Part shown: positions 1-58,865 of the stretch, in pieces
How positions within the stretch are numbered: the stretch's first letter is position 1
How the letters are laid out: each line of letters opens with the position of its first letter
IMG/VR virus record: IMGVR_UViG_3300032050_008696
Location: 1-58,865 of that record
Source of the DNA: a virus
Length of the DNA: 58,865 bases
Direction: 5' to 3' (one strand)
The notes under the pieces: generated by a model
Databases searched by the model: none
Told to the model about the DNA's origin: nothing
What the model saw: only the letters and a program-made list of their open reading frames with translations
Translations under genes and position numbers: made by a program

Positions 1-285
1 CACAATATGTTATGTTATTCGTCCACAATCCACACAGTTAATTACTCCGCGTGTTGATGATTGATGGGCCTTCTTTTTCCCACAACGACCTACGATATAT
101 CATTTATAATTTAGCTACGATGTCGTTACGCTTGAATTACAAGTTGTCCAACTCATAATTCTCCATAGACTTACACCACATATTGTTACTCCAACCAATA
201 ATGATTCTTCATCACTATTGTGCGTTACCCCTATACGAAAGGTTGTTCCGCCACTATCTTAAATTGTTAAAGAACTATCAAAAAA
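1..285 (-). other. gene-free leader or trailer region, structured on the minus strand
   Basis: I see no credible ORF or tRNA here. Read on the minus strand, it lies downstream of the intron-bearing tRNA and of a boxA-like element. Two foldable segments are visible: a 12-bp hairpin with a 4-nt loop at 134-161, and a weaker GGG/CCC hairpin near 70-95. The 7-base word CTACGAT is repeated directly near 92 and 115. It may be a further untranslated RNA or simply the 3' part of the tRNA precursor. The window edge prevents a decision. Confidence 0.3.
261..275 (-). promoter_or_regulatory. boxA-like antitermination element 1
   Basis: Minus strand GTTCTTTAACAATTT, downstream of the intron-bearing tRNA. 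It differs from the E. coli rrn boxA core GCTCTTTAACAATTT by one base. Confidence 0.6.
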
Positions 286-563
286 TGGTAGGGATGAGTG
301 GATTCGAACCACCGCTTTACAGATTTTCGTACTACTATAACTTTCGTTACTCATTTCTGATTTGTAGTCTGGACTTTCTCTTCATCATAACATTTCTGTT
401 TTAGATGTTCGCCGTTAAGTCTCTACACCTTTTCATTTCTGAACTTGGCTCGGGATTGGCAGTTAAGCTTTCCCCGAATTTGACGAATTCTACTTTGAAG
501 ATTTCTCTTCAAGCACTCAATTTACGCTAAAGTCTGTTGCCTCTTCCGCTGGGCTACATCCCC
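286..563 (-). tRNA. tRNA with Leu(UAA) anticodon, interrupted by a group I intron
   Basis: The 5' exon (563-530) and 3' exon (327-286) join into a 76-nt tRNA with a 7-bp acceptor stem, encoded CCA and a canonical T-arm. The anticodon stem is ACAGA/TCTGT around a loop CTTAAAA. Splicing falls between positions 34 and 35 of anticodon UAA, the same site used by cyanobacterial and plastid tRNA-Leu introns. The variable loop is only about 5 nt (AAAGC), whereas bacterial tRNA-Leu has a long variable arm, so the charged amino acid is uncertain. It lies behind a TTGACA/TAAGAT promoter and a boxA-like element. Confidence 0.85.
328..529 (-). ncRNA. group I intron, IC3-like, about 202 nt
   Basis: Visible catalytic-core elements, in order on the minus strand: P near 480-468 (AATTCGGGGAAA), Q near 459-446 (AATCCCGAGCC), R near 428-411 (GTAGAGACTTAACGG) and S near 383-371 (AAGAGAAAGTCC), with GACTT/AAGTC available for P7. 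The 5' exon ACUU pairs with an internal guide GAGU, giving the U-G pair at the splice site. The 3' exon AA can pair with UU next to the guide (P10). GAAA tetraloops cap hairpins at the P2 and P9 positions. The intron ends in G (position 328) and has no ORF. Its size is close to the ~205-nt Azoarcus tRNA-Ile intron. Confidence 0.88.
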
Positions 564-573
564 ATTTAAATTT

Positions 574-585
574 GTTTAAAGAACC
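574..585 (-). promoter_or_regulatory. boxA-like element 2
   Basis: GGTTCTTTAAAC, between the promoter at 604-631 and the intron-bearing tRNA. Confidence 0.55.
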
Positions 586-603
586 ATCACTTACTACTTA
601 TTC

Positions 604-631
604 ATCTTACCACATCTTCTTCTGATGTCAA
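604..631 (-). promoter_or_regulatory. sigma70-type promoter for the intron-bearing tRNA
   Basis: TTGACA (626-631) and TAAGAT (604-609), 16-nt spacer, with GTGG directly before the -10. The downstream sequence AGTAGTAAGTGATGGTTC recurs almost identically after the promoter at 2282-2309. Confidence 0.8.
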
Positions 632-649
632 CTGCTTTTTCAAAAAAAT

Positions 650-726
650 TGGTAGCTAGGGTCAGATTCGAACTGACACTGTTTCGTTTTTGAGACGAAT
701 GCCTCCTGCCTTTGGGCTACCTAGCC
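650..726 (-). tRNA. tRNA with Leu(CAA) anticodon, short variable loop
   Basis: Acceptor GGCTAGG pairs with CCTAGCT, followed by A73 and encoded CCA. The anticodon stem TTCGT/ACGAA closes a loop CTCAAAA, giving CAA. The T-arm is GTCAG-TTCGAAT-CTGAC. The variable loop is 5 nt, not the long arm expected of tRNA-Leu. It has its own promoter at 745-772 with the predicted start about 10 nt upstream of the mature 5' end. Confidence 0.88.
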
Positions 727-744
727 ATTTAATCTTATACAATA

Positions 745-772
745 ACTATACCGCAAACTTTTAAAAAGTCAA
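745..772 (-). promoter_or_regulatory. sigma70-type promoter for tRNA(CAA)
   Basis: TTGACT (767-772), 16-nt spacer, TATAGT (745-750). The predicted start is about ten bases before the tRNA. Confidence 0.75.
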
Positions 773-836
773 CTGATTTTAAATCTTTTTTCTACTTTTT
801 TTCTACTTTTAGAATCCACTCATATATTTATATTAT

Positions 837-980
837 ATGGGAAGAAAACAAAAATATAAAACTGAAGAAGAAAAACTTAACGCACGTCGTGAAAGACAAA
901 TGCGTTATTATTTCAAAAATCAACAAGTTAAAAAAGAACAATCATTAAAAAGATATTATAAAAAGAAAGAAAACAAATGA
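837..980 (+). CDS. 47-aa very basic protein upstream of the HNH endonuclease
   Basis: ATG at 837, stop TGA overlapping the ATG of the next gene as ATGA. The product is rich in Lys, Arg, Tyr and Gln and predicted helical, with a Tyr-Tyr/Lys spacing like the DNA-binding helices often attached to homing endonucleases. The overlap suggests translational coupling, so the two proteins may act together or be halves of one endonuclease. I do not recognise a named family. It is antisense to the tRNA genes around it. Confidence 0.6.
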   Translation: MGRKQKYKTEEEKLNARRERQMRYYFKNQQVKKEQSLKRYYKKKENK

Positions 981-1381
981 AAACATTCAATTCAATTTGT
1001 AAATGTTGTAATCAACAATTTGTTCATCACTCTTCATCTGGTGGTGTATATTGCACTAATAAGTGCCAACAAAGATATCAAACATCTATAATGAAAGAAC
1101 AGATTAAATCTGGTACATATCCAAATATTCCAACTAGACCATTTATATATTCAATGTTATGTGAAGATTTTGGAAATAAATGTTCACTATGTGGAATAGA
1201 CGGAAATAACTGGAATGGGAATTCTATTAGATTGTGGGTAGACCACATTGATGGTTATGCCAACAATAACAAATATTCTAATTTCAGATTAATCTGCCCC
1301 AATTGTGATTCCCAACTTGATACTTGTAGAGCAAAAAATAAAGGAAAAGGAAGAAAATCTTTGGGATTAAAAATCCGTTGA
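977..1381 (+). CDS. HNH homing endonuclease, free-standing
   Basis: 134 aa. An N-terminal zinc site (CxxC near residues 9-12, CxxxC near 26-30) precedes a second CxxC at about 75-78 and an HNH core: V-D-H-I-D-G near residue 97, then an Asn-rich turn and L-I-C-P-N-C. The Asp-His and following Asn match the catalytic pattern of small phage HNH enzymes. It lies on the plus strand inside a minus-strand tRNA array and probably entered as a mobile gene. It could have moved the nearby group I intron, but nothing in the sequence proves a partnership. Confidence 0.85.
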   Translation: MKTFNSICKCCNQQFVHHSSSGGVYCTNKCQQRYQTSIMKEQIKSGTYPNIPTRPFIYSMLCEDFGNKCSLCGIDGNNWNGNSIRLWVDHIDGYANNNKYSNFRLICPNCDSQLDTCRAKNKGKGRKSLGLKIR

Positions 1382-1391
1382 TTAAATAAAA

Positions 1392-1485
1392 TGGTGGTTC
1401 CGCCCGGATTCGAACCGAGACCGTGCTCAAATCTAGAGCTTATCAACGTTATAAGCGTTGCGTTCTACCGTTAAACTACGGAACC
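1392..1485 (-). tRNA. tRNA with Ile(UAU) anticodon and a long variable arm
   Basis: Acceptor GGTTCCG pairs perfectly with CGGAACC, with A73 and encoded CCA. The anticodon stem CAACG/CGTTG closes CTTATAA, giving UAU (reads AUA). The T-arm contains TTCGAAT. Between the anticodon and T stems lie about 24 nt that form a GCTC/GAGC hairpin, so the molecule is a 94-nt class II tRNA. Class II shape is normal for Leu, Ser and Tyr, not Ile. AUA occurs at well-conserved Ile positions in this window (for example in the RmlB nucleotide-binding loop), which fits decoding as Ile. Confidence 0.85.
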
Positions 1486-1491
1486 ACTAAA

Positions 1492-1565
1492 TGGTAGCGG
1501 GTAGCCGAATTACACGACTTCCTTCTCGTTATGAGCGAGATATGCTATTTTTACACTCACCCGCA
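1492..1565 (-). tRNA. tRNA with CAU anticodon (Met, fMet or Ile2), divergent
   Basis: The anticodon stem TCTCG/CGAGA closes CTCATAA. The acceptor stem has six good pairs and a T1/T72 mismatch, reminiscent of the unpaired 1-72 position of initiator tRNA. The T-loop is TGTAATT rather than TTCRAxx. CCA is encoded. Which of the three CAU species it is cannot be decided from sequence alone. Confidence 0.65.
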
Positions 1566-1580
1566 AATTATTAAAGAACT
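1565..1580 (-). promoter_or_regulatory. boxA-like element 3
   Basis: AGTTCTTTAATAATTT, between two CAU tRNAs. Confidence 0.5.
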
Positions 1581-1584
1581 AAAA

Positions 1585-1656
1585 TGGTAGCTGGTATGGG
1601 TGCTGCCCCCACTTGACAAACCTTATGAGGATTCGTCGTTTGCTGAAACCCCAGCC
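1585..1656 (-). tRNA. tRNA with CAU anticodon, degenerate
   Basis: The anticodon arm GAATC-CTCATAA-GGTTT and a T-stem GTGGG/CCCAT are present, and CCA is encoded. The T-loop (GGCAGCA) is not canonical, the acceptor has a mismatch at 7-66, and the D-arm is poorly formed. It may be a decaying or unusually folded Met/Ile2 tRNA. Confidence 0.5.
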
Positions 1657-1664
1657 ATTTTAAA

Positions 1665-1741
1665 TGGTTGCTGAAGCATAGGAATCGCACCTACTTAATG
1701 AATGGTTATGAGCCATCCCCAGATCTAACCTGCCGCCAGCT
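1665..1741 (-). tRNA. tRNA with CAU anticodon, atypical acceptor
   Basis: The anticodon arm GATGG-CTCATAA-CCATT and the T-arm GTAGG-TGCGATT-CCTAT are clear, and CCA is encoded. The acceptor pairs imperfectly, with an A/A mismatch at 1-72 and about two extra bases before the 3' strand. This is the third CAU tRNA in a row, so initiator, elongator Met and Ile2 roles may be split among them. Confidence 0.5.
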
Positions 1742-1745
1742 ATTG

Positions 1746-1759
1746 AATTTTAAAGAACC
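1746..1759 (-). promoter_or_regulatory. boxA-like element 4
   Basis: GGTTCTTTAAAATT, between the pseudoknot and the following CAU tRNA. Confidence 0.5.
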
Positions 1760-1771
1760 GTAAAAAATCGA

Positions 1772-1819
1772 GTTGGGTGTATTTTATTGAATACTCTATC
1801 CACCCAACAAATAGAGTAT
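1772..1819 (-). other. H-type RNA pseudoknot
   Basis: ATACTCTAT (1791-1799) is perfectly complementary to ATAGAGTAT (1811-1819), and GTTGGGTG (1772-1779) to CACCCAAC (1801-1808). The two helices interleave. On the minus strand this gives stem 1 of 9 bp, a 2-nt loop, stem 2 of 8 bp, a 1-nt junction and an 11-nt loop 3, the classical proportions of an H-type pseudoknot. On the plus strand the loop lengths are sterically poor, which supports the minus strand as the transcribed one. Confidence 0.7.
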
Positions 1820-1936
1820 ACCATGTACTAACCCCGCAACCAAGAAGTTTTTTAAGAGATCTTCCATACTCTAGGGGCGTAGTTTTCTATGCCCTCCACC
1901 ATGTTGTTTTTCTTAGCAATACAACCAAACATCAAA

Positions 1937-2011
1937 TGGTAGTCTGTAGGGGAATCGAACCCCTCTTACCGGAGTGAAAGTCCAGTGTCCTAGCCGATAG
2001 ACGAACAGACC
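1937..2011 (-). tRNA. tRNA-Glu(UUC)
   Basis: Acceptor GGTCTGT/ACAGACT, anticodon arm CTGGA-CTTTCAC-TCCGG, T-arm AGGGG-TTCGATT-CCCCT, encoded CCA. A canonical tRNA reading GAA/GAG, useful in this A/T-ending-codon genome. Confidence 0.95.
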
Positions 2012-2018
2012 GTTAAAT

Positions 2019-2095
2019 TGGTGGTCCCGGTGGGACTCGAACCCACGACCTAAAGCTTAAAAGGCTTCAGCTCTAACCAACTGAGCTACAAGACC
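2019..2095 (-). tRNA. tRNA-Lys(UUU)
   Basis: Canonical D-arm (TAGCTCAGTTGGTTAGAGC), anticodon arm GAAGC-CTTTTAA-GCTTT, T-arm GTGGG-TTCGAGT-CCCAC, encoded CCA. A boxA-like element and a promoter lie immediately upstream. Confidence 0.95.
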
Positions 2096-2102
2096 AATAA
2101 AA

Positions 2103-2118
2103 TTTTTTTTAAAGAACC
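2103..2118 (-). promoter_or_regulatory. boxA-like element 5
   Basis: GGTTCTTTAAAAAAAA, just downstream of the promoter at 2131-2158 and upstream of tRNA-Lys, the leader position boxA has in rRNA operons. Confidence 0.6.
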
Positions 2119-2130
2119 GACAACAAAATC

Positions 2131-2158
2131 ATCTTACCATACATTCTTAACTTGTCAA
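2131..2158 (-). promoter_or_regulatory. sigma70-type promoter for the Lys/Glu/Met/Ile tRNA block
   Basis: TTGACA (2153-2158), 16-nt spacer, TAAGAT (2131-2136). A boxA-like element follows about 13 nt after the -10, and then tRNA-Lys. Confidence 0.8.
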
Positions 2159-2162
2159 CAGC

Positions 2163-2266
2163 GATGTTCTTTGTTGGTGACCCCCTTCGGTTAAAGGCCG
2201 AGGCAGTTCCGCCATACGTAGATGTTCTAGAGGAGTGCTTCTCCCACCATGCTTAAAAGAACCATC
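2163..2266 (-). ncRNA. candidate structured RNA closed by a 10-bp stem
   Basis: GATGTTCTTT (2163-2172) pairs with AAAGAACCATC (2256-2266) with a single bulge. Inside, TGGTG (2175-2179) pairs with CACCA (2245-2249), and further hairpins form: CCTTCGG/CCGAGG (about 2184-2202), GGC/GCC (2202-2213) and GGAG/CTCC (2232-2244). The arrangement is cloverleaf-like and the minus-strand 3' end reads CACCA, but acceptor and anticodon arms do not fit a tRNA. A TTGATC/TAAGAT promoter lies just upstream at 2282-2309. Confidence 0.45.
2252..2263 (-). promoter_or_regulatory. boxA-like element 6 (one extra T)
   Basis: GGTTCTTTTAAG, after the promoter at 2282-2309. It also forms one strand of the stem closing the RNA at 2163-2266, so it may be structural rather than a protein site. 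Confidence 0.35.
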
Positions 2267-2281
2267 ACTTACTACTTCTTT

Positions 2282-2309
2282 ATCTTACCACTAAGTTTTC
2301 AAAGATCAA
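2282..2309 (-). promoter_or_regulatory. sigma70-type promoter for the structured RNA at 2163-2266
   Basis: TTGATC (2304-2309), 16-nt spacer, TAAGAT (2282-2287), preceded by the GTGG extension seen at other sites. A boxA-like word with one extra T follows. Confidence 0.7.
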
Positions 2310-2377
2310 TAACTTTTTTTAGAAAGTTTTGAGGTAACTTATAAATATTAAATATATCAAATAAATTACCGAAAAAA

Positions 2378-2452
2378 TGGTACCCCCATTAGGATTCGAA
2401 CCTAAACAAAGGCTTTAGAAGAACCTTGTGCTATCCATTACACCATGAGGGC
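2378..2452 (-). tRNA. tRNA-Arg(UCU)
   Basis: Acceptor GCCCTCA/TGGGGGT, anticodon arm AGGTT-CTTCTAA-AGCCT, T-arm with TTCGAAT, encoded CCA. It reads AGA, the dominant Arg codon expected in an AT-rich genome. Confidence 0.93.
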
Positions 2453-2461
2453 ACTGTGAAC

Positions 2462-2794
2462 TTACTTACCTTTTTCCATTTCATCCCGAAGAGCTTTACC
2501 AAGTTCAGTTAAACTGAAAAGTGGTTCACCATCTTCGTTAGTACCTGAAACATATAATAGACCATCTTCAACCATCTTGTCAACTGTCTTTTTAGTTTCC
2601 GCCAAACTAATTTCATTATAAATCACTTCGGCTTCAAACTCGTTACAATCAAGCTCTTTCATGATTACCTCAATACAAGCTTGCTTTTCTTCGGCTTTGA
2701 CTTGTTCTTCTACTTTATCGGCATCAAGATTAGAACAATGATTCAATAGATCGTCAATTGATCCGGTGAAGTTATCGGTAATGTACTTGTCCAT
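2462..2794 (-). CDS. hypothetical protein, possible winged-helix C-terminus
   Basis: 110 aa, acidic. The C-terminal third reads like a winged helix: a helix, a short hairpin around the Asn-Glu-Asp-Gly-Glu-Pro turn near residues 87-92, then a helix containing Leu-Thr-Glu-Leu-Gly-Lys. The N-terminal half is helical with two Cys but no metal motif. It is the first protein gene upstream of the tRNA-Arg end of the array. No family recognised; a DNA-binding role is only suggested. Confidence 0.7.
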   Translation of the reverse strand: MDKYITDNFTGSIDDLLNHCSNLDADKVEEQVKAEEKQACIEVIMKELDCNEFEAEVIYNEISLAETKKTVDKMVEDGLLYVSGTNEDGEPLFSLTELGKALRDEMEKGK

Positions 2795-2805
2795 GTATAT
2801 AGATA

Positions 2806-3090
2806 TTATAGTGTTACTGGTACATTCTTGTAGTAACGTACAGCACGATCTACCATCTTATTAAGAACCTTTGTGGTACTTACTGGTACAGTTTTATTTG
2901 GACCCCATCCATTTTCAGCACGACCAAGAGCAATAGTAAATGCCTTGCGTTTATCAAATCGATCACCAGCTTTTGTATTTGTATGACTCCACCCCAATCG
3001 AATTGTACCATCAATAACTGTGGCAACAACCATTCCACGGGGCTGACCATTACGGTCACGTACCAACTGCTTAAGTGTAGTATCCTTCAT
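2806..3090 (-). CDS. hypothetical phage protein, 94 aa
   Basis: The longest reading frame extends to 3171, but the ATG at 3088-3090 has an AAAGG ribosome-binding site six bases upstream and avoids overlapping the next gene, so I choose it. The protein begins with a Lys/Arg-rich helix, then a beta-rich part with two Gly-Trp pairs, and ends in a basic helix. No family recognised. It sits in a run of small early-type genes. Confidence 0.7.
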   Translation of the reverse strand: MKDTTLKQLVRDRNGQPRGMVVATVIDGTIRLGWSHTNTKAGDRFDKRKAFTIALGRAENGWGPNKTVPVSTTKVLNKMVDRAVRYYKNVPVTL

Positions 3091-3112
3091 ATAACCTTTA
3101 TTTTTTATTTTT

Positions 3113-3295
3113 TTAGTTTCCTTCGACGTAACGTAGTAGATCACGATTTGGTTCAACACCAATCTTTTCATCTACAGCCTGCTTGATAGCAGCCTTATAA
3201 TAATACTGTGCGTATAGATCTGTTAGTTGTAGTTTACGTTCTGCGATTTTTTCTTTGAGGTTATTAATAACTGTTTGAGTAGTCTTCGTCTTCAT
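3113..3295 (-). CDS. hypothetical protein, 60 aa, helical
   Basis: Start chosen at ATG 3293-3295; a GTG at 3328 would add 11 residues and enlarge the overlap with the upstream gene. The product is mostly alpha-helical with Gln/Lys/Tyr-rich heptads. Its 5' end overlaps the 3' end of the 51-aa gene at 3264-3419 in another frame, suggesting coupled translation. Function unknown. Confidence 0.6.
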   Translation of the reverse strand: MKTKTTQTVINNLKEKIAERKLQLTDLYAQYYYKAAIKQAVDEKIGVEPNRDLLRYVEGN

Positions 3296-3419
3296 ATTTT
3301 GAATTGTAACGAGAAGGTTTTCCTTCACTAGGTTGCCACTTCTTGTTAACCTTTTTGTTTGATTTGTTGCGCCAATTTCCTTCGTTGCGTGAACGACGAT
3401 CTTTGAATGACTTTCCCAT
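3264..3419 (-). CDS. 51-aa basic, Asn/Ser-rich small protein
   Basis: ATG at 3417-3419, TAA at 3264-3266. The product is dominated by Lys, Arg, Asn and Ser with two Trp, then an acidic Tyr-rich tail. No clear Shine-Dalgarno sequence is seen. It fills what would otherwise be an unexplained gap and overlaps the next gene by 32 bases. It could bind nucleic acid; no family recognised. Confidence 0.55.
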   Translation of the reverse strand: MGKSFKDRRSRNEGNWRNKSNKKVNKKWQPSEGKPSRYNSKYEDEDYSNSY

Positions 3420-3496
3420 ATACTACTTTTAAAAATAAATAGTGGAAGAAAAGGGGATTAATAACTTTTTTTATCAATCCCCATTTTGTTCAACTT

Positions 3497-3745
3497 TTAA
3501 GCAGAAGCAGTCTGTGAATTGGTTGTGGTTGAATTGTAAGTATACACAATACTTGGCTTGCCACGCTTACCAGTCTTCTGCGTACCCGCTACAGTATAGC
3601 GGCCATTAGCAACACTACGCTTAATGTGCATCCGAAGTGTCGGAGTCTTGACGTTAGTGTTGATGTTGACTAGATCAACAATCGTAAAATTGCGATCAGT
3701 GATTTCATTTACCTGTGTTGCCTTGCGGCCTGTCTTGTTGCTCAT
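3497..3745 (-). CDS. 82-aa small protein behind a strong promoter
   Basis: It follows the near-consensus promoter at 3793-3820. The codons are noticeably more C/G-ending than in neighbouring genes, as often seen for highly expressed phage genes. The middle contains a basic segment resembling a helix-turn-helix (around residues 34-50), followed by a Gly/Lys-rich turn and a Ser/Thr/Asn tail. It may be an abundant early DNA-binding protein; function unknown. Confidence 0.7.
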   Translation of the reverse strand: MSNKTGRKATQVNEITDRNFTIVDLVNINTNVKTPTLRMHIKRSVANGRYTVAGTQKTGKRGKPSIVYTYNSTTTNSQTASA

Positions 3746-3792
3746 ACTTTTATGTTTTATATTTTGTTTTGTTATTAACTTACTACAAATTC

Positions 3793-3820
3793 ATCTTACC
3801 ACGGTTTTAAACAAAGTCAA
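3793..3820 (-). promoter_or_regulatory. sigma70-type promoter for the 82-aa gene
   Basis: TTGACT (3815-3820), 16-nt spacer ending in GTGG, TAAGAT (3793-3798). It leaves an untranslated leader of about 40 nt before the ATG at 3745. Confidence 0.8.
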
Positions 3821-3829
3821 CATTCTTTT

Positions 3830-4039
3830 TCAAAATCCTTTCGAAGCCTCAAACACCAACGCTTCGGTCAGATTACCGCTACCATAACGCTTGCCATTAC
3901 GGTCAAACGTGGTGTTGCTGCTAGCGTTATAATAACCAACATTCTTGCCATTTTTATCATGGGCATACACAGTTGAACCCGTGTCCTTGGTATAACCAAT
4001 GTTGCGGTTGCTACCATCCATTACATACTTAGTACTCAT
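3830..4039 (-). CDS. 69-aa Gly/Asn/Tyr-rich repeat protein
   Basis: Contains short degenerate repeats of the type Asp-x-Asn-Gly-(Lys/Arg)-x-x-Gly-Tyr with about 12-residue spacing, which suggests a small beta-hairpin repeat fold. Like its downstream neighbour it uses more G/C-ending codons than most of the window. No signal peptide. Function unknown. Confidence 0.7.
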   Translation of the reverse strand: MSTKYVMDGSNRNIGYTKDTGSTVYAHDKNGKNVGYYNASSNTTFDRNGKRYGSGNLTEALVFEASKGF

Positions 4040-4056
4040 ATTTTATTTTTTATGTT

Positions 4057-4599
4057 TTAGTTGTTGTCTACGAAATTACGATAAAAACTCATTACAATGC
4101 CACTGGTAGTACCTACGTTAAGTGAACGTACACTACCATAAGCTGGAATAGTGATAATCATATCACTTTGATCAAGCATATACTTGCTCAAGCCACACTT
4201 TTCTTCACCAAAGATAAACATTGGATAACATGAACTGTCAAAACAGTCACAACTGAATAGATTACAAGTCTTGTCAACATATTCAGGAATATTGTTTTCG
4301 ATAGCAATTAAAGTGTAATTATTGAGACGTACATAAGATACGAAATCTTCCTCTGTCTTGATGTGCTTCAAATCGGTGTAGTGGTGTGTACCAACTGTGC
4401 CACGACGATCCCATTGCTTGCTACCACCAACATATAGAGCTTCCTTGAAACCAAAGAAGTTTGCGTTACGTACAAGAGTAGACAGATTGAAGTCTCCGTT
4501 AACGTGCATCATAGCAACGCCTGCGTCAATACAATTACTCTTACAATAGGACTTGATATCGTCCACAGTCTTACTCTTTAGATGATCCAAAACATTCAT
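4057..4599 (-). CDS. SpoU/TrmH-family RNA 2'-O-methyltransferase
   Basis: 180 aa. All three SPOUT motifs are present: S-T-L-V-R-N-A at 40-46 (catalytic Arg/Asn), F-G-E-E-K-C-G-L at 130-137, and S-L-N-V-G-T-T-S-G at 159-167, which forms the knotted SAM site. Such enzymes methylate ribose in tRNA or rRNA. No N-terminal RNA-binding extension is present, so it is a minimal catalytic domain like TrmL. It has its own promoter with almost no leader. The nearby tRNA array makes phage or host tRNA a plausible substrate (inference). Confidence 0.88.
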   Translation of the reverse strand: MNVLDHLKSKTVDDIKSYCKSNCIDAGVAMMHVNGDFNLSTLVRNANFFGFKEALYVGGSKQWDRRGTVGTHHYTDLKHIKTEEDFVSYVRLNNYTLIAIENNIPEYVDKTCNLFSCDCFDSSCYPMFIFGEEKCGLSKYMLDQSDMIITIPAYGSVRSLNVGTTSGIVMSFYRNFVDNN

Positions 4600-4608
4600 A
4601 GTAAAATT

Positions 4609-4637
4609 ACTTTACCATGTATTTTATAAAAAGTCAA
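4609..4637 (-). promoter_or_regulatory. sigma70-type promoter for the SpoU methylase gene
   Basis: TTGACT (4632-4637), 17-nt spacer, TAAAGT (4609-4614). Only 9 nt separate the -10 from the ATG at 4599, so the mRNA would have almost no leader. Confidence 0.7.
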
Positions 4638-4885
4638 CTCTTTTTCTTAATTGTCTTTTTGGACTTAATTTCTGATTCAGCTGGATATCCAGAAGGTGAT
4701 GCTGTTTCAGCCTTCTTAGAGTTAGCGTATTCCTTTTCGGCTTCTTCAATTACAGCTTTAACAAAATCTGTGAGTAGTCCGCTCCAATGATTACGTTCAC
4801 TGTCTTCCACGATTGCCAGCTTTTTCCACCGTGGCATCTCGTTGAATTTGCGTTGATATACAGTTTTATAGAATGATGCTGTCAT
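4634..4885 (-). CDS. hypothetical protein, 83 aa, Lys-rich tail
   Basis: The N-terminal 50 residues are helical with Trp at 20 and 34. The C-terminus is a disordered Ser/Pro/Lys-rich tail ending in a Lys cluster. The stop region overlaps the -35 of the SpoU promoter. Function unknown. Confidence 0.6.
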   Translation of the reverse strand: MTASFYKTVYQRKFNEMPRWKKLAIVEDSERNHWSGLLTDFVKAVIEEAEKEYANSKKAETASPSGYPAESEIKSKKTIKKKS

Positions 4886-4897
4886 ATTATATAAATA

Positions 4898-5149
4898 TTA
4901 AAAGGAGGTACTCAATCGACTAGCATACGCCATGTTACTTGCCTTACCTTTACGATAAGATACTTTGGAATAGTTGTCAAATGCTTTCTTTGAAGTAATT
5001 ACAATGCTACCCGCAGTTTTGTGTCCAAAGTGCAGATATCCATACTTTTGACTACGTTTAGCAGATTGATCGCCACATGGCAAGCAAATCTTGTAACCAA
5101 GTTCATAACGTTCGGGATGAATTTCATTTCCACAACCACATTTAATCAT
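4898..5149 (-). CDS. small zinc-finger protein, TraR/DksA-like finger
   Basis: 83 aa. The first 30 residues have C-x-C-G at 4-7 and C-x-x-C at 27-30, with Arg/Tyr/Gly between, a layout like the finger of TraR/DksA proteins or small phage zinc ribbons. The rest is basic with a conserved-looking His-Lys segment. It has its own promoter with an 8-nt gap to the ATG. It might touch RNA polymerase, but the coiled-coil tips of DksA are absent, so the role is open. Confidence 0.65.
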   Translation of the reverse strand: MIKCGCGNEIHPERYELGYKICLPCGDQSAKRSQKYGYLHFGHKTAGSIVITSKKAFDNYSKVSYRKGKASNMAYASRLSTSF

Positions 5150-5157
5150 ATATAAAA

Positions 5158-5186
5158 AGTATACACGATGATGTGGTTGTGGTCAA
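5158..5186 (-). promoter_or_regulatory. sigma70-type promoter for the 83-aa zinc-finger gene
   Basis: TTGACC (5181-5186), 17-nt spacer, TATACT (5158-5163). Eight nt separate the -10 from the ATG at 5149. It abuts the terminator of the upstream gene. Confidence 0.7.
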
Positions 5187-5214
5187 TAAAAAAAGCGTAC
5201 CGATTGGTACGCTT
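5187..5214 (-). terminator. rho-independent terminator
   Basis: On the minus strand a 9-bp perfect stem (AAGCGTACC/GGTACGCTT, 5193-5214) with a 4-nt loop is followed by a run of about eight T. It ends the gene at 5221-5727 and directly precedes the promoter of the next gene. Confidence 0.9.
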
Positions 5215-5220
5215 GTTGTT

Positions 5221-5727
5221 TTAATTGGTTGGTTCGTGGTGATAATCTTGTCTTAGTTGATGGAGTTTTAATTCCATGTTCTGAAGCTCTCGTTTTGTAT
5301 GTCTTAGTTCGTTTTCAAGATCACTAATTTTTCTAAGTTCAGTATTCAAGTTGTAATCTGGATCGCTATGTGATCTGTTCTTAATATCGTCTGTTAGAAC
5401 ACACCCAAGATGATTTGTACCAAAAAGGTATTCAATATCATCATTAAAAGTGTTTTTTCCACAATAATTACAAGTCCAGTCACTTGCACGTTCATTACGT
5501 ATGATTTTGTCTAACCTTTCAAGTGTTTCTACGACTTCGGTGTTTGATTCGGCATTCATTACATCGTATGCCCAGTTCAAAGCATTATCTTCACGATCTT
5601 TTAGTTCTGGATATACCTTGATCAATTCGGCTTCAATTAGTTTGAGGTATGGATCAATTTGTTCAGACTGAATTGTACGAATACCCTTTGCGTATGTTAA
5701 TATAATGTTTTTGCTTATTTTATTCAT
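5221..5727 (-). CDS. hypothetical protein with zinc site and coiled coil
   Basis: 168 aa. The first half is helical. Residues near 95-120 hold C-x-x-C followed by His and Cys, a likely zinc-binding knuckle. The last 45 residues form a strong coiled coil rich in Leu, Glu and Arg. It is the last gene of the 7151-5221 operon and is followed by a clear terminator. Family not recognised. Confidence 0.7.
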   Translation of the reverse strand: MNKISKNIILTYAKGIRTIQSEQIDPYLKLIEAELIKVYPELKDREDNALNWAYDVMNAESNTEVVETLERLDKIIRNERASDWTCNYCGKNTFNDDIEYLFGTNHLGCVLTDDIKNRSHSDPDYNLNTELRKISDLENELRHTKRELQNMELKLHQLRQDYHHEPTN

Positions 5728-5728
5728 G

Positions 5729-5887
5729 TTAGTTAGTTGTTGTTAAATATTTTAATATTGTTTTAATACTTGCATATACTATAAATGGAATTAGTACCAC
5801 AAAAAATACAGTAAGTACTGATATTAGTCCTATTGAGAATATAACACCTACAATTAGGCCAATTAATATATTTATAATCTTGCTCAT
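5729..5887 (-). CDS. 52-aa membrane protein
   Basis: ATG at 5885-5887, TAA at 5729-5731. The product is almost entirely hydrophobic between residues 5 and 42, enough for one long or two short membrane helices, with Lys at both ends. Its ATG overlaps the TGA of the upstream gene as ATGA, which strongly supports translation. A small inner-membrane protein; role unknown. Confidence 0.7.
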   Translation of the reverse strand: MSKIINILIGLIVGVIFSIGLISVLTVFFVVLIPFIVYASIKTILKYLTTTN

Positions 5888-6150
5888 TTTTTAAGAAATC
5901 GGCTGTATATTAATTTACCTAGATTAGCGGCAAACTTTCTTGCTTTCTTTTCTGGTAAATCGTAAAGATGTGCGTGAAATACCTCTTCAATTAAGACATT
6001 GAGTTGTCTGCGAGTCTTTAGAGTTGGATCTACCATGATCGACGGATGTTTAGTATGTGGATTATCGCACAGTCCAGATGCTTTTAATCTAGCATGTGGC
6101 TTGTTGTAATTGACCGTATACTGTACACCCTCGAAATTTTTGAATTTCAT
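5884..6150 (-). CDS. small metallopeptidase-like phage protein
   Basis: 88 aa. The core reads L-I-E-E-V-F-H-A-H-L near residues 51-60, resembling the Glu/His helix of M78-type metalloprotease-like phage proteins, but the order differs from a strict HExxH, so activity is doubtful. It overlaps both neighbours (ATGA downstream, 1 base upstream). Function unknown. Confidence 0.65.
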   Translation of the reverse strand: MKFKNFEGVQYTVNYNKPHARLKASGLCDNPHTKHPSIMVDPTLKTRRQLNVLIEEVFHAHLYDLPEKKARKFAANLGKLIYSRFLKK

Positions 6151-6335
6151 TATTCACCTTTCGTGAAACTTTTCTTCATATCTTTAAGAAGAACGCTAAT
6201 ATCATCCAAGCTACGAACTCTGTCCTTATAGAGAATCTCGGTCTTTACACGTTCATCGTCAATAAGTTTGATTAACTCATTGATCTTTTGCATTGTAACT
6301 ACTGGTTTGGTGCGTTCAAATTCACTTACATTCAT
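6150..6335 (-). CDS. hypothetical protein, 61 aa
   Basis: Highly charged and helical throughout, probably a short coiled coil. It overlaps the upstream gene by 14 bases and abuts the downstream gene. No family recognised. Confidence 0.6.
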   Translation of the reverse strand: MNVSEFERTKPVVTMQKINELIKLIDDERVKTEILYKDRVRSLDDISVLLKDMKKSFTKGE

Positions 6336-6573
6336 TTAGAAACTCCTTTAATCGCTTTTGGTTTTCTATATTTAATACTACACTATCTGTCCATGGATGT
6401 CCATGTATAATAATTCTATAACACCAACGTAGCTTTTCAAGCCAAGTCATTCGTTTGCCGTTATAACCATGTTCAAACAGGCTAATACACACCTCTTCTT
6501 CATCTTTAAATTTTTCAACATAAAGAGCGTGGGAATGACAGTCACACATTAAAAATACAGAATCTTCCTTCAT
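6322..6573 (-). CDS. conserved phage hypothetical with Cys/His cluster
   Basis: 83 aa with C-D-C-H-S-H near residue 10 and a Trp/Arg/Cys-rich centre. This type of protein occurs in many large phages without known function. The ATG overlaps the previous stop as ATGA. A metal-binding role is possible from the Cys/His cluster. Confidence 0.65.
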   Translation of the reverse strand: MKEDSVFLMCDCHSHALYVEKFKDEEEVCISLFEHGYNGKRMTWLEKLRWCYRIIIHGHPWTDSVVLNIENQKRLKEFLNECK

Positions 6574-7151
6574 ATCTTTATTTTCCTATATAATTTCCAA
6601 CTAAAATCAGTCAGTACTGTTCCAATACTATTTAATGTGCATACAATAAACCAAATAGTTTTATTGAATGGTTTACCAATTAATTTATAAAATACAGTTG
6701 ATTCAAACTCTTTTCTTCGCTTAAGTTCTTCAATATGAAGTCTTAGATTTTCTTTTCTTTCTTTATTGTCATTAGCTTCAAACTTTTTGAGTTCGATTTT
6801 ATTAATAACACCACCAACAAATTCAATTGTAAATTCAACCCAATAATCGTAATCACCTTCACCGTGTTGATAAGTGTACATATTGATTGTTTTGGTCAAC
6901 TTTACATGAGTCCACCGTTTGTTAATTTGTTTTACTTCTCCAAATCGTTCACTGAACGTTACGCCGTTAGGATCACCTCCTATATACTCGCGTTCACACT
7001 CAAATAACCATAATGTACCATCTTCACGGATTTCATAAAGATCCAAAGCATTGTCTAAGTCTTTGGTTTGAAACCCAACTGACTTAAATCCTTTGTTATC
7101 TTCTGGTAACGGAAGAGGATACTTACACACTATGTCATCGAACATTCCCAT
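6570..7151 (-). CDS. conserved phage protein, MGMFD type, C-terminal membrane segment
   Basis: 193 aa. It begins M-G-M-F-D followed by a C-x-x-P-L-P stretch, a signature common to uncharacterised proteins of many large phages. The first 120 residues are beta-rich, then a charged helix (about 125-150) and a hydrophobic segment at about 163-182 flanked by basic residues, so it may be membrane-anchored. First gene of the operon that ends at the terminator near 5200; promoter at 7249-7277. Confidence 0.75.
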   Translation of the reverse strand: MGMFDDIVCKYPLPLPEDNKGFKSVGFQTKDLDNALDLYEIREDGTLWLFECEREYIGGDPNGVTFSERFGEVKQINKRWTHVKLTKTINMYTYQHGEGDYDYWVEFTIEFVGGVINKIELKKFEANDNKERKENLRLHIEELKRRKEFESTVFYKLIGKPFNKTIWFIVCTLNSIGTVLTDFSWKLYRKIKI

Positions 7152-7248
7152 ATTATTAATTATTTTTAGCTTATATTAAGCAAATATTATATTTTAATTA
7201 TTAGATTTTATTAAGCACATCAAGCAACTAAGCGCTTACTATAAAAGC

Positions 7249-7277
7249 ATTGTACTTTCTATATTTCTAAAAGTCAA
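7249..7277 (-). promoter_or_regulatory. sigma70-type promoter for the 7151-5729 operon
   Basis: TTGACT (7272-7277), 17-nt spacer, TACAAT (7249-7254), with a leader of about 90 nt before the ATG at 7151. The plus-strand promoter for the RmlA operon must also lie in this intergenic region, but I could not identify it. Confidence 0.65.
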
Positions 7278-7320
7278 GATATAAAAAATTGCTACCTGAA
7301 ATAAAAAATATGTATTTTAA

Positions 7321-8163
7321 ATGAAAGGTATTATTCTATCAGGAGGCACTGGAAGCAGACTATATCCGCTTACCGCAACAGTAAATAAGCAATTATTGCC
7401 TGTTTATGATAAGCCAATGATTTATTATCCGTTAAGCACAATGATATCGTGTGGTATACGTGAGTTTTGTATCATTTCTACTCCAGAATATCTACCAATG
7501 TATGAAAAGTTATTTGGCAACGGAAATCATCTTGGGCTAGAAATAACTTACAAAATACAATATAAACCAAACGGTATAGCTGAATCATTTATAATAGCTG
7601 AAGATTTTATCGGTAACGATAACGTATCACTTATACTTGGTGACAATATATTTCACGGATTAAACCGAGTTAAAACAAATCTTAATGGCGCTTTGGTTTT
7701 TGCTTACGAAGTAAACAATCCACAAGACTATGCAGTAGTAGAGTTTGATGATAACAACAAAGTTATTAGTATAGAAGAAAAACCTAAAGCTCCAAAAAGT
7801 AAATTTGCCATTCCCGGCTTATATTTCTTCGATAATAGAGTTGTTAAGTTTAGCAAATCATTAAAACCATCCAAACGTGGCGAACTGGAGATTGTGGATG
7901 TCATGAACGCGTACCTAAACGACGGTGGTATTGATGTTATTAAATTTCCTAGGGGTACTGCTTGGTTAGACGCTGGTCTACCAGACTCACTGTTCCAAAG
8001 CGCTGCTTATGTAAAAACAATTCAAGAAAGACAAGGTATACGAATTGGTTGTATAGAAGAAGAATGTTACAACAAAGGATTTATTAATAAAGCACAACTT
8101 AAGAAAGTTATTGACAAATTACCAAATTCAGAATATAAAGCTTATTTACAGAAGTATGAATAA
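7321..8163 (+). CDS. rmlA: glucose-1-phosphate thymidylyltransferase (RmlA)
   Basis: Makes dTDP-glucose from glucose-1-phosphate and dTTP. 280 aa, the usual short-form length. G-G-T-G-S-R at 8-13 is the nucleotide loop, K-Q-L-L-P follows at 23-27, L-G-D-N lies at 106-109, and an E-E-K-P motif is present. These are RmlA features and differ from the CTP-using RfbF. First of four overlapping genes that make a dTDP-deoxysugar. No clear Shine-Dalgarno precedes the ATG, and the promoter was not identified. Confidence 0.95.
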   Translation: MKGIILSGGTGSRLYPLTATVNKQLLPVYDKPMIYYPLSTMISCGIREFCIISTPEYLPMYEKLFGNGNHLGLEITYKIQYKPNGIAESFIIAEDFIGNDNVSLILGDNIFHGLNRVKTNLNGALVFAYEVNNPQDYAVVEFDDNNKVISIEEKPKAPKSKFAIPGLYFFDNRVVKFSKSLKPSKRGELEIVDVMNAYLNDGGIDVIKFPRGTAWLDAGLPDSLFQSAAYVKTIQERQGIRIGCIEEECYNKGFINKAQLKKVIDKLPNSEYKAYLQKYE

Positions 8164-9448
8164 AAAAGAACTAATCAAAAATTTTATACAAGAAGTACAA
8201 AAAATTCAATTTGTACCAGAATACTGCCACAATCTAAAAGGAGCCAAGAACAAGGTTTATTACTCTGGTCCATTAATGGATGAGGAAGAATTAACAGAAG
8301 CTATTGATTCGTTGTTATTCGGCAAATGGTTTGTTAGCGGTGAAAAGGTTTATCAGTTTGAAAGAGAATTCAGCAAAACTGTAAATCAAAAACATTCGGT
8401 AATGGTTAATTCTGGTAGTTCAGCAAATCTTGTAATGATTGCTGCACTAAAACAATACTTCAAGTGGACATCTACAGATGAAATTCTTATTAGCGTAGTA
8501 GGATTTCCAACCACACTTAATCCAATTATTCAAGCGGGTCTAAAACCAGTGTTCGTAGATATAGAATACGACACTTTAAACTTTGACTTAAATGAATTGG
8601 TAAAGAAAATTACACCAAACACCAAAGCTATATTCGTTTCACCTGTACTTGGCAACCCTCCAGACATGGATAAGCTGGTCGAAATCGCCAAGGCAAACAA
8701 CCTAGAAATTATCATGGATGGTTGTGACAGTTATGGTAGCAAGTGGAATGGTAAACATTTAGACGAATATGCTATAGCAACTAGCTGTAGTTTTTATCCA
8801 GCACATCACATCACAACAGGTGAAGGTGGCATGGTCAGTTCAAACGTAGAAGAAATTGTAAAACTTGCTAGAACATTTGCTTGGTGGGGAAGAGATTGTT
8901 ATTGTGTTGGTCCCGCTAATTTGTTGAAGAACGGTAGTTGCAATTGCAGATTCAGTCAGTGGATCAAAGAACTTCCATATGAAATTGATCACAAGTATTT
9001 CTTCTCACAAATTGGCTACAATCTAAAGCCACTTGATCTACAAGGCGGTATTGGATTGGCTCAGTTGAAGAAAGCAGACGGTATTCATGAAGCTAGAAAG
9101 AAGAACAAAGATACCATTCAAAATATTCTATCTGGAATTAAAGGATTGAAGTTTCCAACTAAACATGATAAAGCAGATGTATCTTGGTTTGGCGTACCTG
9201 TAATTTGTGAATCATTTGAACAAAAGTCCAAGTTGGTTATTTATCTTGAAACAAACGGCATTCAGACACGCAATTACTTTGCTGGTAACATTCTACTACA
9301 TCCAGCTTATACACACTTGGAAAGTTGGAAGAATTATCCAAACGCTACAAACGTACTCGGCAACGTATTCTTCTTGGGATCGTCACCAACACTAACCCAA
9401 GACAACCTAGATTACATGAAAGAAATCATTGAAAAGTATGAAAATTGA
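8156..9448 (+). CDS. RfbH/E1-type PLP and [2Fe-2S] sugar 3-dehydrase
   Basis: 430 aa, DegT/DnrJ fold. The Schiff-base Lys is replaced by His in Y-P-A-H-H-I-T (213-219), the hallmark of 3-dehydrases that remove the C3 hydroxyl of 4-keto-6-deoxyhexoses. Cys190, Cys248, Cys250 and Cys262/264 match the spacing of the [2Fe-2S] ligands of the Yersinia E1 enzyme. Known enzymes of this type mostly use CDP-sugars; here the neighbours make dTDP-sugars, so a dTDP substrate (as for SpnQ-like enzymes) is likely. The start at 8156 overlaps the end of rmlA. No E3 reductase partner is visible in the window. Confidence 0.9.
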   Translation: MNKKELIKNFIQEVQKIQFVPEYCHNLKGAKNKVYYSGPLMDEEELTEAIDSLLFGKWFVSGEKVYQFEREFSKTVNQKHSVMVNSGSSANLVMIAALKQYFKWTSTDEILISVVGFPTTLNPIIQAGLKPVFVDIEYDTLNFDLNELVKKITPNTKAIFVSPVLGNPPDMDKLVEIAKANNLEIIMDGCDSYGSKWNGKHLDEYAIATSCSFYPAHHITTGEGGMVSSNVEEIVKLARTFAWWGRDCYCVGPANLLKNGSCNCRFSQWIKELPYEIDHKYFFSQIGYNLKPLDLQGGIGLAQLKKADGIHEARKKNKDTIQNILSGIKGLKFPTKHDKADVSWFGVPVICESFEQKSKLVIYLETNGIQTRNYFAGNILLHPAYTHLESWKNYPNATNVLGNVFFLGSSPTLTQDNLDYMKEIIEKYEN

Positions 9449-10253
9449 TTTATTTGGTGGTACAGGATTCGTAGGTAGTAACTTCAAACGATTGTACAAT
9501 GAAAGTACTCATGTACATGATAGAGAAGATAATACTCCCATATACGAAAATGTATTATACATGATTAGTACTACACACAACTATCACGTTTTTGATAATA
9601 TTCATAAAGATGTAGAAACAAATCTAACAAAGTTACTAAACGTTTTACAGAACTGTAAAGACAAGAATATTGTTTTTAATTTTGTTAGCAGTTGGTTCGT
9701 ATATGGTGATGTTGAATTACCAGCAAAAGAAGACAGTTGTTGTAAACCAAAGGGATTTTACAGCATTACCAAACGATGTGCTGAAGACTTGATTATCAGT
9801 TATTGTGAAACTTTCAAAATCAAGTACAGAATACTAAGACTCTGTAATGTATACGGTCCATCTGATGGTGGCGTTTCTAAACAAAAGAATGCTTTACAAT
9901 ATCTAATCAACACAATAAAGTCTAATAACGAGATCAATTTGTATTATGACGGCAATTTTGTCAGAGACTATATGCATGTAGATGATGTATGTAAAGCAAT
10001 ATATACAGTACTATATAGAGCTGACTATAATCAAATTATCAACATTGGCAGTGGTATACCACAAAACTTTAGAGAAATAATTGATTTCGTAATCAAAGAA
10101 ACCAACAGTACCAGCAAAATTACTGCTATCGATGCAGTGGATTTTCACAAGATTGTACAAGTAAAAGATATGTATCTTGACGTTGAAAAGTTAAACAAAC
10201 TTGGATTCAAACAACACATTGACATTTATCAAGGAATAAAAACACTATTATGA
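9438..10253 (+). CDS. extended SDR, NAD-dependent sugar epimerase or ketoreductase
   Basis: 271 aa. G-G-T-G-F-V-G at 7-13 is the dinucleotide-binding loop, and Tyr108/Lys112 form the YxxxK pair with Ser84/85 upstream. By position, directly after the 3-dehydrase and before RmlB, it probably reduces or epimerises the 4-keto group to give the final 3,6-dideoxyhexose. The exact stereochemistry cannot be read from sequence. The ATG at 9438 lies within the end of the previous gene and matches the canonical N-terminus; an in-frame ATG at 9429 would add three residues. Confidence 0.88.
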   Translation: MKIDLFGGTGFVGSNFKRLYNESTHVHDREDNTPIYENVLYMISTTHNYHVFDNIHKDVETNLTKLLNVLQNCKDKNIVFNFVSSWFVYGDVELPAKEDSCCKPKGFYSITKRCAEDLIISYCETFKIKYRILRLCNVYGPSDGGVSKQKNALQYLINTIKSNNEINLYYDGNFVRDYMHVDDVCKAIYTVLYRADYNQIINIGSGIPQNFREIIDFVIKETNSTSKITAIDAVDFHKIVQVKDMYLDVEKLNKLGFKQHIDIYQGIKTLL

Positions 10254-11206
10254 ATATACTAGTTACAGGTGGAAGTGGATTTATAGGCAGTCACTTTATT
10301 GAAGAAGTATTAAAACGAAGTGACGTAACAAAACTATATAATCTAGACGCAAACACCTACGCAGCAAACAAAACCTTACCGTTTGAAAATGACAATAGGT
10401 ACCAAAAGTTGACTATGGACATTGCAGCTGCATATTTTCCAAGTCAAAAAGGTTTTCTAGAGTCATTGAACCTAGACTACGTTGTGCATTTTGCTGCGGA
10501 ATCTCATGTAGATAATTCTATTTCTGGCCCCAAAAAGTTCGTAGATACAAACATAATTGGCACCTTTAATCTACTAGAAAACTTTAAATCATCAAAGATC
10601 AAGAAGTTTATTCATATATCAACCGACGAAGTTTTTGGTAGTCTAAACAACAAAGAAGGTCCATTTGATATAGACAGTCCGTACAGACCCAACAGTCCAT
10701 ATGCAGCCAGTAAAGCAGCAAGTGACTTGTTGGTAAGAAGTTATATCAAGACTTACAAGTTTCCAGCAATTATTACCAATTGTAGCAATAATTTTGGACC
10801 AAGACAATTTCCAGAAAAATTGATACCACTTGCAATTAATAAGTTAAAAAACAAAGAAGCTATACCAATTTATGGTAATGGATCAAATGTTAGAGATTGG
10901 ATCTATGTTAAAGACCATGTTAACGCAATTATACGTGTTATACAATACGGTGTAATTGGAAATCAGTATTTGATCGGGGGAGACAATGAAACATCAAACT
11001 ATGAACTAATACACCTGCTTAAAGAGGTATATGAAGAATTAACCCAATCAAACATAGACTGGGAATGGTTTAAATACGTAGAAGATCGTAAAGGTCACGA
11101 TCTGAGATATGCAATCAATAATTGGGAGTTGAAACAACAGTTTCCAGACTTTGTATTGAGTGATTTCAAGCAGTCACTAAAAACAACTGTACAAAGTTAT
11201 TTATAG
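10250..11206 (+). CDS. rmlB: dTDP-glucose 4,6-dehydratase (RmlB)
   Basis: Converts dTDP-glucose to dTDP-4-keto-6-deoxyglucose, the branch-point sugar for the two preceding enzymes. 318 aa, with G-G-S-G-F-I-G at 7-13, S-T-D-E-V-F-G at 124-130 (catalytic Asp/Glu) and Y-A-A-S-K at 151-155. It overlaps the upstream gene by 4 bases. Its stop overlaps the convergent zincin gene by 6 bases with no terminator between. Confidence 0.95.
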   Translation: MNILVTGGSGFIGSHFIEEVLKRSDVTKLYNLDANTYAANKTLPFENDNRYQKLTMDIAAAYFPSQKGFLESLNLDYVVHFAAESHVDNSISGPKKFVDTNIIGTFNLLENFKSSKIKKFIHISTDEVFGSLNNKEGPFDIDSPYRPNSPYAASKAASDLLVRSYIKTYKFPAIITNCSNNFGPRQFPEKLIPLAINKLKNKEAIPIYGNGSNVRDWIYVKDHVNAIIRVIQYGVIGNQYLIGGDNETSNYELIHLLKEVYEELTQSNIDWEWFKYVEDRKGHDLRYAINNWELKQQFPDFVLSDFKQSLKTTVQSYL

Positions 11207-11569
11207 TGTTTTTGCGTAGATTGCCAATTTTGGATTAGTATATCCAAACTTTTTGACCAATTGACCGGCTACACTATTAGCTTCATCTTCTATTTCTCCA
11301 CCGATATCTTGGGTAGGTTCTTCTAACTTACCCATTTGATTTTGCTGGTGATGAATCAACTCATGTGCAATACTACGTAATACGTCAGCTAAACCTCTAT
11401 CCTTACAATATACTTTAACATCTCCATTTTGTGGATTGTAATAAGCATATGTTCTTAAATCATCGTCACGTTGTGTTACCAGATTAACCTTGAAAGGTTG
11501 ATTCAAGTTTAATTCATCATTAGCAAATTTGATGAATTTTACAATTGTGTATTTGTTTAACTTATCCAT
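11201..11569 (-). CDS. small zincin metallopeptidase-like protein
   Basis: 122 aa. H-E-L-I-H at 69-73 is a zinc-binding HExxH helix, followed about 20 residues later by an acidic stretch (Glu92, Glu95) that could supply the third ligand. No signal peptide, so it acts in the cytoplasm or inside the virion. Last gene of a minus-strand run with the nuclease and ferritin-like genes. Substrate unknown. Confidence 0.75.
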   Translation of the reverse strand: MDKLNKYTIVKFIKFANDELNLNQPFKVNLVTQRDDDLRTYAYYNPQNGDVKVYCKDRGLADVLRSIAHELIHHQQNQMGKLEEPTQDIGGEIEDEANSVAGQLVKKFGYTNPKLAIYAKTL

Positions 11570-11570
11570 A

Positions 11571-12023
11571 TTAAAGTCCAGCTTCTTTATATGACATTTT
11601 TATTTTACCCTCATCAATCAAACGTTTACGGTTCTTAAAATGAAGTTCTTTAACGTTCAATTTGTTCTCTCCCAAATATTTGACAGCATATCCATCTGTA
11701 ACCAAAGATTCGTTTAGCACCTCTTTTGTATTAGGATCTATAATTTCCGCCAACAATCTACCAAACTTTTCACTATCATCGCTCTTATGAGTACGTATAA
11801 TTACATGTTTATTACAATTTTCGATAAACGCTTTAGCATAATCCTTACTAGCCAAGCCAAATACCTTTTCAATTTTATCACTAGTACGACTTTCCGGAGT
11901 ATCTACACCCAATAATCTTACATTTTGATTAGATAACACAACATCAAAACCCAAGTCGATGTCAACCACAATTGTATCACCATCTACGACGTTAGTAACT
12001 TTAGCATGATATTCGTATGGCAT
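11571..12023 (-). CDS. thermonuclease (SNase-domain) nuclease
   Basis: 150 aa, a complete staphylococcal-nuclease fold. D-G-D-T near residue 14 and V-R-L-L-G-V-D-T-P-E-S around 36-46 hold the calcium site and catalytic Arg/Glu; the second catalytic Arg is in F-G-R-L-L near 88. No secretion signal, so a role in host DNA breakdown or nucleotide salvage is more likely than an extracellular one. Confidence 0.9.
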   Translation of the reverse strand: MPYEYHAKVTNVVDGDTIVVDIDLGFDVVLSNQNVRLLGVDTPESRTSDKIEKVFGLASKDYAKAFIENCNKHVIIRTHKSDDSEKFGRLLAEIIDPNTKEVLNESLVTDGYAVKYLGENKLNVKELHFKNRKRLIDEGKIKMSYKEAGL

Positions 12024-12027
12024 AGTA

Positions 12028-12387
12028 TTAAGAAAGTGTTAATAGATACTTTAATTTGTTTAGACCGGCTAACATTTCATCCCTAATGTTCATTAAGTCA
12101 GTATCAGTCTTTTCTAGACCCTTGGGTAGTTCATCTGTCAAATAAGTGATATACTTATCAACAAAATCAACGGTATTTACATCCGAATAGTTACTAAGTT
12201 CAATCTTAAATCCATCACGACTTTCAATTCTACCGTATTTTCCCATGAATGTTTCGATAAATTCATCGATTTGTTCTGTTAAGGTATCATAAGCACCACC
12301 AAGAGCTTGGTGTTCAGCATAACTTTTTGTTTGCCAATGATGAATCTTTAGTTGATTGTGTAGAGTCAATAAATTAGTTACTATCAT
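12028..12387 (-). CDS. ferritin/Dps-like phage protein (DUF5856-like)
   Basis: 119 aa from ATG 12385-12387; a TTG at 12414 would add nine hydrophobic residues. The opening resembles L-x-x-L-H-x-Q-L-K-x-x-H-W-Q-T, followed by long helices, as in Dps/ferritin-like proteins of large phages. The metal residues of true Dps are only partly evident (His/Trp/Glu), so iron storage is unproven. It lies between the nuclease and a small unknown gene. Confidence 0.7.
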   Translation of the reverse strand: MIVTNLLTLHNQLKIHHWQTKSYAEHQALGGAYDTLTEQIDEFIETFMGKYGRIESRDGFKIELSNYSDVNTVDFVDKYITYLTDELPKGLEKTDTDLMNIRDEMLAGLNKLKYLLTLS

Positions 12388-12410
12388 ATATGTTATAAAT
12401 ATAACACAAA

Positions 12411-12608
12411 TCAAGTAATAACTTCTACTTTACAGTTTTTCTTATCAAACACACCTTCGTCAATTAGGTATCTTATAACACAATCACATCTAGCCTTGAA
12501 GTCAACGAAACTCACATCCTCTGGTTTCCAAATCTTGATAGTACTGGCATCCTTTATTTCAAAGCGTACGCCATTTACTAATCCTTTTCTTTTGATAATG
12601 AGATCCAT
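12411..12608 (-). CDS. hypothetical protein, 65 aa
   Basis: Short alpha/beta protein with three Cys near the C-terminus. It is divergent from the plus-strand gene at 12698. No family recognised. Confidence 0.6.
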   Translation of the reverse strand: MDLIIKRKGLVNGVRFEIKDASTIKIWKPEDVSFVDFKARCDCVIRYLIDEGVFDKKNCKVEVIT

Positions 12609-12697
12609 CGTCTATAAATATAATACGATTGTTACAACATGTAAATATAAAAAAATTTCAAGAAGAAAATATAACACTTGTTAACTATATATTGAAA

Positions 12698-13150
12698 ATG
12701 AAAGTTGAGTTACAAAGTTATTTAAAGAAAAAGTTTCCTGCGTTGTATCAATCAAACTTTGAATTTGAATGTAACGATGGATGGTTTCGAATATTATTAT
12801 GGTTGAGTAGATATTTGGAAATGTACATCACACAACAAAATGAAATGGCTACAAAAAATCCACAATATTATCAGCCGGTAAAACAAGTTACAGCTAGACA
12901 GATAAAACAAAAATTTGGCACTTTAAGATTCTACTATGAAGGAGGAGATGAACATATACGATCTATAGTAGAATATACTGAATTTATCTCTGGCTATATT
13001 TGTGAAGAAACAGGATCTATGAACGATATTGGCTATAACAGAAAAGGATATGTACAAGTACTACATAAAGATTTAGCAAAAAACAAAAATGATTTTAACT
13101 TCGTTGATGACGAAGAGTTACGAACACTACTAAAAACATATGATAAATAA
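12698..13150 (+). CDS. conserved phage protein of unknown function
   Basis: 150 aa. The start at 12698 is preferred over an in-frame ATG at 12629 because the first 23 residues of the longer form look like translated intergenic DNA. The motifs D-G-W-F near residue 27, K-F-G-T-L-R-F-Y-Y near 75 and C-E-E-T-G near 110 recur in a conserved but uncharacterised family of large phages and bacteria. The 3' end overlaps the protease gene by 11 bases. Confidence 0.75.
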   Translation: MKVELQSYLKKKFPALYQSNFEFECNDGWFRILLWLSRYLEMYITQQNEMATKNPQYYQPVKQVTARQIKQKFGTLRFYYEGGDEHIRSIVEYTEFISGYICEETGSMNDIGYNRKGYVQVLHKDLAKNKNDFNFVDDEELRTLLKTYDK

Positions 13151-13739
13151 ATTAATGATTAAATCCGAAGACGATTTGGACAACCACTACGAAAAACAAA
13201 AGTTCGTATCTGTTATAGATAATAATGAATTGTATTTCTACAACGAAGTTAATAATGAATCAGTGTTAATGTTAAATAAAACATTAAATGATTTAACCAG
13301 ACAGTTGTTGATCACACAAATAACTTTTGATCTTAAAGAAACACCTCATATCAAGTTACATATCAATAGCGACGGTGGTGAAGTATTTGGTGCATTAAGT
13401 ATCGTTGATCGAATTAAATCATCTAAGGTACCAGTTTATTCCTATGCAGAGGGATTGGTTGCAAGTGCTTCTACCTTGATAAGCGTAAGTTGCCATAAAC
13501 GTTACATACGTAGAAATACCATATTATTAATTCATCAAGTACGTAGTTGGTTTGAAGGAACATACGAAGACTTTAATGACGAAAAACAAAATATGGATTT
13601 GGTTATGAAAATAATCAAAGATGTATATCTAAAACACACTAAATTTACAGAGGAAGAGTTAAACACACTATTAAAACGAGATATTTATCTAAATGCAGAT
13701 GATGCTATAAAATATGGACTTGCAGACGAAATTATCTAA
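13140..13739 (+). CDS. ClpP-like serine protease
   Basis: 199 aa. The crotonase-fold triad is complete: Ser109 in G-L-V-A-S-A, His132 in L-I-H-Q, and Asp181 before the A-D-D-A helix. N-S-D-G-G at 76-80 is the oxyanion turn. The N-terminus lacks the usual ClpP axial-loop sequence, so docking to host ClpX/ClpA is uncertain. Phage proteins of this type either mature capsids or interfere with host proteolysis; nearby genes are not head genes, so I cannot choose. Confidence 0.88.
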   Translation: MINKLMIKSEDDLDNHYEKQKFVSVIDNNELYFYNEVNNESVLMLNKTLNDLTRQLLITQITFDLKETPHIKLHINSDGGEVFGALSIVDRIKSSKVPVYSYAEGLVASASTLISVSCHKRYIRRNTILLIHQVRSWFEGTYEDFNDEKQNMDLVMKIIKDVYLKHTKFTEEELNTLLKRDIYLNADDAIKYGLADEII

Positions 13740-14052
13740 AGAGGGATATGTTTATATTATAAGTAACAGCAATTTCCCAGGCTATTACAAGGTGGGAATA
13801 ACTCATGATATAAAAGAACGATTACGAACATACCAAACAGCATCTCCATTACGCAACTACAAAATAGAATATTATATTCATCATCCAAACTGTTATCGTG
13901 CTGAAAAACAAATAGCCGAAAAACTTAGGTATTTTGCTACCGAAATCAAAAATGAATGGTATAAATGTGCACTCGAAATTGTAAAAGATAGACTTGACGA
14001 GAGTTTAGAACCCGAAGAAAATGTGTTGACTTTTATAAAAAGAGGTGTATAG
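13714..14052 (+). CDS. T5orf172/MUG113-type GIY-YIG nuclease-like protein
   Basis: 112 aa. G-Y-V-Y-I-I-S opens the domain, then Y-Y-K-V-G-I-T and an Arg-Leu-Arg turn, and later R-A-E-K-Q-I-A with the catalytic-type Glu, and N-E-W-Y. It starts inside the protease gene, overlapping by 26 bases in another frame, so the two are co-translated. Whether it cuts DNA or only binds it is not known for this family. Confidence 0.85.
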   Translation: MDLQTKLSKEGYVYIISNSNFPGYYKVGITHDIKERLRTYQTASPLRNYKIEYYIHHPNCYRAEKQIAEKLRYFATEIKNEWYKCALEIVKDRLDESLEPEENVLTFIKRGV

Positions 14053-14065
14053 TTATATCATAGTT

Positions 14066-14710
14066 ATGAGCACAATTGCTAATAAATTGATATGTTTGAA
14101 CCTAAATGCTAACTGGCAGCCAGTTGGCTTTAAGACCGTAAAAGATGCGATTATTGATCTTTGTGGATCTGAAGTCGATGGCAAACCAACCAGTCTAGCA
14201 CTAGACATCGACTATGAATTGGACAGTAACGGAGAGCCAAACCTTTCCGAACCAAAGTCCATGAATCCTGTAAGTTGGTCTGAATGGATTAAACTGCCTA
14301 TTCGGTCATGGGATCTAGTAATTCATTCAGCTCATATGTCGGTTCGTGTACCAACTGTAATCATCGCTACAAACTTTAACAAAATGCCTGTAAAGACATT
14401 TCGGGGAAAACCTAGCAAGGATGCAATATACACCCGTGATGCTGGTATCTGTCAGTACACTGGTAAGAAAGTTGATCGTAATAGCGCAACTGTTGATCAT
14501 ATTGTGCCTCGTAGTAAAGGTGGAGAAGATACTTGGACCAATCTAGTATTGTGTTCAAGAGAGGTCAACTCTAAGAAAGGCAATCGTATGAACAATGAAG
14601 CTGGTCTGAAGTTGATTAAACAACCTACAGTTCCAAATGCTGTACCAATATCAGCACTAATACGTGAAGCTAAACATAAAGATTGGGAACACTTTTTAAT
14701 GGGTGTTTAA
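14066..14710 (+). CDS. HNH endonuclease
   Basis: 214 aa from ATG 14066; an upstream GTG at 14045 is less likely. An N-terminal domain of about 120 residues precedes a classical HNH core: C-Q-Y-T-G-K near 131, T-V-D-H-I-V-P-R-S-K-G-G near 143-154, W-x-N-L-V-L-C, then N-x-K-K-G-N-R. This whole-length type is common in phages and in bacteria near restriction loci. It ends just before a strong terminator. Confidence 0.88.
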   Translation: MSTIANKLICLNLNANWQPVGFKTVKDAIIDLCGSEVDGKPTSLALDIDYELDSNGEPNLSEPKSMNPVSWSEWIKLPIRSWDLVIHSAHMSVRVPTVIIATNFNKMPVKTFRGKPSKDAIYTRDAGICQYTGKKVDRNSATVDHIVPRSKGGEDTWTNLVLCSREVNSKKGNRMNNEAGLKLIKQPTVPNAVPISALIREAKHKDWEHFLMGV

Positions 14711-14716
14711 ACCACG

Positions 14717-14749
14717 AAAGATATAATCTTCGGATTATATCTTTTTTTT
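14717..14749 (+). terminator. rho-independent terminator with UUCG loop
   Basis: An 11-bp perfect stem (14718-14728 with 14733-14743) capped by a C-UUCG-G tetraloop, followed by eight T. It closes the 12698-14710 operon. Confidence 0.93.
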
Positions 14750-14766
14750 ATTTATATTTATTGTAT

Positions 14767-15354
14767 GTGGACCAATACAATAAATTTCTATTAGAAGCAT
14801 ACCGCGGCGGACTACGTGCTTGGTTTGGTAAAGGACCAGTAGGTAGTTCAAGTGGTGGGGGATGGGATCGTTATGACAGTACCGGTAAAAAGGCCGGTAA
14901 ATGTGGTGACGCTAAACAAGGCAGTAGTTACAGCGCTTGTTTAGGTAAAAAATACGCAGCAAGATTAAGAGCTAAAGGTGGCAAAAAAGCTATAGCTAAT
15001 TGGGTTAAACGAAAGAAATCGGCTCAACGTGCTGCTGGTAGAGGAGAAAAAGGTAGTGGTAGTAAAGGACAATCTCCGGTCAGAGTAAGTTATAAAGAAG
15101 AACTAAGTGAAATATTTGTTATAAACCATAAAGACGAATTGAAAAAAGACCTAATTCAGTTTCTAAAACAAGAATTTCAAAAAGGAGAATTGAAACCAAT
15201 TCACTTGGGAATAAGCACCACCGAATTTAAACCTGACGACTGGTTAGACGAAATCGCTGAGAATTTAGTGAATCGTTTAATTTCATACTTTGAAACGATA
15301 CGAAGTCAAACTGAAAAAGACATGTATTCACCGGCGACCGTATCGGACAATTAA
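14767..15354 (+). CDS. DUF5872-type protein, possible virion or nucleoid protein
   Basis: 195 aa if it begins at GTG 14767, just after the terminator; an upstream ATG at 14683 would run through that terminator. The segment around residues 15-80 (Gly-Gly-Gly-Trp-Asp-Arg-Tyr-Asp, Lys-Cys-Gly, Ala-Cys-Leu, Trp-Val-Lys-Arg-Lys) matches a Gly/Lys-rich domain in many large-phage proteins; a cognate appears in the 391-aa protein at 22652. The C-terminal half is a helical acidic domain. Confidence 0.75.
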   Translation: MDQYNKFLLEAYRGGLRAWFGKGPVGSSSGGGWDRYDSTGKKAGKCGDAKQGSSYSACLGKKYAARLRAKGGKKAIANWVKRKKSAQRAAGRGEKGSGSKGQSPVRVSYKEELSEIFVINHKDELKKDLIQFLKQEFQKGELKPIHLGISTTEFKPDDWLDEIAENLVNRLISYFETIRSQTEKDMYSPATVSDN

Positions 15355-15374
15355 GATTATAATATTAAATGTTG

Positions 15375-15403
15375 TTGATTGTAAACTAGTTATATAGTAA
15401 AGT
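15375..15403 (+). promoter_or_regulatory. sigma70-type promoter for the 99-aa and helicase genes
   Basis: TTGATT (15375-15380), 17-nt spacer, TAAAGT (15398-15403). Eight nt lie between the -10 and the ATG at 15412. Confidence 0.65.
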
Positions 15404-15411
15404 ATAAAGAT

Positions 15412-15711
15412 ATGAGTTACTATATTAAAGATACAACAATAAACAAAGTTCTCACATTTACTGACCCAAATGAAGTGGTTAGTTATTTAGAAAATCTTTG
15501 TCGTAAACAACTTAAAAAAACCCGTAAGGAAATGATGTTTGAGATGGAAAGTCTCGGTCACGGGTATGATGATCCACAGGGTGTAAACTTTACAACCATG
15601 ATGGGTGAATATTTTGAAGTTGGTGCTTTAAAGAAAGATGGCAGAATGGTACGTACCAACATTCATGAGTTGGCTAGAAATTTGAAATATCGTAAAGAAA
15701 TGGGTGATTGA
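15412..15711 (+). CDS. hypothetical protein, 99 aa
   Basis: Small mixed alpha/beta protein with a Met-rich middle. It lies directly behind the promoter at 15375-15403 and just upstream of the helicase, probably in the same transcript. Family not recognised. Confidence 0.65.
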   Translation: MSYYIKDTTINKVLTFTDPNEVVSYLENLCRKQLKKTRKEMMFEMESLGHGYDDPQGVNFTTMMGEYFEVGALKKDGRMVRTNIHELARNLKYRKEMGD

Positions 15712-15714
15712 TAT

Positions 15715-17319
15715 ATGATTAACTTGGATATCAAGTGGTCAGATCCAGTTCAAATCGAAAAAAACGGAGATATAACATTTCAACGTGAATGGATAATTAG
15801 TCCCGTTTATCTAAACCAATTCTTCGCTTACTGGAAAGTAAACAAACTTGCTTTAAAAAGCAAAGGATATGGTGTAGTCAAAAGAGAAAATGACTGGGTT
15901 CTCACAGAAACCAAAGATAATCCAACACTATTCAGAGATCCAAAAAAACCCAAACAAAAAATAGACGAATCACTTCCAGATTATGAAGTTAAAAATCCAG
16001 ATGGATTACGTCCATGGCAAGTTAATGCTGTCAGTAAAATAGTATCGTCTATCAAAAAGTGGGGAGCTGCCGTAGACGGAAGTGACGTTGGCATAGGCAA
16101 AACCTATACAGCCACAGCTGTAGCTAGAGAACTCAATATGGACATTATGATAGTATGTCCAAAAGCAGTAAAAGAAAGTTGGAAACGTGTCGTTAAGAAT
16201 CATTTTAAAATGTGGGGTAAGTGTGTGGGTATTACCAACTATGAAGCCTTACGTACAGGCAAAACAGATAACATATTTGCATCATATGTAAAACGTAGAG
16301 ATACCCACCGTAAAGAATTCGTCTGGAAAATACCAAAAAACACTATCATTGTATGGGATGAGGCACAAAAGTTAAAGAATGCCAAAACCAAGAATAGTGA
16401 AATGTGTATGGCAGCACTCAAACAAGGTTATAAGATGTTGTTTTGTAGTGCTACTATGGCTACCAATCCGCTTGAACTACGTACAGTAGGACAATGTATT
16501 CAGTTGTTCAAGAACAATAAACAATATTACGAATGGGCATATGCACATGGTGTTACTAGGGGTAGATTTGGACTAGAATTTCGCGGTAATATAGATGCTT
16601 TAAAGAAACTAAGTAATGACATATTTGTTAACAGAGGCGTTCGTCTCAATCGTGATACCATTCCTAACTTTCCAGAAAGTCAAATTATCGCAGAATGTTA
16701 TGAAATGGAAAAAGAAGATCAAGACAAGATCAATTCAGCATACGAAGAAATGCAACTTGAATTGTTAAAGATCGAAAAACTACTAAAGAAAGATAAAAGA
16801 AGCAGTGAACTTACAGCAATACTAAGAGCTAGACAAAGAGTAGAAATGATCAAAGTTCCACTCTTCGTTGAAATGGTAGAAGAGGCTCTAGAAAACAATA
16901 TGAGTGTTGCTGTGTTTCTAAACTTCTCAGAGACTATTGAAGCACTTAGTCAAAGATTGAATACTAAGTGTGTTGTTAACGGTGAAGCTAAATATGCCAA
17001 ACACCGTCAACAAAACATAGACGATTTTCAGGCAGATAAACAAAGGGTTATATTAATAAATCTCGCCGCTGGTGGTGCGGGATTGAGTCTACACGATGTT
17101 ACTGGTAAGTATCCTCGTTTGGCGTTAATCAGTCCATCATATTCAGCTGTGAATATGAGACAGGCAACCGGTAGAGTATGGCGTGATAGTGCTAAGAGTA
17201 AAAGTATACAAAAGATTGTGTTTGTGTCAGGCACAGTCGAAGAAAAAGTATGTAACAGTGTAAATCAAAAGTTAGCTAACTTGGATTTACTAAACGATGG
17301 AGATATGAATTATGTCTAA
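15715..17319 (+). CDS. SNF2/UvsW-type superfamily 2 helicase
   Basis: 534 aa. Walker A G-I-G-K-T at 126-130, D-E-A-Q at 215-218 (motif II), S-A-T at 245-247 (motif III), and motif VI Q-A-T-G-R-V-W-R near residue 485. Two RecA-like domains are complete. The first ~95 residues are an extra domain that may bind the fork or a partner. By type and setting it could do fork regression or recombination tasks like T4 UvsW, but it is SNF2-like rather than a close UvsW homologue. Confidence 0.9.
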   Translation: MINLDIKWSDPVQIEKNGDITFQREWIISPVYLNQFFAYWKVNKLALKSKGYGVVKRENDWVLTETKDNPTLFRDPKKPKQKIDESLPDYEVKNPDGLRPWQVNAVSKIVSSIKKWGAAVDGSDVGIGKTYTATAVARELNMDIMIVCPKAVKESWKRVVKNHFKMWGKCVGITNYEALRTGKTDNIFASYVKRRDTHRKEFVWKIPKNTIIVWDEAQKLKNAKTKNSEMCMAALKQGYKMLFCSATMATNPLELRTVGQCIQLFKNNKQYYEWAYAHGVTRGRFGLEFRGNIDALKKLSNDIFVNRGVRLNRDTIPNFPESQIIAECYEMEKEDQDKINSAYEEMQLELLKIEKLLKKDKRSSELTAILRARQRVEMIKVPLFVEMVEEALENNMSVAVFLNFSETIEALSQRLNTKCVVNGEAKYAKHRQQNIDDFQADKQRVILINLAAGGAGLSLHDVTGKYPRLALISPSYSAVNMRQATGRVWRDSAKSKSIQKIVFVSGTVEEKVCNSVNQKLANLDLLNDGDMNYV

Positions 17320-17650
17320 ACAAAACAACAAATACTTGGTAAAATCTGCTAACTGGTCTATGACTGTTAGTATCAATGAAGAAATATTTGACGATCCTCA
17401 TATTGAAGCGTGTACGAGGTGTATTGAAGAAAAAATAAAGTCCTTACATATGAATGATGATTTTCTTGTTAACCCAATTATGTTTGTTAAAAGTTTAAAA
17501 CGTAAAAACAGTAGAGAAAAAATCGTTAATACATACAAAGTATTACTAAATGCAGGTTTTCCAAGCAGAGCAGAAACTCTACGCAGAATATTTTTTGACA
17601 CAACCGAAGTGGATTTAGCAACCGAACCACTATCTTCATCTAAATTCTAA
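17312..17650 (+). CDS. hypothetical protein, 112 aa
   Basis: Overlaps the helicase end by 8 bases and abuts the next gene at TAATG. Predominantly helical with two Cys. Gene order suggests a helicase accessory, but nothing in the sequence shows a function. Confidence 0.65.
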   Translation: MSKQNNKYLVKSANWSMTVSINEEIFDDPHIEACTRCIEEKIKSLHMNDDFLVNPIMFVKSLKRKNSREKIVNTYKVLLNAGFPSRAETLRRIFFDTTEVDLATEPLSSSKF

Positions 17651-18396
17651 TGGACAATATATTTGATCAACAACAAATTGCAAAAAAGTTAGAAGAACTT
17701 GATGCTCTAAAAGCTAAAGTAGAACAATTAATATCTTTAAGTGAACTTGGTCAAGACGTTAAAAAAGAACTTGATGAGTTTAAAGAATTACGTTCTAAAG
17801 GTGTAACAATTCCACATTTAGAAAAGCAATTTGCTGATCAGATATATCCTAAACGACCAAATCTTGGTAGATATAGTAAACCTATTACCCAGTCTGAAAT
17901 TCAAGAAGCTATTGATAGAGCACCATCCGCTAAAATGGCAGCAAAACTTTTGGGTGTTTGTTATTTGACGTTCAAAACACACGCTAGAAAATATGGTATA
18001 CACGTAACAAAAGGATGGCCAATTGTTAAAGGTACAAAAGCACCACGAAGTTTAAGTAATCCACACGTAGGAAAATATCCTATCAACGACATTCTGGATG
18101 GCAAACATCCAGATTTTCCAATACACAGATTAAAAGATAAATTGATACGTTCTGGTATAAAAAAAGCAGAGTGCGAACAATGTGGATTTCACGAAAGAAG
18201 AATTACCGATGGCAAATTGCCATTATTGTTGAACTTTGAAGACGGTAATAACAAAAATCATAAATTAGAAAATATGAGACTTCTTTGTTATAACTGTACA
18301 TTTACAAGTGGTAAAGGATATATAAGTAAAGGACCAAAAATATTTGATCCAGACACATTACAAGATAGTAAAAAAATACTAAAACAAAGATTCTAA
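17650..18396 (+). CDS. coiled-coil, HTH and degenerate HNH-like zinc protein
   Basis: 248 aa. Residues 5-60 form a coiled coil, about 85-120 look like a helix-turn-helix (A-K-M-A-A-K-L-L-G-V), and the C-terminal 80 residues resemble an HNH finger with C-x-x-C and C-x-x-C. The usual Asp-His of the HNH core is replaced by Asn-Phe, while the later Asn and Leu-Leu-Cys are kept. Catalysis is therefore doubtful; a DNA-binding regulator derived from a homing enzyme is possible. Confidence 0.7.
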   Translation: MDNIFDQQQIAKKLEELDALKAKVEQLISLSELGQDVKKELDEFKELRSKGVTIPHLEKQFADQIYPKRPNLGRYSKPITQSEIQEAIDRAPSAKMAAKLLGVCYLTFKTHARKYGIHVTKGWPIVKGTKAPRSLSNPHVGKYPINDILDGKHPDFPIHRLKDKLIRSGIKKAECEQCGFHERRITDGKLPLLLNFEDGNNKNHKLENMRLLCYNCTFTSGKGYISKGPKIFDPDTLQDSKKILKQRF

Positions 18397-18397
18397 C

Positions 18398-18865
18398 ATG
18401 AGCAACTATCAACACCTATTATCAAAACATGGTATATTAGTTTCATTTAACATTGCTAGAAGAATCAAGCCGTCACAAATAAATGCTATAAGGAAACGAC
18501 TAGAAAAAAATAGCGCTGATCCTAAAAAGATTGAAAAACAAATAAGTAAAGAAGTAAAAAAACGTACAGAAAAATATCTTGATGAAAACGATATACCAGG
18601 TATGGTTACACAAGATTATCGTGGAGAAAAAATAGTAATCAATCCAAAAATACAAAGAAAAATATTATCTCTTGCTAATAAAGTAGTTGACTTTGCTAGA
18701 ACAAATAACTTTTCAAAAGAACATATAATATTTTTTATTCAAGCAGTATTTCACTTGTTAAAAATAACAAATGAAGACATGGAAAAATTCAAACAAAAAT
18801 ATAATATTAATCAAGACTCGGACGATGACTATTTAGATGAAGACGGTGATGAGCCTGGATTTTAA
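18398..18865 (+). CDS. hypothetical protein, 155 aa, acidic tail
   Basis: Lys-rich helical N-terminus and middle, ending in an Asp/Glu-rich tail of about 20 residues. The stop overlaps the next start (TAATG). No family recognised. Confidence 0.65.
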   Translation: MSNYQHLLSKHGILVSFNIARRIKPSQINAIRKRLEKNSADPKKIEKQISKEVKKRTEKYLDENDIPGMVTQDYRGEKIVINPKIQRKILSLANKVVDFARTNNFSKEHIIFFIQAVFHLLKITNEDMEKFKQKYNINQDSDDDYLDEDGDEPGF

Positions 18866-19977
18866 TGAAACTTATGGAAATATTAAATATTAATGATGTT
18901 ATACCCTTTATTGAAGGTAAAAAGGTTATATTTGTTACTGGTGTTACTGGACAAGATGGCAGTCACATGGTTGATTACCTATTAGCAAATACCGATTATT
19001 TTATTGTGGGCGGTGCTAGAAGATTGAGTATCAAGAATCACGAAAATATAAAACATCTTGAAACTAACACAAGATTCAAATTGGTAAACTTTGATTTGAG
19101 TGATGCTCACAGTATCAGTAAAATAGTAGAAAAGTTAAAACCAGAATATTTCATTAATTTAGCCGCACAAACATTCGTAGGTAGCAGTTGGGACTTTCCA
19201 GCACAAACGTGGGAATGTAATACCACAGGTGTAATTCATATACTTGAAGCAATTCGTCAACACAAACCAACTTGTAGATTCTACAATGCTGGTAGTAGTG
19301 AAGAATATGGTAATGTAGCCTACACTCCACAAGATGAAAATCATCCATCCAAACCGCGTAGTCCATATGGAGCTAGTAAATCAGCGGCTAGACAATTAGT
19401 AAAAGTATACAGAGAAAGTTATAATCTATATGCAGTACAGGGTTTATTATTCAATCATGAAGGTACTAGAAGAGGTGAAGAGTTTGTTACTCGTAAAATT
19501 ACCAAAGGTGTAGCTAGAATCAAAAAAGCTATATTAGAAGGTAAATCATTTGAACCTATTGAACTTGGTAACGTAAAAGCAAGAAGAGATTGGAGTGATG
19601 CCGAAGACTTCGTTGACGGTATATGGAAGATGTTGAATCAAGAAACCCCAAATGAATATGTGTTATCAAGCAATGAAACACATACCATTGCCGACTTTGT
19701 ATATTACGCATTTAAAGCAGCTGGTATCGAAGGTGGATGGCACGGCGAAGCCGAATCGTCAGAATTTAGTATTACTACACAAGATGCTTTGAAGTATGAT
19801 CCCGTAGCATCTGTATTGGTTAAAATCAATCCAAAGTTCTATAGACCAGCCGAAGTAGAATTGTTATTGGGTGATAGTACAAAAGCTAGAAACGAATTAA
19901 AATGGTCACCAAAAACATCTTTTGAACAACTTATAGATAAGATGGTTAAAAACGATTTAACTCAAGTTGGACTATAA
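18865..19977 (+). CDS. gmd: GDP-mannose 4,6-dehydratase
   Basis: Converts GDP-mannose to GDP-4-keto-6-deoxymannose, precursor of GDP-fucose, GDP-rhamnose, GDP-colitose and GDP-perosamine. 370 aa. G-V-T-G-Q-D-G at 26-32, S-S-E-E-Y-G at 144-149, Tyr168 and Lys172 as YxxxK, N-H-E and R-R-G-E-E-F-V-T further on are family hallmarks. The first 18 residues are an extra leader. No dedicated GDP-fucose synthase is evident, but a GT11 fucosyltransferase lies at 24635. Confidence 0.93.
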   Translation: MKLMEILNINDVIPFIEGKKVIFVTGVTGQDGSHMVDYLLANTDYFIVGGARRLSIKNHENIKHLETNTRFKLVNFDLSDAHSISKIVEKLKPEYFINLAAQTFVGSSWDFPAQTWECNTTGVIHILEAIRQHKPTCRFYNAGSSEEYGNVAYTPQDENHPSKPRSPYGASKSAARQLVKVYRESYNLYAVQGLLFNHEGTRRGEEFVTRKITKGVARIKKAILEGKSFEPIELGNVKARRDWSDAEDFVDGIWKMLNQETPNEYVLSSNETHTIADFVYYAFKAAGIEGGWHGEAESSEFSITTQDALKYDPVASVLVKINPKFYRPAEVELLLGDSTKARNELKWSPKTSFEQLIDKMVKNDLTQVGL

Positions 19978-19988
19978 TTATAAAGTAT

Positions 19989-20387
19989 ATGAGTGAATCT
20001 TATACATTATATAACGAAACAGTAATGGATCATTTTATTAACCCCCGTAATATGGGTGACATAAAAGAACCCGACGCCGTTGGTGAAGTAGGAGCGGCAG
20101 CATGTGGTGATATAATGAAGATTAGTCTTAAGATCGACGATACAACCAGAAAGGTTGTTGATGCACGATTCAAGACATTTGGTTGTGGTAGTGCTATCGC
20201 AGCTTCATCAATGGCTACCGAATTAATAAAAGGTAGAACAATAGATGAACTTGAAAAAAACTTTAGCAATGATAATATTGTAGAAGCATTGGGTGGTTTA
20301 CCGCCTGTAAAAATTCATTGCAGTGTACTAGCACACGAAGCACTCAGTGCAGCATTAGAAGATTACAAAAAAAGAAAAGGAATATAA
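19989..20387 (+). CDS. iscU: IscU/NifU-type iron-sulfur scaffold protein
   Basis: 132 aa, full IscU length. The three cluster cysteines are present: Cys39 in A-A-C-G-D, Cys66 in F-G-C-G-S and Cys111 in K-I-H-C-S, with Asp41 and Lys108 nearby. Bacterial IscU builds [2Fe-2S] clusters with host IscS. L-P-P-V-K resembles the HscA-binding L-P-P-V-K motif. A plausible client in this genome is the RfbH-like dehydrase, or the nuclease at 37219 (inference). Confidence 0.92.
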   Translation: MSESYTLYNETVMDHFINPRNMGDIKEPDAVGEVGAAACGDIMKISLKIDDTTRKVVDARFKTFGCGSAIAASSMATELIKGRTIDELEKNFSNDNIVEALGGLPPVKIHCSVLAHEALSAALEDYKKRKGI

Positions 20388-20390
20388 GTT

Positions 20391-20657
20391 ATGTTTAACA
20401 ATAAAATTGACGGAATGAATCAAACACCAACTCTTAACTTTGGTTTAAAAGATACCAAACCAGTACAATGTACCGATTGTAAAGGCGAAGTGTTTCAAAA
20501 CGGAGTTCTATTTAGAAAAGTAAGTAAAATACTTGCTGGTACTGATAAAGACGCTTTAGTACCTATCACAATACCATATTGTGTAAACTGTATGGCTCCA
20601 TTGGATGAACTACTACCACCCGAACTGAAACAACCAAAGTTTAGCTTAGAACAATAA
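20391..20657 (+). CDS. conserved phage zinc-ribbon protein
   Basis: 88 aa with C-x-x-C at 27-30 and C-x-x-C near 64-67, the four ligands of a zinc ribbon or rubredoxin-like knuckle. It begins 4 bases after iscU. A small metal-binding protein; the alternative that it holds iron is open. Followed by a terminator. Confidence 0.7.
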   Translation: MFNNKIDGMNQTPTLNFGLKDTKPVQCTDCKGEVFQNGVLFRKVSKILAGTDKDALVPITIPYCVNCMAPLDELLPPELKQPKFSLEQ

Positions 20658-20663
20658 AAAAAC

Positions 20664-20687
20664 AAAACCCTCGTAAGAGGGTTTTTT
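20664..20687. terminator. bidirectional rho-independent terminator
   Basis: A 9-bp stem AAAACCCTC/GAGGGTTTT with loop GTAA, with T runs on both strands. It separates the convergent genes ending at 20657 and 20689. Confidence 0.92.
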
Positions 20688-20688
20688 G

Positions 20689-21027
20689 TTATCCAAACAA
20701 CATAGTCTTGGGAGTGACCTTTTCTTCTCTAACTCCCATTCGACCCTTAAGCATTCTTAACGCTGATTTCGGATTCATCGTACCGAAGTTAAATCCAACA
20801 ATACCATACTTGGTACAAAACTCTTCTAATTCTTGAATATCTTTAGGATCGTATTCTTGAACCGGAGTATTAATATATCCTGTTTCATCTTGTATATTTG
20901 ACTGTTTACGTCTCAACATAGCTTGATATGGATCAAAACCATTACTAGCAGGCACAGGCGCATTCTGTTGACGTATTACCATCATAGCTTGTAAGTTACC
21001 CATACCTACTGTAGGCCACTCTTCCAT
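20689..21027 (-). CDS. probable virion protein, 112 aa
   Basis: Pro/Gln/Met-rich N-terminal half, then a compact domain near residues 65-112 with a Met/Asn/Pro turn. It ends a five-gene minus-strand block that includes a lysozyme-type protein. Structural role inferred from that position only. Confidence 0.6.
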   Translation of the reverse strand: MEEWPTVGMGNLQAMMVIRQQNAPVPASNGFDPYQAMLRRKQSNIQDETGYINTPVQEYDPKDIQELEEFCTKYGIVGFNFGTMNPKSALRMLKGRMGVREEKVTPKTMLFG

Positions 21028-21029
21028 AA

Positions 21030-22646
21030 TCAGAAGTAATAATTAAACCCAAAATACTCTGCTAAGAATCTCTTCAAGAATTCAGAGTTTCTACCTTTCA
21101 ATTCTTTACCACCTGCATATCTCTTATATTGAGCTTTCATACCTTCAAGATCATTCTTTAATGCTGCTTGAGTAAATTTAGGAAACTTCTTTAGTGTACC
21201 CATATTGAACACAAAGTCAATAAACATTTCTTCTTGTTGAGGTGTCAATTTAACATTACCAAGCTCTTTATAAACTTGTTGTTTTGCTTTAGCTAAATCC
21301 GTTTTCAACAAAGATTCAGCTTGAGCATCTGTAATACCCTTACTAAAGTTTTCACCTGGTTGTATCTTATGACCATATCCAATGGTATCACTACCGCCTT
21401 CAAAACTCTTATGTGGAAACCACAGTTTCTTTTCTGCATTATATCCAACTTTGCCTTGGTTTTCTACTTTTTTGATATAGTCAATGAAAGATCCAACAGA
21501 TTTTTGAACAGATTGAGTTATAGCAGCTTGATCGGTTGGTTTTACCTTAGAAGCATCAACTTTACCGGTCATTGCGCCCAATCCAATTGCACCAGCAGCT
21601 ACCCAATCTTTCCAACCTTCTTCAAGTTCATGAGCAATTTTCACTTCGTCCAGCTTTCTACCTGATGGACCAAAGTGATCAAGGTGGTGATACACATCGT
21701 CCAAGTATTCACCGGCCAAGTTTAACTTAGCTTTTACCCAGTCCTCCAACTCAGAGTTTGGTTGCAACATTCCCTCTAATTCTTTAGCGTCACTGTTGAG
21801 TTGTTTTAAAGCACCCATTGCCATGCTACTATTAAACTCCTTCAACATATGACGTACAACCACTTCATATATTTCTCTTACTGGTTTACTTTTAGTTTTT
21901 TTACCCATCTGTCTTAGTCTTCTGGCCTTACAATGTGCCTTTTGACTAAAACCCTTGGGGTTACTACAATTGATACTCTTCTTGTAGTTCATTGTCCACT
22001 TTTCATCTATCTGATTATCAGGAGTACCAGCTTCCTTTTCATCACGATAAAACTTCAAATAATCTCTTACAGTAGCTACATAATCACATGCATGATTTAA
22101 TTTAGCTTTAACCCAATCTTCCAAGTTATCATCAGTACTAAACATCGATTGTAGTTTTTCACTATAATCAATAATCTTGGTAACATCACTTTGTGCCATT
22201 TCAGCATTTTCCAACTTTACTTTACGAGGATGTAAATGTTTAGTATCTTTATTAATTGGATGTTCTTTTTTTCCAAAACCAGTAGACATATTGTTCATCC
22301 ACAAATCATGTGTTAACTTTTTCTTTTTTTCATTAATAATATTATCCATAGATGGATCTCTCCAATTTTTCATATCAGCTCTACCAGATTGATGTATTTT
22401 TAATAAATCACTTGATGTAAAAGAATACTTTAACAATGCTTCTAATTTAGAAGTTAGTTCTGGAAATCTATCACCTAATCCCACGATTATAGACTTCACA
22501 GAACTCGTTGTGACAATATCACTGAGTGGAGTTTTAGCTTTTCCTAACATCTTGATCTTTTCAAGTTTAGAAATCATTTTTAAAGCATAATTCTTATAAG
22601 ATTGATATGCTTTATAATCTGATGTATCGGGATTATCTCCAATCAT
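21030..22646 (-). CDS. multidomain virion protein with C-terminal T4-type lysozyme
   Basis: 538 aa. The C-terminal ~170 residues are a glycoside-hydrolase family 24 lysozyme: catalytic Glu in Y-I-K-K-V-E-N, and D-T-I-G-Y-G-H corresponding to the Asp/Thr region of T4 lysozyme. The N-terminal part has two copies of an E-D-W-V-K-A-K-L-N helical repeat (near residues 170 and 300) and a Lys/Cys-rich segment between them. A short hydrophobic run (near 345) lies before the enzyme domain. Such fusions are tail-associated cell-wall hydrolases rather than holin-dependent endolysins. Confidence 0.82.
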   Translation of the reverse strand: MIGDNPDTSDYKAYQSYKNYALKMISKLEKIKMLGKAKTPLSDIVTTSSVKSIIVGLGDRFPELTSKLEALLKYSFTSSDLLKIHQSGRADMKNWRDPSMDNIINEKKKKLTHDLWMNNMSTGFGKKEHPINKDTKHLHPRKVKLENAEMAQSDVTKIIDYSEKLQSMFSTDDNLEDWVKAKLNHACDYVATVRDYLKFYRDEKEAGTPDNQIDEKWTMNYKKSINCSNPKGFSQKAHCKARRLRQMGKKTKSKPVREIYEVVVRHMLKEFNSSMAMGALKQLNSDAKELEGMLQPNSELEDWVKAKLNLAGEYLDDVYHHLDHFGPSGRKLDEVKIAHELEEGWKDWVAAGAIGLGAMTGKVDASKVKPTDQAAITQSVQKSVGSFIDYIKKVENQGKVGYNAEKKLWFPHKSFEGGSDTIGYGHKIQPGENFSKGITDAQAESLLKTDLAKAKQQVYKELGNVKLTPQQEEMFIDFVFNMGTLKKFPKFTQAALKNDLEGMKAQYKRYAGGKELKGRNSEFLKRFLAEYFGFNYYF

Positions 22647-22651
22647 ATATT

Positions 22652-23827
22652 TTACTTCTTCTTTAATTTACGTAGTGTGAGTGCTAATCTAGCACGTTGT
22701 CCTAATTTACCACCTTGTTTTGCAGCCGATTTCAATTTGTCAAGTGGAATGTTTTTATCTTTACCTACATGTAATTGTTTGTGTAAAGCACCTTTTTTGG
22801 CAATCGCTTGTTGAATCCATTTCTTCTTTTCATTCATAGTGCCTGGAACGTGAGTACCAGGTACACCTAGAACTTCATCAAGTTGATCTGGAGGTAGTTG
22901 ATCATCTGACATAGTTGGTGCCTCGTCTTGAGCAGCATCTTGTGCGTCTCCTTGGGCATTTACATCTTCCGGACCAGCTGGTGTTTGAATTTGTTCTGGT
23001 TCGGGTTGTAATTGAGCCATTAATAAATCGTGTAGCTTTTGGGCTAAATCTTTATCAAGTGTAATGGTTACCGTTTCTTTGTCAGCTTCAACGCCAACTT
23101 CATCTTCGGCTTCCAATATAATCTTTCTAATTGCTTCTTTTAGTTTATCTTTCATAGTTGTTTGTTTATTTTCTGCATATCCTACAAAATCATATCCACT
23201 TCCACCTGTACCGGTACCTTCTGGAGAAGCTGATGATGGAAACGGACTATCCATGGCTTGAGCTGGATAAGCTTCACTCATTCTCCACCCACCGCCCTTA
23301 CTCTTATACCATCTAGCTGCCCATCCGTTAGCATAAGCACTTGGATAAACATCAAATTTAGCTCTTGCAGCGGCTTTAGCTCTAGCCCAAAGTGCTGGAT
23401 TGGTTGGTTTTGGTTTCTTTTTACCTTTCTTTTCGTCTAGTTCTATATCAATGGTTTTATTAATTATAGGTTCACTTCTTCTACCTGTTACTTGTCCATT
23501 TGGAGTTTCTCCCATTTTTCCGTGCATATTTCCTTTCTTTAAACCATCATTGCCTGTCCTTGAAGGATCGTTGATACCTGTGGTTGGATCACCAAATCCT
23601 GAATTGGTTTCTGGTTGAAATTCTTTGGCTAAACCAGCATCTACTAATTTAGTATAATATTTAGGATCTTCTGTCAAATGATCCATAGCTATATCCTTCG
23701 CAATCGCAGGATCGTTTGTGTGCTCCATTTCTATTTGTACACCTATACTAAGTTGAGCAGGATCTACTTTATCAGTACCGGTTGTATCACCTACACCACC
23801 AGGCAATTTTGTTAAATTATTAATCAT
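22652..23827 (-). CDS. multidomain virion-associated protein (DUF5661/DUF5872-like)
   Basis: 391 aa. Residues ~25-70 resemble the DUF5661 helical domain (E-H-T-x-D-P with D-H-L and Y-Y-T-K-L). Residues ~145-185 are a Trp/Lys-rich DUF5872-like domain. A disordered Pro/Gln/Asp linker follows, and the C-terminus (W-I-Q-x-A-I ... R-A-R-L-A-L-T-L) is a small basic domain found on many phage proteins. The mosaic of small domains suggests an internal head or baseplate protein. Confidence 0.7.
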   Translation of the reverse strand: MINNLTKLPGGVGDTTGTDKVDPAQLSIGVQIEMEHTNDPAIAKDIAMDHLTEDPKYYTKLVDAGLAKEFQPETNSGFGDPTTGINDPSRTGNDGLKKGNMHGKMGETPNGQVTGRRSEPIINKTIDIELDEKKGKKKPKPTNPALWARAKAAARAKFDVYPSAYANGWAARWYKSKGGGWRMSEAYPAQAMDSPFPSSASPEGTGTGGSGYDFVGYAENKQTTMKDKLKEAIRKIILEAEDEVGVEADKETVTITLDKDLAQKLHDLLMAQLQPEPEQIQTPAGPEDVNAQGDAQDAAQDEAPTMSDDQLPPDQLDEVLGVPGTHVPGTMNEKKKWIQQAIAKKGALHKQLHVGKDKNIPLDKLKSAAKQGGKLGQRARLALTLRKLKKK

Positions 23828-24023
23828 TTTTTAAACCTTGTTGAAATTTGTCAAAACTTTTGCCACTACCAGCGCCTGGATCAATCATCCATCTACGACC
23901 TCTCATAGGTTCGCTACCTAGACTTGGGTCGTGAAATGTACCGTCGCCAATATAATGCCATCCTTTATGTAATGGTTCTGGCTTACGATACTTTGGTGGT
24001 CCGTCTTTAGCAAAATTTCTCAT
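23820..24023 (-). CDS. hypothetical protein, 67 aa
   Basis: The ATG at 24021-24023 has GGAG six bases upstream and is preferred over a TTG at 24035. Gly/Pro/Trp-rich, basic and probably little folded. It overlaps the downstream gene by 8 bases. Likely a minor virion component by context. Confidence 0.6.
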   Translation of the reverse strand: MRNFAKDGPPKYRKPEPLHKGWHYIGDGTFHDPSLGSEPMRGRRWMIDPGAGSGKSFDKFQQGLKND

Positions 24024-24025
24024 AA

Positions 24026-24559
24026 TCAACTCCAATTTCTACGTTGTTTCTTCTTTTCATGTAAATCTCTCATTATTTCAGCAATAGCTTTTTCTTGCGG
24101 AGTACGATAATCTTCTGGTTTTGTTATTTCATCACCATCTTGAATATCCAACATATGTAGTTTGCTGTAATATTGAGGGTCTTTTTTAAGATTATTTACA
24201 ACGTTTTGTTTGGCCACTTGTTTATCCTTTAGTACTAGTTTTTTCATTTCGTAGTCAATACCAGCAAGTACTTCATCAGGAGTGACTTTATATTTTATTT
24301 GTTGTACGTCACCCGCATAATCTTTAGGATTCTGGCCTGTATAAGGTCCAAACGGAGCAATTACCTGCATAGATTCTTGATCGGTAGCAGTAATCTTACT
24401 TTTATCGGTTAATGTGCCAAAGTTACTTGGATCTTGACTCACATCCGGACTAGTAAAGGTTGAAACATCAGAAGCACCGGAAACAGCTCCACCTTGATTA
24501 TAAGGCAATCCTTGCATCATTCTGTCGCCGAGATCTCCCAATTCTTGTAGTTTAGACAT
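24026..24559 (-). CDS. virion-associated protein with DUF5661-like domain
   Basis: 177 aa. The N-terminus is Gly/Gln/Ser/Asp-rich. Residues ~105-150 (V-T-P-D-E-V ... Y-Y-S-K-L) form a DUF5661-like domain, as in the 391-aa neighbour, so the two share a module. First gene of the virion block. Confidence 0.65.
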   Translation of the reverse strand: MSKLQELGDLGDRMMQGLPYNQGGAVSGASDVSTFTSPDVSQDPSNFGTLTDKSKITATDQESMQVIAPFGPYTGQNPKDYAGDVQQIKYKVTPDEVLAGIDYEMKKLVLKDKQVAKQNVVNNLKKDPQYYSKLHMLDIQDGDEITKPEDYRTPQEKAIAEIMRDLHEKKKQRRNWS

Positions 24560-24634
24560 AATACATATAAATATACAAAAAAAATTCTTTATAAGTAAAA
24601 TGTACGGTTTATACCAAATTGTGTTTGTTAAAAA

Positions 24635-25399
24635 TTAACATTTAATCCATTCTTCAGGTAAAATATCTTTAAAGTTTAAATTTGAAGAGGGATTAAACCA
24701 CTTTTTAGGCCCTATTACAGTTTTATTTTTGTTTTTATTTAAATAAGATGCCCACCAACTAAAAGAACTATTAGCAATTATATTATTGTCACACTTACTC
24801 ATCGATATAAAATCGAACAATTCATCATGAGATTCAGAAAAATATATATTTCTACCGTCAAAATTTTGTTTTGCCCAATCAATATCATCTGAAAAAATTA
24901 AAAAACTGGTACTTTTTTCTAAAACACTCATTGCAGATAGATAATATTCTTTGTCAAGAATTACAAATATATCTGTAAGCGGTAAATAATCGCCTCTTCT
25001 AATATGAATGGATGTTATTGGTCTTGGTAGTTTATTAATAAACTCATCTATTTCACTTGATCTATAAGTTAAATCAAATAAATTTACAACTTTTTCTTTA
25101 TAATCACCAAAATATTTTTCACTTTGAAAATATCCATCTAACATCACATCTCCACAATAAGGTATTTTTTTATACTCAAAACTCGGCTCATTATAAATGT
25201 TATTTGGCAAATTATCGATAGTAGGTATATTTTTATATATACTATTTTTATACTTCGACGATTTAAATCCTTGCAAAGGAGTATAACAGTTATCAAAGTT
25301 AAATCCAAATGTATCATTATTATCAAATGCTAATCCACACGCAGCTGCTATTTGAAATAACTGATTACCCATTCCGCCTTTAAGATTAGAAGTTATCAT
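24635..25399 (-). CDS. GT11 fucosyltransferase-like glycosyltransferase
   Basis: 254 aa. G-G-M-G-N-Q-L-F at 8-15, H-I-R-R-G-D-Y at 132-138 and N-S-S-F-S-W-W at 210-216 are the three GT11 signatures; the second binds GDP-fucose. It likely transfers an alpha-1,2-linked deoxyhexose. GDP-mannose dehydratase at 18865 provides a GDP-deoxysugar route. It overlaps the upstream methyltransferase gene by 4 bases. Confidence 0.9.
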   Translation of the reverse strand: MITSNLKGGMGNQLFQIAAACGLAFDNNDTFGFNFDNCYTPLQGFKSSKYKNSIYKNIPTIDNLPNNIYNEPSFEYKKIPYCGDVMLDGYFQSEKYFGDYKEKVVNLFDLTYRSSEIDEFINKLPRPITSIHIRRGDYLPLTDIFVILDKEYYLSAMSVLEKSTSFLIFSDDIDWAKQNFDGRNIYFSESHDELFDFISMSKCDNNIIANSSFSWWASYLNKNKNKTVIGPKKWFNPSSNLNFKDILPEEWIKC

Positions 25400-26133
25400 A
25401 TACTAAATATATACTTGTTGTATTGTTCGTAATTTGTTTGAGGACGTTCGTCTTCGATATGATACTTGTTTAAATTTAACTCTTCAAACGAACGAGAATT
25501 CCATACATAAAACTCTTTTTCACATTTATTCACTAGATTATTTAAGTAATACAATCTATTTTCCATGCTAATTTCTGACAAACAATAATTTGAAATTACT
25601 AAATCAAATGTTTCATTTATATTTGTTGTATCAAAACAAGATATTAATTTAGAATCAACTTGTACATCATTTAAAAATTTACTTTGCAAATTTATAATAT
25701 TTGGCAAATCAACTATTGTATAGTTTATATGATAGTCTTTTATTATGTTTTTTATGTAATAACATAAGCCACCATATCCACCTCCTATTTCAACTATTTT
25801 GATTTCTTTTTTATTAAACCACCGTTTTATTTTTGATTCTATTAATAACGAGTGATAAATATATCTCAAATTAGAAGGGGATATACATAAATTATCCATT
25901 GTAAATTTACTCGGATTGCCAATACTATCATTGATTTTTATTAAATCAGCAAATTCTTCAATACATCTTTTAAATTCAGTTTCAATAAGTTGTTTATATT
26001 CTAAGCCAAATTGTACGGATACGTGTTCAAGTATATCTTTAAAGAAAAGTTCTCCCTTAAAACTTGAATATATATCGTTTATATTTTTTAGATTCTCACT
26101 AAAACCTAAATATGTATTGTCTATTTTTATCAT
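25396..26133 (-). CDS. putative sugar O-methyltransferase
   Basis: 245 aa, class I SAM fold. V-E-I-G-G-G-Y-G-G near residue 115 is motif I, and F-D-L-V-I-S-N near 180 is the post-II/III region. The length and the helical N-terminal 100 residues match sugar O-methyltransferases of polysaccharide clusters. It lies among glycosyltransferases with 4-base overlaps on both sides. Confidence 0.82.
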   Translation of the reverse strand: MIKIDNTYLGFSENLKNINDIYSSFKGELFFKDILEHVSVQFGLEYKQLIETEFKRCIEEFADLIKINDSIGNPSKFTMDNLCISPSNLRYIYHSLLIESKIKRWFNKKEIKIVEIGGGYGGLCYYIKNIIKDYHINYTIVDLPNIINLQSKFLNDVQVDSKLISCFDTTNINETFDLVISNYCLSEISMENRLYYLNNLVNKCEKEFYVWNSRSFEELNLNKYHIEDERPQTNYEQYNKYIFSI

Positions 26134-26744
26134 TTATTTTTGGTTCTATAAAATTCCTCCAAGGGATATAGAGTCATACCTTCCGTACAAATATCATTTT
26201 GATAAACCAGTGGTTTAGCGACTCCGTAAACATTATATTTGTATTGTTCCTGACATGTATAAAAGTCTATACCAACGCCGCCAACATCACACAGTACAGG
26301 ATACTTTTCACCAATTGAAATTAAAGACTTTAAATATCGTTCGGTTAAAAACAACGTTGCATGAAAACTGGTCATACCAAACACTCTATAGTAATCATCG
26401 TTATATTTAGTAAGATCAAAATTATTCCAATCGGTTTTATTATCGGTAACTCCCCATCCTGATGTACCTATATGCACAGCATCGGCATCAGCTGGTACAT
26501 CAAGATCGGTTTTAAAAAAATCGGTAGGACAACAATCATCTTCTAAAATTAGAACGGGTGGTTTAACTTGGTTCCACAACTTAATTAAAGAAATATCACA
26601 TCCGATTGGTCTAGGTAAAGTTACTCCATAATGTTTTTCTAAGTTTAATTTGTTTCCTAAAAGGCTTTCAAGACGATTGTATCTATCTTCATTTGACGGA
26701 ATCGTTAACACTAACGTTTTAGTTTCTTTTAAATTAATTTTCAT
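26130..26744 (-). CDS. GT25-like glycosyltransferase
   Basis: 204 aa. L-T-I-P-S-N-E-D-R near residue 13 and V-L-I-L-E-D-D near 64 fit the GT25 (LPS glycosyltransferase) layout, with the acidic triplet as the metal site. Slightly short for the family. It overlaps the next gene by 11 bases. Donor and acceptor unknown. Confidence 0.72.
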   Translation of the reverse strand: MKINLKETKTLVLTIPSNEDRYNRLESLLGNKLNLEKHYGVTLPRPIGCDISLIKLWNQVKPPVLILEDDCCPTDFFKTDLDVPADADAVHIGTSGWGVTDNKTDWNNFDLTKYNDDYYRVFGMTSFHATLFLTERYLKSLISIGEKYPVLCDVGGVGIDFYTCQEQYKYNVYGVAKPLVYQNDICTEGMTLYPLEEFYRTKNK

Positions 26745-27498
26745 TATATGGTATGGTACCGGTTACAGGTTGATGAACAATAACATGTTTTAACGATCCA
26801 TATAATTTAAAACCAAGTTTTTTAGCTTTAAAAGAAAAATGTGTACCTTCTTGGAAATAATATTTATTACCATCGTCAGTTGTAACAATTCCACTATTAT
26901 ATCTTAATTTAGTATCAAAAACTCTTCTTGATATTAAAGAGGCACATTCAACCAAATTCATCGGATAAAAAACATCATCAAATCGTTTTGCAACTTGGTC
27001 AATCGGTACACCAACTCCATCAATAACAGCATGAGTCATGCCATCATAATTTATACCATTAACTTCTACACGGGGCATAATAATATCTTTATCAAAATTA
27101 ACAGCTTCAATCAAAAATCCAGGAGGAATATATTGATAATCAGCATCTACCCACCACAGAAAATCATTATCTAACAAATAGTTATCAACTATGTAATTAC
27201 GGACAATTTTTAAACAATTCATTCTGCCTTCTGTATGTCTAAAGTCATGTCTTGATTCATGTGGCAACTTAAAACCAACATCTTTTTTTTCATATTTTAC
27301 TGACCTATAATTATATTTTGATAATATCTTATTAACACAGTATTCTACTACTGTATAAGAATAGTCATCACTATCATTTTCAATAAAAACTATGGATAAA
27401 TTTTGTTTATCATAATTTATATTAATTAATTCATGTACTGTATTTTCTAACCATGCACCACAATTTTTTACGGGTATTCCAATCAATACATTTTTCAT
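26734..27498 (-). CDS. GT-A glycosyltransferase, Anp1/GT62-like
   Basis: 254 aa. The N-terminus I-G-I-P-V-K-N, then F-I-E-N-D-S-D-D and W-W-V-D-A-D near 127-132 (DxD motif), followed by P-P-G-F. The order resembles mannosyltransferases of the Anp1 group; GT2 is the alternative. A His/Gln-Glu-Gly-Thr-His segment near the C-terminus may bind acceptor. Confidence 0.75.
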   Translation of the reverse strand: MKNVLIGIPVKNCGAWLENTVHELININYDKQNLSIVFIENDSDDYSYTVVEYCVNKILSKYNYRSVKYEKKDVGFKLPHESRHDFRHTEGRMNCLKIVRNYIVDNYLLDNDFLWWVDADYQYIPPGFLIEAVNFDKDIIMPRVEVNGINYDGMTHAVIDGVGVPIDQVAKRFDDVFYPMNLVECASLISRRVFDTKLRYNSGIVTTDDGNKYYFQEGTHFSFKAKKLGFKLYGSLKHVIVHQPVTGTIPYNEN

Positions 27499-28547
27499 AA
27501 TTCTATACCTAATTTTTCAAACTGATCAACAACGATCTTCCAAACATATGCTTTATATGTATTTTTTGGTGTTACCTCAAAATAACTTTTATACACATCA
27601 TAAGCAACATTCGCGTAGGTTTTTGTCTTTTCTTTGTTAATCAAAGATTCTTCACAGATATCAACAAAATTACTTAAATCATCTTTAACTATATAAGAAA
27701 TATCTTTAAATTTATCACTAAATAACCAAACATACGGATCCTTTTCTAAATCAAAATTAGCCAACATAGTAGATTTAAATGCCATACTCTGTGGATGTCT
27801 ATAAGTATATCGTGTATGGCCAGCTATACATAAGCTCAGTGTATTATATCTTAACTTTTCTAACCAATGATTTTCAGATAAATACTTGTCTTTTCGTACA
27901 AACTTAAAAGTCTTATTATATTCTTCATCTTGATATGGAACGTCTATAATGTGATCATTAACCAACCATCCATCAAAATGTTCTCTCAAAAATGAATTAT
28001 CCCATATTCTTTTTAAGCACTCAACTCTCCAATTTTTTCCATCAAACCAATAATTTCCAGTAGTATTTCCTATGAAAACAATTTTGTTTTGTTTGTTTTC
28101 ATAAACAACATTATCACTTTTAACATATGGAATAGTATATCTAGGAATTAATACAAACTTATCCTTTAATACTTCGACATGCTTAGGTTCCAAATTAAGG
28201 AATTCCATATTAATCATATACACCACCCAAGCGTCTACTCTATTTACTATTTCCCAATCTAATAAATTATGATAGATAGCTTGACCATCATCTAAACTAT
28301 AAAATACTATTTTGCCTTTAAACTTCAATAAATCGGTTTTGAATGAATTGATTCTTTTACACATTCCACCATGTGGATCGCTTAGAGAGTGTACAAAGTA
28401 GTCAATCAAAACTAAATCAAAATTTTCTTCGTTGAGTAAACTTATGTTTGATATGGGCAATACAGTGTGTTTTTCTTTTATAGTGTTAATGAAATGTTGA
28501 AACCTATATAACATAGTCTCATTATTTTGTAACCAAGCAATTTTCAT
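27495..28547 (-). CDS. probable GT-B glycosyltransferase
   Basis: 350 aa. The first half looks like a Rossmann domain (L-V-L-I-D-Y, V-F-Y-S-L-D-D), and the second has an I-V-F-I-G-N-T-T-G strand-turn and a Pro-Gln-Ser region typical of CgeB/GT1-like enzymes. No diagnostic E-x7-E. Assigned by context and fold impression only. Confidence 0.6.
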   Translation of the reverse strand: MKIAWLQNNETMLYRFQHFINTIKEKHTVLPISNISLLNEENFDLVLIDYFVHSLSDPHGGMCKRINSFKTDLLKFKGKIVFYSLDDGQAIYHNLLDWEIVNRVDAWVVYMINMEFLNLEPKHVEVLKDKFVLIPRYTIPYVKSDNVVYENKQNKIVFIGNTTGNYWFDGKNWRVECLKRIWDNSFLREHFDGWLVNDHIIDVPYQDEEYNKTFKFVRKDKYLSENHWLEKLRYNTLSLCIAGHTRYTYRHPQSMAFKSTMLANFDLEKDPYVWLFSDKFKDISYIVKDDLSNFVDICEESLINKEKTKTYANVAYDVYKSYFEVTPKNTYKAYVWKIVVDQFEKLGIEL

Positions 28548-29614
28548 ATCATATTTTTCATTAGTTCGTATGTATGATTTAAATCAGGATGGGCCCAGTC
28601 TTGTTCATCGTTGATATTATCAACTTTACCTAATTTATAATCAACTAATCCGATGTGTTGTGATGTAAGATAATCCATGTGGCCACCATAACCTGTAGTT
28701 ATTACTGGTTTACCATGATTAAAAGCGTCAAATATAGTTAAACCAAATCCCTCGCCTTTAGTTAGACTAACATAACAGTCTCCAAAACTATGTAATGATA
28801 ATATGTCTCTATTAGATATATTATCTGTTATAACATAAATTGAAGTACCTAACTTATTTGTTAGTTTAGAAATTGTATCGATACAATAAAATTTATTTTT
28901 AACACTATAATCTTTATAATGAACTTTAAGTATTAATTGCGTATCCGGATAATCATCATTAAATCTATCAAATAGTTTAACCAAATCTTCGATACCTTTT
29001 TTAAAATGAAATTCTCCTATACTATAAAATGTATATTTATTTTTTGGCACTACATTTCTAAAATGATCGTATATCGTTATTTCATTTTTATTAATCAATT
29101 GTTGAGGATGCCATACGTGTGGTATCACTTTAATGTTTGAAATAATTCCAGAATTAATAAAACATTCTTTATTAAATGTAGAAGGTACCCATACTTCTGG
29201 TAACAAATTAATATATTCTACCCACTCTTTTGGTAATTTATTAGTTTCCCACGTACAATATCCAATTACATTATCTACATTCTTTCCGTGATTGTTTAAT
29301 AAATTCCGCCAAATATCAGGAGTGCTATGAATAATTAATGTATCATAACTATTATAAGTTACATCCACGGTAGTTTCCGCCAAAGCATCTACATAATAAT
29401 TCTTATCATTCTTGCTATTATCAAATAATAAAGGAATCCAACTTACATTTTTTTTGTCTAAAACATACTGGGCCAAATAGCCCTTAGCGGCACTAGCATA
29501 ACCGCTAGTGCCGCTTTGTCCGACATATTTAATATGTCCTTTATTATTTAATTCAACAGTTGGTAAAACAACTGGATTGTTACTAACTATTCTAGATATA
29601 CTCTTCTGTATCAT
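28544..29614 (-). CDS. GT4-family glycosyltransferase
   Basis: 356 aa, GT-B fold. The C-terminal domain has the E-x7-E signature region in T-K-G-E-G-F-G-L-T-I-F-D-A-F (near 286-299), followed by P-V-I-T-T-G-Y-G-G. The N-terminal domain has W-E-T-N-K and V-W-V-P-S. It overlaps the clamp-loader gene by 4 bases, so glycan and replication genes are translationally linked here. Confidence 0.88.
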   Translation of the reverse strand: MIQKSISRIVSNNPVVLPTVELNNKGHIKYVGQSGTSGYASAAKGYLAQYVLDKKNVSWIPLLFDNSKNDKNYYVDALAETTVDVTYNSYDTLIIHSTPDIWRNLLNNHGKNVDNVIGYCTWETNKLPKEWVEYINLLPEVWVPSTFNKECFINSGIISNIKVIPHVWHPQQLINKNEITIYDHFRNVVPKNKYTFYSIGEFHFKKGIEDLVKLFDRFNDDYPDTQLILKVHYKDYSVKNKFYCIDTISKLTNKLGTSIYVITDNISNRDILSLHSFGDCYVSLTKGEGFGLTIFDAFNHGKPVITTGYGGHMDYLTSQHIGLVDYKLGKVDNINDEQDWAHPDLNHTYELMKNMI

Positions 29615-30567
29615 TTATTGATCGTTTTAATCAATTTAGCAATACAAGCCATAAACGTGATTTCCTTGTCTACAACCATATTACTCTGATACATATATTC
29701 AGCAACTTCAATAATTACAGCGATTTCTTTATCAGGAGCAAACTCTCCACATTTATTGTACAATTCACTATACAATTCTTCAAATGACTTTGTACCGGCA
29801 TCTGCAATCAATTGACGAATTTCGTTAAATGCCTTGCCATTTGTCTTGGAAGTCTTCAACAAGTCGATCAATTTATTCTTAAGATCGAAACTCGCACTCT
29901 GTGTCTTAACCAACTTCAAAGTTCCATTTGTAGAACTTTGCTGAAGGAAATTAACAATCTTACGAATATCTGGATAAAAACTATCTAGAACCGTCTTCAA
30001 ATCGGACAATTCATATTTAATAGATTCACTATCCAAGATATTCTTAGCATAAATAGCTACATCCTTCTTGGCTGGGGGTTCAATCTGAAATACCTGACAT
30101 CGACTAATAAGTGGAGAAATAATCTTTTCCACATAGTTACAAGTAAGAATAAACCGTGTAGTCTTACTGTATGTTTCCATCAGATTGCGAAGTGATGCTT
30201 GTGAAGCAGCCGACATATAATCAGATTCATCCAAGATAACAATCTTGAGATCACAAAATCCCATCGCTGATGCAAATGGTCGAATCTTATCACGAACGAA
30301 GTCTACACCAGTATTATCCGATGCGTTTACGTACATTACGTCACATTGAATGTTTTTTGTTAGAATCTTGGCAAGAGTAGTCTTACCAGTACCAGCATTT
30401 CCGTGTAACAACAAATGTGGAATATCCTTCTTAGAAATGAAATCCTTTAAGATACCTCTCAACTGATCATTACAAATATAATTCTCAACAGTATTGGGAC
30501 GATACTTCTCAGCCCAAAGACTGTGTTGTTCTGTATTTACTGACTTTTCTTCAACAAAGAAACTCAT
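29611..30567 (-). CDS. 44: clamp-loader large subunit (T4 gp44-like)
   Basis: AAA+ ATPase that loads the sliding clamp on DNA. 318 aa. G-N-A-G-T-G-K-T at 56-63 is Walker A, D-E-S-D at 113-116 is Walker B, S-R-C at 155-157 is the arginine-finger motif, and a collar domain follows. It starts 2 bases after the clamp gene. Its usual small-subunit partner lies far away at 56832. Confidence 0.95.
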   Translation of the reverse strand: MSFFVEEKSVNTEQHSLWAEKYRPNTVENYICNDQLRGILKDFISKKDIPHLLLHGNAGTGKTTLAKILTKNIQCDVMYVNASDNTGVDFVRDKIRPFASAMGFCDLKIVILDESDYMSAASQASLRNLMETYSKTTRFILTCNYVEKIISPLISRCQVFQIEPPAKKDVAIYAKNILDSESIKYELSDLKTVLDSFYPDIRKIVNFLQQSSTNGTLKLVKTQSASFDLKNKLIDLLKTSKTNGKAFNEIRQLIADAGTKSFEELYSELYNKCGEFAPDKEIAVIIEVAEYMYQSNMVVDKEITFMACIAKLIKTINK

Positions 30568-30569
30568 AA

Positions 30570-31307
30570 TTAGTCTACGCTTTTGATTTCGATTAGGTAA
30601 TAATTGCTATTGAACAGTTCATTATTGAACTCTACATGCATTATACCATGGTCGCTGATCTTAAGTACAGCATTTTCACAATCACTATTACTAGTAAGAA
30701 TCTCCTTTAGATACTTTGCACTAAAGTGAATAGTCTTACTCAACTCATTCTTACCCTCAGATGGTTTGACATCAATATTAATTCGATTACTATTAACATT
30801 GCTATAACCAATTGTAAGTTTGATCTTATCTTTCTTATCTTTTGAGAAGGTCAGAGTATCAACATCACTCAAAGCACTCTTAGCTTTTACAAATGTAGTT
30901 ACAAACTCCTTGGTCAACGGAATTTCTAGATTAAATGGAGGCAACTTCTTTAGATCAGGTACCTTTGGAATTACATTTAAATCTGCCGTAACATACTGAA
31001 CCTCGGTTGTTTCACTATTTAGTGAAAGTGAAACGATCTTATCGTCACGTTTATTAAACGAAATATTAACGTCTTCTGATAGAACATTCAATAGTTTCTT
31101 TAGTTTAGTTGTATCGTTGATACCAAACTCCGAATCTGTTAGACCCGCATCATCTTTAATGACTACATAACTCAAAGCATTCTTATCATCACTGATAGAA
31201 GATGTTTTGATTTGCTTGTTTTTGTTATCAACGATCCACTTTACACTTTCAATGGATCCGTTGAGTGAATATTTATCGATAAATGTATTTATTACTTGTT
31301 TCTTCAT
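30570..31307 (-). CDS. 45: DNA polymerase sliding clamp (T4 gp45-like)
   Basis: 245 aa. Two repeated beta-alpha clamp domains with acidic/Ser-rich strands and the gp45-like order; sequence similarity to T4 is low, so the call rests on length, pattern and adjacency to the clamp loader. It has its own TTGACA/TAGAAT promoter, with the ATG 8 nt from the -10. Confidence 0.88.
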   Translation of the reverse strand: MKKQVINTFIDKYSLNGSIESVKWIVDNKNKQIKTSSISDDKNALSYVVIKDDAGLTDSEFGINDTTKLKKLLNVLSEDVNISFNKRDDKIVSLSLNSETTEVQYVTADLNVIPKVPDLKKLPPFNLEIPLTKEFVTTFVKAKSALSDVDTLTFSKDKKDKIKLTIGYSNVNSNRINIDVKPSEGKNELSKTIHFSAKYLKEILTSNSDCENAVLKISDHGIMHVEFNNELFNSNYYLIEIKSVD

Positions 31308-31315
31308 ACTCTATT

Positions 31316-31344
31316 ATTCTAACTCCTATTGTTTGTTTTGTCAA
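31316..31344 (-). promoter_or_regulatory. sigma70-type promoter for the sliding clamp
   Basis: TTGACA (31339-31344), 17-nt spacer, TAGAAT (31316-31321). Eight nt separate the -10 from the clamp ATG at 31307, so the transcript starts at or just before the start codon. Confidence 0.75.
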
Positions 31345-31748
31345 TTATTGAATTCGAAAAATTCACTTAAATTTTCATTCACTTTTACGTCTGTACTAAG
31401 ACATCGAATGCCGTCTTCTTTGTATAAATCATTTGGAGAAATATAAAAATGATTTATAAGATAATCTGCATATGCCACATTTCTCATTTGATAATATACT
31501 TTTATATCTTTATCAATTGTCCTAAATTCTATGTAGTAAACTTTTGGATCGTTTAGTCTATATAATTGGTTTTTTGGAATGTATAATTCTTTTTCAAAAA
31601 TATCATTTTTACTGAATTCAACATATGGACCCCGTTGACCAATTACTACTCTACGATATGCGTACGCAATAGCAGTTGGATAATTTGTAAATAACGGCAT
31701 TTTTGCACCGTCAATTGGTATAGTTAATAACTCGTTATATTTTTTCAT
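31341..31748 (-). CDS. hypothetical protein in the glycan block, 135 aa
   Basis: The start at ATG 31746-31748 is preferred over a GTG at 31778; even so it overlaps the previous gene by 14 bases. Tyr-rich alpha/beta protein with no recognised motif. By position it belongs to the glycan-related operon that reads into the clamp region. Confidence 0.6.
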   Translation of the reverse strand: MKKYNELLTIPIDGAKMPLFTNYPTAIAYAYRRVVIGQRGPYVEFSKNDIFEKELYIPKNQLYRLNDPKVYYIEFRTIDKDIKVYYQMRNVAYADYLINHFYISPNDLYKEDGIRCLSTDVKVNENLSEFFEFNN

Positions 31749-32172
31749 ATCTGGATATAAAATCACTGCAAATGCCACTGCAGTGGTTTAAATTACCATT
31801 ATAACCCAATTCTGGCAAAACACAAATGCTATTTTGATATAAAAACTTTTTCGGATATGTCCAAATATAAAGTTTACTTGTTAAAATCCAATCTTCGGTA
31901 GTATGCCAAAAAACGTTTGTATTAGTATTTTGTAATAACAAATTAAACGCATCTCCGTTTTTAGCATGTAACCAAAATTTTTGATTTAATAAAAACTCAT
32001 ACTTTACTTGATATGTAGGATTATCGTGCCCTAAATACCAACTGTTATCAACGTACCACACATCAATTTCTACATCATATCCCATATTAACTGTTTTTAA
32101 AACATAATCAGGATGATTTTCCATTGTATCATGTACTCCATTTACATTACCTCTATGCGAAATGTAGTACAT
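31735..32172 (-). CDS. miniature GDPD-like phosphodiesterase domain
   Basis: 145 aa. It starts I-S-H-R-G, then E-I-D-V-W near residue 34 and L-G-H-D near 47, matching the His-Arg, Glu-x-Asp and His metal/catalytic set of glycerophosphodiester phosphodiesterases, but it is about half the usual length. Proteins like this occur in capsule clusters. Activity on a phosphosugar or lipid is possible but unproven. Confidence 0.7.
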   Translation of the reverse strand: MYYISHRGNVNGVHDTMENHPDYVLKTVNMGYDVEIDVWYVDNSWYLGHDNPTYQVKYEFLLNQKFWLHAKNGDAFNLLLQNTNTNVFWHTTEDWILTSKLYIWTYPKKFLYQNSICVLPELGYNGNLNHCSGICSDFISRYEKI

Positions 32173-32173
32173 A

Positions 32174-32956
32174 TTACATATTATAAATTGTCATTTCCCA
32201 GATACCATTGGGTCTTCTTAATCTACCAAAAATTGAACTCTTTTTAAACGGCAAAGAAATTTCTTTCAAATATTCCTTGAACCATACATGTGTAATCCAT
32301 GTATTATGTTTTAAACTTAAATCGTAATATGAATAGTACAGATTACTTATTTTCTCAAAAGACTCGTCATTTGCATAAAAATATTCTTCACCAATCCATC
32401 CGTCTGTATACGTATACATCATATGTTCTAAATTATATTCAGCGCGTGAATCTTTTCCAAAATAAGCATTTTCATTTTTACATTCTACTAAATGTGATTC
32501 GGATAGTTTTTGACAGAATTCAAAATCAAATCTAGTTTTTAATATAAAATCATACTTAATATTGTTCTTTTTAGAATATGATTTTATTATATTATATCCA
32601 CGGTTAATTTTGTATATTGCGTATAAAGAATGTATGCCACCGCCTTTTGTAAAATTAAATTTGCTATAATCGTTGTACAAAGGATCTTCATTTACATATG
32701 TGTTTAGAAAATTATTATAATTTTCATAATTTAACATAAGGGAATCTGTATATTCATTTTGAGATTCTAAATCAAAAACTTTAAAGTCTAAGGCATTTTC
32801 AGCTTCTTTTAAGTTGATATCCTTAGTATACCAAGCACTACAAAAAATATCAACTGTATGTACAGATAAATCTAAATCTGATAAAAACCAATCTATATTC
32901 TCTTTTATATTATGGTTCAACCTAATACTATTAGTTAATAATATTGCGATGTTCAT
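32174..32956 (-). CDS. putative glycosyltransferase of an uncharacterised family
   Basis: 260 aa. I-K-Y-D-F-I-L-K-T-R-F-D near residue 135 resembles the DxD strand of small GT-A enzymes in polysaccharide clusters. The N-terminal I-L-L-T-N-S-I-R fits a nucleotide-sugar fold. It overlaps the nucleotidyltransferase gene by 26 bases. Donor unknown. Confidence 0.6.
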   Translation of the reverse strand: MNIAILLTNSIRLNHNIKENIDWFLSDLDLSVHTVDIFCSAWYTKDINLKEAENALDFKVFDLESQNEYTDSLMLNYENYNNFLNTYVNEDPLYNDYSKFNFTKGGGIHSLYAIYKINRGYNIIKSYSKKNNIKYDFILKTRFDFEFCQKLSESHLVECKNENAYFGKDSRAEYNLEHMMYTYTDGWIGEEYFYANDESFEKISNLYYSYYDLSLKHNTWITHVWFKEYLKEISLPFKKSSIFGRLRRPNGIWEMTIYNM

Positions 32957-33659
32957 TTATTTTCAAAAAATTATTTAGATCCTCAGGAGTTCCCAATCCC
33001 CACATTTTTTCTATATTGAATATACGAATTTTTTTACCATCTTCAATTGCTTGATTAAATACAGGACATACATAAAATTCATTTTTAACTCGTATATTTT
33101 TACGAATCATTTGTTCAGCATATTTAACATAGTCACTGCCACATTTCCAAAAATATATACCGGCAGTAGCAATATCACTTATAACTCGTTTTTCAGCAAC
33201 TTCAGTTACATATCCCTCATTATTTACTTTTACAAAACTCCATTTTGGATCTGTGTCATTAAATACAGTTATATTACCATCTATATCATTATTTAGACAT
33301 TCTGATAAAAACATATTAGAATCCCATTCAAAATAATGATCGCTATTTGAAACAAACAATGGTTCGTTAGTATCGATGTACTGTTTTGCTAATAACGTAG
33401 TACACGCCGCTCCTTCTGTAATTCCGTCAACTTCGACAATCTTACATTTTTTAGATATAGATTTTAATAAATTATCCAAATCATATAATTGTCTATGAGT
33501 TTTTTGTACAACAAAAATATATGTAGCATCAATATTAAAATTTTCTACCACACGTTGAATCATGGGTTTTCCCATTACATCAATTAATGGTTTTGGAAGG
33601 TTATAACCTTGTTCTTTAAAACGACTACCGGCACCTGCCATTGGAATCAATATATTCAT
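32931..33659 (-). CDS. sugar-phosphate nucleotidyltransferase
   Basis: 242 aa. I-P-M-A-G-A-G-S-R-F at 5-14 and P-K-P-L-I at 23-27 bind the NTP, and S-N-S-D near 105 is the metal-binding acidic site. It is shorter than RmlA and lacks its regulatory tail, like LicC-type or heptose-1-phosphate nucleotidyltransferases. It supplies a second activated sugar to the pathway. It lies directly downstream of DNA polymerase. Confidence 0.87.
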   Translation of the reverse strand: MNILIPMAGAGSRFKEQGYNLPKPLIDVMGKPMIQRVVENFNIDATYIFVVQKTHRQLYDLDNLLKSISKKCKIVEVDGITEGAACTTLLAKQYIDTNEPLFVSNSDHYFEWDSNMFLSECLNNDIDGNITVFNDTDPKWSFVKVNNEGYVTEVAEKRVISDIATAGIYFWKCGSDYVKYAEQMIRKNIRVKNEFYVCPVFNQAIEDGKKIRIFNIEKMWGLGTPEDLNNFLKINEHRNIIN

Positions 33660-33666
33660 ATTACAA

Positions 33667-36195
33667 TTAAAAACTAAAGAATTCTCCCAATTTCATATCT
33701 GTTTCATTTGGATAATCCCAACTCAAAACATTATAAAAGTCAATCAACTTGCTCTTGAGTTCTTGTTCATACATTGCATCTCTATCAACATATTGTTCAA
33801 TAAACTCCAAAATACGTTGTGGGTCTGTACCGTCAGCCTTCATTGCAATACATTCTATACCAAACGGATTTTGTTTTAGATATACCCACTTGATCTTCTG
33901 ACCGTGAAAGATTTCTGGGATCTCATTGTCCAATTGCCACAACTTTAACAAATCATTATAATAACAACCAGCTTTAACTTGTGCTGGAGCACCCTTAATC
34001 ATTTGAAATGGCTGACGACTCTTTGGATTATAGTCATTTACCTTATCTTGACTAACAAATTTTACACTTGTATTTTTAGCAATTTCAATGACTGGATAAC
34101 TAAACATATTCTCTTTAAACTTGAGAATAGAATCATCGATTTCTTCTTTAGGAACCTTACGAAGTATATTCTGTAGAAATTGTTCCATAAACTTACGAAA
34201 TCTAATTGGAAAGCTAGTACGCACAACGTCAATACCTTTGACTTCCAATTCATCACACTCAATACCACCTTTATTAATAATGAACTGAGCATAACGTTTC
34301 TTAGCCAACCAGAAACTAGTCTTAGCAATAACTTCTTGCTTTGCATCAAAACGATGTTTCTGAACATTAAACATACGATCTGCCATTACGTTAAATGTAT
34401 CATTAACGTGTTTCTGAGCTTCTGTACAAACCTTCAAAATAGCCTCGGTCATCTGTTTTTCATCATTTAGATCAATTTCAGGCATTTTGTGTTTGATGAT
34501 AGGCAAAGCACTAGCAAAACAAGAATCAGTATCAACATAGATAACGTAATCCTTGTTTTCAGTATCATTCAATGTCTTCTTATAATACTGATTGATTGCT
34601 TTATTAGCAGTCTTAATAATATCTTGGCCTGTTAAGGTAACAGCGCTCGCATTATCCTTATCATAAAATCTAAAGATCGGTAGACCCAATACACCATAGA
34701 TTGAATTAAGTAATACTTTTTGTACTTTTTGACGTTGATCATAAAATTCATATTTTTCCCATTCTTTAGCATCAGCATGCTTTTTAGCTAGTTTACGAAG
34801 ATCTTTACGTTCATCGAACCATTTTACTAGAATTTCTGGAATAACACCTTGAAATGACTGATTATACATTACTCCATTACTAGCAATACTGTAATTGGAA
34901 GATTTCAATAGTTGAGTAAACTGTTCTTTTGTATATGAAGCCGATCCAACCTGAATTGTATCAATCTCACCCTTCATATATTTTTCAAAATCCCAATTCT
35001 CAGCTTTAGCTATTTTGGTTTCAGGTGAAATGTTAAGACTGATGATGATATTCGGATACATTGATGTGAGATCCAAGTCAAACACCCAGTCATAACGACC
35101 AGGAATAGGATCTTTAACGTATGCGCCTTCAAATCCTTCTTCACCTTGTTCCATCTGGTTTTCATATTCTTCTCTACCATCAACAGGTTTATTTTTAGCC
35201 ACTTGACCCTTACGACGAAGATACATAAGAATAGCACCTTCGATGAATCGTGAACTCATTGTAAAACAATCATAAGGTACGTGTCCTTTGTGACAGATAG
35301 CTCTTGCTTGTTCAATAAATTGAAGTTTCTTCTCCAAGGCAACAATGATCTTTACGTCATTCAAGTTATATTCAATATACTTGTTTAGATCACTCTTATA
35401 CAAATCATCCAAACTACCATGATAGGTAATCTTTTCCATACCCACCACTTTCTTGCCGATTGCACCCAATGCATAACTTGGTTCTTGTTTGATATTCCAC
35501 TTCTTATACAAAACCATGTAATCAATAAATGAAACACCTGCTACAACGATCTTACCACTCCAATCGTTCTTATAACAAACATTAATTGGACTCAATCGTT
35601 TAGCCTCACGATCACTCAATACACGTTTGATTCGATTAAATACGTAAGGAGTATCGAATTCATCAATATTCCAACCAGTAGCAATTGTTGGTTGAATTTC
35701 TTCCCACTTTGTCAAAAAGTGCATCAGTAGACTTGATTCGTCTTGAAACCCACGAACCTCTACATTTTCTTTTTTATAGTCTTCTAGACGACGTTCCTTA
35801 TCCAAAATAAACGCAGTATACTGTTCTGCAGCTGCATCATATAATGCAATTGCAGTAATTTCTTTATCAGCTTCATCTACTTTTGGAAATCCACCTTCGG
35901 TACTAACTTCGATATCATAATAAACAACACGATGACCTACAGATGAATCATCACTGTCTTCATAGGCATCAATCAAAACCCGAGTTTCAGCTGGAACGTC
36001 GCTTTCAAATAGACTTGGATCTTTAGGACTGAACTTATATACCTTTTCCAGTTCATCACCATAAATACTCTTATACATACCACCCTTACGTTTACGGTAA
36101 GCATATGGTTGATATGGAAACTTTACATAACCTTTCTTATCGTCCCACAAATGGACCGTATTGTCCTTCTTCGAAATGAAAATATTTTGATACAT
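33667..36195 (-). CDS. 43: family B DNA polymerase (T4 gp43-like)
   Basis: 842 aa. Proofreading exonuclease: Y-D-I-E at 93-96, N-I-D-E-F-D at 176-181, Asp280 in Y-N-L-N-D. Polymerase: D-L-D-L-T-S-M-Y-P at 373-381 (motif A), K-V-L-L-N-S-I-Y-G at 493-501 (motif B), D-T-D-S at 555-558 (motif C). Complete, though slightly shorter than T4 gp43 (898 aa). No intron or intein is visible. Confidence 0.97.
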   Translation of the reverse strand: MYQNIFISKKDNTVHLWDDKKGYVKFPYQPYAYRKRKGGMYKSIYGDELEKVYKFSPKDPSLFESDVPAETRVLIDAYEDSDDSSVGHRVVYYDIEVSTEGGFPKVDEADKEITAIALYDAAAEQYTAFILDKERRLEDYKKENVEVRGFQDESSLLMHFLTKWEEIQPTIATGWNIDEFDTPYVFNRIKRVLSDREAKRLSPINVCYKNDWSGKIVVAGVSFIDYMVLYKKWNIKQEPSYALGAIGKKVVGMEKITYHGSLDDLYKSDLNKYIEYNLNDVKIIVALEKKLQFIEQARAICHKGHVPYDCFTMSSRFIEGAILMYLRRKGQVAKNKPVDGREEYENQMEQGEEGFEGAYVKDPIPGRYDWVFDLDLTSMYPNIIISLNISPETKIAKAENWDFEKYMKGEIDTIQVGSASYTKEQFTQLLKSSNYSIASNGVMYNQSFQGVIPEILVKWFDERKDLRKLAKKHADAKEWEKYEFYDQRQKVQKVLLNSIYGVLGLPIFRFYDKDNASAVTLTGQDIIKTANKAINQYYKKTLNDTENKDYVIYVDTDSCFASALPIIKHKMPEIDLNDEKQMTEAILKVCTEAQKHVNDTFNVMADRMFNVQKHRFDAKQEVIAKTSFWLAKKRYAQFIINKGGIECDELEVKGIDVVRTSFPIRFRKFMEQFLQNILRKVPKEEIDDSILKFKENMFSYPVIEIAKNTSVKFVSQDKVNDYNPKSRQPFQMIKGAPAQVKAGCYYNDLLKLWQLDNEIPEIFHGQKIKWVYLKQNPFGIECIAMKADGTDPQRILEFIEQYVDRDAMYEQELKSKLIDFYNVLSWDYPNETDMKLGEFFSF

Positions 36196-36205
36196 GATAA
36201 CACTA

Positions 36206-36433
36206 CTATACCTTCAATTTATTCACAAGTCCAGTAAAAACCGCACGATGGTCTTCTTTTACATGTTGAGCACACTGCAATATTCTATCCATTAATCTTT
36301 TATGTTTAATAGCAACAAATACAGTTGGTTCCAATTCAATACCAGAAATAACCGGTGGATTTACTTTATTAATACAAAACCATAACATTGCCAATTCATC
36401 TTCTGTTAGTGATTCTAATTGTTCTAATTTCAT
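36206..36433 (-). CDS. hypothetical protein, 75 aa
   Basis: Helical, with three Cys. It lies between the secreted-type gene and DNA polymerase and overlaps the former by 4 bases. It might regulate the polymerase, as RegA does in T4, but it is much shorter and not recognisably related. Confidence 0.6.
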   Translation of the reverse strand: MKLEQLESLTEDELAMLWFCINKVNPPVISGIELEPTVFVAIKHKRLMDRILQCAQHVKEDHRAVFTGLVNKLKV

Positions 36434-37161
36434 TTTAATTTAAAACCAAATATATTTTGACCATAATTTACAAACAATGTATTATCCAACTTAGATTTAA
36501 GTAGTACGAGTTCTTTGTTATGAACTTCTTTTTCTTCATCTTCTACTTCTTTTACACTAAAACTATTACCCAACTTAGTTACATTAGCTTCTCTAGCACT
36601 CATAATAATCTGAGGAGTAACAACCAAATAATCGCCAGCTTTTAATTCTTTCTTCTTCTTTGACTTATTATCCAAAGCCGTTACTGTGCCACTTACCACG
36701 TACAAATGTGTGTACTTTTCATTGGATTTAACAAAGAATGACGATTGACCAAATGCTACACTACACAACGTTGTAAGTAACGTATTTACATTGGTACTTT
36801 CACTAATACAATATAGTTCCCCATTAACAGTAAAGTTAAACATAGCATCTTTTACTTTAACCACTTCGGGTAATTTAAAATCATTTACATATTCAGTGCT
36901 TGTCTGGTTAAAGTACGTAGAAGTGTTTTCTTTTTGAAATACTGCAATACGATACGGTAATATGTATGATGTACTGGAGTTAGTAGTATTTATATTGAGA
37001 CTATTAGTAATACTATACGTTTTACCTTCGACCGTTGGTAATACATTTAGTTTGTTGTTTATAACCTCGGTTAATTCTACCTCATTATTCGTATCATATA
37101 GAAACAAATCGTTGGCGTGTAGATTTAGAGCTGTCAATAGAATAGTTAATAATTTTTTCAT
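36430..37161 (-). CDS. exported protein with FecR-like segment
   Basis: 243 aa. The N-terminus has Lys-Lys, a hydrophobic core and a likely signal-peptidase site after L-H-A (about residue 16). The rest is beta-rich. V-V-S-G-T-V-T-A-L with E-L-K-A-G-D-Y-L around 155-180 resembles a FecR-type beta-helix strand pair. A phage gene with a signal peptide next to polymerase is unusual; it may act in the host periplasm. Confidence 0.7.
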   Translation of the reverse strand: MKKLLTILLTALNLHANDLFLYDTNNEVELTEVINNKLNVLPTVEGKTYSITNSLNINTTNSSTSYILPYRIAVFQKENTSTYFNQTSTEYVNDFKLPEVVKVKDAMFNFTVNGELYCISESTNVNTLLTTLCSVAFGQSSFFVKSNEKYTHLYVVSGTVTALDNKSKKKKELKAGDYLVVTPQIIMSAREANVTKLGNSFSVKEVEDEEKEVHNKELVLLKSKLDNTLFVNYGQNIFGFKLK

Positions 37162-37184
37162 ATGTAATATATAGTTTTTATAGA

Positions 37185-37212
37185 TTGACTTTTCTTAATT
37201 ATACTTTAAGAT
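37185..37212 (+). promoter_or_regulatory. sigma70-type promoter for the PD-(D/E)XK nuclease
   Basis: TTGACT (37185-37190), 16-nt spacer, TAAGAT (37207-37212). Exactly six nt (GGTAGA) precede the ATG at 37219, putting the expected start site on the A of ATG. Confidence 0.75.
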
Positions 37213-37218
37213 GGTAGA

Positions 37219-38109
37219 ATGTCAATTGAAGAAATTAAAGAAATAAAAAAGAAACGAGTCAGTTTTAGTCAATATTCTACATATTTGAAGTGTCCCCAAA
37301 AATGGTATTTAGATTATGTTAAGAATCTTCGGGTAAAAGACGACAATATCAATACCACGTTTGGAACTGCTATTCATCATGCGTTTCAGACATATCTTAC
37401 ATCTCTTTATAAAGAAGGAGTGGGTGTAGCTGACACTTTAGATGTGAAGAAGCTGTTCTTAGATAAATTCAATGAAGAAATCAAAAAGGTAAAAGATGTA
37501 GATGATAATGAATTTACCGACTTTGTATTTGATGGTAATGATATTATTGATACCTTTTGTAAAAGTGCCAATAGACTAAAATATTTTCCTACCAAAGAAT
37601 ATGAGTTGGTAGGCATCGAAATTCCCCTAGAAATTCCTATTAAGAACAATGTAGAGTTCGTAGGATTTATTGATATAGTATTAAAAGAAAAAGACAAGGA
37701 GATATATCGTATTATTGACTTCAAGACATCCAGTAATGGTTGGAACAGCTATATGAAAGAAGATGTAAGCAAGATTGCTCAGTTACATCTATACAAGAGT
37801 GTTTATAGTAAAAAATTCAATGTACCTCTAAATAATATTGATGTAGAGTTCTTTATTGTTAAACGTAAACTATATGAAAATGTAAGCTTTCCCCAAAGCA
37901 GAATTCAGTTATTCAAACCAACCGCTGGCCCAACTGCTATTAAAGAAAGTATTCACGGATTCATTGAATTTTTAGATTATGGATTTAATCCAGATGGTAC
38001 ATACAACGAAACCAATCAATATATAAAAGTACCTGGTAATGGTAAAAAGAATTGTAAGTACTGTGTACACTACAAAAAGATCTGTGATGGCAAAGCCACT
38101 AAATTATAA
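37219..38109 (+). CDS. PD-(D/E)XK nuclease with Cas4/AddB-like iron-sulfur site
   Basis: 296 aa. G-T-A-I-H-H at 49-54, Asp152 in G-F-I-D, and D-F-K at 167-169 form the RecB-family nuclease core, followed by a Q-x-x-x-Y helix. Cys25 plus Cys279, Cys282 and Cys289 reproduce the split four-Cys [4Fe-4S] pattern of Cas4 and AddB. Probably a recombination or DNA-end-processing exonuclease. The promoter is placed so that the transcript begins at the ATG. Confidence 0.9.
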   Translation: MSIEEIKEIKKKRVSFSQYSTYLKCPQKWYLDYVKNLRVKDDNINTTFGTAIHHAFQTYLTSLYKEGVGVADTLDVKKLFLDKFNEEIKKVKDVDDNEFTDFVFDGNDIIDTFCKSANRLKYFPTKEYELVGIEIPLEIPIKNNVEFVGFIDIVLKEKDKEIYRIIDFKTSSNGWNSYMKEDVSKIAQLHLYKSVYSKKFNVPLNNIDVEFFIVKRKLYENVSFPQSRIQLFKPTAGPTAIKESIHGFIEFLDYGFNPDGTYNETNQYIKVPGNGKKNCKYCVHYKKICDGKATKL

Positions 38110-38113
38110 TAAA

Positions 38114-38150
38114 TATGTACATATGTGTATATCTATATATGTACATATGT
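38114..38150 (+). repeat. two palindromic operator-like repeats before an RHH gene
   Basis: The 13-base word TATGTACATATGT occurs at 38114-38126 and again at 38138-38150, 24 bp apart (about two helical turns). Each contains the palindromes ATGTACAT and CATATG. They end one base before the ATG and cover the ribosome-binding region, which lacks a Shine-Dalgarno sequence. Likely autoregulatory sites for the RHH protein. Confidence 0.65.
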
Positions 38151-38151
38151 T

Positions 38152-38367
38152 ATGGATCAATTTGTTACAACAGTAAAACTTAATCAAGAATTATATAATC
38201 AGTTTAAAGAACTGAATATAAGAGGCAAAATATCTTTTCAAGATTTTGTCAATAAATGTCTAGAAAGATATTTAAACGATTCTGACTTTCAATCTGAGAT
38301 TAGCGAAAGCATTTCACAGAAGTTAAGTTTTAATGCTCCATTTTCATTATCAAAGGATTCTAAATGA
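38152..38367 (+). CDS. ribbon-helix-helix DNA-binding protein
   Basis: 71 aa from ATG 38152; an in-frame ATG at 38125 lies inside the operator repeats and is rejected. The short beta strand F-V-T-T-V-K-L at 3-9 followed by two helices is the RHH/CopG pattern, with a helical tail of about 25 residues. It overlaps the first gene of the glycosyltransferase operon by 4 bases, so it may control it. Confidence 0.72.
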   Translation: MDQFVTTVKLNQELYNQFKELNIRGKISFQDFVNKCLERYLNDSDFQSEISESISQKLSFNAPFSLSKDSK

Positions 38368-38915
38368 AAAAGAAAAAGATATTATTATTAAGCGACGATC
38401 TAAGAATGCATAGTGGTGTAGCTACTATGAGTCGAGAATTGGTATTGGGTACATTACATCACTATGATTGGGTACAAATTGCCGGTGCTATTAAACATCC
38501 TGAACAGGGTAAGATCGTAGATATGAAGGATGCTTGTGACAAACTTAATGGTAGAAAAGATAATTATCTAAAGTTATATCCAGTCGATGGTTATGGTGAT
38601 GAAGAAGTGTTGTATCAAATCATGGCATTAGAAAAGCCAGATGCAATTATGCACTTCACAGATCCTCGTTTCTGGGGTTGGTTGTATAATATAGAACATC
38701 AAATTCGCAGTAAGATTCCACTAACATATCTTGATATTTGGGACGATCTACCATATCCAATGTGGAATAAACCATTCTATAAGAGTTGTGATGCTTTATT
38801 TAGCATCAGTAAACAAACGGACAATATCAACAAGTGGGTAATTGGACCAGAACTATGTACCTCTGTTGAAGGTGATTTTGATAGCAACGGTAATTTAATC
38901 AAGGAGAACATTTAA
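38364..38915 (+). CDS. N-terminal half of a split GT4 glycosyltransferase
   Basis: 183 aa. L-L-L-S-D-D followed by S-G-V-A-T is the N-terminal GT-B Rossmann start, and Y-L-D-I-W-D-D-L-P with F-S-I-S-K-Q-T follow. It ends where the interdomain linker would be. The C-terminal domain is encoded by the next gene in another frame. Confidence 0.78.
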   Translation: MKKKKILLLSDDLRMHSGVATMSRELVLGTLHHYDWVQIAGAIKHPEQGKIVDMKDACDKLNGRKDNYLKLYPVDGYGDEEVLYQIMALEKPDAIMHFTDPRFWGWLYNIEHQIRSKIPLTYLDIWDDLPYPMWNKPFYKSCDALFSISKQTDNINKWVIGPELCTSVEGDFDSNGNLIKENI

Positions 38916-38916
38916 T

Positions 38917-39879
38917 ATGCCAGTAAAAGGAAAACATCTATTACACTATGTACCACACGGTATTAATAGTAACGTATTTAAACCTCTTCCAAAAGGAGAC
39001 TCTTCGGTTGCCAAGTTAAAGAAAGAGTTACTCGGCGACGGAGAATATAATTTCGTAGTAGCATTCAATAGTAGAAATGCACACCGTAAACATCCCGCAA
39101 ATCTAATATTGGCATTCAAAGCTTTTTGTGCATCCATTGATCAAGAAGAAGCTAAAAAATGTGCATTGATAATGCATACAGACAAAGTATGTGAAGCTGG
39201 TACGGATCTAGTTGCTACAATTCAAGCTATTTGTCCAGAATATAAAGTGGTACTAGATGAATCTCGTAGAACCCCAGAAGAAATGACAGCATTCTATAAT
39301 CTAGCCGATGTTACTGCTAATGTGAGTTCAAACGAAGGATTTGGTCTAAGTATTGCCGAAAGTATCATGTGTGGCACACCGGTAATCGCTACAGTCACAG
39401 GAGGTTTACAAGATCAACTCGGAATTGTTACAGATGACGGTAAACCTGTAGAATTCAATCTAGAGTTTGGTACTAATGTTACAGGACGATACACTAAACA
39501 CGGAGTATGGGCAAAGCCTGTGTGGGCTAAAGTACAAAATCTACAAGGTAGTCCTCCAACACCATATATTATGGATGATTTAGTAAACTATACAGACATT
39601 GCTGATGCCATTGGTTATTGGTATGTGATTGGTAATGAGAAACGTGAAGAATGTGGTACCGAAGGTCGTAGATGGGCAATGAATGAAGGTGGTATCAATA
39701 GTAAAAATATGTGTGACCAGTTTATTAAAGCTATGGATTTCACACTAAACAATTTTACTCCGGTTAAAACATTTGACATTTTTACCGAAAATGGTTATGA
39801 TATTAAAAATCTACCCAAGGGTAAATTGGGATTTGATCTACACGTAGTAAATCTAGAATCTATTAAACAAACTATTTAA
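38917..39879 (+). CDS. C-terminal half of a split GT4 glycosyltransferase
   Basis: 320 aa. It begins with the interdomain Y-V-P-H-G-I-N-S strand, then F-N-S-R-N-A-H-R-K-H, and the E-x7-E region S-N-E-G-F-G-L-S-I-A-E-S, then C-G-T-P-V-I-A. AAGGAG lies 9-10 bases before the ATG, stronger than most sites here, so it is translated independently. Confidence 0.85.
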   Translation: MPVKGKHLLHYVPHGINSNVFKPLPKGDSSVAKLKKELLGDGEYNFVVAFNSRNAHRKHPANLILAFKAFCASIDQEEAKKCALIMHTDKVCEAGTDLVATIQAICPEYKVVLDESRRTPEEMTAFYNLADVTANVSSNEGFGLSIAESIMCGTPVIATVTGGLQDQLGIVTDDGKPVEFNLEFGTNVTGRYTKHGVWAKPVWAKVQNLQGSPPTPYIMDDLVNYTDIADAIGYWYVIGNEKREECGTEGRRWAMNEGGINSKNMCDQFIKAMDFTLNNFTPVKTFDIFTENGYDIKNLPKGKLGFDLHVVNLESIKQTI

Positions 39880-40571
39880 TGAAAATTCAAGTATTAAAAA
39901 ACGAAGATTATCAAGATATAGAAAATCTACCGAAGAAAGGTACAGAACGTGCTACTGGTTATGATGTAATCGCTACAAGTGGTCCAGAGATAGTTGGAGA
40001 AACGTATGAGAATGGTACGTATAAACGAATAGACTACATTCAGTATAAAACAAATCTGAAACTAGCAGTTCAAAAAGAAAGACAATATAGTGGATTCGGT
40101 TATACTGATATTGACTATGATGTACTAGCATTTCCTCGTAGCAGTGTTAGTAAATACAATCTCACCTTGGCTAACTCTATTGGCTTGATCGATGCCGATT
40201 ATCGTGGGGAAGTATTACTTCGTTTTAAGTATATCTGGCAGCCAGAAGATTATAAAATCAGTACTGATAATCTGATTGAAGGAACCGTAAATCTCACTAA
40301 GGTTTATAACAAGGGTGATAAAATCTGTCAACTCAAAGTTACCAAAGTAGAAAACGTTGAATTCATTTTAGTAAATGAACTAGATTCTACTAATAGAGGT
40401 GATGGTGGATTTGGTAGTACCGATACTAAAAAAGCAGAAAAAGCTGAGATTGCTCAGATTCAAATGAGCAAGATGGAAGAACTCTACAACAATCTAGGTG
40501 GTATACCAACACCAACTAAAAAATATAGTCAGTTAATTCACGAAAGAGAATCAAAACAATTTAATCAATAA
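39879..40571 (+). CDS. dut: dUTPase (trimeric type)
   Basis: Hydrolyses dUTP to dUMP. 230 aa. All five motifs are visible: A-T-G-Y-D-V, P-R-S-S-V-S, G-L-I-D-A-D-Y-R-G-E, K-G-D-K-I-C-Q-L and R-G-D-G-G-F-G-S-T. It is longer than the usual ~150 aa because of an inserted Trp/Tyr-rich segment before motif 4 and a 40-residue tail. It starts at the last base of the glycosyltransferase stop, in the middle of the glycan operon. Confidence 0.93.
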   Translation: MKIQVLKNEDYQDIENLPKKGTERATGYDVIATSGPEIVGETYENGTYKRIDYIQYKTNLKLAVQKERQYSGFGYTDIDYDVLAFPRSSVSKYNLTLANSIGLIDADYRGEVLLRFKYIWQPEDYKISTDNLIEGTVNLTKVYNKGDKICQLKVTKVENVEFILVNELDSTNRGDGGFGSTDTKKAEKAEIAQIQMSKMEELYNNLGGIPTPTKKYSQLIHERESKQFNQ

Positions 40572-40572
40572 T

Positions 40573-41904
40573 ATGAGCAAACCATTATGTCTAATTTCAG
40601 GTCCAGTATTTAACCGTAGCGGATATGGTGACTGGGCAACAACAGTTGCAAAAAGCATCATTCGTTATGATAAGTTTGATGTCAAAGTAGCTCCAACTAG
40701 ATGGGGTAACTGTCAAAGCAAACGTTTTCTTGAAGATCTTACAGATCCAGAAGATAAACTATTAGCGAGTAAGTTCCTTCAAGGAAATTTAAATAAACAA
40801 CCAGAATTGTTTATTCAATTAACAATTCCAGAAGAATTTCACGCTGTTGGTAAATACAACATCGGCATGACTGCTGGTATAGAAACCACCATTCCACCTG
40901 GCAGCTGGGTTGAAGGTGTTAATAGAATGGATCTAACAATCGGTCTATCTAATCACGTAAAGAAAACCTTTACCGAAATTAAAATGGCTAAACAACTTGA
41001 AAATGGTCAACAAGTAAGTATTCAAGTTGAAAAGCCAATCGAAGTATGTTTCTGGGGAGCTGATACAAACATCTTCAAAAAGACAGATGAAAAGTTAGCT
41101 ACGGTCGAAGAGTCGATGTCAAAGATTAAAGAATCAAGCGCATTCTTGTTTATTGGACAGTGGACACATGGTGGATTGTATAATGACCGTAAAGACATTG
41201 GCAATCTAATCAAGACCTTTTGTACAGCATTTAAGAATCAATCAGAAAATGATCGTCCATGTTTGATCGTCAAGACGAGTGGACATGCTTATTCTACAGT
41301 AGATAGATTTGAAATGTTGAGTAAGATTAAAAAGATTCGTGACAGCATTGGTGCAAACGTTCCCAACGTATATTTGTTACATGGCGAACTTAGTGAACCG
41401 GAAATGAACGCTTTGTTGAATCATGAGAAGATTATAGCACATGTTTCATTTACACATGGTGAAGGATATGGTCATCCAATGTTATTGTCCACACTTAGTG
41501 GTAAACCACTACTAGCTCCTAATTGGAGTGGTCATTTAGACTATCTAAATCCTTCACTAGCAAACTTGTTGCCTGGTAATCTTGTTGATGTAGATAAAAA
41601 GTCAGTCAATCAATGGATTATCAAAGAAAGCAAATGGTTCAAGGTAGCTTATTCTTTGGCAGAAGACAAGATGAAACAAGTTTACTTTGCTCGTAAGGGT
41701 GATAAGTTTACAAAGAATGCTGAACTTTTACGTAAAGAAAACGCTGACAAGTTTAGTATTCCGGCTATGGATAAACGTTTGTGGGAGATTCTTGATAAGT
41801 ATGTACCACAATTCGCAGTAGAAAATCAATTTGTACTACCAAAGTTAAAAGCGGTAGGAACCACTGAAAATAAAATTACTCTACCCAAGTTGAAAGTAGT
41901 CTAA
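40573..41904 (+). CDS. GT4-family glycosyltransferase
   Basis: 443 aa. S-G-P-V-F-N-R-S-G-Y-G at the N-terminus and T-H-G-E-G-Y-G-H-P-M in the donor-site region mark a complete GT-B enzyme. The last 30 residues contain the peptide L-P-K-L-K twice, an odd repeat not expected in the enzyme. It follows dUTPase by one base. Confidence 0.87.
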   Translation: MSKPLCLISGPVFNRSGYGDWATTVAKSIIRYDKFDVKVAPTRWGNCQSKRFLEDLTDPEDKLLASKFLQGNLNKQPELFIQLTIPEEFHAVGKYNIGMTAGIETTIPPGSWVEGVNRMDLTIGLSNHVKKTFTEIKMAKQLENGQQVSIQVEKPIEVCFWGADTNIFKKTDEKLATVEESMSKIKESSAFLFIGQWTHGGLYNDRKDIGNLIKTFCTAFKNQSENDRPCLIVKTSGHAYSTVDRFEMLSKIKKIRDSIGANVPNVYLLHGELSEPEMNALLNHEKIIAHVSFTHGEGYGHPMLLSTLSGKPLLAPNWSGHLDYLNPSLANLLPGNLVDVDKKSVNQWIIKESKWFKVAYSLAEDKMKQVYFARKGDKFTKNAELLRKENADKFSIPAMDKRLWEILDKYVPQFAVENQFVLPKLKAVGTTENKITLPKLKVV

Positions 41905-41905
41905 T

Positions 41906-42553
41906 ATGTTTTTATCTTATCTAGTAACATGTCATAACGAGACAAATAGTTTGGAAAAACTATTATCTAAATTAATTAAATACAGAAAGGATAACCATGA
42001 AATTGTTCTTCTTGATGATTATTCGGATAATCCAACAACTGTGGAAATTATACAAAAATATAAAGACCAGGTAAATTTCCAACAACATAGTTTGAATAAA
42101 AATTATGGTGCTCATAAAAATTATGGCATAGAACTGTGTAAGGGTGAATGGATATTTCAACTTGATGGTGATGAACTACCTACAGACATTCTAATTGAAA
42201 ACATCGATGCCATATTAGAGTCTAACAATACTAATGAAGTAATTTGGCTACCTAGATGTAATTACTTCATCGGAGTAACTGATAAAGATGTAAATGATTG
42301 GGGATGGCGGTTACATGATGGTATGATTAACTTTCCAGATTATCAATCTCGTCTGTATCGTAATAAGCCTAACATTAGATATCAACGTAGGTTACATGAA
42401 AAAGTAGAAGGATATAAGAGTTATGTTTTTATTCCGCCACAAAAAGACATAGCAATTATTCATGAAAAGACTATTGAAAAACAAAGACAGACAAACTTAA
42501 ATTATAACAACATGTTTACTCAAGAGGAAAACATGGGTTATGCAGTAAAATAA
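41906..42553 (+). CDS. GT2-family glycosyltransferase
   Basis: 215 aa. Y-L-V-T-C-H-N-E then L-L-D-D-Y-S-D, and F-Q-L-D-G-D-E near 87-93 (DxD). Typical short GT-A enzyme. It overlaps the next gene by one base. Confidence 0.88.
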   Translation: MFLSYLVTCHNETNSLEKLLSKLIKYRKDNHEIVLLDDYSDNPTTVEIIQKYKDQVNFQQHSLNKNYGAHKNYGIELCKGEWIFQLDGDELPTDILIENIDAILESNNTNEVIWLPRCNYFIGVTDKDVNDWGWRLHDGMINFPDYQSRLYRNKPNIRYQRRLHEKVEGYKSYVFIPPQKDIAIIHEKTIEKQRQTNLNYNNMFTQEENMGYAVK

Positions 42554-43560
42554 TGAAAATTAAAATATACGAACTTGACAAACATCGTAATGAAACTACG
42601 TTTAGACCATTATTGTTACAACATAAGTTATTCAATGATGTTGGTATAGAGTTCGTAAATTCAGGTCAAGCGGATTTTGCTTTTGTTGGTCATGCAAGTA
42701 TAGTTGATAAAAAAGTATCATTGAGTGAATCCACAAACAAAGGATTAGAATTTTTAAAGTCAGTAAAAGAACCTTATTTTTTGTTTGATGGTCAAGACGC
42801 AGCTACTTTAATGGGCGTGTATGAAGTTGCTACACGTTCTAATCCTATCTATGTATTAAAACCTACTCTATACAAAGATCGTTCAAATTATCTAAAAAAG
42901 AGTGTCAATGGTCGAATTTATTGGGGTGAAGGCAATTATAGTTTACCAAACTTAAACATCTTTGAAAAAGTAAAGTTGGCTCATTTTAATTGGTTATCTA
43001 CCATGATGCCTGAGTGGTATGATTATTATCCAAATAAACCATATGATGTTAGTCTATTGTTGGGTAGAAGAGATTCTGACAGTTTAGAACACAATTTAAA
43101 TCAAACGCCTCACTATAACAGTCATAGAGATAATCTATTCAATACAGTAGATAAAAAATACAAAACCGCTTCTTTAGAAAAGGGACAAAGACTGGCGTTG
43201 GGAGAATATCTTAACAAGATGTACAATTGTAAGATAATACTATCACCATATGGATTTGGTGAAGTTACTCCTAGAGATTTAGAAGCAGCTATGTTTGGTT
43301 GTGTTTTAATTAAACCAGATATGTCTTATTTAGAAATGATACCTAATGTATATGTTCCAAATGAAACATACGTTGCTTGTAAACATGATTTTTCAGATAT
43401 AAATGAAAAAATTGATTATGTACTGTCCGATTATGAAAATTTGCAGAAGTTTTATACTGAAAATCTAAGAAAGAAATTTATTGAAGAAAACAATCCAGAA
43501 AAAATGGTAACTTACTATTACAATTTGTTTAAAAATATAAAAGGAGTTACAACAGAATGA
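42553..43560 (+). CDS. probable GT-B/exostosin-like glycosyltransferase
   Basis: 335 aa. The C-terminal part has S-P-Y-G-F-G-E-V-T-P-R-D-L-E-A-A-M-F-G, a donor-binding region like that of single-domain GT1/exostosin enzymes. F-L-F-D-G-Q-D-A precedes it. It overlaps the next gene by 4 bases. Confidence 0.78.
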   Translation: MKIKIYELDKHRNETTFRPLLLQHKLFNDVGIEFVNSGQADFAFVGHASIVDKKVSLSESTNKGLEFLKSVKEPYFLFDGQDAATLMGVYEVATRSNPIYVLKPTLYKDRSNYLKKSVNGRIYWGEGNYSLPNLNIFEKVKLAHFNWLSTMMPEWYDYYPNKPYDVSLLLGRRDSDSLEHNLNQTPHYNSHRDNLFNTVDKKYKTASLEKGQRLALGEYLNKMYNCKIILSPYGFGEVTPRDLEAAMFGCVLIKPDMSYLEMIPNVYVPNETYVACKHDFSDINEKIDYVLSDYENLQKFYTENLRKKFIEENNPEKMVTYYYNLFKNIKGVTTE

Positions 43561-44222
43561 AAATAGGCATTACCGCTCCAATGCATTGGTCCGATAAATA
43601 TAGAGTCAAAGGTAACGACTTTATAAAAAAAATGACAGATTCTATTAATAAATCTGTTAAATATGATCATACCGTCTATGTCGTGGACAATGGAAGTCAA
43701 TACAAATCGGATATTCATACATATCCAAATGTACATTATACTTGGATTGAAGATCAATCAATTGGCGGTATTACTCATGCTTATAATGTAGGAATATATC
43801 AAGCTTATAAAGATAATTGTGATGTAATTATCGTGACCAGTGATGATGTAGAATTCAATCACACCGCAAATAAATTTGTTGAGTTTATATCAAGAGACTC
43901 GGAAAGTTTAGATTGTATATACGGTCCATTAACAAATGGAGTGTTAAGTGAAGAACAAAAATCAAATGGACCGATGATAGGAACTAAAGAAATAACTGTA
44001 CTGAACGGATTTACTTTCGCTTTTACAAGACAACATTATGAAAAGTATCGTGCAACTAAATACACATATTTAAATGAACAGACAATAAATAAATGGCACG
44101 GTCAAGAAAATCAATTCATAGAGAATAGAAAACGAGGAGCTAAGTGTAAAGTGTTGAATTTCTGTTGGTTAATGCATGACAAACAACGTGGTTGGAAAAA
44201 GTGTTTGAGTGAAATAAAATGA
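43557..44222 (+). CDS. GT2-like glycosyltransferase
   Basis: 221 aa. V-V-D-N-G-S near 43-48 and V-T-S-D-D-V near 99 form the GT-A nucleotide/metal sites, with the typical G-F-T-F-A-F acceptor strand later. Compact, single domain. Confidence 0.85.
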   Translation: MKIGITAPMHWSDKYRVKGNDFIKKMTDSINKSVKYDHTVYVVDNGSQYKSDIHTYPNVHYTWIEDQSIGGITHAYNVGIYQAYKDNCDVIIVTSDDVEFNHTANKFVEFISRDSESLDCIYGPLTNGVLSEEQKSNGPMIGTKEITVLNGFTFAFTRQHYEKYRATKYTYLNEQTINKWHGQENQFIENRKRGAKCKVLNFCWLMHDKQRGWKKCLSEIK

Positions 44223-44223
44223 T

Positions 44224-45231
44224 ATGAAGATCAAAAACAAATATGTTACAGGTACACAAGTAATGTTTTATGAAATAGAAATGTTTGATGATAACATTTC
44301 AGGTATTATAAACACTTTAAAATTGGTAGACAACAGAGAAAATCTTACTTATCATTTTACGTTCAATATGTCTGAAGCGTTTGAACTAATTGATACTTTA
44401 AAAATTTCTAGAGACGAATTAAAGCGTAGATTTATAGAACAAATAGATAGACTAAAAAAAGAAGGTGTAAACGTAAAGTATGATATCTTGGAAGGTAAAG
44501 AACCATATAGTATGGCAAATTACCGTAGAGATTTTAATTATTTAAATTGTACAAATAACGATGTTTTGATATGGGGTGAAACCGACTGTTATATGCCTGC
44601 CGAGACCTTTCCTATTTTAGAACAACTGCGTGAATATTCAACTTCACAGAATATTTGGAAATATGTAGTTACATTCGCAATACGAAAGATGTGGGATTCT
44701 AGTTGGTCTGCGTTGGAACATGTTGACTTTGAAAATTGTAAATATTACGAAAAGACCGAACCCAAATGTTTTACAGAACAATCATCTATAAGATATGTCA
44801 TGTCAATAGATGAAATGAATGCAATAAACTCAAAAGCAACTGATCTAGACATTCGTATATTAAAAAGTCCTCGGTTCGATGGTTCTGGGGCTATATTCTC
44901 CACGGATCTAATAAAAGCCGGAGCCAATATACCTCTGGCTGCGTTTGGCATAGCATCAGATGACACTTTCATGATGGAATCGTGTAGAAAGACCATGGGC
45001 AATCAATATGTACAGTATGTAGTTAAAAACGTCTTAAAAGTACATAATAGAGAACATCCTCGTAAACGTAATTATGCTTTAAATATTCAAGGTCAAGAAA
45101 GTACTCAAAGTAAAAAAGGCGATTGGTATAAAGTTATAAGAAATACGAACGAACAAAATCTACATATGTATTCTCAGACCAATCAAAATAGGTTTTTCAC
45201 TTATCAAGATTGTTTAAATACGTTACAATAA
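44224..45231 (+). CDS. GT-A-like protein of uncertain family
   Basis: 335 aa. V-L-I-W-G-E-T-D-C-Y near residue 117 may be a DxD-type metal motif. The surrounding order (start strand, helix, Y-R-R-D-F) fits a GT-A fold only loosely. It sits between a GT2 gene and a methyltransferase gene in the glycan operon. Confidence 0.6.
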   Translation: MKIKNKYVTGTQVMFYEIEMFDDNISGIINTLKLVDNRENLTYHFTFNMSEAFELIDTLKISRDELKRRFIEQIDRLKKEGVNVKYDILEGKEPYSMANYRRDFNYLNCTNNDVLIWGETDCYMPAETFPILEQLREYSTSQNIWKYVVTFAIRKMWDSSWSALEHVDFENCKYYEKTEPKCFTEQSSIRYVMSIDEMNAINSKATDLDIRILKSPRFDGSGAIFSTDLIKAGANIPLAAFGIASDDTFMMESCRKTMGNQYVQYVVKNVLKVHNREHPRKRNYALNIQGQESTQSKKGDWYKVIRNTNEQNLHMYSQTNQNRFFTYQDCLNTLQ

Positions 45232-45235
45232 ATAT

Positions 45236-45910
45236 ATGGGTTATATTCTACCAGAAATATACGAGGAAATGGCAAGAACTACTAAAAGTGAAATGCCTAG
45301 AATTTTAGTTGAAACAGGTACATTTAAAGGTGGTTTGGCATATCGGTTTCTAGAAAAATATGGGTCAGTAGATCCTTTTAGAAAGTTATATACATTTGAA
45401 TTGGGTGAAGAAATCTGCCAAATAGCAAGTAATCGATTCAAACTGTTTGAAAAATACCAAGGTGACACAACCAAATTTGATTTACATTCAAATGATAAAG
45501 ATGCCGAATTTAAATCAAGACATACATACATGTATGACACAATTGAGCTGATCAACTCTGATAGTGTAAGTGGATTACAAAAATTGTTACCTGCGATAGA
45601 TGAAAGATGTTGTTTTTGGTTGGATGCACATGCCGGTGCGGCTAAATATGCTAGAGGACCAAAGGATGTACCTCTATTGGATGAAATTGCTGCAATAGAA
45701 AATCATCATATTAAAAATCATTTCATTGCAATCGACGATGCACATTTGTTTGGTAAATTACAATATGATAATACTACAAAAGAACAAATTTGTGATTATA
45801 GAGAAATAACGATTGAAAAGGTAAAAGATGCAATCGTTAAAATAAATAAAAACTATATTATCGAAGTAATAAGTCCTTATCAACATCAGATGTTAATTGC
45901 ATATGTATGA
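45236..45910 (+). CDS. class I SAM methyltransferase, macrocin-O-methyltransferase-like
   Basis: 224 aa. L-V-E-T-G-T-F-K-G-G near residue 25 is motif I, and F-W-L-D-A-H-A-G-A near 128 is the metal/acceptor loop of the TylF/macrocin type. Probably adds a methyl to a sugar hydroxyl. It overlaps the next gene by 4 bases. Confidence 0.78.
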   Translation: MGYILPEIYEEMARTTKSEMPRILVETGTFKGGLAYRFLEKYGSVDPFRKLYTFELGEEICQIASNRFKLFEKYQGDTTKFDLHSNDKDAEFKSRHTYMYDTIELINSDSVSGLQKLLPAIDERCCFWLDAHAGAAKYARGPKDVPLLDEIAAIENHHIKNHFIAIDDAHLFGKLQYDNTTKEQICDYREITIEKVKDAIVKINKNYIIEVISPYQHQMLIAYV

Positions 45911-46812
45911 ATATTATAGTTTTTCATCAACCATATCCACAGGGAAATTACAAGTTAAATGAGTATGTAGCTAAACATCTCAAAGATCAAGGTCATACTG
46001 TATATCTGTTACAACAGTTAAATGGTATGAAATGTACATCTGAATTTGTTGAAGAAATAAAATCTGTCAATCCTGATGTTTTATACTTTGAAATGTTGGA
46101 TAAAGAAACATTCAAAGCCGTTGAACAATTAAATTGTAAAAAGGTTTTGGTATATGCTAGTAGAGGTATACTTCCAAACTTTGAAGAAATTGTAAACTAT
46201 TATGGCAAATGGTTTACTCACATCTATACAAATTCTTACAACTTACATAAACTATTTGTATCAAAAAATATACCATCAGAACATTTTGAGTACTATTTTA
46301 GCTGTTTAACTGATGAAGAATGTGTTTTTACCCCAAAATATTTTAATGATTGTGTCTTTTTGGGAATGGGATTTGCTAGAGTAAATGATAAACACTATGA
46401 AAGTGAACGTAATTTATTCTTTGACGGCATACCTAATATAAGATTTTCTATATATGGCAATGGATGGCCAAGTTTGCCACATTATCGGGGACTGCTACCA
46501 CCGGATGATATTGGTAAATTATATTCAAGTGCTAGATCGGCTATAGGTATTATTGGATCGGGTCAACGTAGTATGGGTATGATAAATAATAGATACACAG
46601 AAATGATGTATTGTGGAGTACCTATCTTTAGCTTAAAGTACGATACAATAAATTGGTTTGGTGGAGAACAATATATCAACTTTATCGAAAACAAAAATGA
46701 TATAGTCAATTTGTTAAAAACCGATTTAAAAACAAAATCCAACGAATCAAAGAATTTCATTCGTAAAAAACATCAAGACTTTTTCAATAAATTAAACAAT
46801 TTAATTCAATGA
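45907..46812 (+). CDS. CgeB/GT1-like glycosyltransferase
   Basis: 301 aa. Two Rossmann-like halves; F-L-G-M-G-F-A-R strand-turn near 150, then I-G-I-I-G-S-G-Q-R-S and R-Y-T-E-M-M-Y-C-G-V-P in the donor site, as in CgeB-type enzymes. Donor unknown. Confidence 0.75.
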   Translation: MNIIVFHQPYPQGNYKLNEYVAKHLKDQGHTVYLLQQLNGMKCTSEFVEEIKSVNPDVLYFEMLDKETFKAVEQLNCKKVLVYASRGILPNFEEIVNYYGKWFTHIYTNSYNLHKLFVSKNIPSEHFEYYFSCLTDEECVFTPKYFNDCVFLGMGFARVNDKHYESERNLFFDGIPNIRFSIYGNGWPSLPHYRGLLPPDDIGKLYSSARSAIGIIGSGQRSMGMINNRYTEMMYCGVPIFSLKYDTINWFGGEQYINFIENKNDIVNLLKTDLKTKSNESKNFIRKKHQDFFNKLNNLIQ

Positions 46813-47759
46813 ACATTTGTTTCGTAAGTCAAAACGGTCATACAGGTAAGTTGCCAAGAAATTTTCAAAATTGTCGTACAGAATTTTCTTGGCAGATTGC
46901 ACTTGATGCCGATCATCTACCTATAGACTATATTTTAAGCAAACCATTTAAAGGTGTATCTCAGTATGATTTAGTAATTGTTATACTACCTAAAAAATTA
47001 GAAAATTATAACAGTTCAAGATTATTAGATTTAGTTAAAGCAATTGGCAAAAAAGTAACCGTGATGCAGGAAGGTCCGGCTTGGTATTATCAAGACTATG
47101 ATTATGTCAATCAAGTTAATTATATCAACTTCTTAAGTGAGATGGATTTTCTATTAACTCACAATAAAAGTGACATTTCATATTTCAAAGGTATATTTAA
47201 AAAACCAACATTCAATCTACAGTCACTTATGATTGAAGATACAGTAAAAGATGTACCCCGTGAAAATAATAATATGCCTATCATAGGTGGCAACTTCTGT
47301 AGTTGGTATGGTGGTGTAGATAGTTACTTCGTGGCAAGAAACTTTGATAAACCCATTTTTATTCCAAGTATGGGACGTAAGATACAAAACGAAGAACAAT
47401 TCCCAGGTTTACATCACTTACCATATATGATGTGGAATGAATGGATTAAAGCACTTGCCAATTTTAATGTTGGTATACATCTAATGAGAACACACGCTGC
47501 GGGTACATTCGCTCTAAATTGCGCTTATTTAGGCATACCATGTATAGGATATAAAGGACTAGATACACAAGAAACATTACATCCACAACTATCTGTAGAT
47601 ATAGGAGATATAGAAAAAGCAAATATATTAGCTAATAAACTTAAAATAGACAAAGAGTTTTATAATTACTGTTCACAAAATGCTAAGGATAATTATAAGA
47701 TATTCTACACCGAAAAGGTTTGGTTGAATAACTGGAATAAAATCGTTGATAATATATGA
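46809..47759 (+). CDS. putative glycosyltransferase, GT-B-like
   Basis: 316 aa. The C-terminal region N-V-G-I-H-L-M-R-T-H-A-A-G-T resembles a donor-site helix but lacks E-x7-E. No closer family recognised. Overlaps of 4 bases at both ends keep it in the operon. Confidence 0.6.
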   Translation: MNICFVSQNGHTGKLPRNFQNCRTEFSWQIALDADHLPIDYILSKPFKGVSQYDLVIVILPKKLENYNSSRLLDLVKAIGKKVTVMQEGPAWYYQDYDYVNQVNYINFLSEMDFLLTHNKSDISYFKGIFKKPTFNLQSLMIEDTVKDVPRENNNMPIIGGNFCSWYGGVDSYFVARNFDKPIFIPSMGRKIQNEEQFPGLHHLPYMMWNEWIKALANFNVGIHLMRTHAAGTFALNCAYLGIPCIGYKGLDTQETLHPQLSVDIGDIEKANILANKLKIDKEFYNYCSQNAKDNYKIFYTEKVWLNNWNKIVDNI

Positions 47760-48544
47760 GTCGTAAAATTAAATTTGTAATACCAACAGTATTCGCTAGA
47801 AAAGAAACTGAAATTAAGTGTGTTGAAGCAATTTGTCACCAGGCTTTAAAACACAATTCAGAAAACGAAGTACACATGGTTTGTAATTTTGACAGTCTAG
47901 AATTTGAACAATGGAAACCGGAACATAAAGAAATTAAGAAACACGTTTCTAATTTGATGCATAGTATCTCTAGAGCATTAAATGTTATTGCCAGACAAGA
48001 AAACACAAAAGATTTTGACTATTTTTGTTTTGTACAATCGGATGTATTCTTTGAAAATGAAAGTTGGATTGAAAAATGTATAGAGGTATACGAAACACAT
48101 GGAAATGTAGGAGTGATTGGTACCAGACCACACAGTGCATTTGAAAGATATCATGTACCAATAAAACATGTAAAAGTTAATGGGATTAATGAAATGTACG
48201 AGGTGTTATGGTCAGATGGTATCATGTTCTTCAGTACAAAATTATTCGATGAAATTGGTTATTTTGATGAACAATTTTTCGGAGACTGTGAAAGCAATGA
48301 TTTTTGTTACAGAGCTTTAGAACGTGGTTATAAAAATATCTATATACCAGGCCGATGGCTGAATTTTAAACACGAATTGATTGGTTTTGATAAAAAATCT
48401 CCGACACCGGATTCTTTGATTCGTAACGTAGAGAAATCTCGCAAACTATTTTTCCATAAATGGGAACACATTTTTAGACAATTTTTCCAAAATATTTATG
48501 AACAACAGGCAGCAATGTATAATAATGATAGCTATAGAGGATAA
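47756..48544 (+). CDS. GT2-family glycosyltransferase
   Basis: 262 aa. V-I-P-T-V-F-A-R start, F-V-Q-S-D-V near 93-98 as the metal site, and later F-D-E-Q-F-F-G-D-C-E-S-N-D and R-A-L-E-R-G-Y, the catalytic-base and acceptor helices of GT2. Complete. Confidence 0.88.
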   Translation: MSRKIKFVIPTVFARKETEIKCVEAICHQALKHNSENEVHMVCNFDSLEFEQWKPEHKEIKKHVSNLMHSISRALNVIARQENTKDFDYFCFVQSDVFFENESWIEKCIEVYETHGNVGVIGTRPHSAFERYHVPIKHVKVNGINEMYEVLWSDGIMFFSTKLFDEIGYFDEQFFGDCESNDFCYRALERGYKNIYIPGRWLNFKHELIGFDKKSPTPDSLIRNVEKSRKLFFHKWEHIFRQFFQNIYEQQAAMYNNDSYRG

Positions 48545-49259
48545 TAACTCTAAGCATCAACATAAATCATATTACGAATTAACAAAACTAGCCTGGCAAA
48601 AGTATTGTGACAAAAACAATATAGACTTTGTTTTGATTACAGAAAAGTTACCCGGAGTAAAACACGCAAAGTGGAACAAACATTATGTGTTTGATTATTT
48701 GGGAGACAAATATGAAAAAATAGGCATGGTAGATTTTGATACTATGCCACATTGGAATTGTCCAAATCCATTTAATCTGTATACCGATGAATTTTGTGGA
48801 GTAATTGATAACTCTTCTTTATACTGGCTTAACAACAGTTTGACATCTTATAAATCAGCTTTTCCAGAATTGAATGTTGATATAAAAATTAGTGAATATG
48901 TCAATAGTGGAGTGTTATTTTTTACAAAAAAACACAAATACGTCTTTGATCAAGTTAAAGAGTTTTATCTAAACAATCAAGAAAAGATAGATAATTGGAA
49001 TGTGCCGAATACAGGCAGAGATCAAACTGTATTAAATCTTATACTAAAAAAGAATAATGTAAACAAAAAGTATCTACCCCACTCATGGAACACATTTGCA
49101 ATGATCAAAAAGGGATATTTCTTTTATAACGATAAATTGAATGATCCTACCCCATTCTTTGTAAAGTATGGTAATATATGGCATTTTACTGGATTTTCAA
49201 TTGAACAACGTACACAATTGATTCAAGATATCTGGAATCAAACCAAACATTTATATTAA
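48525..49259 (+). CDS. GT8-like glycosyltransferase, tandem paralogue 1
   Basis: 244 aa from ATG 48525. M-V-D-F-D-T-M near residue 66 gives a D-F-D metal motif, with N-S-G-V-L-F-F and G-R-D-Q-T-V-L-N later, the GT8-like order. It overlaps the upstream gene by 20 bases. Similar in layout to the next gene. Confidence 0.78.
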   Translation: MIAIEDNNSKHQHKSYYELTKLAWQKYCDKNNIDFVLITEKLPGVKHAKWNKHYVFDYLGDKYEKIGMVDFDTMPHWNCPNPFNLYTDEFCGVIDNSSLYWLNNSLTSYKSAFPELNVDIKISEYVNSGVLFFTKKHKYVFDQVKEFYLNNQEKIDNWNVPNTGRDQTVLNLILKKNNVNKKYLPHSWNTFAMIKKGYFFYNDKLNDPTPFFVKYGNIWHFTGFSIEQRTQLIQDIWNQTKHLY

Positions 49260-50035
49260 TGAAAAAAAACATAATTTTTATTCCAGCGGTAATTTCTAAC
49301 AAAGGAGAAAAAAAGTTACGTAGTACTCCTCTTATCAACAAAATATTTGAATATAGCATAAACAGTTGGAAACACTTCGCAAACAAAAATAACTGTGAAG
49401 TGGTTGTATTGGATCAGCCAATTATGGATTCAAATATAACCAGTATGGCATGGCAACGTTACTATGCGTTGGATATATTGGAAAATAGTGGCATCGATTA
49501 TGACCAAGTACTAATTGTAGATGCTGATACTATTGTTCACCCAAACTGTCCTAACTTCTTTGAAATGACAAACCATAAATACACAGGCGTACACGACGGT
49601 GTTGTGTATGAATGGGTAATGAGAAGTGTGGAGTGTTATAGTAAATACGTATTTAATGACTATAAGTTAAACATATGGAATTATATCAATGGTGGATTTC
49701 AAATATTTAACGAATCACACAAAGATCATATCAACAAGTTTAAACAGTTTTATATTGATAACCGTGATGTTCTATATGAAGTAGAATCAAAAATAAAATT
49801 GGGTACGGATCAAACACCTATGAATTTCTTTCTACAAATGAACAATGTAGAAACTACAATATTGCCATATGAGTATAATATGACTGGGTTAAATCTATCA
49901 GAAGGTTTAACGGAAGACCTTGTATATACAAATTTGGGATGGATATATCATTTTAATGGCATACCGGATAACACATATGGTAACAAAGTAGAATATTATA
50001 TGGCAAAGACGTATAATAAATTGTATGAAAAATAA
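49259..50035 (+). CDS. GT8-like glycosyltransferase, tandem paralogue 2
   Basis: 258 aa. V-D-A-D-T-I-V-H-P-N-C-P near 82-93 matches D-F-D-T-M-P-H-W-N-C-P of its neighbour. N-G-G-F-Q-I-F and G-T-D-Q-T-P-M-N correspond as well. A diverged duplication, probably with different acceptor preference. Confidence 0.8.
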   Translation: MKKNIIFIPAVISNKGEKKLRSTPLINKIFEYSINSWKHFANKNNCEVVVLDQPIMDSNITSMAWQRYYALDILENSGIDYDQVLIVDADTIVHPNCPNFFEMTNHKYTGVHDGVVYEWVMRSVECYSKYVFNDYKLNIWNYINGGFQIFNESHKDHINKFKQFYIDNRDVLYEVESKIKLGTDQTPMNFFLQMNNVETTILPYEYNMTGLNLSEGLTEDLVYTNLGWIYHFNGIPDNTYGNKVEYYMAKTYNKLYEK

Positions 50036-50954
50036 AAAAATATTCATAACCGGTGGAGCTGGGTTTTTAGGTAAACACATTGTAAAACGATATTACGATA
50101 ACAACGATATAACAATCTTCAGCCGAGATGAGGCAAAACATTATTATCTTAAAAAACAATTTCCAAAGATAAACTGCATTGTAGGAGATGTACGTAATTA
50201 TGATTTATTAAAAAGAGTTAGTAAAAATCATAATATTGGAATATTCGCTGCGAGTTTAAAACAAATCGAATCTGTAGATCAAAATGTTGAAGAAGCTTTA
50301 CATGTTATAATACACGGTGCAATTAATAGCAGAAGAATTTCTGAAGAAAATGGATTTGAATCTTCTTGTTTTATATCTTCCGATAAAAGTAGATCAGCTA
50401 CAACATTATATGGATCTATGAAATTTGTAGCCGGTGAAAGTTTCATAGTCAACTCAGATAAAAATAATATCAATTTAAGCACCGCCATATATGGAAATGT
50501 TTTAAATTCGACTGGAAGTATAATTCCATTGATATGGAACGCTATAGAAAATAAATACAGTTTAAAATTGTACTCATCTGAAATGACACGGTTCATGATC
50601 ACGGTAGATGAAGCGATTGATTTAATCGAAGCTGGATTAAAAGTCAATGGCTATAATGTGATACCCAAGGTTAAAAGTTTCAAAATCTTAGATTTATTTG
50701 AACTTTATAAAGAATTATTCGGATTACAGTATACTTTAGATGTTCCTAGAATATCGGAAAAAATACATGAGATTATGATATCCGAAGAAGAAAAACCCAG
50801 AGTTTTAGAATTAGGCAATTACTACTATATGCATTATAAAAATACTTGCATAAACGGTGTTAAATTTACAAATAATGAATATTCTAGTAAAGATGTATGT
50901 ATCACCAAAGAAGAATTAAATAATGTATTAAAATCGTTTAACTACTTTAAATAA
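50025..50954 (+). CDS. CapE/FnlA-like nucleotide-sugar 4,6-dehydratase
   Basis: 309 aa extended SDR. G-G-A-G-F-L-G at 10-16, S-S-D-K-S at 118-122 and Tyr129/Lys133, the SDK-x-YxxxK layout of UDP-GlcNAc 4,6-dehydratases (CapE, WbjB, PseB). Likely makes a UDP-4-keto-6-deoxy-amino sugar. It overlaps the previous gene by 11 bases and is followed by the C-methyltransferase. Confidence 0.82.
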   Translation: MKNKKIFITGGAGFLGKHIVKRYYDNNDITIFSRDEAKHYYLKKQFPKINCIVGDVRNYDLLKRVSKNHNIGIFAASLKQIESVDQNVEEALHVIIHGAINSRRISEENGFESSCFISSDKSRSATTLYGSMKFVAGESFIVNSDKNNINLSTAIYGNVLNSTGSIIPLIWNAIENKYSLKLYSSEMTRFMITVDEAIDLIEAGLKVNGYNVIPKVKSFKILDLFELYKELFGLQYTLDVPRISEKIHEIMISEEEKPRVLELGNYYYMHYKNTCINGVKFTNNEYSSKDVCITKEELNNVLKSFNYFK

Positions 50955-50955
50955 C

Positions 50956-52170
50956 ATGTATTCTGAATATAAATTACGAAAAAGTTGTGCAGTTTGTAAA
51001 AACGCAAATTTAAACACAATTATTGATTTTGGAGAAATATCCTTAGCTGGAAATTTTCCTACAAAAGAAGAAATTGACAATTGTAGAAAATATCCTCTTT
51101 CTTTAAAATATTGTGACACCTGTAAATTGGTACAAACCGACAGTATTATAAATTCAGACTTTTTATTTAAAGATTATAGATATATTTCGTCTATAGGATT
51201 AACTAAACATTTTACGTCAGTTGCCAATCTTTATAAACAAAAATTTAATCTATCTTCTGAAAGCAAAGTACTTGAAATTGGGTCGAATGATGGTGTTTTA
51301 TTGAAGCCTTTAATGGATCTTGGCGTACAGTGTGTGGGATTCGATCCATCTATAAACATTTCTGAAATAGCTAAAAAACGTGGGTGTAATGTAATAGTTG
51401 ATTATTTCAATAAAGAAAACGCAATAAAACACTTGAAACAAAACGAATTTGATATTATATGTTCAAATAATTGTTTCGCCCATATAGATGATATTCATTC
51501 TATATTAGAAGGCGTAAATTATTGTTTAAAACCAAACGGCCAATTTATTATTGAAGTACATTATCTAAAGAATCTAATTGATCAGTTACAATATGATTTT
51601 ATATATCACGAACATTTGTATTATTACTCAATTTCAACTCTAAATTATTTATTCAATTTACATGGGTTTAAAATAGTTGATTTCGAGGAAATTTCTATTC
51701 ATTCCGGCAGTATCAGAGTGTACGCATCGAAACAAGAAAACATATCAACAAAAGTACTTGATAGATTGAAATTTGAAGAAAATGTAGGATTAACATCATT
51801 CGAATATTTCAAAAACTTTAGTAATATTGTAAAAAATCATATCTCATCGCTAAAAACAGTCGTTGACAATATTAAAAATCAAAACTTAAAGATAATTGGA
51901 TATGGTGCATCTGGCAGAGGTAACGTATTAATTAATGTATGTAAGTTTAATTCAAGTGATATTTCATATATCATAGATGAATCTCCAGAAAGATATAATC
52001 GGTACGTAGGTAGCACCGATATACCGATTGTAAATAAAAATATATTAGATGTTGATTCCCCAGATTATATCTTGATATTTGCTTGGAATTATAGTGATAT
52101 GATTATGGAAAAATTAAAAAATAAAAATTACAAATACATAATTCCGTTTCCATCTGTAAAGTTAATTTAA
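50956..52170 (+). CDS. sugar C-methyltransferase (TylC3/NovU type)
   Basis: 404 aa. The N-terminal zinc site uses Cys11, Cys14, Cys53 and Cys56. E-I-G-S-N-D-G at 107-113 is the SAM motif, and H-E-H-L-Y-Y-Y near 218 is the conserved active-site block of 4-keto-6-deoxysugar C3-methyltransferases. The C-terminal third is the matching Rossmann-like domain with G-Y-G-A-S-G-R-G. All parts are complete. Product: a branched-chain sugar. Confidence 0.92.
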   Translation: MYSEYKLRKSCAVCKNANLNTIIDFGEISLAGNFPTKEEIDNCRKYPLSLKYCDTCKLVQTDSIINSDFLFKDYRYISSIGLTKHFTSVANLYKQKFNLSSESKVLEIGSNDGVLLKPLMDLGVQCVGFDPSINISEIAKKRGCNVIVDYFNKENAIKHLKQNEFDIICSNNCFAHIDDIHSILEGVNYCLKPNGQFIIEVHYLKNLIDQLQYDFIYHEHLYYYSISTLNYLFNLHGFKIVDFEEISIHSGSIRVYASKQENISTKVLDRLKFEENVGLTSFEYFKNFSNIVKNHISSLKTVVDNIKNQNLKIIGYGASGRGNVLINVCKFNSSDISYIIDESPERYNRYVGSTDIPIVNKNILDVDSPDYILIFAWNYSDMIMEKLKNKNYKYIIPFPSVKLI

Positions 52171-52172
52171 TT

Positions 52173-52952
52173 ATGAAGATATTGGTATTAGGCCACAACG
52201 GCATGTTAGGACATGTGGTTTTTAAATATCTCACATCACAAAATATAGAAGTTATTACTACGGATTTAAAGTGGGAAACGTATGAATTAAAAGAGTATAT
52301 AAAAAAGTGTACATGTGAATATATGATTAACTGTATTGGATGTATACCACAAAAAAAGTATACGTGGGAACAATATAAATCCATCAACATATCACTTCCA
52401 ATGTTTTTGTCAAATAATTTTACAGGAAAAATAATTAATCCGTCAACCGATGGCGAATTTGACGGAAAAGTTAATGAACATTATTTTTACAGTAAAAATG
52501 AACTGCCTACTGCTTTGGATGATTACGGATTATCCAAAGCATACATATCTTCAATTTTAAGATTTAAAAATAATGTAAAACAAATACGTTCCTCTATTAT
52601 AGGACCAGAATTAAAAAATAAAGTTTGTCTCATGGAATGGTTTTTTAAACAATCTGAAAATGTAAATGGATATACGAATCATTATTGGAATGGAATAACA
52701 ACGTTAGAATGGTCAAAACAGGCTTATAAAATTATCAAAAATTGGGATCGTTATGATACAATAAATCAAATAGGAACGAATAAAATAAACAAGTATGAAT
52801 TGTTGTGTTTGATAAATAAAATATTTGAATGTAACAAGAATATAATATCTATTAATGTAGACTGTGTAAATAAGTGTTTACAGACGGATTACACATTACA
52901 ATCATTAGAAAATCAGCTTATAGAGTTGAAAAAGTTTTATTATGAAAATTAG
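52173..52952 (+). CDS. RmlD/CapF-like nucleotide-sugar reductase
   Basis: 259 aa SDR. G-H-N-G-M-L-G at 7-13, S-T-D-G-E-F at 91-96 and Tyr118/Lys122. Acts on 4-keto sugars, as RmlD or the reductase half of CapF/WbjC. It follows the dehydratase and C-methyltransferase, so these three probably act in order on one sugar. The cupin epimerase part of CapF is absent. Confidence 0.82.
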   Translation: MKILVLGHNGMLGHVVFKYLTSQNIEVITTDLKWETYELKEYIKKCTCEYMINCIGCIPQKKYTWEQYKSINISLPMFLSNNFTGKIINPSTDGEFDGKVNEHYFYSKNELPTALDDYGLSKAYISSILRFKNNVKQIRSSIIGPELKNKVCLMEWFFKQSENVNGYTNHYWNGITTLEWSKQAYKIIKNWDRYDTINQIGTNKINKYELLCLINKIFECNKNIISINVDCVNKCLQTDYTLQSLENQLIELKKFYYEN

Positions 52953-54144
52953 TTTTATCCAACCCAGTAGAAACAACCTAAAATATCTTAAGTGGAGTTA
53001 CGAAGCTATTCGTAAAAACTTAAGCCATAAAGAACATGAAATTTGCGTTGCCGACGACTTTAGTAACGACGGTACATTGGAATGGTGTAAAGAAACAGCA
53101 GAAAAAGACCCACATTTCAAGTTCATCCGTAACGACGGTCCAACCCGATTGGGTCATACAATCCTATATGATCGTCTCATCAATGAAGTAGCTACTAACG
53201 ATGTGGTAATGATCTATCACGCTGACATGTATGCTTGTCCTAACTTCGACAAATATGTTGAAAAATATATTGCACCCGGTACAATTGTTAGTCTAACCCG
53301 CATTGAACCACCTCTACATCCTCCCGGTCCAGAAAAAATTGTACAAGCATTTGGTACTGAGCCAGAAGAGTTTAATGAAGCTGGATTCTTGAAATGGTTC
53401 AATGATACCCGTCTGACAAGAAAAGATAAAACCACAGAAGGAATTTTTGCGCCTTGGGCCCTTTATAAGAGTGATTTTCAATCTATAGGAGGTCACGATG
53501 ATCTATACGCTCCCCAAAGTAAAGAAGATAGCGACATCTTCAATCGTTTTCTACTAAACGGATATAAGTTTGTACAAACATGGGAAGGATGTGTTTATCA
53601 CATGACTTGTAGAGGCAGTAGATACAATCCTACTCTAACTACTGTTGGTAAAGAAAGTGACGAGTGGCTAGCACAAAATAACCGTAGTGCAAGAAACTTC
53701 ATTCGTAAATGGGGTCACTTTGTAAAACACAATGATACCATGAAACCTATTGTACCAAAACGATATGATGTGGGATTCATAGTTCGTAACTGTGATGAAT
53801 ATAAATTGATGTTGCTGGAACCGTGGTGTGATTCAATATATACAGATGTTCCTTATGACCGTTATATTCAAGCAGAACAAAAGAATACAAAATTTGATCT
53901 TAAAAAGAAATTGAAACGTTATGATGATCAAAGAACAAATGACGTACTTATTGAATTTGACGCAACAAAAATAACCAATCAAAGTTTTGAATTCTTCAAT
54001 ATGTTACAGTTGATGTTGGAAGATAGTGGTCAAGTCGGAGAATTTGAGTATGAAATATTCAAATTAAAAATAAATAAATTATCAGACTACAACAAGAATC
54101 TAATTAATATAAAAGATAACTGGTATTCTAATAAATTAACATGA
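52942..54144 (+). CDS. GT2-family glycosyltransferase, two-domain
   Basis: 400 aa. The N-terminal 260 residues are GT2: Q-P-S-R-N-N, V-A-D-D-F-S-N-D-G-T, I-Y-H-A-D-M, and later S-K-E-D-S-D. The last 140 residues form an extra alpha/beta domain of unknown role. Codon use is somewhat more C/G-ending than in the adjoining sugar genes, suggesting better expression or a different origin. Confidence 0.87.
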   Translation: MKISFIQPSRNNLKYLKWSYEAIRKNLSHKEHEICVADDFSNDGTLEWCKETAEKDPHFKFIRNDGPTRLGHTILYDRLINEVATNDVVMIYHADMYACPNFDKYVEKYIAPGTIVSLTRIEPPLHPPGPEKIVQAFGTEPEEFNEAGFLKWFNDTRLTRKDKTTEGIFAPWALYKSDFQSIGGHDDLYAPQSKEDSDIFNRFLLNGYKFVQTWEGCVYHMTCRGSRYNPTLTTVGKESDEWLAQNNRSARNFIRKWGHFVKHNDTMKPIVPKRYDVGFIVRNCDEYKLMLLEPWCDSIYTDVPYDRYIQAEQKNTKFDLKKKLKRYDDQRTNDVLIEFDATKITNQSFEFFNMLQLMLEDSGQVGEFEYEIFKLKINKLSDYNKNLINIKDNWYSNKLT

Positions 54145-54938
54145 AAAAGACAAAAATAGGTATAATTGGTTATGGTTACGTAGGTAGGGCGTTTGATAAC
54201 TTTTTTAAAAATCATTATGATGTATCGATTTACGATCCATCGTATATAATGTCTTGTACAAAAGAAGATATCAATAAATGTGATTTAGCCGTTATATGTG
54301 TACCTACGCCTGAAAATGCTGACGGTAGTTGTAATACCAGTATAGTAGAAGAAACGATACAGTGGTTGAATACTCCGTTAATACTATTGAAGTCTACAGT
54401 TGAAATTGGTACTACTGATAGATTGATCAAAACTTACAATAAAGAAATCGTATTTAGTCCAGAATTTGCCGGTGAATCAAAATATTGGACTCCGGATGGA
54501 TTTACCAATGATGTAAAACAAACTCCGTTCTTTATCTTTGGTGGTAAAAAAGAATTGTGTTATAAATTGATAGAAATCTATACACCAATAACAGGCCCAA
54601 GCAAAACATATAGAGTTACGGATCCAATCAATGCTGAAATTGCAAAGTATGTAACAAATACACATTTAGCAATGAAGGTTGCTTATTGTAATGAAATATA
54701 CGATCTATGTGAAAAGTTAGGTACCAATTACTATGAAGTGCGTGATTTGTGGTTATTGGATCCTCGTACAACCAAATCACATACAGCTGTATTTACGGGA
54801 GAACGTGGATTCGGCGGTAAATGTTTTCCAAAAGATACAAAAGCTATGGTTAAATTGGGTGAAAAAGTTGGCATTGATCTATCTATATTAAAGACAGTAC
54901 TAGAAAGTAACAAAGAACAATTGAAAAAGAATATATGA
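54141..54938 (+). CDS. UDP-glucose/GDP-mannose dehydrogenase-like protein lacking the C-terminal domain
   Basis: 265 aa, against the usual ~390-450. G-Y-G-Y-V-G at 10-15 binds NAD, S-P-E-F-A at 106-110 and T-N-T-H-L-A-x-K at 172-179 follow, and the catalytic Cys228 sits in G-F-G-G-K-C-F-P-K-D. The sequence ends 37 residues later, so the C-terminal nucleotide-sugar domain is missing and no following gene supplies it. The substrate may not be a standard UDP-hexose. Confidence 0.85.
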   Translation: MKKTKIGIIGYGYVGRAFDNFFKNHYDVSIYDPSYIMSCTKEDINKCDLAVICVPTPENADGSCNTSIVEETIQWLNTPLILLKSTVEIGTTDRLIKTYNKEIVFSPEFAGESKYWTPDGFTNDVKQTPFFIFGGKKELCYKLIEIYTPITGPSKTYRVTDPINAEIAKYVTNTHLAMKVAYCNEIYDLCEKLGTNYYEVRDLWLLDPRTTKSHTAVFTGERGFGGKCFPKDTKAMVKLGEKVGIDLSILKTVLESNKEQLKKNI

Positions 54939-55312
54939 ACTTTACCGATTTTAATATTCCTATGATATGTTGGGTAGCATTTGTCATGGTCGTTTGGTTT
55001 GAAAGTGATATCGTTACTACGATTGCTAATTTAACCAATACGAGAAATCTTTTAAAAATAAACGAGTTTAGTAAATATAAGTTGGAAATAGATGTAATGT
55101 CTAATTATCCAAACTTTCTTTATAGTATGTATCCAGGCTATTTAACTAAACTATTATCATGTCCAATATGTTTATGTTTTTGGACAACACTATTCTCTGT
55201 TAACTTACTGGTACTTGCATATGGATATAATCCATTATTTGCTTATTTATTATTTCCAATCAACTATATCAGTAGTTTGTTTTTATATTTAATAGTTAGA
55301 AAACTGTTATGA
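54935..55312 (+). CDS. small membrane protein with CPxC motif
   Basis: 125 aa. Hydrophobic segments at about 8-28, 80-100 and 104-122; C-P-I-C-L-C-F-W near residue 75 resembles DUF1360-type membrane proteins of phages and bacilli. Overlaps both neighbours by 4 bases. Role unknown; it may anchor a glycan enzyme. Confidence 0.7.
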   Translation: MNFTDFNIPMICWVAFVMVVWFESDIVTTIANLTNTRNLLKINEFSKYKLEIDVMSNYPNFLYSMYPGYLTKLLSCPICLCFWTTLFSVNLLVLAYGYNPLFAYLLFPINYISSLFLYLIVRKLL

Positions 55313-55938
55313 TTCACATAAACTATTTTGACATGGGATTGTGTTATGATGCAAAAGAAATAGAACTTTTTGTAAATCATGTAGTTCCCAAATTTAAAAA
55401 TATTACCTATACTGTATATGGATTTGAAGCAGATCCAGATTCCTATAAAGTAATTAAAGACCGTTATAAAGATAATACGAATGTTAATATTAACAATCTT
55501 GCTATTTCAAATTCAAAAGGAAATGTAAAATTATACAAGTCCGATAATGGAGGATTAGGTAATTCAATTTTTCCATCAAAAAATAATGTAAGTCCTTTTA
55601 AATATTATGAAGTAGAATCAGATACATTTTCAAATTGGTTGATTGAAAATAACGTCGATTTAAAAAATAGTGTTAATATACTAAAAGTTAACATAGAAGG
55701 TGCTGAATTATATTTGTGGGAAGATTTTAAATTAAATAATTTAAGGAAAGACTTTCATATATTATGTGGAACTACTACACATGATATAAATAAAGTAAGA
55801 GAACTAGAACCGAAGGTTTCTTACTATTATGAACTTGTAAAAGAATTAAATGCCGAGTTAAGTTTATTTACAGGTACACATTGTAAAAAATCTGTAGATT
55901 GTTTAACAGATTTACTCAAACCAATTTTAGAACGATGA
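55309..55938 (+). CDS. FkbM-family methyltransferase
   Basis: 209 aa. G-F-E-A-D-P-D near residue 43 is the motif II region, A-I-S-N-S-K-G follows, and L-K-V-N-I-E-G-A-E near 124-132 is the FkbM signature. It starts without the usual upstream G-x-G, which is reduced to N-Y-F-D-M-G. Likely O-methylates a sugar. Confidence 0.85.
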   Translation: MIHINYFDMGLCYDAKEIELFVNHVVPKFKNITYTVYGFEADPDSYKVIKDRYKDNTNVNINNLAISNSKGNVKLYKSDNGGLGNSIFPSKNNVSPFKYYEVESDTFSNWLIENNVDLKNSVNILKVNIEGAELYLWEDFKLNNLRKDFHILCGTTTHDINKVRELEPKVSYYYELVKELNAELSLFTGTHCKKSVDCLTDLLKPILER

Positions 55939-56216
55939 ATATAGGAAGTTATCAAGCATGTTTAAACTTTGTGGGTAATGATCAAGTACCCGGATTGAAT
56001 AATCTACGTGATTGTGTATCACAGTTGAGTAAAATCTGTAATTGTCAAAAATCTAGAAAAGCACAAAAAGGAGAAGAATGTAATGTGCTTTATATAAATT
56101 TTGCAAGTACAGTGGCACCAAATATGGTAGAATACTTCAAGTCAAAAACAAATGATGCTACCATAACATTTACGCATGGTAGCAATCATATTATATCAAC
56201 AATTACACTACGTTGA
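55935..56216 (+). CDS. conserved phage hypothetical, 93 aa
   Basis: The ATG at 55935 overlaps the FkbM stop as ATGA; a longer in-frame start at 55899 is rejected. It has four Cys in the centre (one C-x-C) and a T-F-T-H-G C-terminus. The stop overlaps the convergent kinase gene by 14 bases. Function unknown. Confidence 0.65.
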   Translation: MNIGSYQACLNFVGNDQVPGLNNLRDCVSQLSKICNCQKSRKAQKGEECNVLYINFASTVAPNMVEYFKSKTNDATITFTHGSNHIISTITLR

Positions 56217-56835
56217 TTTGTTTTAGTACTTCCAATACAGTAGTCCGAATCGTCGGATGATTTTTAATATCAGAACAATCTGAATAATCTTGCCATTCTA
56301 TGGCAACATCTGCTCGTTTTAAAACTTTTGGATTATTCAATAACTCATGTTCATTTGGAGCACTATCATATATCTTGGTAATTTTGTTTTTACTAAAACG
56401 TTTACCTGATGGTATCGGTGCTAATTTATATTTGGTAATATGTACCAACTTACCCGTCATTTTACGTTGTAACCAAGTACATTCATCTTCTAGATAATGA
56501 TCATATCGAATATCAGTTATGAACACTACATCAGCTTTAGTATTGGAGATTCGATTTTCTACCTTTTGAGTCCAGTATTTACCCTCACTGGTCTTTCGCA
56601 TAACATCGCCATATGCAACTAATAGTGGTCTGATAATATTCTTTTCAGACGTATTTTCAGTAAATACATCTATACCTACTTTTTCTTTAATAAGATCCTT
56701 CAAATCACTTTTAAGTTCATATGCCAAAGCATACTTTTCTGATTTAATCCCATGTTCAGATAAAATCTCTTGTGCTACTGTAGTAAACAAGTCTTTACCA
56801 CTTCTAGCAAATCCAGATACCCCAATAATTTTCAT
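56203..56835 (-). CDS. 1: deoxynucleoside monophosphate kinase (T4 gp1-like)
   Basis: 210 aa. G-F-A-R-S-G-K-D at 8-15 is the P-loop, and T-D-I-R-Y-D-H-Y-L-E near 107-116 is the conserved acidic/Arg region of phage dNMP kinases. It phosphorylates dNMPs for replication, possibly including a modified one. It overlaps the gp62-like gene by 4 bases. Confidence 0.92.
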   Translation of the reverse strand: MKIIGVSGFARSGKDLFTTVAQEILSEHGIKSEKYALAYELKSDLKDLIKEKVGIDVFTENTSEKNIIRPLLVAYGDVMRKTSEGKYWTQKVENRISNTKADVVFITDIRYDHYLEDECTWLQRKMTGKLVHITKYKLAPIPSGKRFSKNKITKIYDSAPNEHELLNNPKVLKRADVAIEWQDYSDCSDIKNHPTIRTTVLEVLKQINVV

Positions 56836-57308
56836 GATAACATCTTCTCCACTTCTTTTTCAGAATAACCAAATCCCTCAATTAAATTAATTAAATCTTT
56901 GATACCATTCTCAGACGATACCAATATTGTGTAGTAATCTTTAGCATCAGATGCTCCTACGGAAAACTTTTTGCAAATACAATCCAATACGGTCTGATTG
57001 ATATTTTCAGTACTGCCTTTAATATATTTACAAAACTTTCTACCTTTTGGTACCACTTCAACTAATACCTTATAAAATTGTTCATTCGGAACAAGTTGAA
57101 AATATTTAGATACAAATGCCATATCCTCAACAAGATCCGGATCCATACTCAAAAAACGAATAAGCATGTACTTGTTGAATGATGTTTTTTCTGCATCTGT
57201 AAGAGAGTTGTAATAATCTGGACTTTTAACCTCACGTATATGATTGATATGATCAAACAATCCACGGGTTTTACTGCTGGTTTCTTCGGATGTTTTCTTT
57301 CGTTTCAT
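56832..57308 (-). CDS. 62: clamp-loader small subunit (T4 gp62-like)
   Basis: 158 aa. F-N-K-Y-M near residue 44, V-V-P-K-G-R-K-F-C-K-Y near 86-96 and D-A-K-D-Y-Y-T-I-L near 121 align with the conserved blocks of T4 gp62 (Y-S-K-F-M, V-P-R-G-K-R-Y-G-K, D-A-I-N-Y-K-S-I-L). Completes the gp44/gp62 loader although its gene lies 26 kb from gp44, unlike in T4. Confidence 0.8.
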   Translation of the reverse strand: MKRKKTSEETSSKTRGLFDHINHIREVKSPDYYNSLTDAEKTSFNKYMLIRFLSMDPDLVEDMAFVSKYFQLVPNEQFYKVLVEVVPKGRKFCKYIKGSTENINQTVLDCICKKFSVGASDAKDYYTILVSSENGIKDLINLIEGFGYSEKEVEKMLS

Positions 57309-57522
57309 TATTTAATATTCTACTACGACGATGTAAATTTTCAACTTGTTTTAATAACTTGATTCTTTCTGAGTTTAATAACTCTATAGCGTCACTAGTA
57401 ATAATTTGAAACTCATCAAATTTTTTGATAACACGTAAAACCAAGTATATAGATAAAAAAGAAGTTATGGTTGCCAACGTGGTCAGCAACCATAACATTA
57501 TGTTATAAATGTTCCAGTCCAT
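57271..57522 (-). CDS. small membrane protein with coiled-coil tail
   Basis: 83 aa. One membrane helix at about 8-30, then a Lys/Glu/Leu heptad-rich tail, giving a short N-out anchor with a cytoplasmic coiled coil, a spanin- or holin-like outline without other evidence. It overlaps the gp62-like gene by 38 bases. Confidence 0.65.
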   Translation of the reverse strand: MDWNIYNIMLWLLTTLATITSFLSIYLVLRVIKKFDEFQIITSDAIELLNSERIKLLKQVENLHRRSRILNNETKENIRRNQQ

Positions 57523-57549
57523 AGTAATATATATGAACTGGATTGATTA

Positions 57550-57756
57550 TCAGGCATTCTTATAAGCAGTGCTCAAGACTTCACGTAGAGCCTTGATCTG
57601 ACGACCGTCGAGATCAACGCGGGTCTTGCCAGAACGTAGAGTCAAACGCGAGGCCTTCTTCGCCTTAGCAACCGGGGTGGAGAGATAAATCTCAACGCCA
57701 GAGGAGTTATGGCCTACGAAGTTAGTCTTATTACGAGCATTTGTACGAGTATACAT
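57550..57756 (-). CDS. 68-aa basic protein behind a strong promoter
   Basis: Start chosen at ATG 57754-57756; the longer form would begin within about ten bases of the predicted transcript start and has an A-rich, Lys-only beginning. The protein is basic with alternating polar/hydrophobic residues, and the gene is markedly richer in G/C than its surroundings, as are the genes at 3497 and 3830. Possibly an abundant early nucleic-acid-binding protein. No family recognised. Confidence 0.7.
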   Translation of the reverse strand: MYTRTNARNKTNFVGHNSSGVEIYLSTPVAKAKKASRLTLRSGKTRVDLDGRQIKALREVLSTAYKNA

Positions 57757-57825
57757 ATTATTTTTTTCTTTCTTTTTTATTTGTTTGTTTTTTTGTTTCG
57801 TTAGTTTCATCACTAACTTAAATTT

Positions 57826-57854
57826 ATCTTAACACCCAACTATCAAACTGTCAA
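57826..57854 (-). promoter_or_regulatory. sigma70-type promoter for the 68-aa basic protein
   Basis: TTGACA (57849-57854), 17-nt spacer, TAAGAT (57826-57831), with an A-rich leader of about 60 nt before the chosen ATG at 57756. Confidence 0.75.
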
Positions 57855-57865
57855 CAACTTTTTAA

Positions 57866-58783
57866 TTATATTTTGAATTCTTTTTCAAACCGTTCAAGAG
57901 CATAGTCCTTTGCCTTGAATTCAAACTCATAATTCACATCATATTCACCTACATATTCATCAGGAATGTTACGTACATAGTCACCATGTGCGCGTGGATT
58001 AGTATTGTTTAGATCATTATCACTGAAATGAAACAACGGTGTGTACTTACCCCATGTAGACTTAGCTAGTTTTACTGCATCTTTAGGTGATAGTTTACCT
58101 GGATTACATCGAAAATGAAGATTGTCATAGGTAATTGGAATGCCAGTCTGAGAATAAACCAAATCATATAGTTCTTCAACTTTCCAACTATTAGGTTTGT
58201 CTTCATTCTCCAAAACCAGTCTAGACCTCACATTGTCAGGAAATGTTTTATAGACATCAATAAAACGCAAGGCGATGTCTTTTACATCACCTTTGTAACA
58301 GTTCATATGAATATTGATAGGAGCTTCATATGATTGAGGCAAACCAAGCATATCCATCATTTTGGCATGCATCTTTAGTTCTTCGATAGATTTGGTTACT
58401 ACCGCTGAGTTTGAACTAGCCGGTACAACAAATTGATCTGGATGTGTGCTACAACGAATATTGTTATCCTTGATTACTTTAGCACACAAATCAAATTCGT
58501 TTTTGATAGACTTGAAATTATAAGCAGATTCCAACAATAAATTTGCTTCTGGAAGTGTTTCCAATGGCATCATTCCGCTTGTAACACGATAGTTCCAATT
58601 TTTAGATGCACATAATTCTAGAGTTTTGCGTGTAACAAAAACATTGTTGAGAGTTCGATCAGCAACAATTTTTTCTGCATTTTTACGATCAAGAGCAAGA
58701 AATCGTGTTTTGGTCATGGTTGACCCTTTGATTCCTTGCTCTTGAAGTTTGAGACTGATGCAACATAGTGATTTTTTCATCAT
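57866..58783 (-). CDS. uvdE: UV-damage endonuclease (UvdE/UvsE family)
   Basis: 305 aa TIM-barrel nuclease. S-T-H-P-D-Q-F near 111-117, N-I-H-M-N-C-Y near 157, L-V-L-E-N-E-D near 190, Y-D-N-L-H-F-R-C-N near 219 and H-F-S-D near 252 supply the metal ligands. Nicks DNA 5' to UV photoproducts. Complete. Its promoter puts the transcript start at or next to the ATG. Confidence 0.93.
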   Translation of the reverse strand: MMKKSLCCISLKLQEQGIKGSTMTKTRFLALDRKNAEKIVADRTLNNVFVTRKTLELCASKNWNYRVTSGMMPLETLPEANLLLESAYNFKSIKNEFDLCAKVIKDNNIRCSTHPDQFVVPASSNSAVVTKSIEELKMHAKMMDMLGLPQSYEAPINIHMNCYKGDVKDIALRFIDVYKTFPDNVRSRLVLENEDKPNSWKVEELYDLVYSQTGIPITYDNLHFRCNPGKLSPKDAVKLAKSTWGKYTPLFHFSDNDLNNTNPRAHGDYVRNIPDEYVGEYDVNYEFEFKAKDYALERFEKEFKI

Positions 58784-58789
58784 TTTATA

Positions 58790-58818
58790 ATATTACATCA
58801 CAAATTATAAAATGTCAA
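58790..58818 (-). promoter_or_regulatory. sigma70-type promoter for the UV endonuclease
   Basis: TTGACA (58813-58818), 17-nt spacer, TAATAT (58790-58795). Six nt lie between the -10 and the first ATG at 58783, as at the 37219 gene. The -35 overlaps the stop codon of the upstream partial gene. Confidence 0.7.
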
Positions 58819-58865
58819 CGACCAACTTCGTGAAAATAAACACTCTTTGCTTCATCATATGTCAT
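58815..58865 (-). CDS. 3' end of a further minus-strand gene (partial)
   Basis: An open frame enters from the right edge and stops at TGA 58815-58817; the last 17 codons are visible and include an ATG at the very edge. Too short to identify. Confidence 0.35.
   Translation of the reverse strand: MTYDEAKSVYFHEVGR

Follow-up and report, generated by a model that had tools for sequence, protein, structure and literature searches.

A compact group I intron in the anticodon of a phage tRNA-Leu(UAA) gene

The split tRNA gene

The stretch of DNA analysed here (hereafter the window) is a virus record of 58,865 bases, the first 2.5 kb of which contain a minus-strand tRNA array. The record is that of a phage, in agreement with an earlier note on this DNA, which had called the split tRNA a phage tRNA: its family B DNA polymerase, of the T4 type, shares 44% identity along its length with the enzyme of Microcystis phage Mel-JY01. 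A megablast comparison of window positions 1-25000 with phage records gave no match. Five tRNAs are listed in the array by ARAGORN at default settings, which misses the split gene; with intron search the program returns one tRNA, at 286-563(-), with an insert of 202 nt. When the exons are joined by the rules of group I splicing (5' splice after the U of the P1 U.G pair, 3' splice after a G), a tRNA of 76 nt is obtained, with loop CUUAAAA and anticodon UAA, split between U34 and A35. The acceptor, D, anticodon and T arms of the spliced tRNA all pair, and ARAGORN scores it as a normal tRNA. The tRNA-Leu(UAA) gene at 286-563(-) is interrupted between U34 and A35 by a compact group I intron, in the 202 nt of which no ORF, and no endonuclease ORF in particular, was found. 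The features of the locus, in window coordinates, are the following.

286..563 (-): interrupted tRNA-Leu(UAA) gene with an encoded CCA; class I body, 76 nt after splicing; the spliced sequence is called Leu(taa), 76 bases, by ARAGORN
530..563 (-): 5' exon, last base U34 (530); junction fixed by the intronless relative L252
328..529 (-): group I intron, 202 nt, last base G (328); Rfam match and exact absence in L252
286..327 (-): 3' exon, first base A35 (327); junction fixed by L252
519..520 (-): guide UU, P10 with A35-A36 (327-326); covaries with the anticodon bases across isotypes
515..518 (-): internal guide GAGU, of which GAG pairs with C32-U33-U34 (532-530) as P1, with U34.G at the splice site; read from the sequence, P1 invariant in 31 of 31 relatives
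492..514 (-): P2 hairpin with GAAA loop; from the fold, 9 of 10 pairs changed on both sides
469..480 (-): element P region (5' side of P4); conserved columns of alignment A1
444..453 (-): element Q region CCGAGCCAAG (3' side of P4, 5' side of P6); conserved in alignment A1
418..429 (-): element R region GGUGUAGAGACU (5' strand of P7); invariant in relatives
371..376 (-): element S region AAGUCC (3' strand of P7); invariant in relatives
337..350 (-): terminal hairpin with GAAA loop (P9 region); from the fold, 4 of 4 pairs changed on both sides
977..1381 (+): free-standing HNH endonuclease ORF of 134 aa in the tRNA array; PHROG 10822, E 2.8e-17; 414 nt from the split tRNA

Anatomy of the intron

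The covariance model that the earlier note had named as a check, Rfam RF00028 (Intron_gpI), matches at 347-539(-) with 70.7 bits, above its cut-off of 50 (E 5.6e-16). All the elements listed in that note could be confirmed, namely P, Q, R and S, a P1 with a U-G splice pair, a P10 of 2 bp, a terminal G and the GAAA loops of P2 and of the terminal hairpin; U34 is paired to G518 in P1 and G328 is the 3' end. All columns that are invariant in the relatives are found in the window intron, and P1, P7 and P10 are intact. The thermodynamic fold of the intron alone is only mildly better than that of shuffled sequences (z -1.70), by a method blind to the P3/P7 pseudoknot. In sequence the window intron comes closest to tRNA introns from phages and bacteria, and similarity to the bacterial ones would place it in subgroup IC3. 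A chance occurrence can be discarded because the Rfam E-value, the covariation in relatives and the existence of an intron-minus allele (see below) all speak for a group I intron.

Covariation and the retuning of P10

A structure comprising the anticodon stem, P1, the helices P2 to P9, P7 and P10 was tested on an alignment (A1) of 31 non-redundant phage introns with their exon flanks. In A1, 97.4% of the pair cells are paired, against 78.9% when shuffled and 29-44% when slid; 37 of the 58 pairs changed on both sides, with 342 double-change cells versus 88 in shuffles. Double changes occur in all six P3 pairs. P7 is invariant in its five pairs; like P1, it never varies in A1, and both are therefore uninformative by covariation.

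The most telling helix is P10, in which the two bases 5' of the guide GAG pair with anticodon bases 35-36. The dinucleotide changes with these bases across eight tRNA isotypes: UU:AA in Leu, AG:CU in Arg, AG:UU in Lys, AC:GU in Thr, CG:UG in Gln, GG:UC in Glu, AU:AU in Ile and UC:GA in Ser. Of 36 introns, 29 pair fully here (20,000 shuffles gave a mean of 16 and at most 25); two of the exceptions, L062 and L089, arise from the wrong first GAG having been taken. Nine of the ten non-Leu introns pair fully; a second scan, whose loci partly overlap those of the first, gives 18 of 20 (shuffled mean 9.8, maximum 16). Such retuning would not be expected to be kept by sequence released from splicing.

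An intron-minus relative

When viral contigs were scanned for the exon-exon sequence, L252 was retrieved, 12 kb of a 15.5-kb contig. Window positions 14-327 and 530-729 align to its adjoining segments 7691-8011 and 8012-8211, the 202 nt in between being exactly absent; as read from the alignment, the match is lost if the junction is placed one base to either side. The intronless tRNA of L252, at 7970-8045(-), is called Leu(taa) and encodes CUUAAAA directly. Since this junction cannot be slid, the intron boundaries and the anticodon UAA are fixed, and the empty site confirms the earlier reading of an intron of about 202 nt inserted between the U and the AA of the anticodon. A further relative, L025, has the intron: its spliced tRNA and the intact tRNA of L252 are identical over 76 nt, and its intron is about 90% similar to that of the window and has about 56 additional nt close to the 3' hairpin. 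Intron-plus (window, L025) and intron-minus (L252) alleles are present in close relatives, which means that the intron is gained and lost with the tRNA gene retained. The earlier statement that phage decoding depends on ribozyme splicing is unsupported, for a close relative has the tRNA without the intron and a host tRNA-Leu could serve.

HNH genes next to split tRNAs

The HNH ORF of the window, 977-1381(+), has a Pfam HNH match only below the cut-off. A protein 78% identical to it is encoded in L025, and no HNH of this kind was found in the 12-kb stretch of the intronless L252, which provides a single contrast of a relative minus both intron and HNH gene. Among the matches listed, an HNH ORF of the window's family lies within 1 kb of 10 of 46 intron loci, where 2.9 would be expected if positions were drawn at random within these loci, a null that counts near-identical loci as independent; none lies within 1 kb of the other 36. 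At seven distinct loci an HNH ORF, which may have either orientation, abuts or overlaps the split tRNA gene (distance 0-40 nt):

L013: 6022-6510
L019: 5292-5579
L025: 7504-8229
L046: 993-1469
L062: 13392-13994
L069: 1580-2074
L080: 2121-2630

In collaborative homing, a free-standing endonuclease spreads an ORF-less intron (PMC3984707), an example being cyanophage psbA (Zeng 2009, as cited in PMC3984707). The phage tRNA introns resemble such trans homing systems in being ORF-less and in having free-standing HNH genes near or adjoining them, and the HNH neighbours fit collaborative homing. In the window, 414 nt separate the split tRNA from the HNH gene, which is a possible helper in the spread of the intron.

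Proposed explanation and alternatives

Taken together, the evidence very probably describes a small ORF-less group I intron between U34 and A35 of a phage tRNA-Leu(UAA), predicted to be self-splicing, and a near-neutral selfish element spread by recombination. In the tRNA transcript the guide GAG would pair with C32-U33-U34 (P1) and UU with A35-A36 (P10); a guanosine would attack after U34, U34 would then attack after the terminal G, and the exons would join. The joined tRNA would read UUA, the commonest leucine codon of the phage (24.8 per thousand in the genes counted). Self-splicing, the use of the tRNA on UUA and its charging with leucine are what I infer from the sequence. Its persistence is most likely that of a selfish element with a nearly neutral effect, which would move between phage tRNA arrays by recombination (gene conversion), probably with the help, in some phages, of free-standing HNH endonucleases encoded close to the split tRNA or adjoining it.

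A more far-reaching account can be offered tentatively, and is somewhat doubtful as a whole: a distinct family of ORF-less group I introns might be active in phage tRNA arrays, inserting between U34 and base 35, P1 reading C32-U33-U34, which is the same in every host tRNA found at this site, P10 being retuned to bases 35-36 after each jump between isotypes, and adjoining HNH enzymes cutting intronless anticodon loops and thereby aiding spread.

It is unlikely that the intron is kept for use, either because host anticodon nucleases would be kept from a precursor whose anticodon loop is split, or as a maturation switch dependent on GTP and folding. The insertion is indeed always in the anticodon loop, the splicing signals are strongly constrained across eight isotypes, and phage tRNAs have been reported (PMC10264068) to evade tRNA-targeting defences by anticodon-loop changes. 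However, equal constraint on splicing signals is predicted for a selfish intron, the same introns are found at this site in bacterial genes, where phage pressure is absent, and the near relative L252 retains the same tRNA without an intron, which is therefore dispensable there.

That the tRNA gene, at the array's edge, is dead and its intron degenerate and unable to splice is a very improbable alternative to the selfish element: some neighbouring tRNA-like sequences are poor (a CAU tRNA missed by ARAGORN reaches 36.9 bits) and the pairing between 5' exon and guide is short (4 bp), yet every column invariant in relatives is kept along with P1, P7 and P10, and the four arms of a tRNA scored as normal still pair. 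Hardly any credence is left for a mature tRNA-Phe(GAA) split after U33, which ARAGORN reports with intron search and which a class I body as in tRNA-Phe would suit, since its intron would not end in G, its P1 would lack the U.G pair, and the intronless L252 refutes it with an encoded CUUAAAA, an anticodon UAA and an unslidable insertion junction.

The Phe(GAA) label arises because the boundary slid by one base, so that the intron no longer ends in G; likewise, the labels Tyr(AUA) and Ser(UGA) given by ARAGORN -i are boundary slides that leave the intron without its terminal G or lose P1. Annotators should be aware that default tRNA finders miss split genes, or misname them (Phe, Tyr, Ser, Sec) through a slide of the splice site.

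Other phage tRNA introns

A scan of viral contigs for the core motif returned at least 120 stretches. Under a strict rule (U34, terminal G, a five-pair anticodon stem, a spliced tRNA accepted by ARAGORN and a junction inside the anticodon), at least 46 introns lie between U34 and base 35, a set that includes the window and L001, from a phage record. Seven isotypes are represented among the matches listed: Leu(UAA) with 34, Arg(UCU) with 6, Lys(UUU) with 2, and Gln(UUG), Glu(UUC), Ile(UAU) and Thr(UGU) with 1 each. The second scan, for a base 35 other than A, returned 70 stretches in all, 34 of them with a tRNA, of which 32 have the intron between bases 34 and 35; it adds Ser(UGA). Named phages are among the hosts. 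The huge phage LR756501 (735 kb) carries the intron in a class II tRNA-Leu, and two cultured phages are Agrobacterium phage Atu_ph07, with an unannotated tRNA-Leu(UAA) interrupted by a 278-nt group I intron (MF403008; gene at L245 1158-1519, intron at 1193-1470), and Gordonia phage Daredevil, with a Lys(UUU) tRNA and a 238-nt intron.

Several side observations concern annotation and arrangement. In Atu_ph07 an annotated hypothetical protein ORF (1468-1584) overlaps the 3' exon of the split tRNA. A tRNA-Arg of 286 nt is annotated in Microcoleus phage My-WqHQDG (OR578706; L246, 1013-1298); in the ARAGORN reading its anticodon is CCU and 213 nt are inserted in the anticodon loop. L119 has two split genes about 0.4 kb apart, Arg(UCU) at 12992-13196 and Leu(UAA) at 13580-13816, the introns of which fall on different tree branches. 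In Pelagibacter phage HTVC120P (L002, 1501-1655) and in KT997847 (L003, 1501-1576), a related group I core separates two annotated fragments of a capsid protein, so that what was annotated as two genes is probably one capsid gene interrupted by an intron.

Bacterial counterparts and the intron tree

The window intron is an ordinary member of the bacterial and plastid tRNA-Leu(UAA) intron kind, with which (Paquin 1997) it shares the site between U34 and A35, P1 CUU:GAG, P10 UU:AA and the terminal G; the introns of this kind are likewise ORF-less, of about 200-300 nt, and copies were retrieved in several bacterial phyla. It differs in its host, a phage array and a class I tRNA of 76 nt as against the class II tRNAs of 85-92 nt in the bacterial set, the class I body being a feature of the exons and not of the intron. 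Bacterial tRNA-Leu(UAA), Arg(UCU) and Thr(UGU) genes have the same junctions, which indicates an old and widespread intron kind; those of Arg(CCU) and CAU tRNAs are other junctions. The group IC3 intron of the Azoarcus tRNA-Ile(CAU) presumably has the same compact size and kind of core as the window intron, but it sits in a different tRNA and, in the set parsed, after base 33. No closer tie of the window intron to the Azoarcus-type group than to others was seen.

A tree of 100 introns (39 from phages and 61 from bacteria, including the CAU-tRNA introns of Rhodocyclales) requires 8 changes of the phage/bacteria label, against 31 in shuffles, the phage introns grouping mostly together. Some starred branches mix isotypes, joining Leu L066 with Arg L119, and Leu L046 with Lys L012 and L079; another (L043 and L096) joins class I and class II Leu hosts. 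Together with the intron-minus allele of L252, this grouping and the mixing of isotypes speak for mobility. No single origin of the phage tRNA introns is claimed because the tree is weak at depth (midpoint support 29/83).

Known and new

Phage-borne self-splicing introns, some of them spread by endonucleases, are known (PMC3984707, PMC11878797, PMC12363816). Those of T4 td and its relatives, of Bastillevirinae and of Jug phages interrupt coding genes, in contrast to the window's tRNA gene. In a review of bacterial group I introns, Hausner et al. (2014) noted that all phage introns seen until then were in protein genes, despite the many tRNA genes of phages; that phage introns avoid tRNA genes is contradicted by the at least 46 cases reported here, named phages included. 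A later report of phage tRNA group I introns was not found in the open-licence literature, though papers outside it may exist, and the word "intron" is absent from the main text of the Atu_ph07 and huge-phage papers. Phage tRNA genes are apparently an undescribed location for introns of the tRNA-Leu(UAA) type. The kind of ribozyme is already known; what is new is its location in phage tRNAs, the breadth of isotypes and the HNH neighbours. These introns provide material to test how ORF-less introns move between tRNA genes, by reverse splicing or with the help of endonucleases, and whether a split anticodon matters during infection.

tRNA bodies in the array

The spliced window tRNA has a class I body with a short variable loop, unlike the class II tRNA-Leu of bacteria, a point absent from the earlier note; class I hosts make up 9 of the 34 phage Leu(UAA) intron cases among the matches listed. 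It is possible that a class I tRNA with a Leu anticodon does not accept leucine. Along the same line, a swap of classes is seen in the array: tRNAs with Leu anticodons (UAA, CAA) are class I, and the tRNA with the Ile anticodon UAU (94 nt in the window, 92 in L252) has a long variable arm similar to class II. The loci concerned are:

Window (-): 286-563, 650-726, 1392-1485
L252: 7970-8045, 8132-8208, 8392-8483
L025: 7347-7437

The window array also contains tRNA-like sequences with CAU loops that ARAGORN misses, one at 1495-1565(-) and two recognised by eye at about 1587-1658 and 1665-1742(-), of which only the first reaches the Rfam cut-off. The corresponding part of the array in L252 holds two normal CAU tRNAs.
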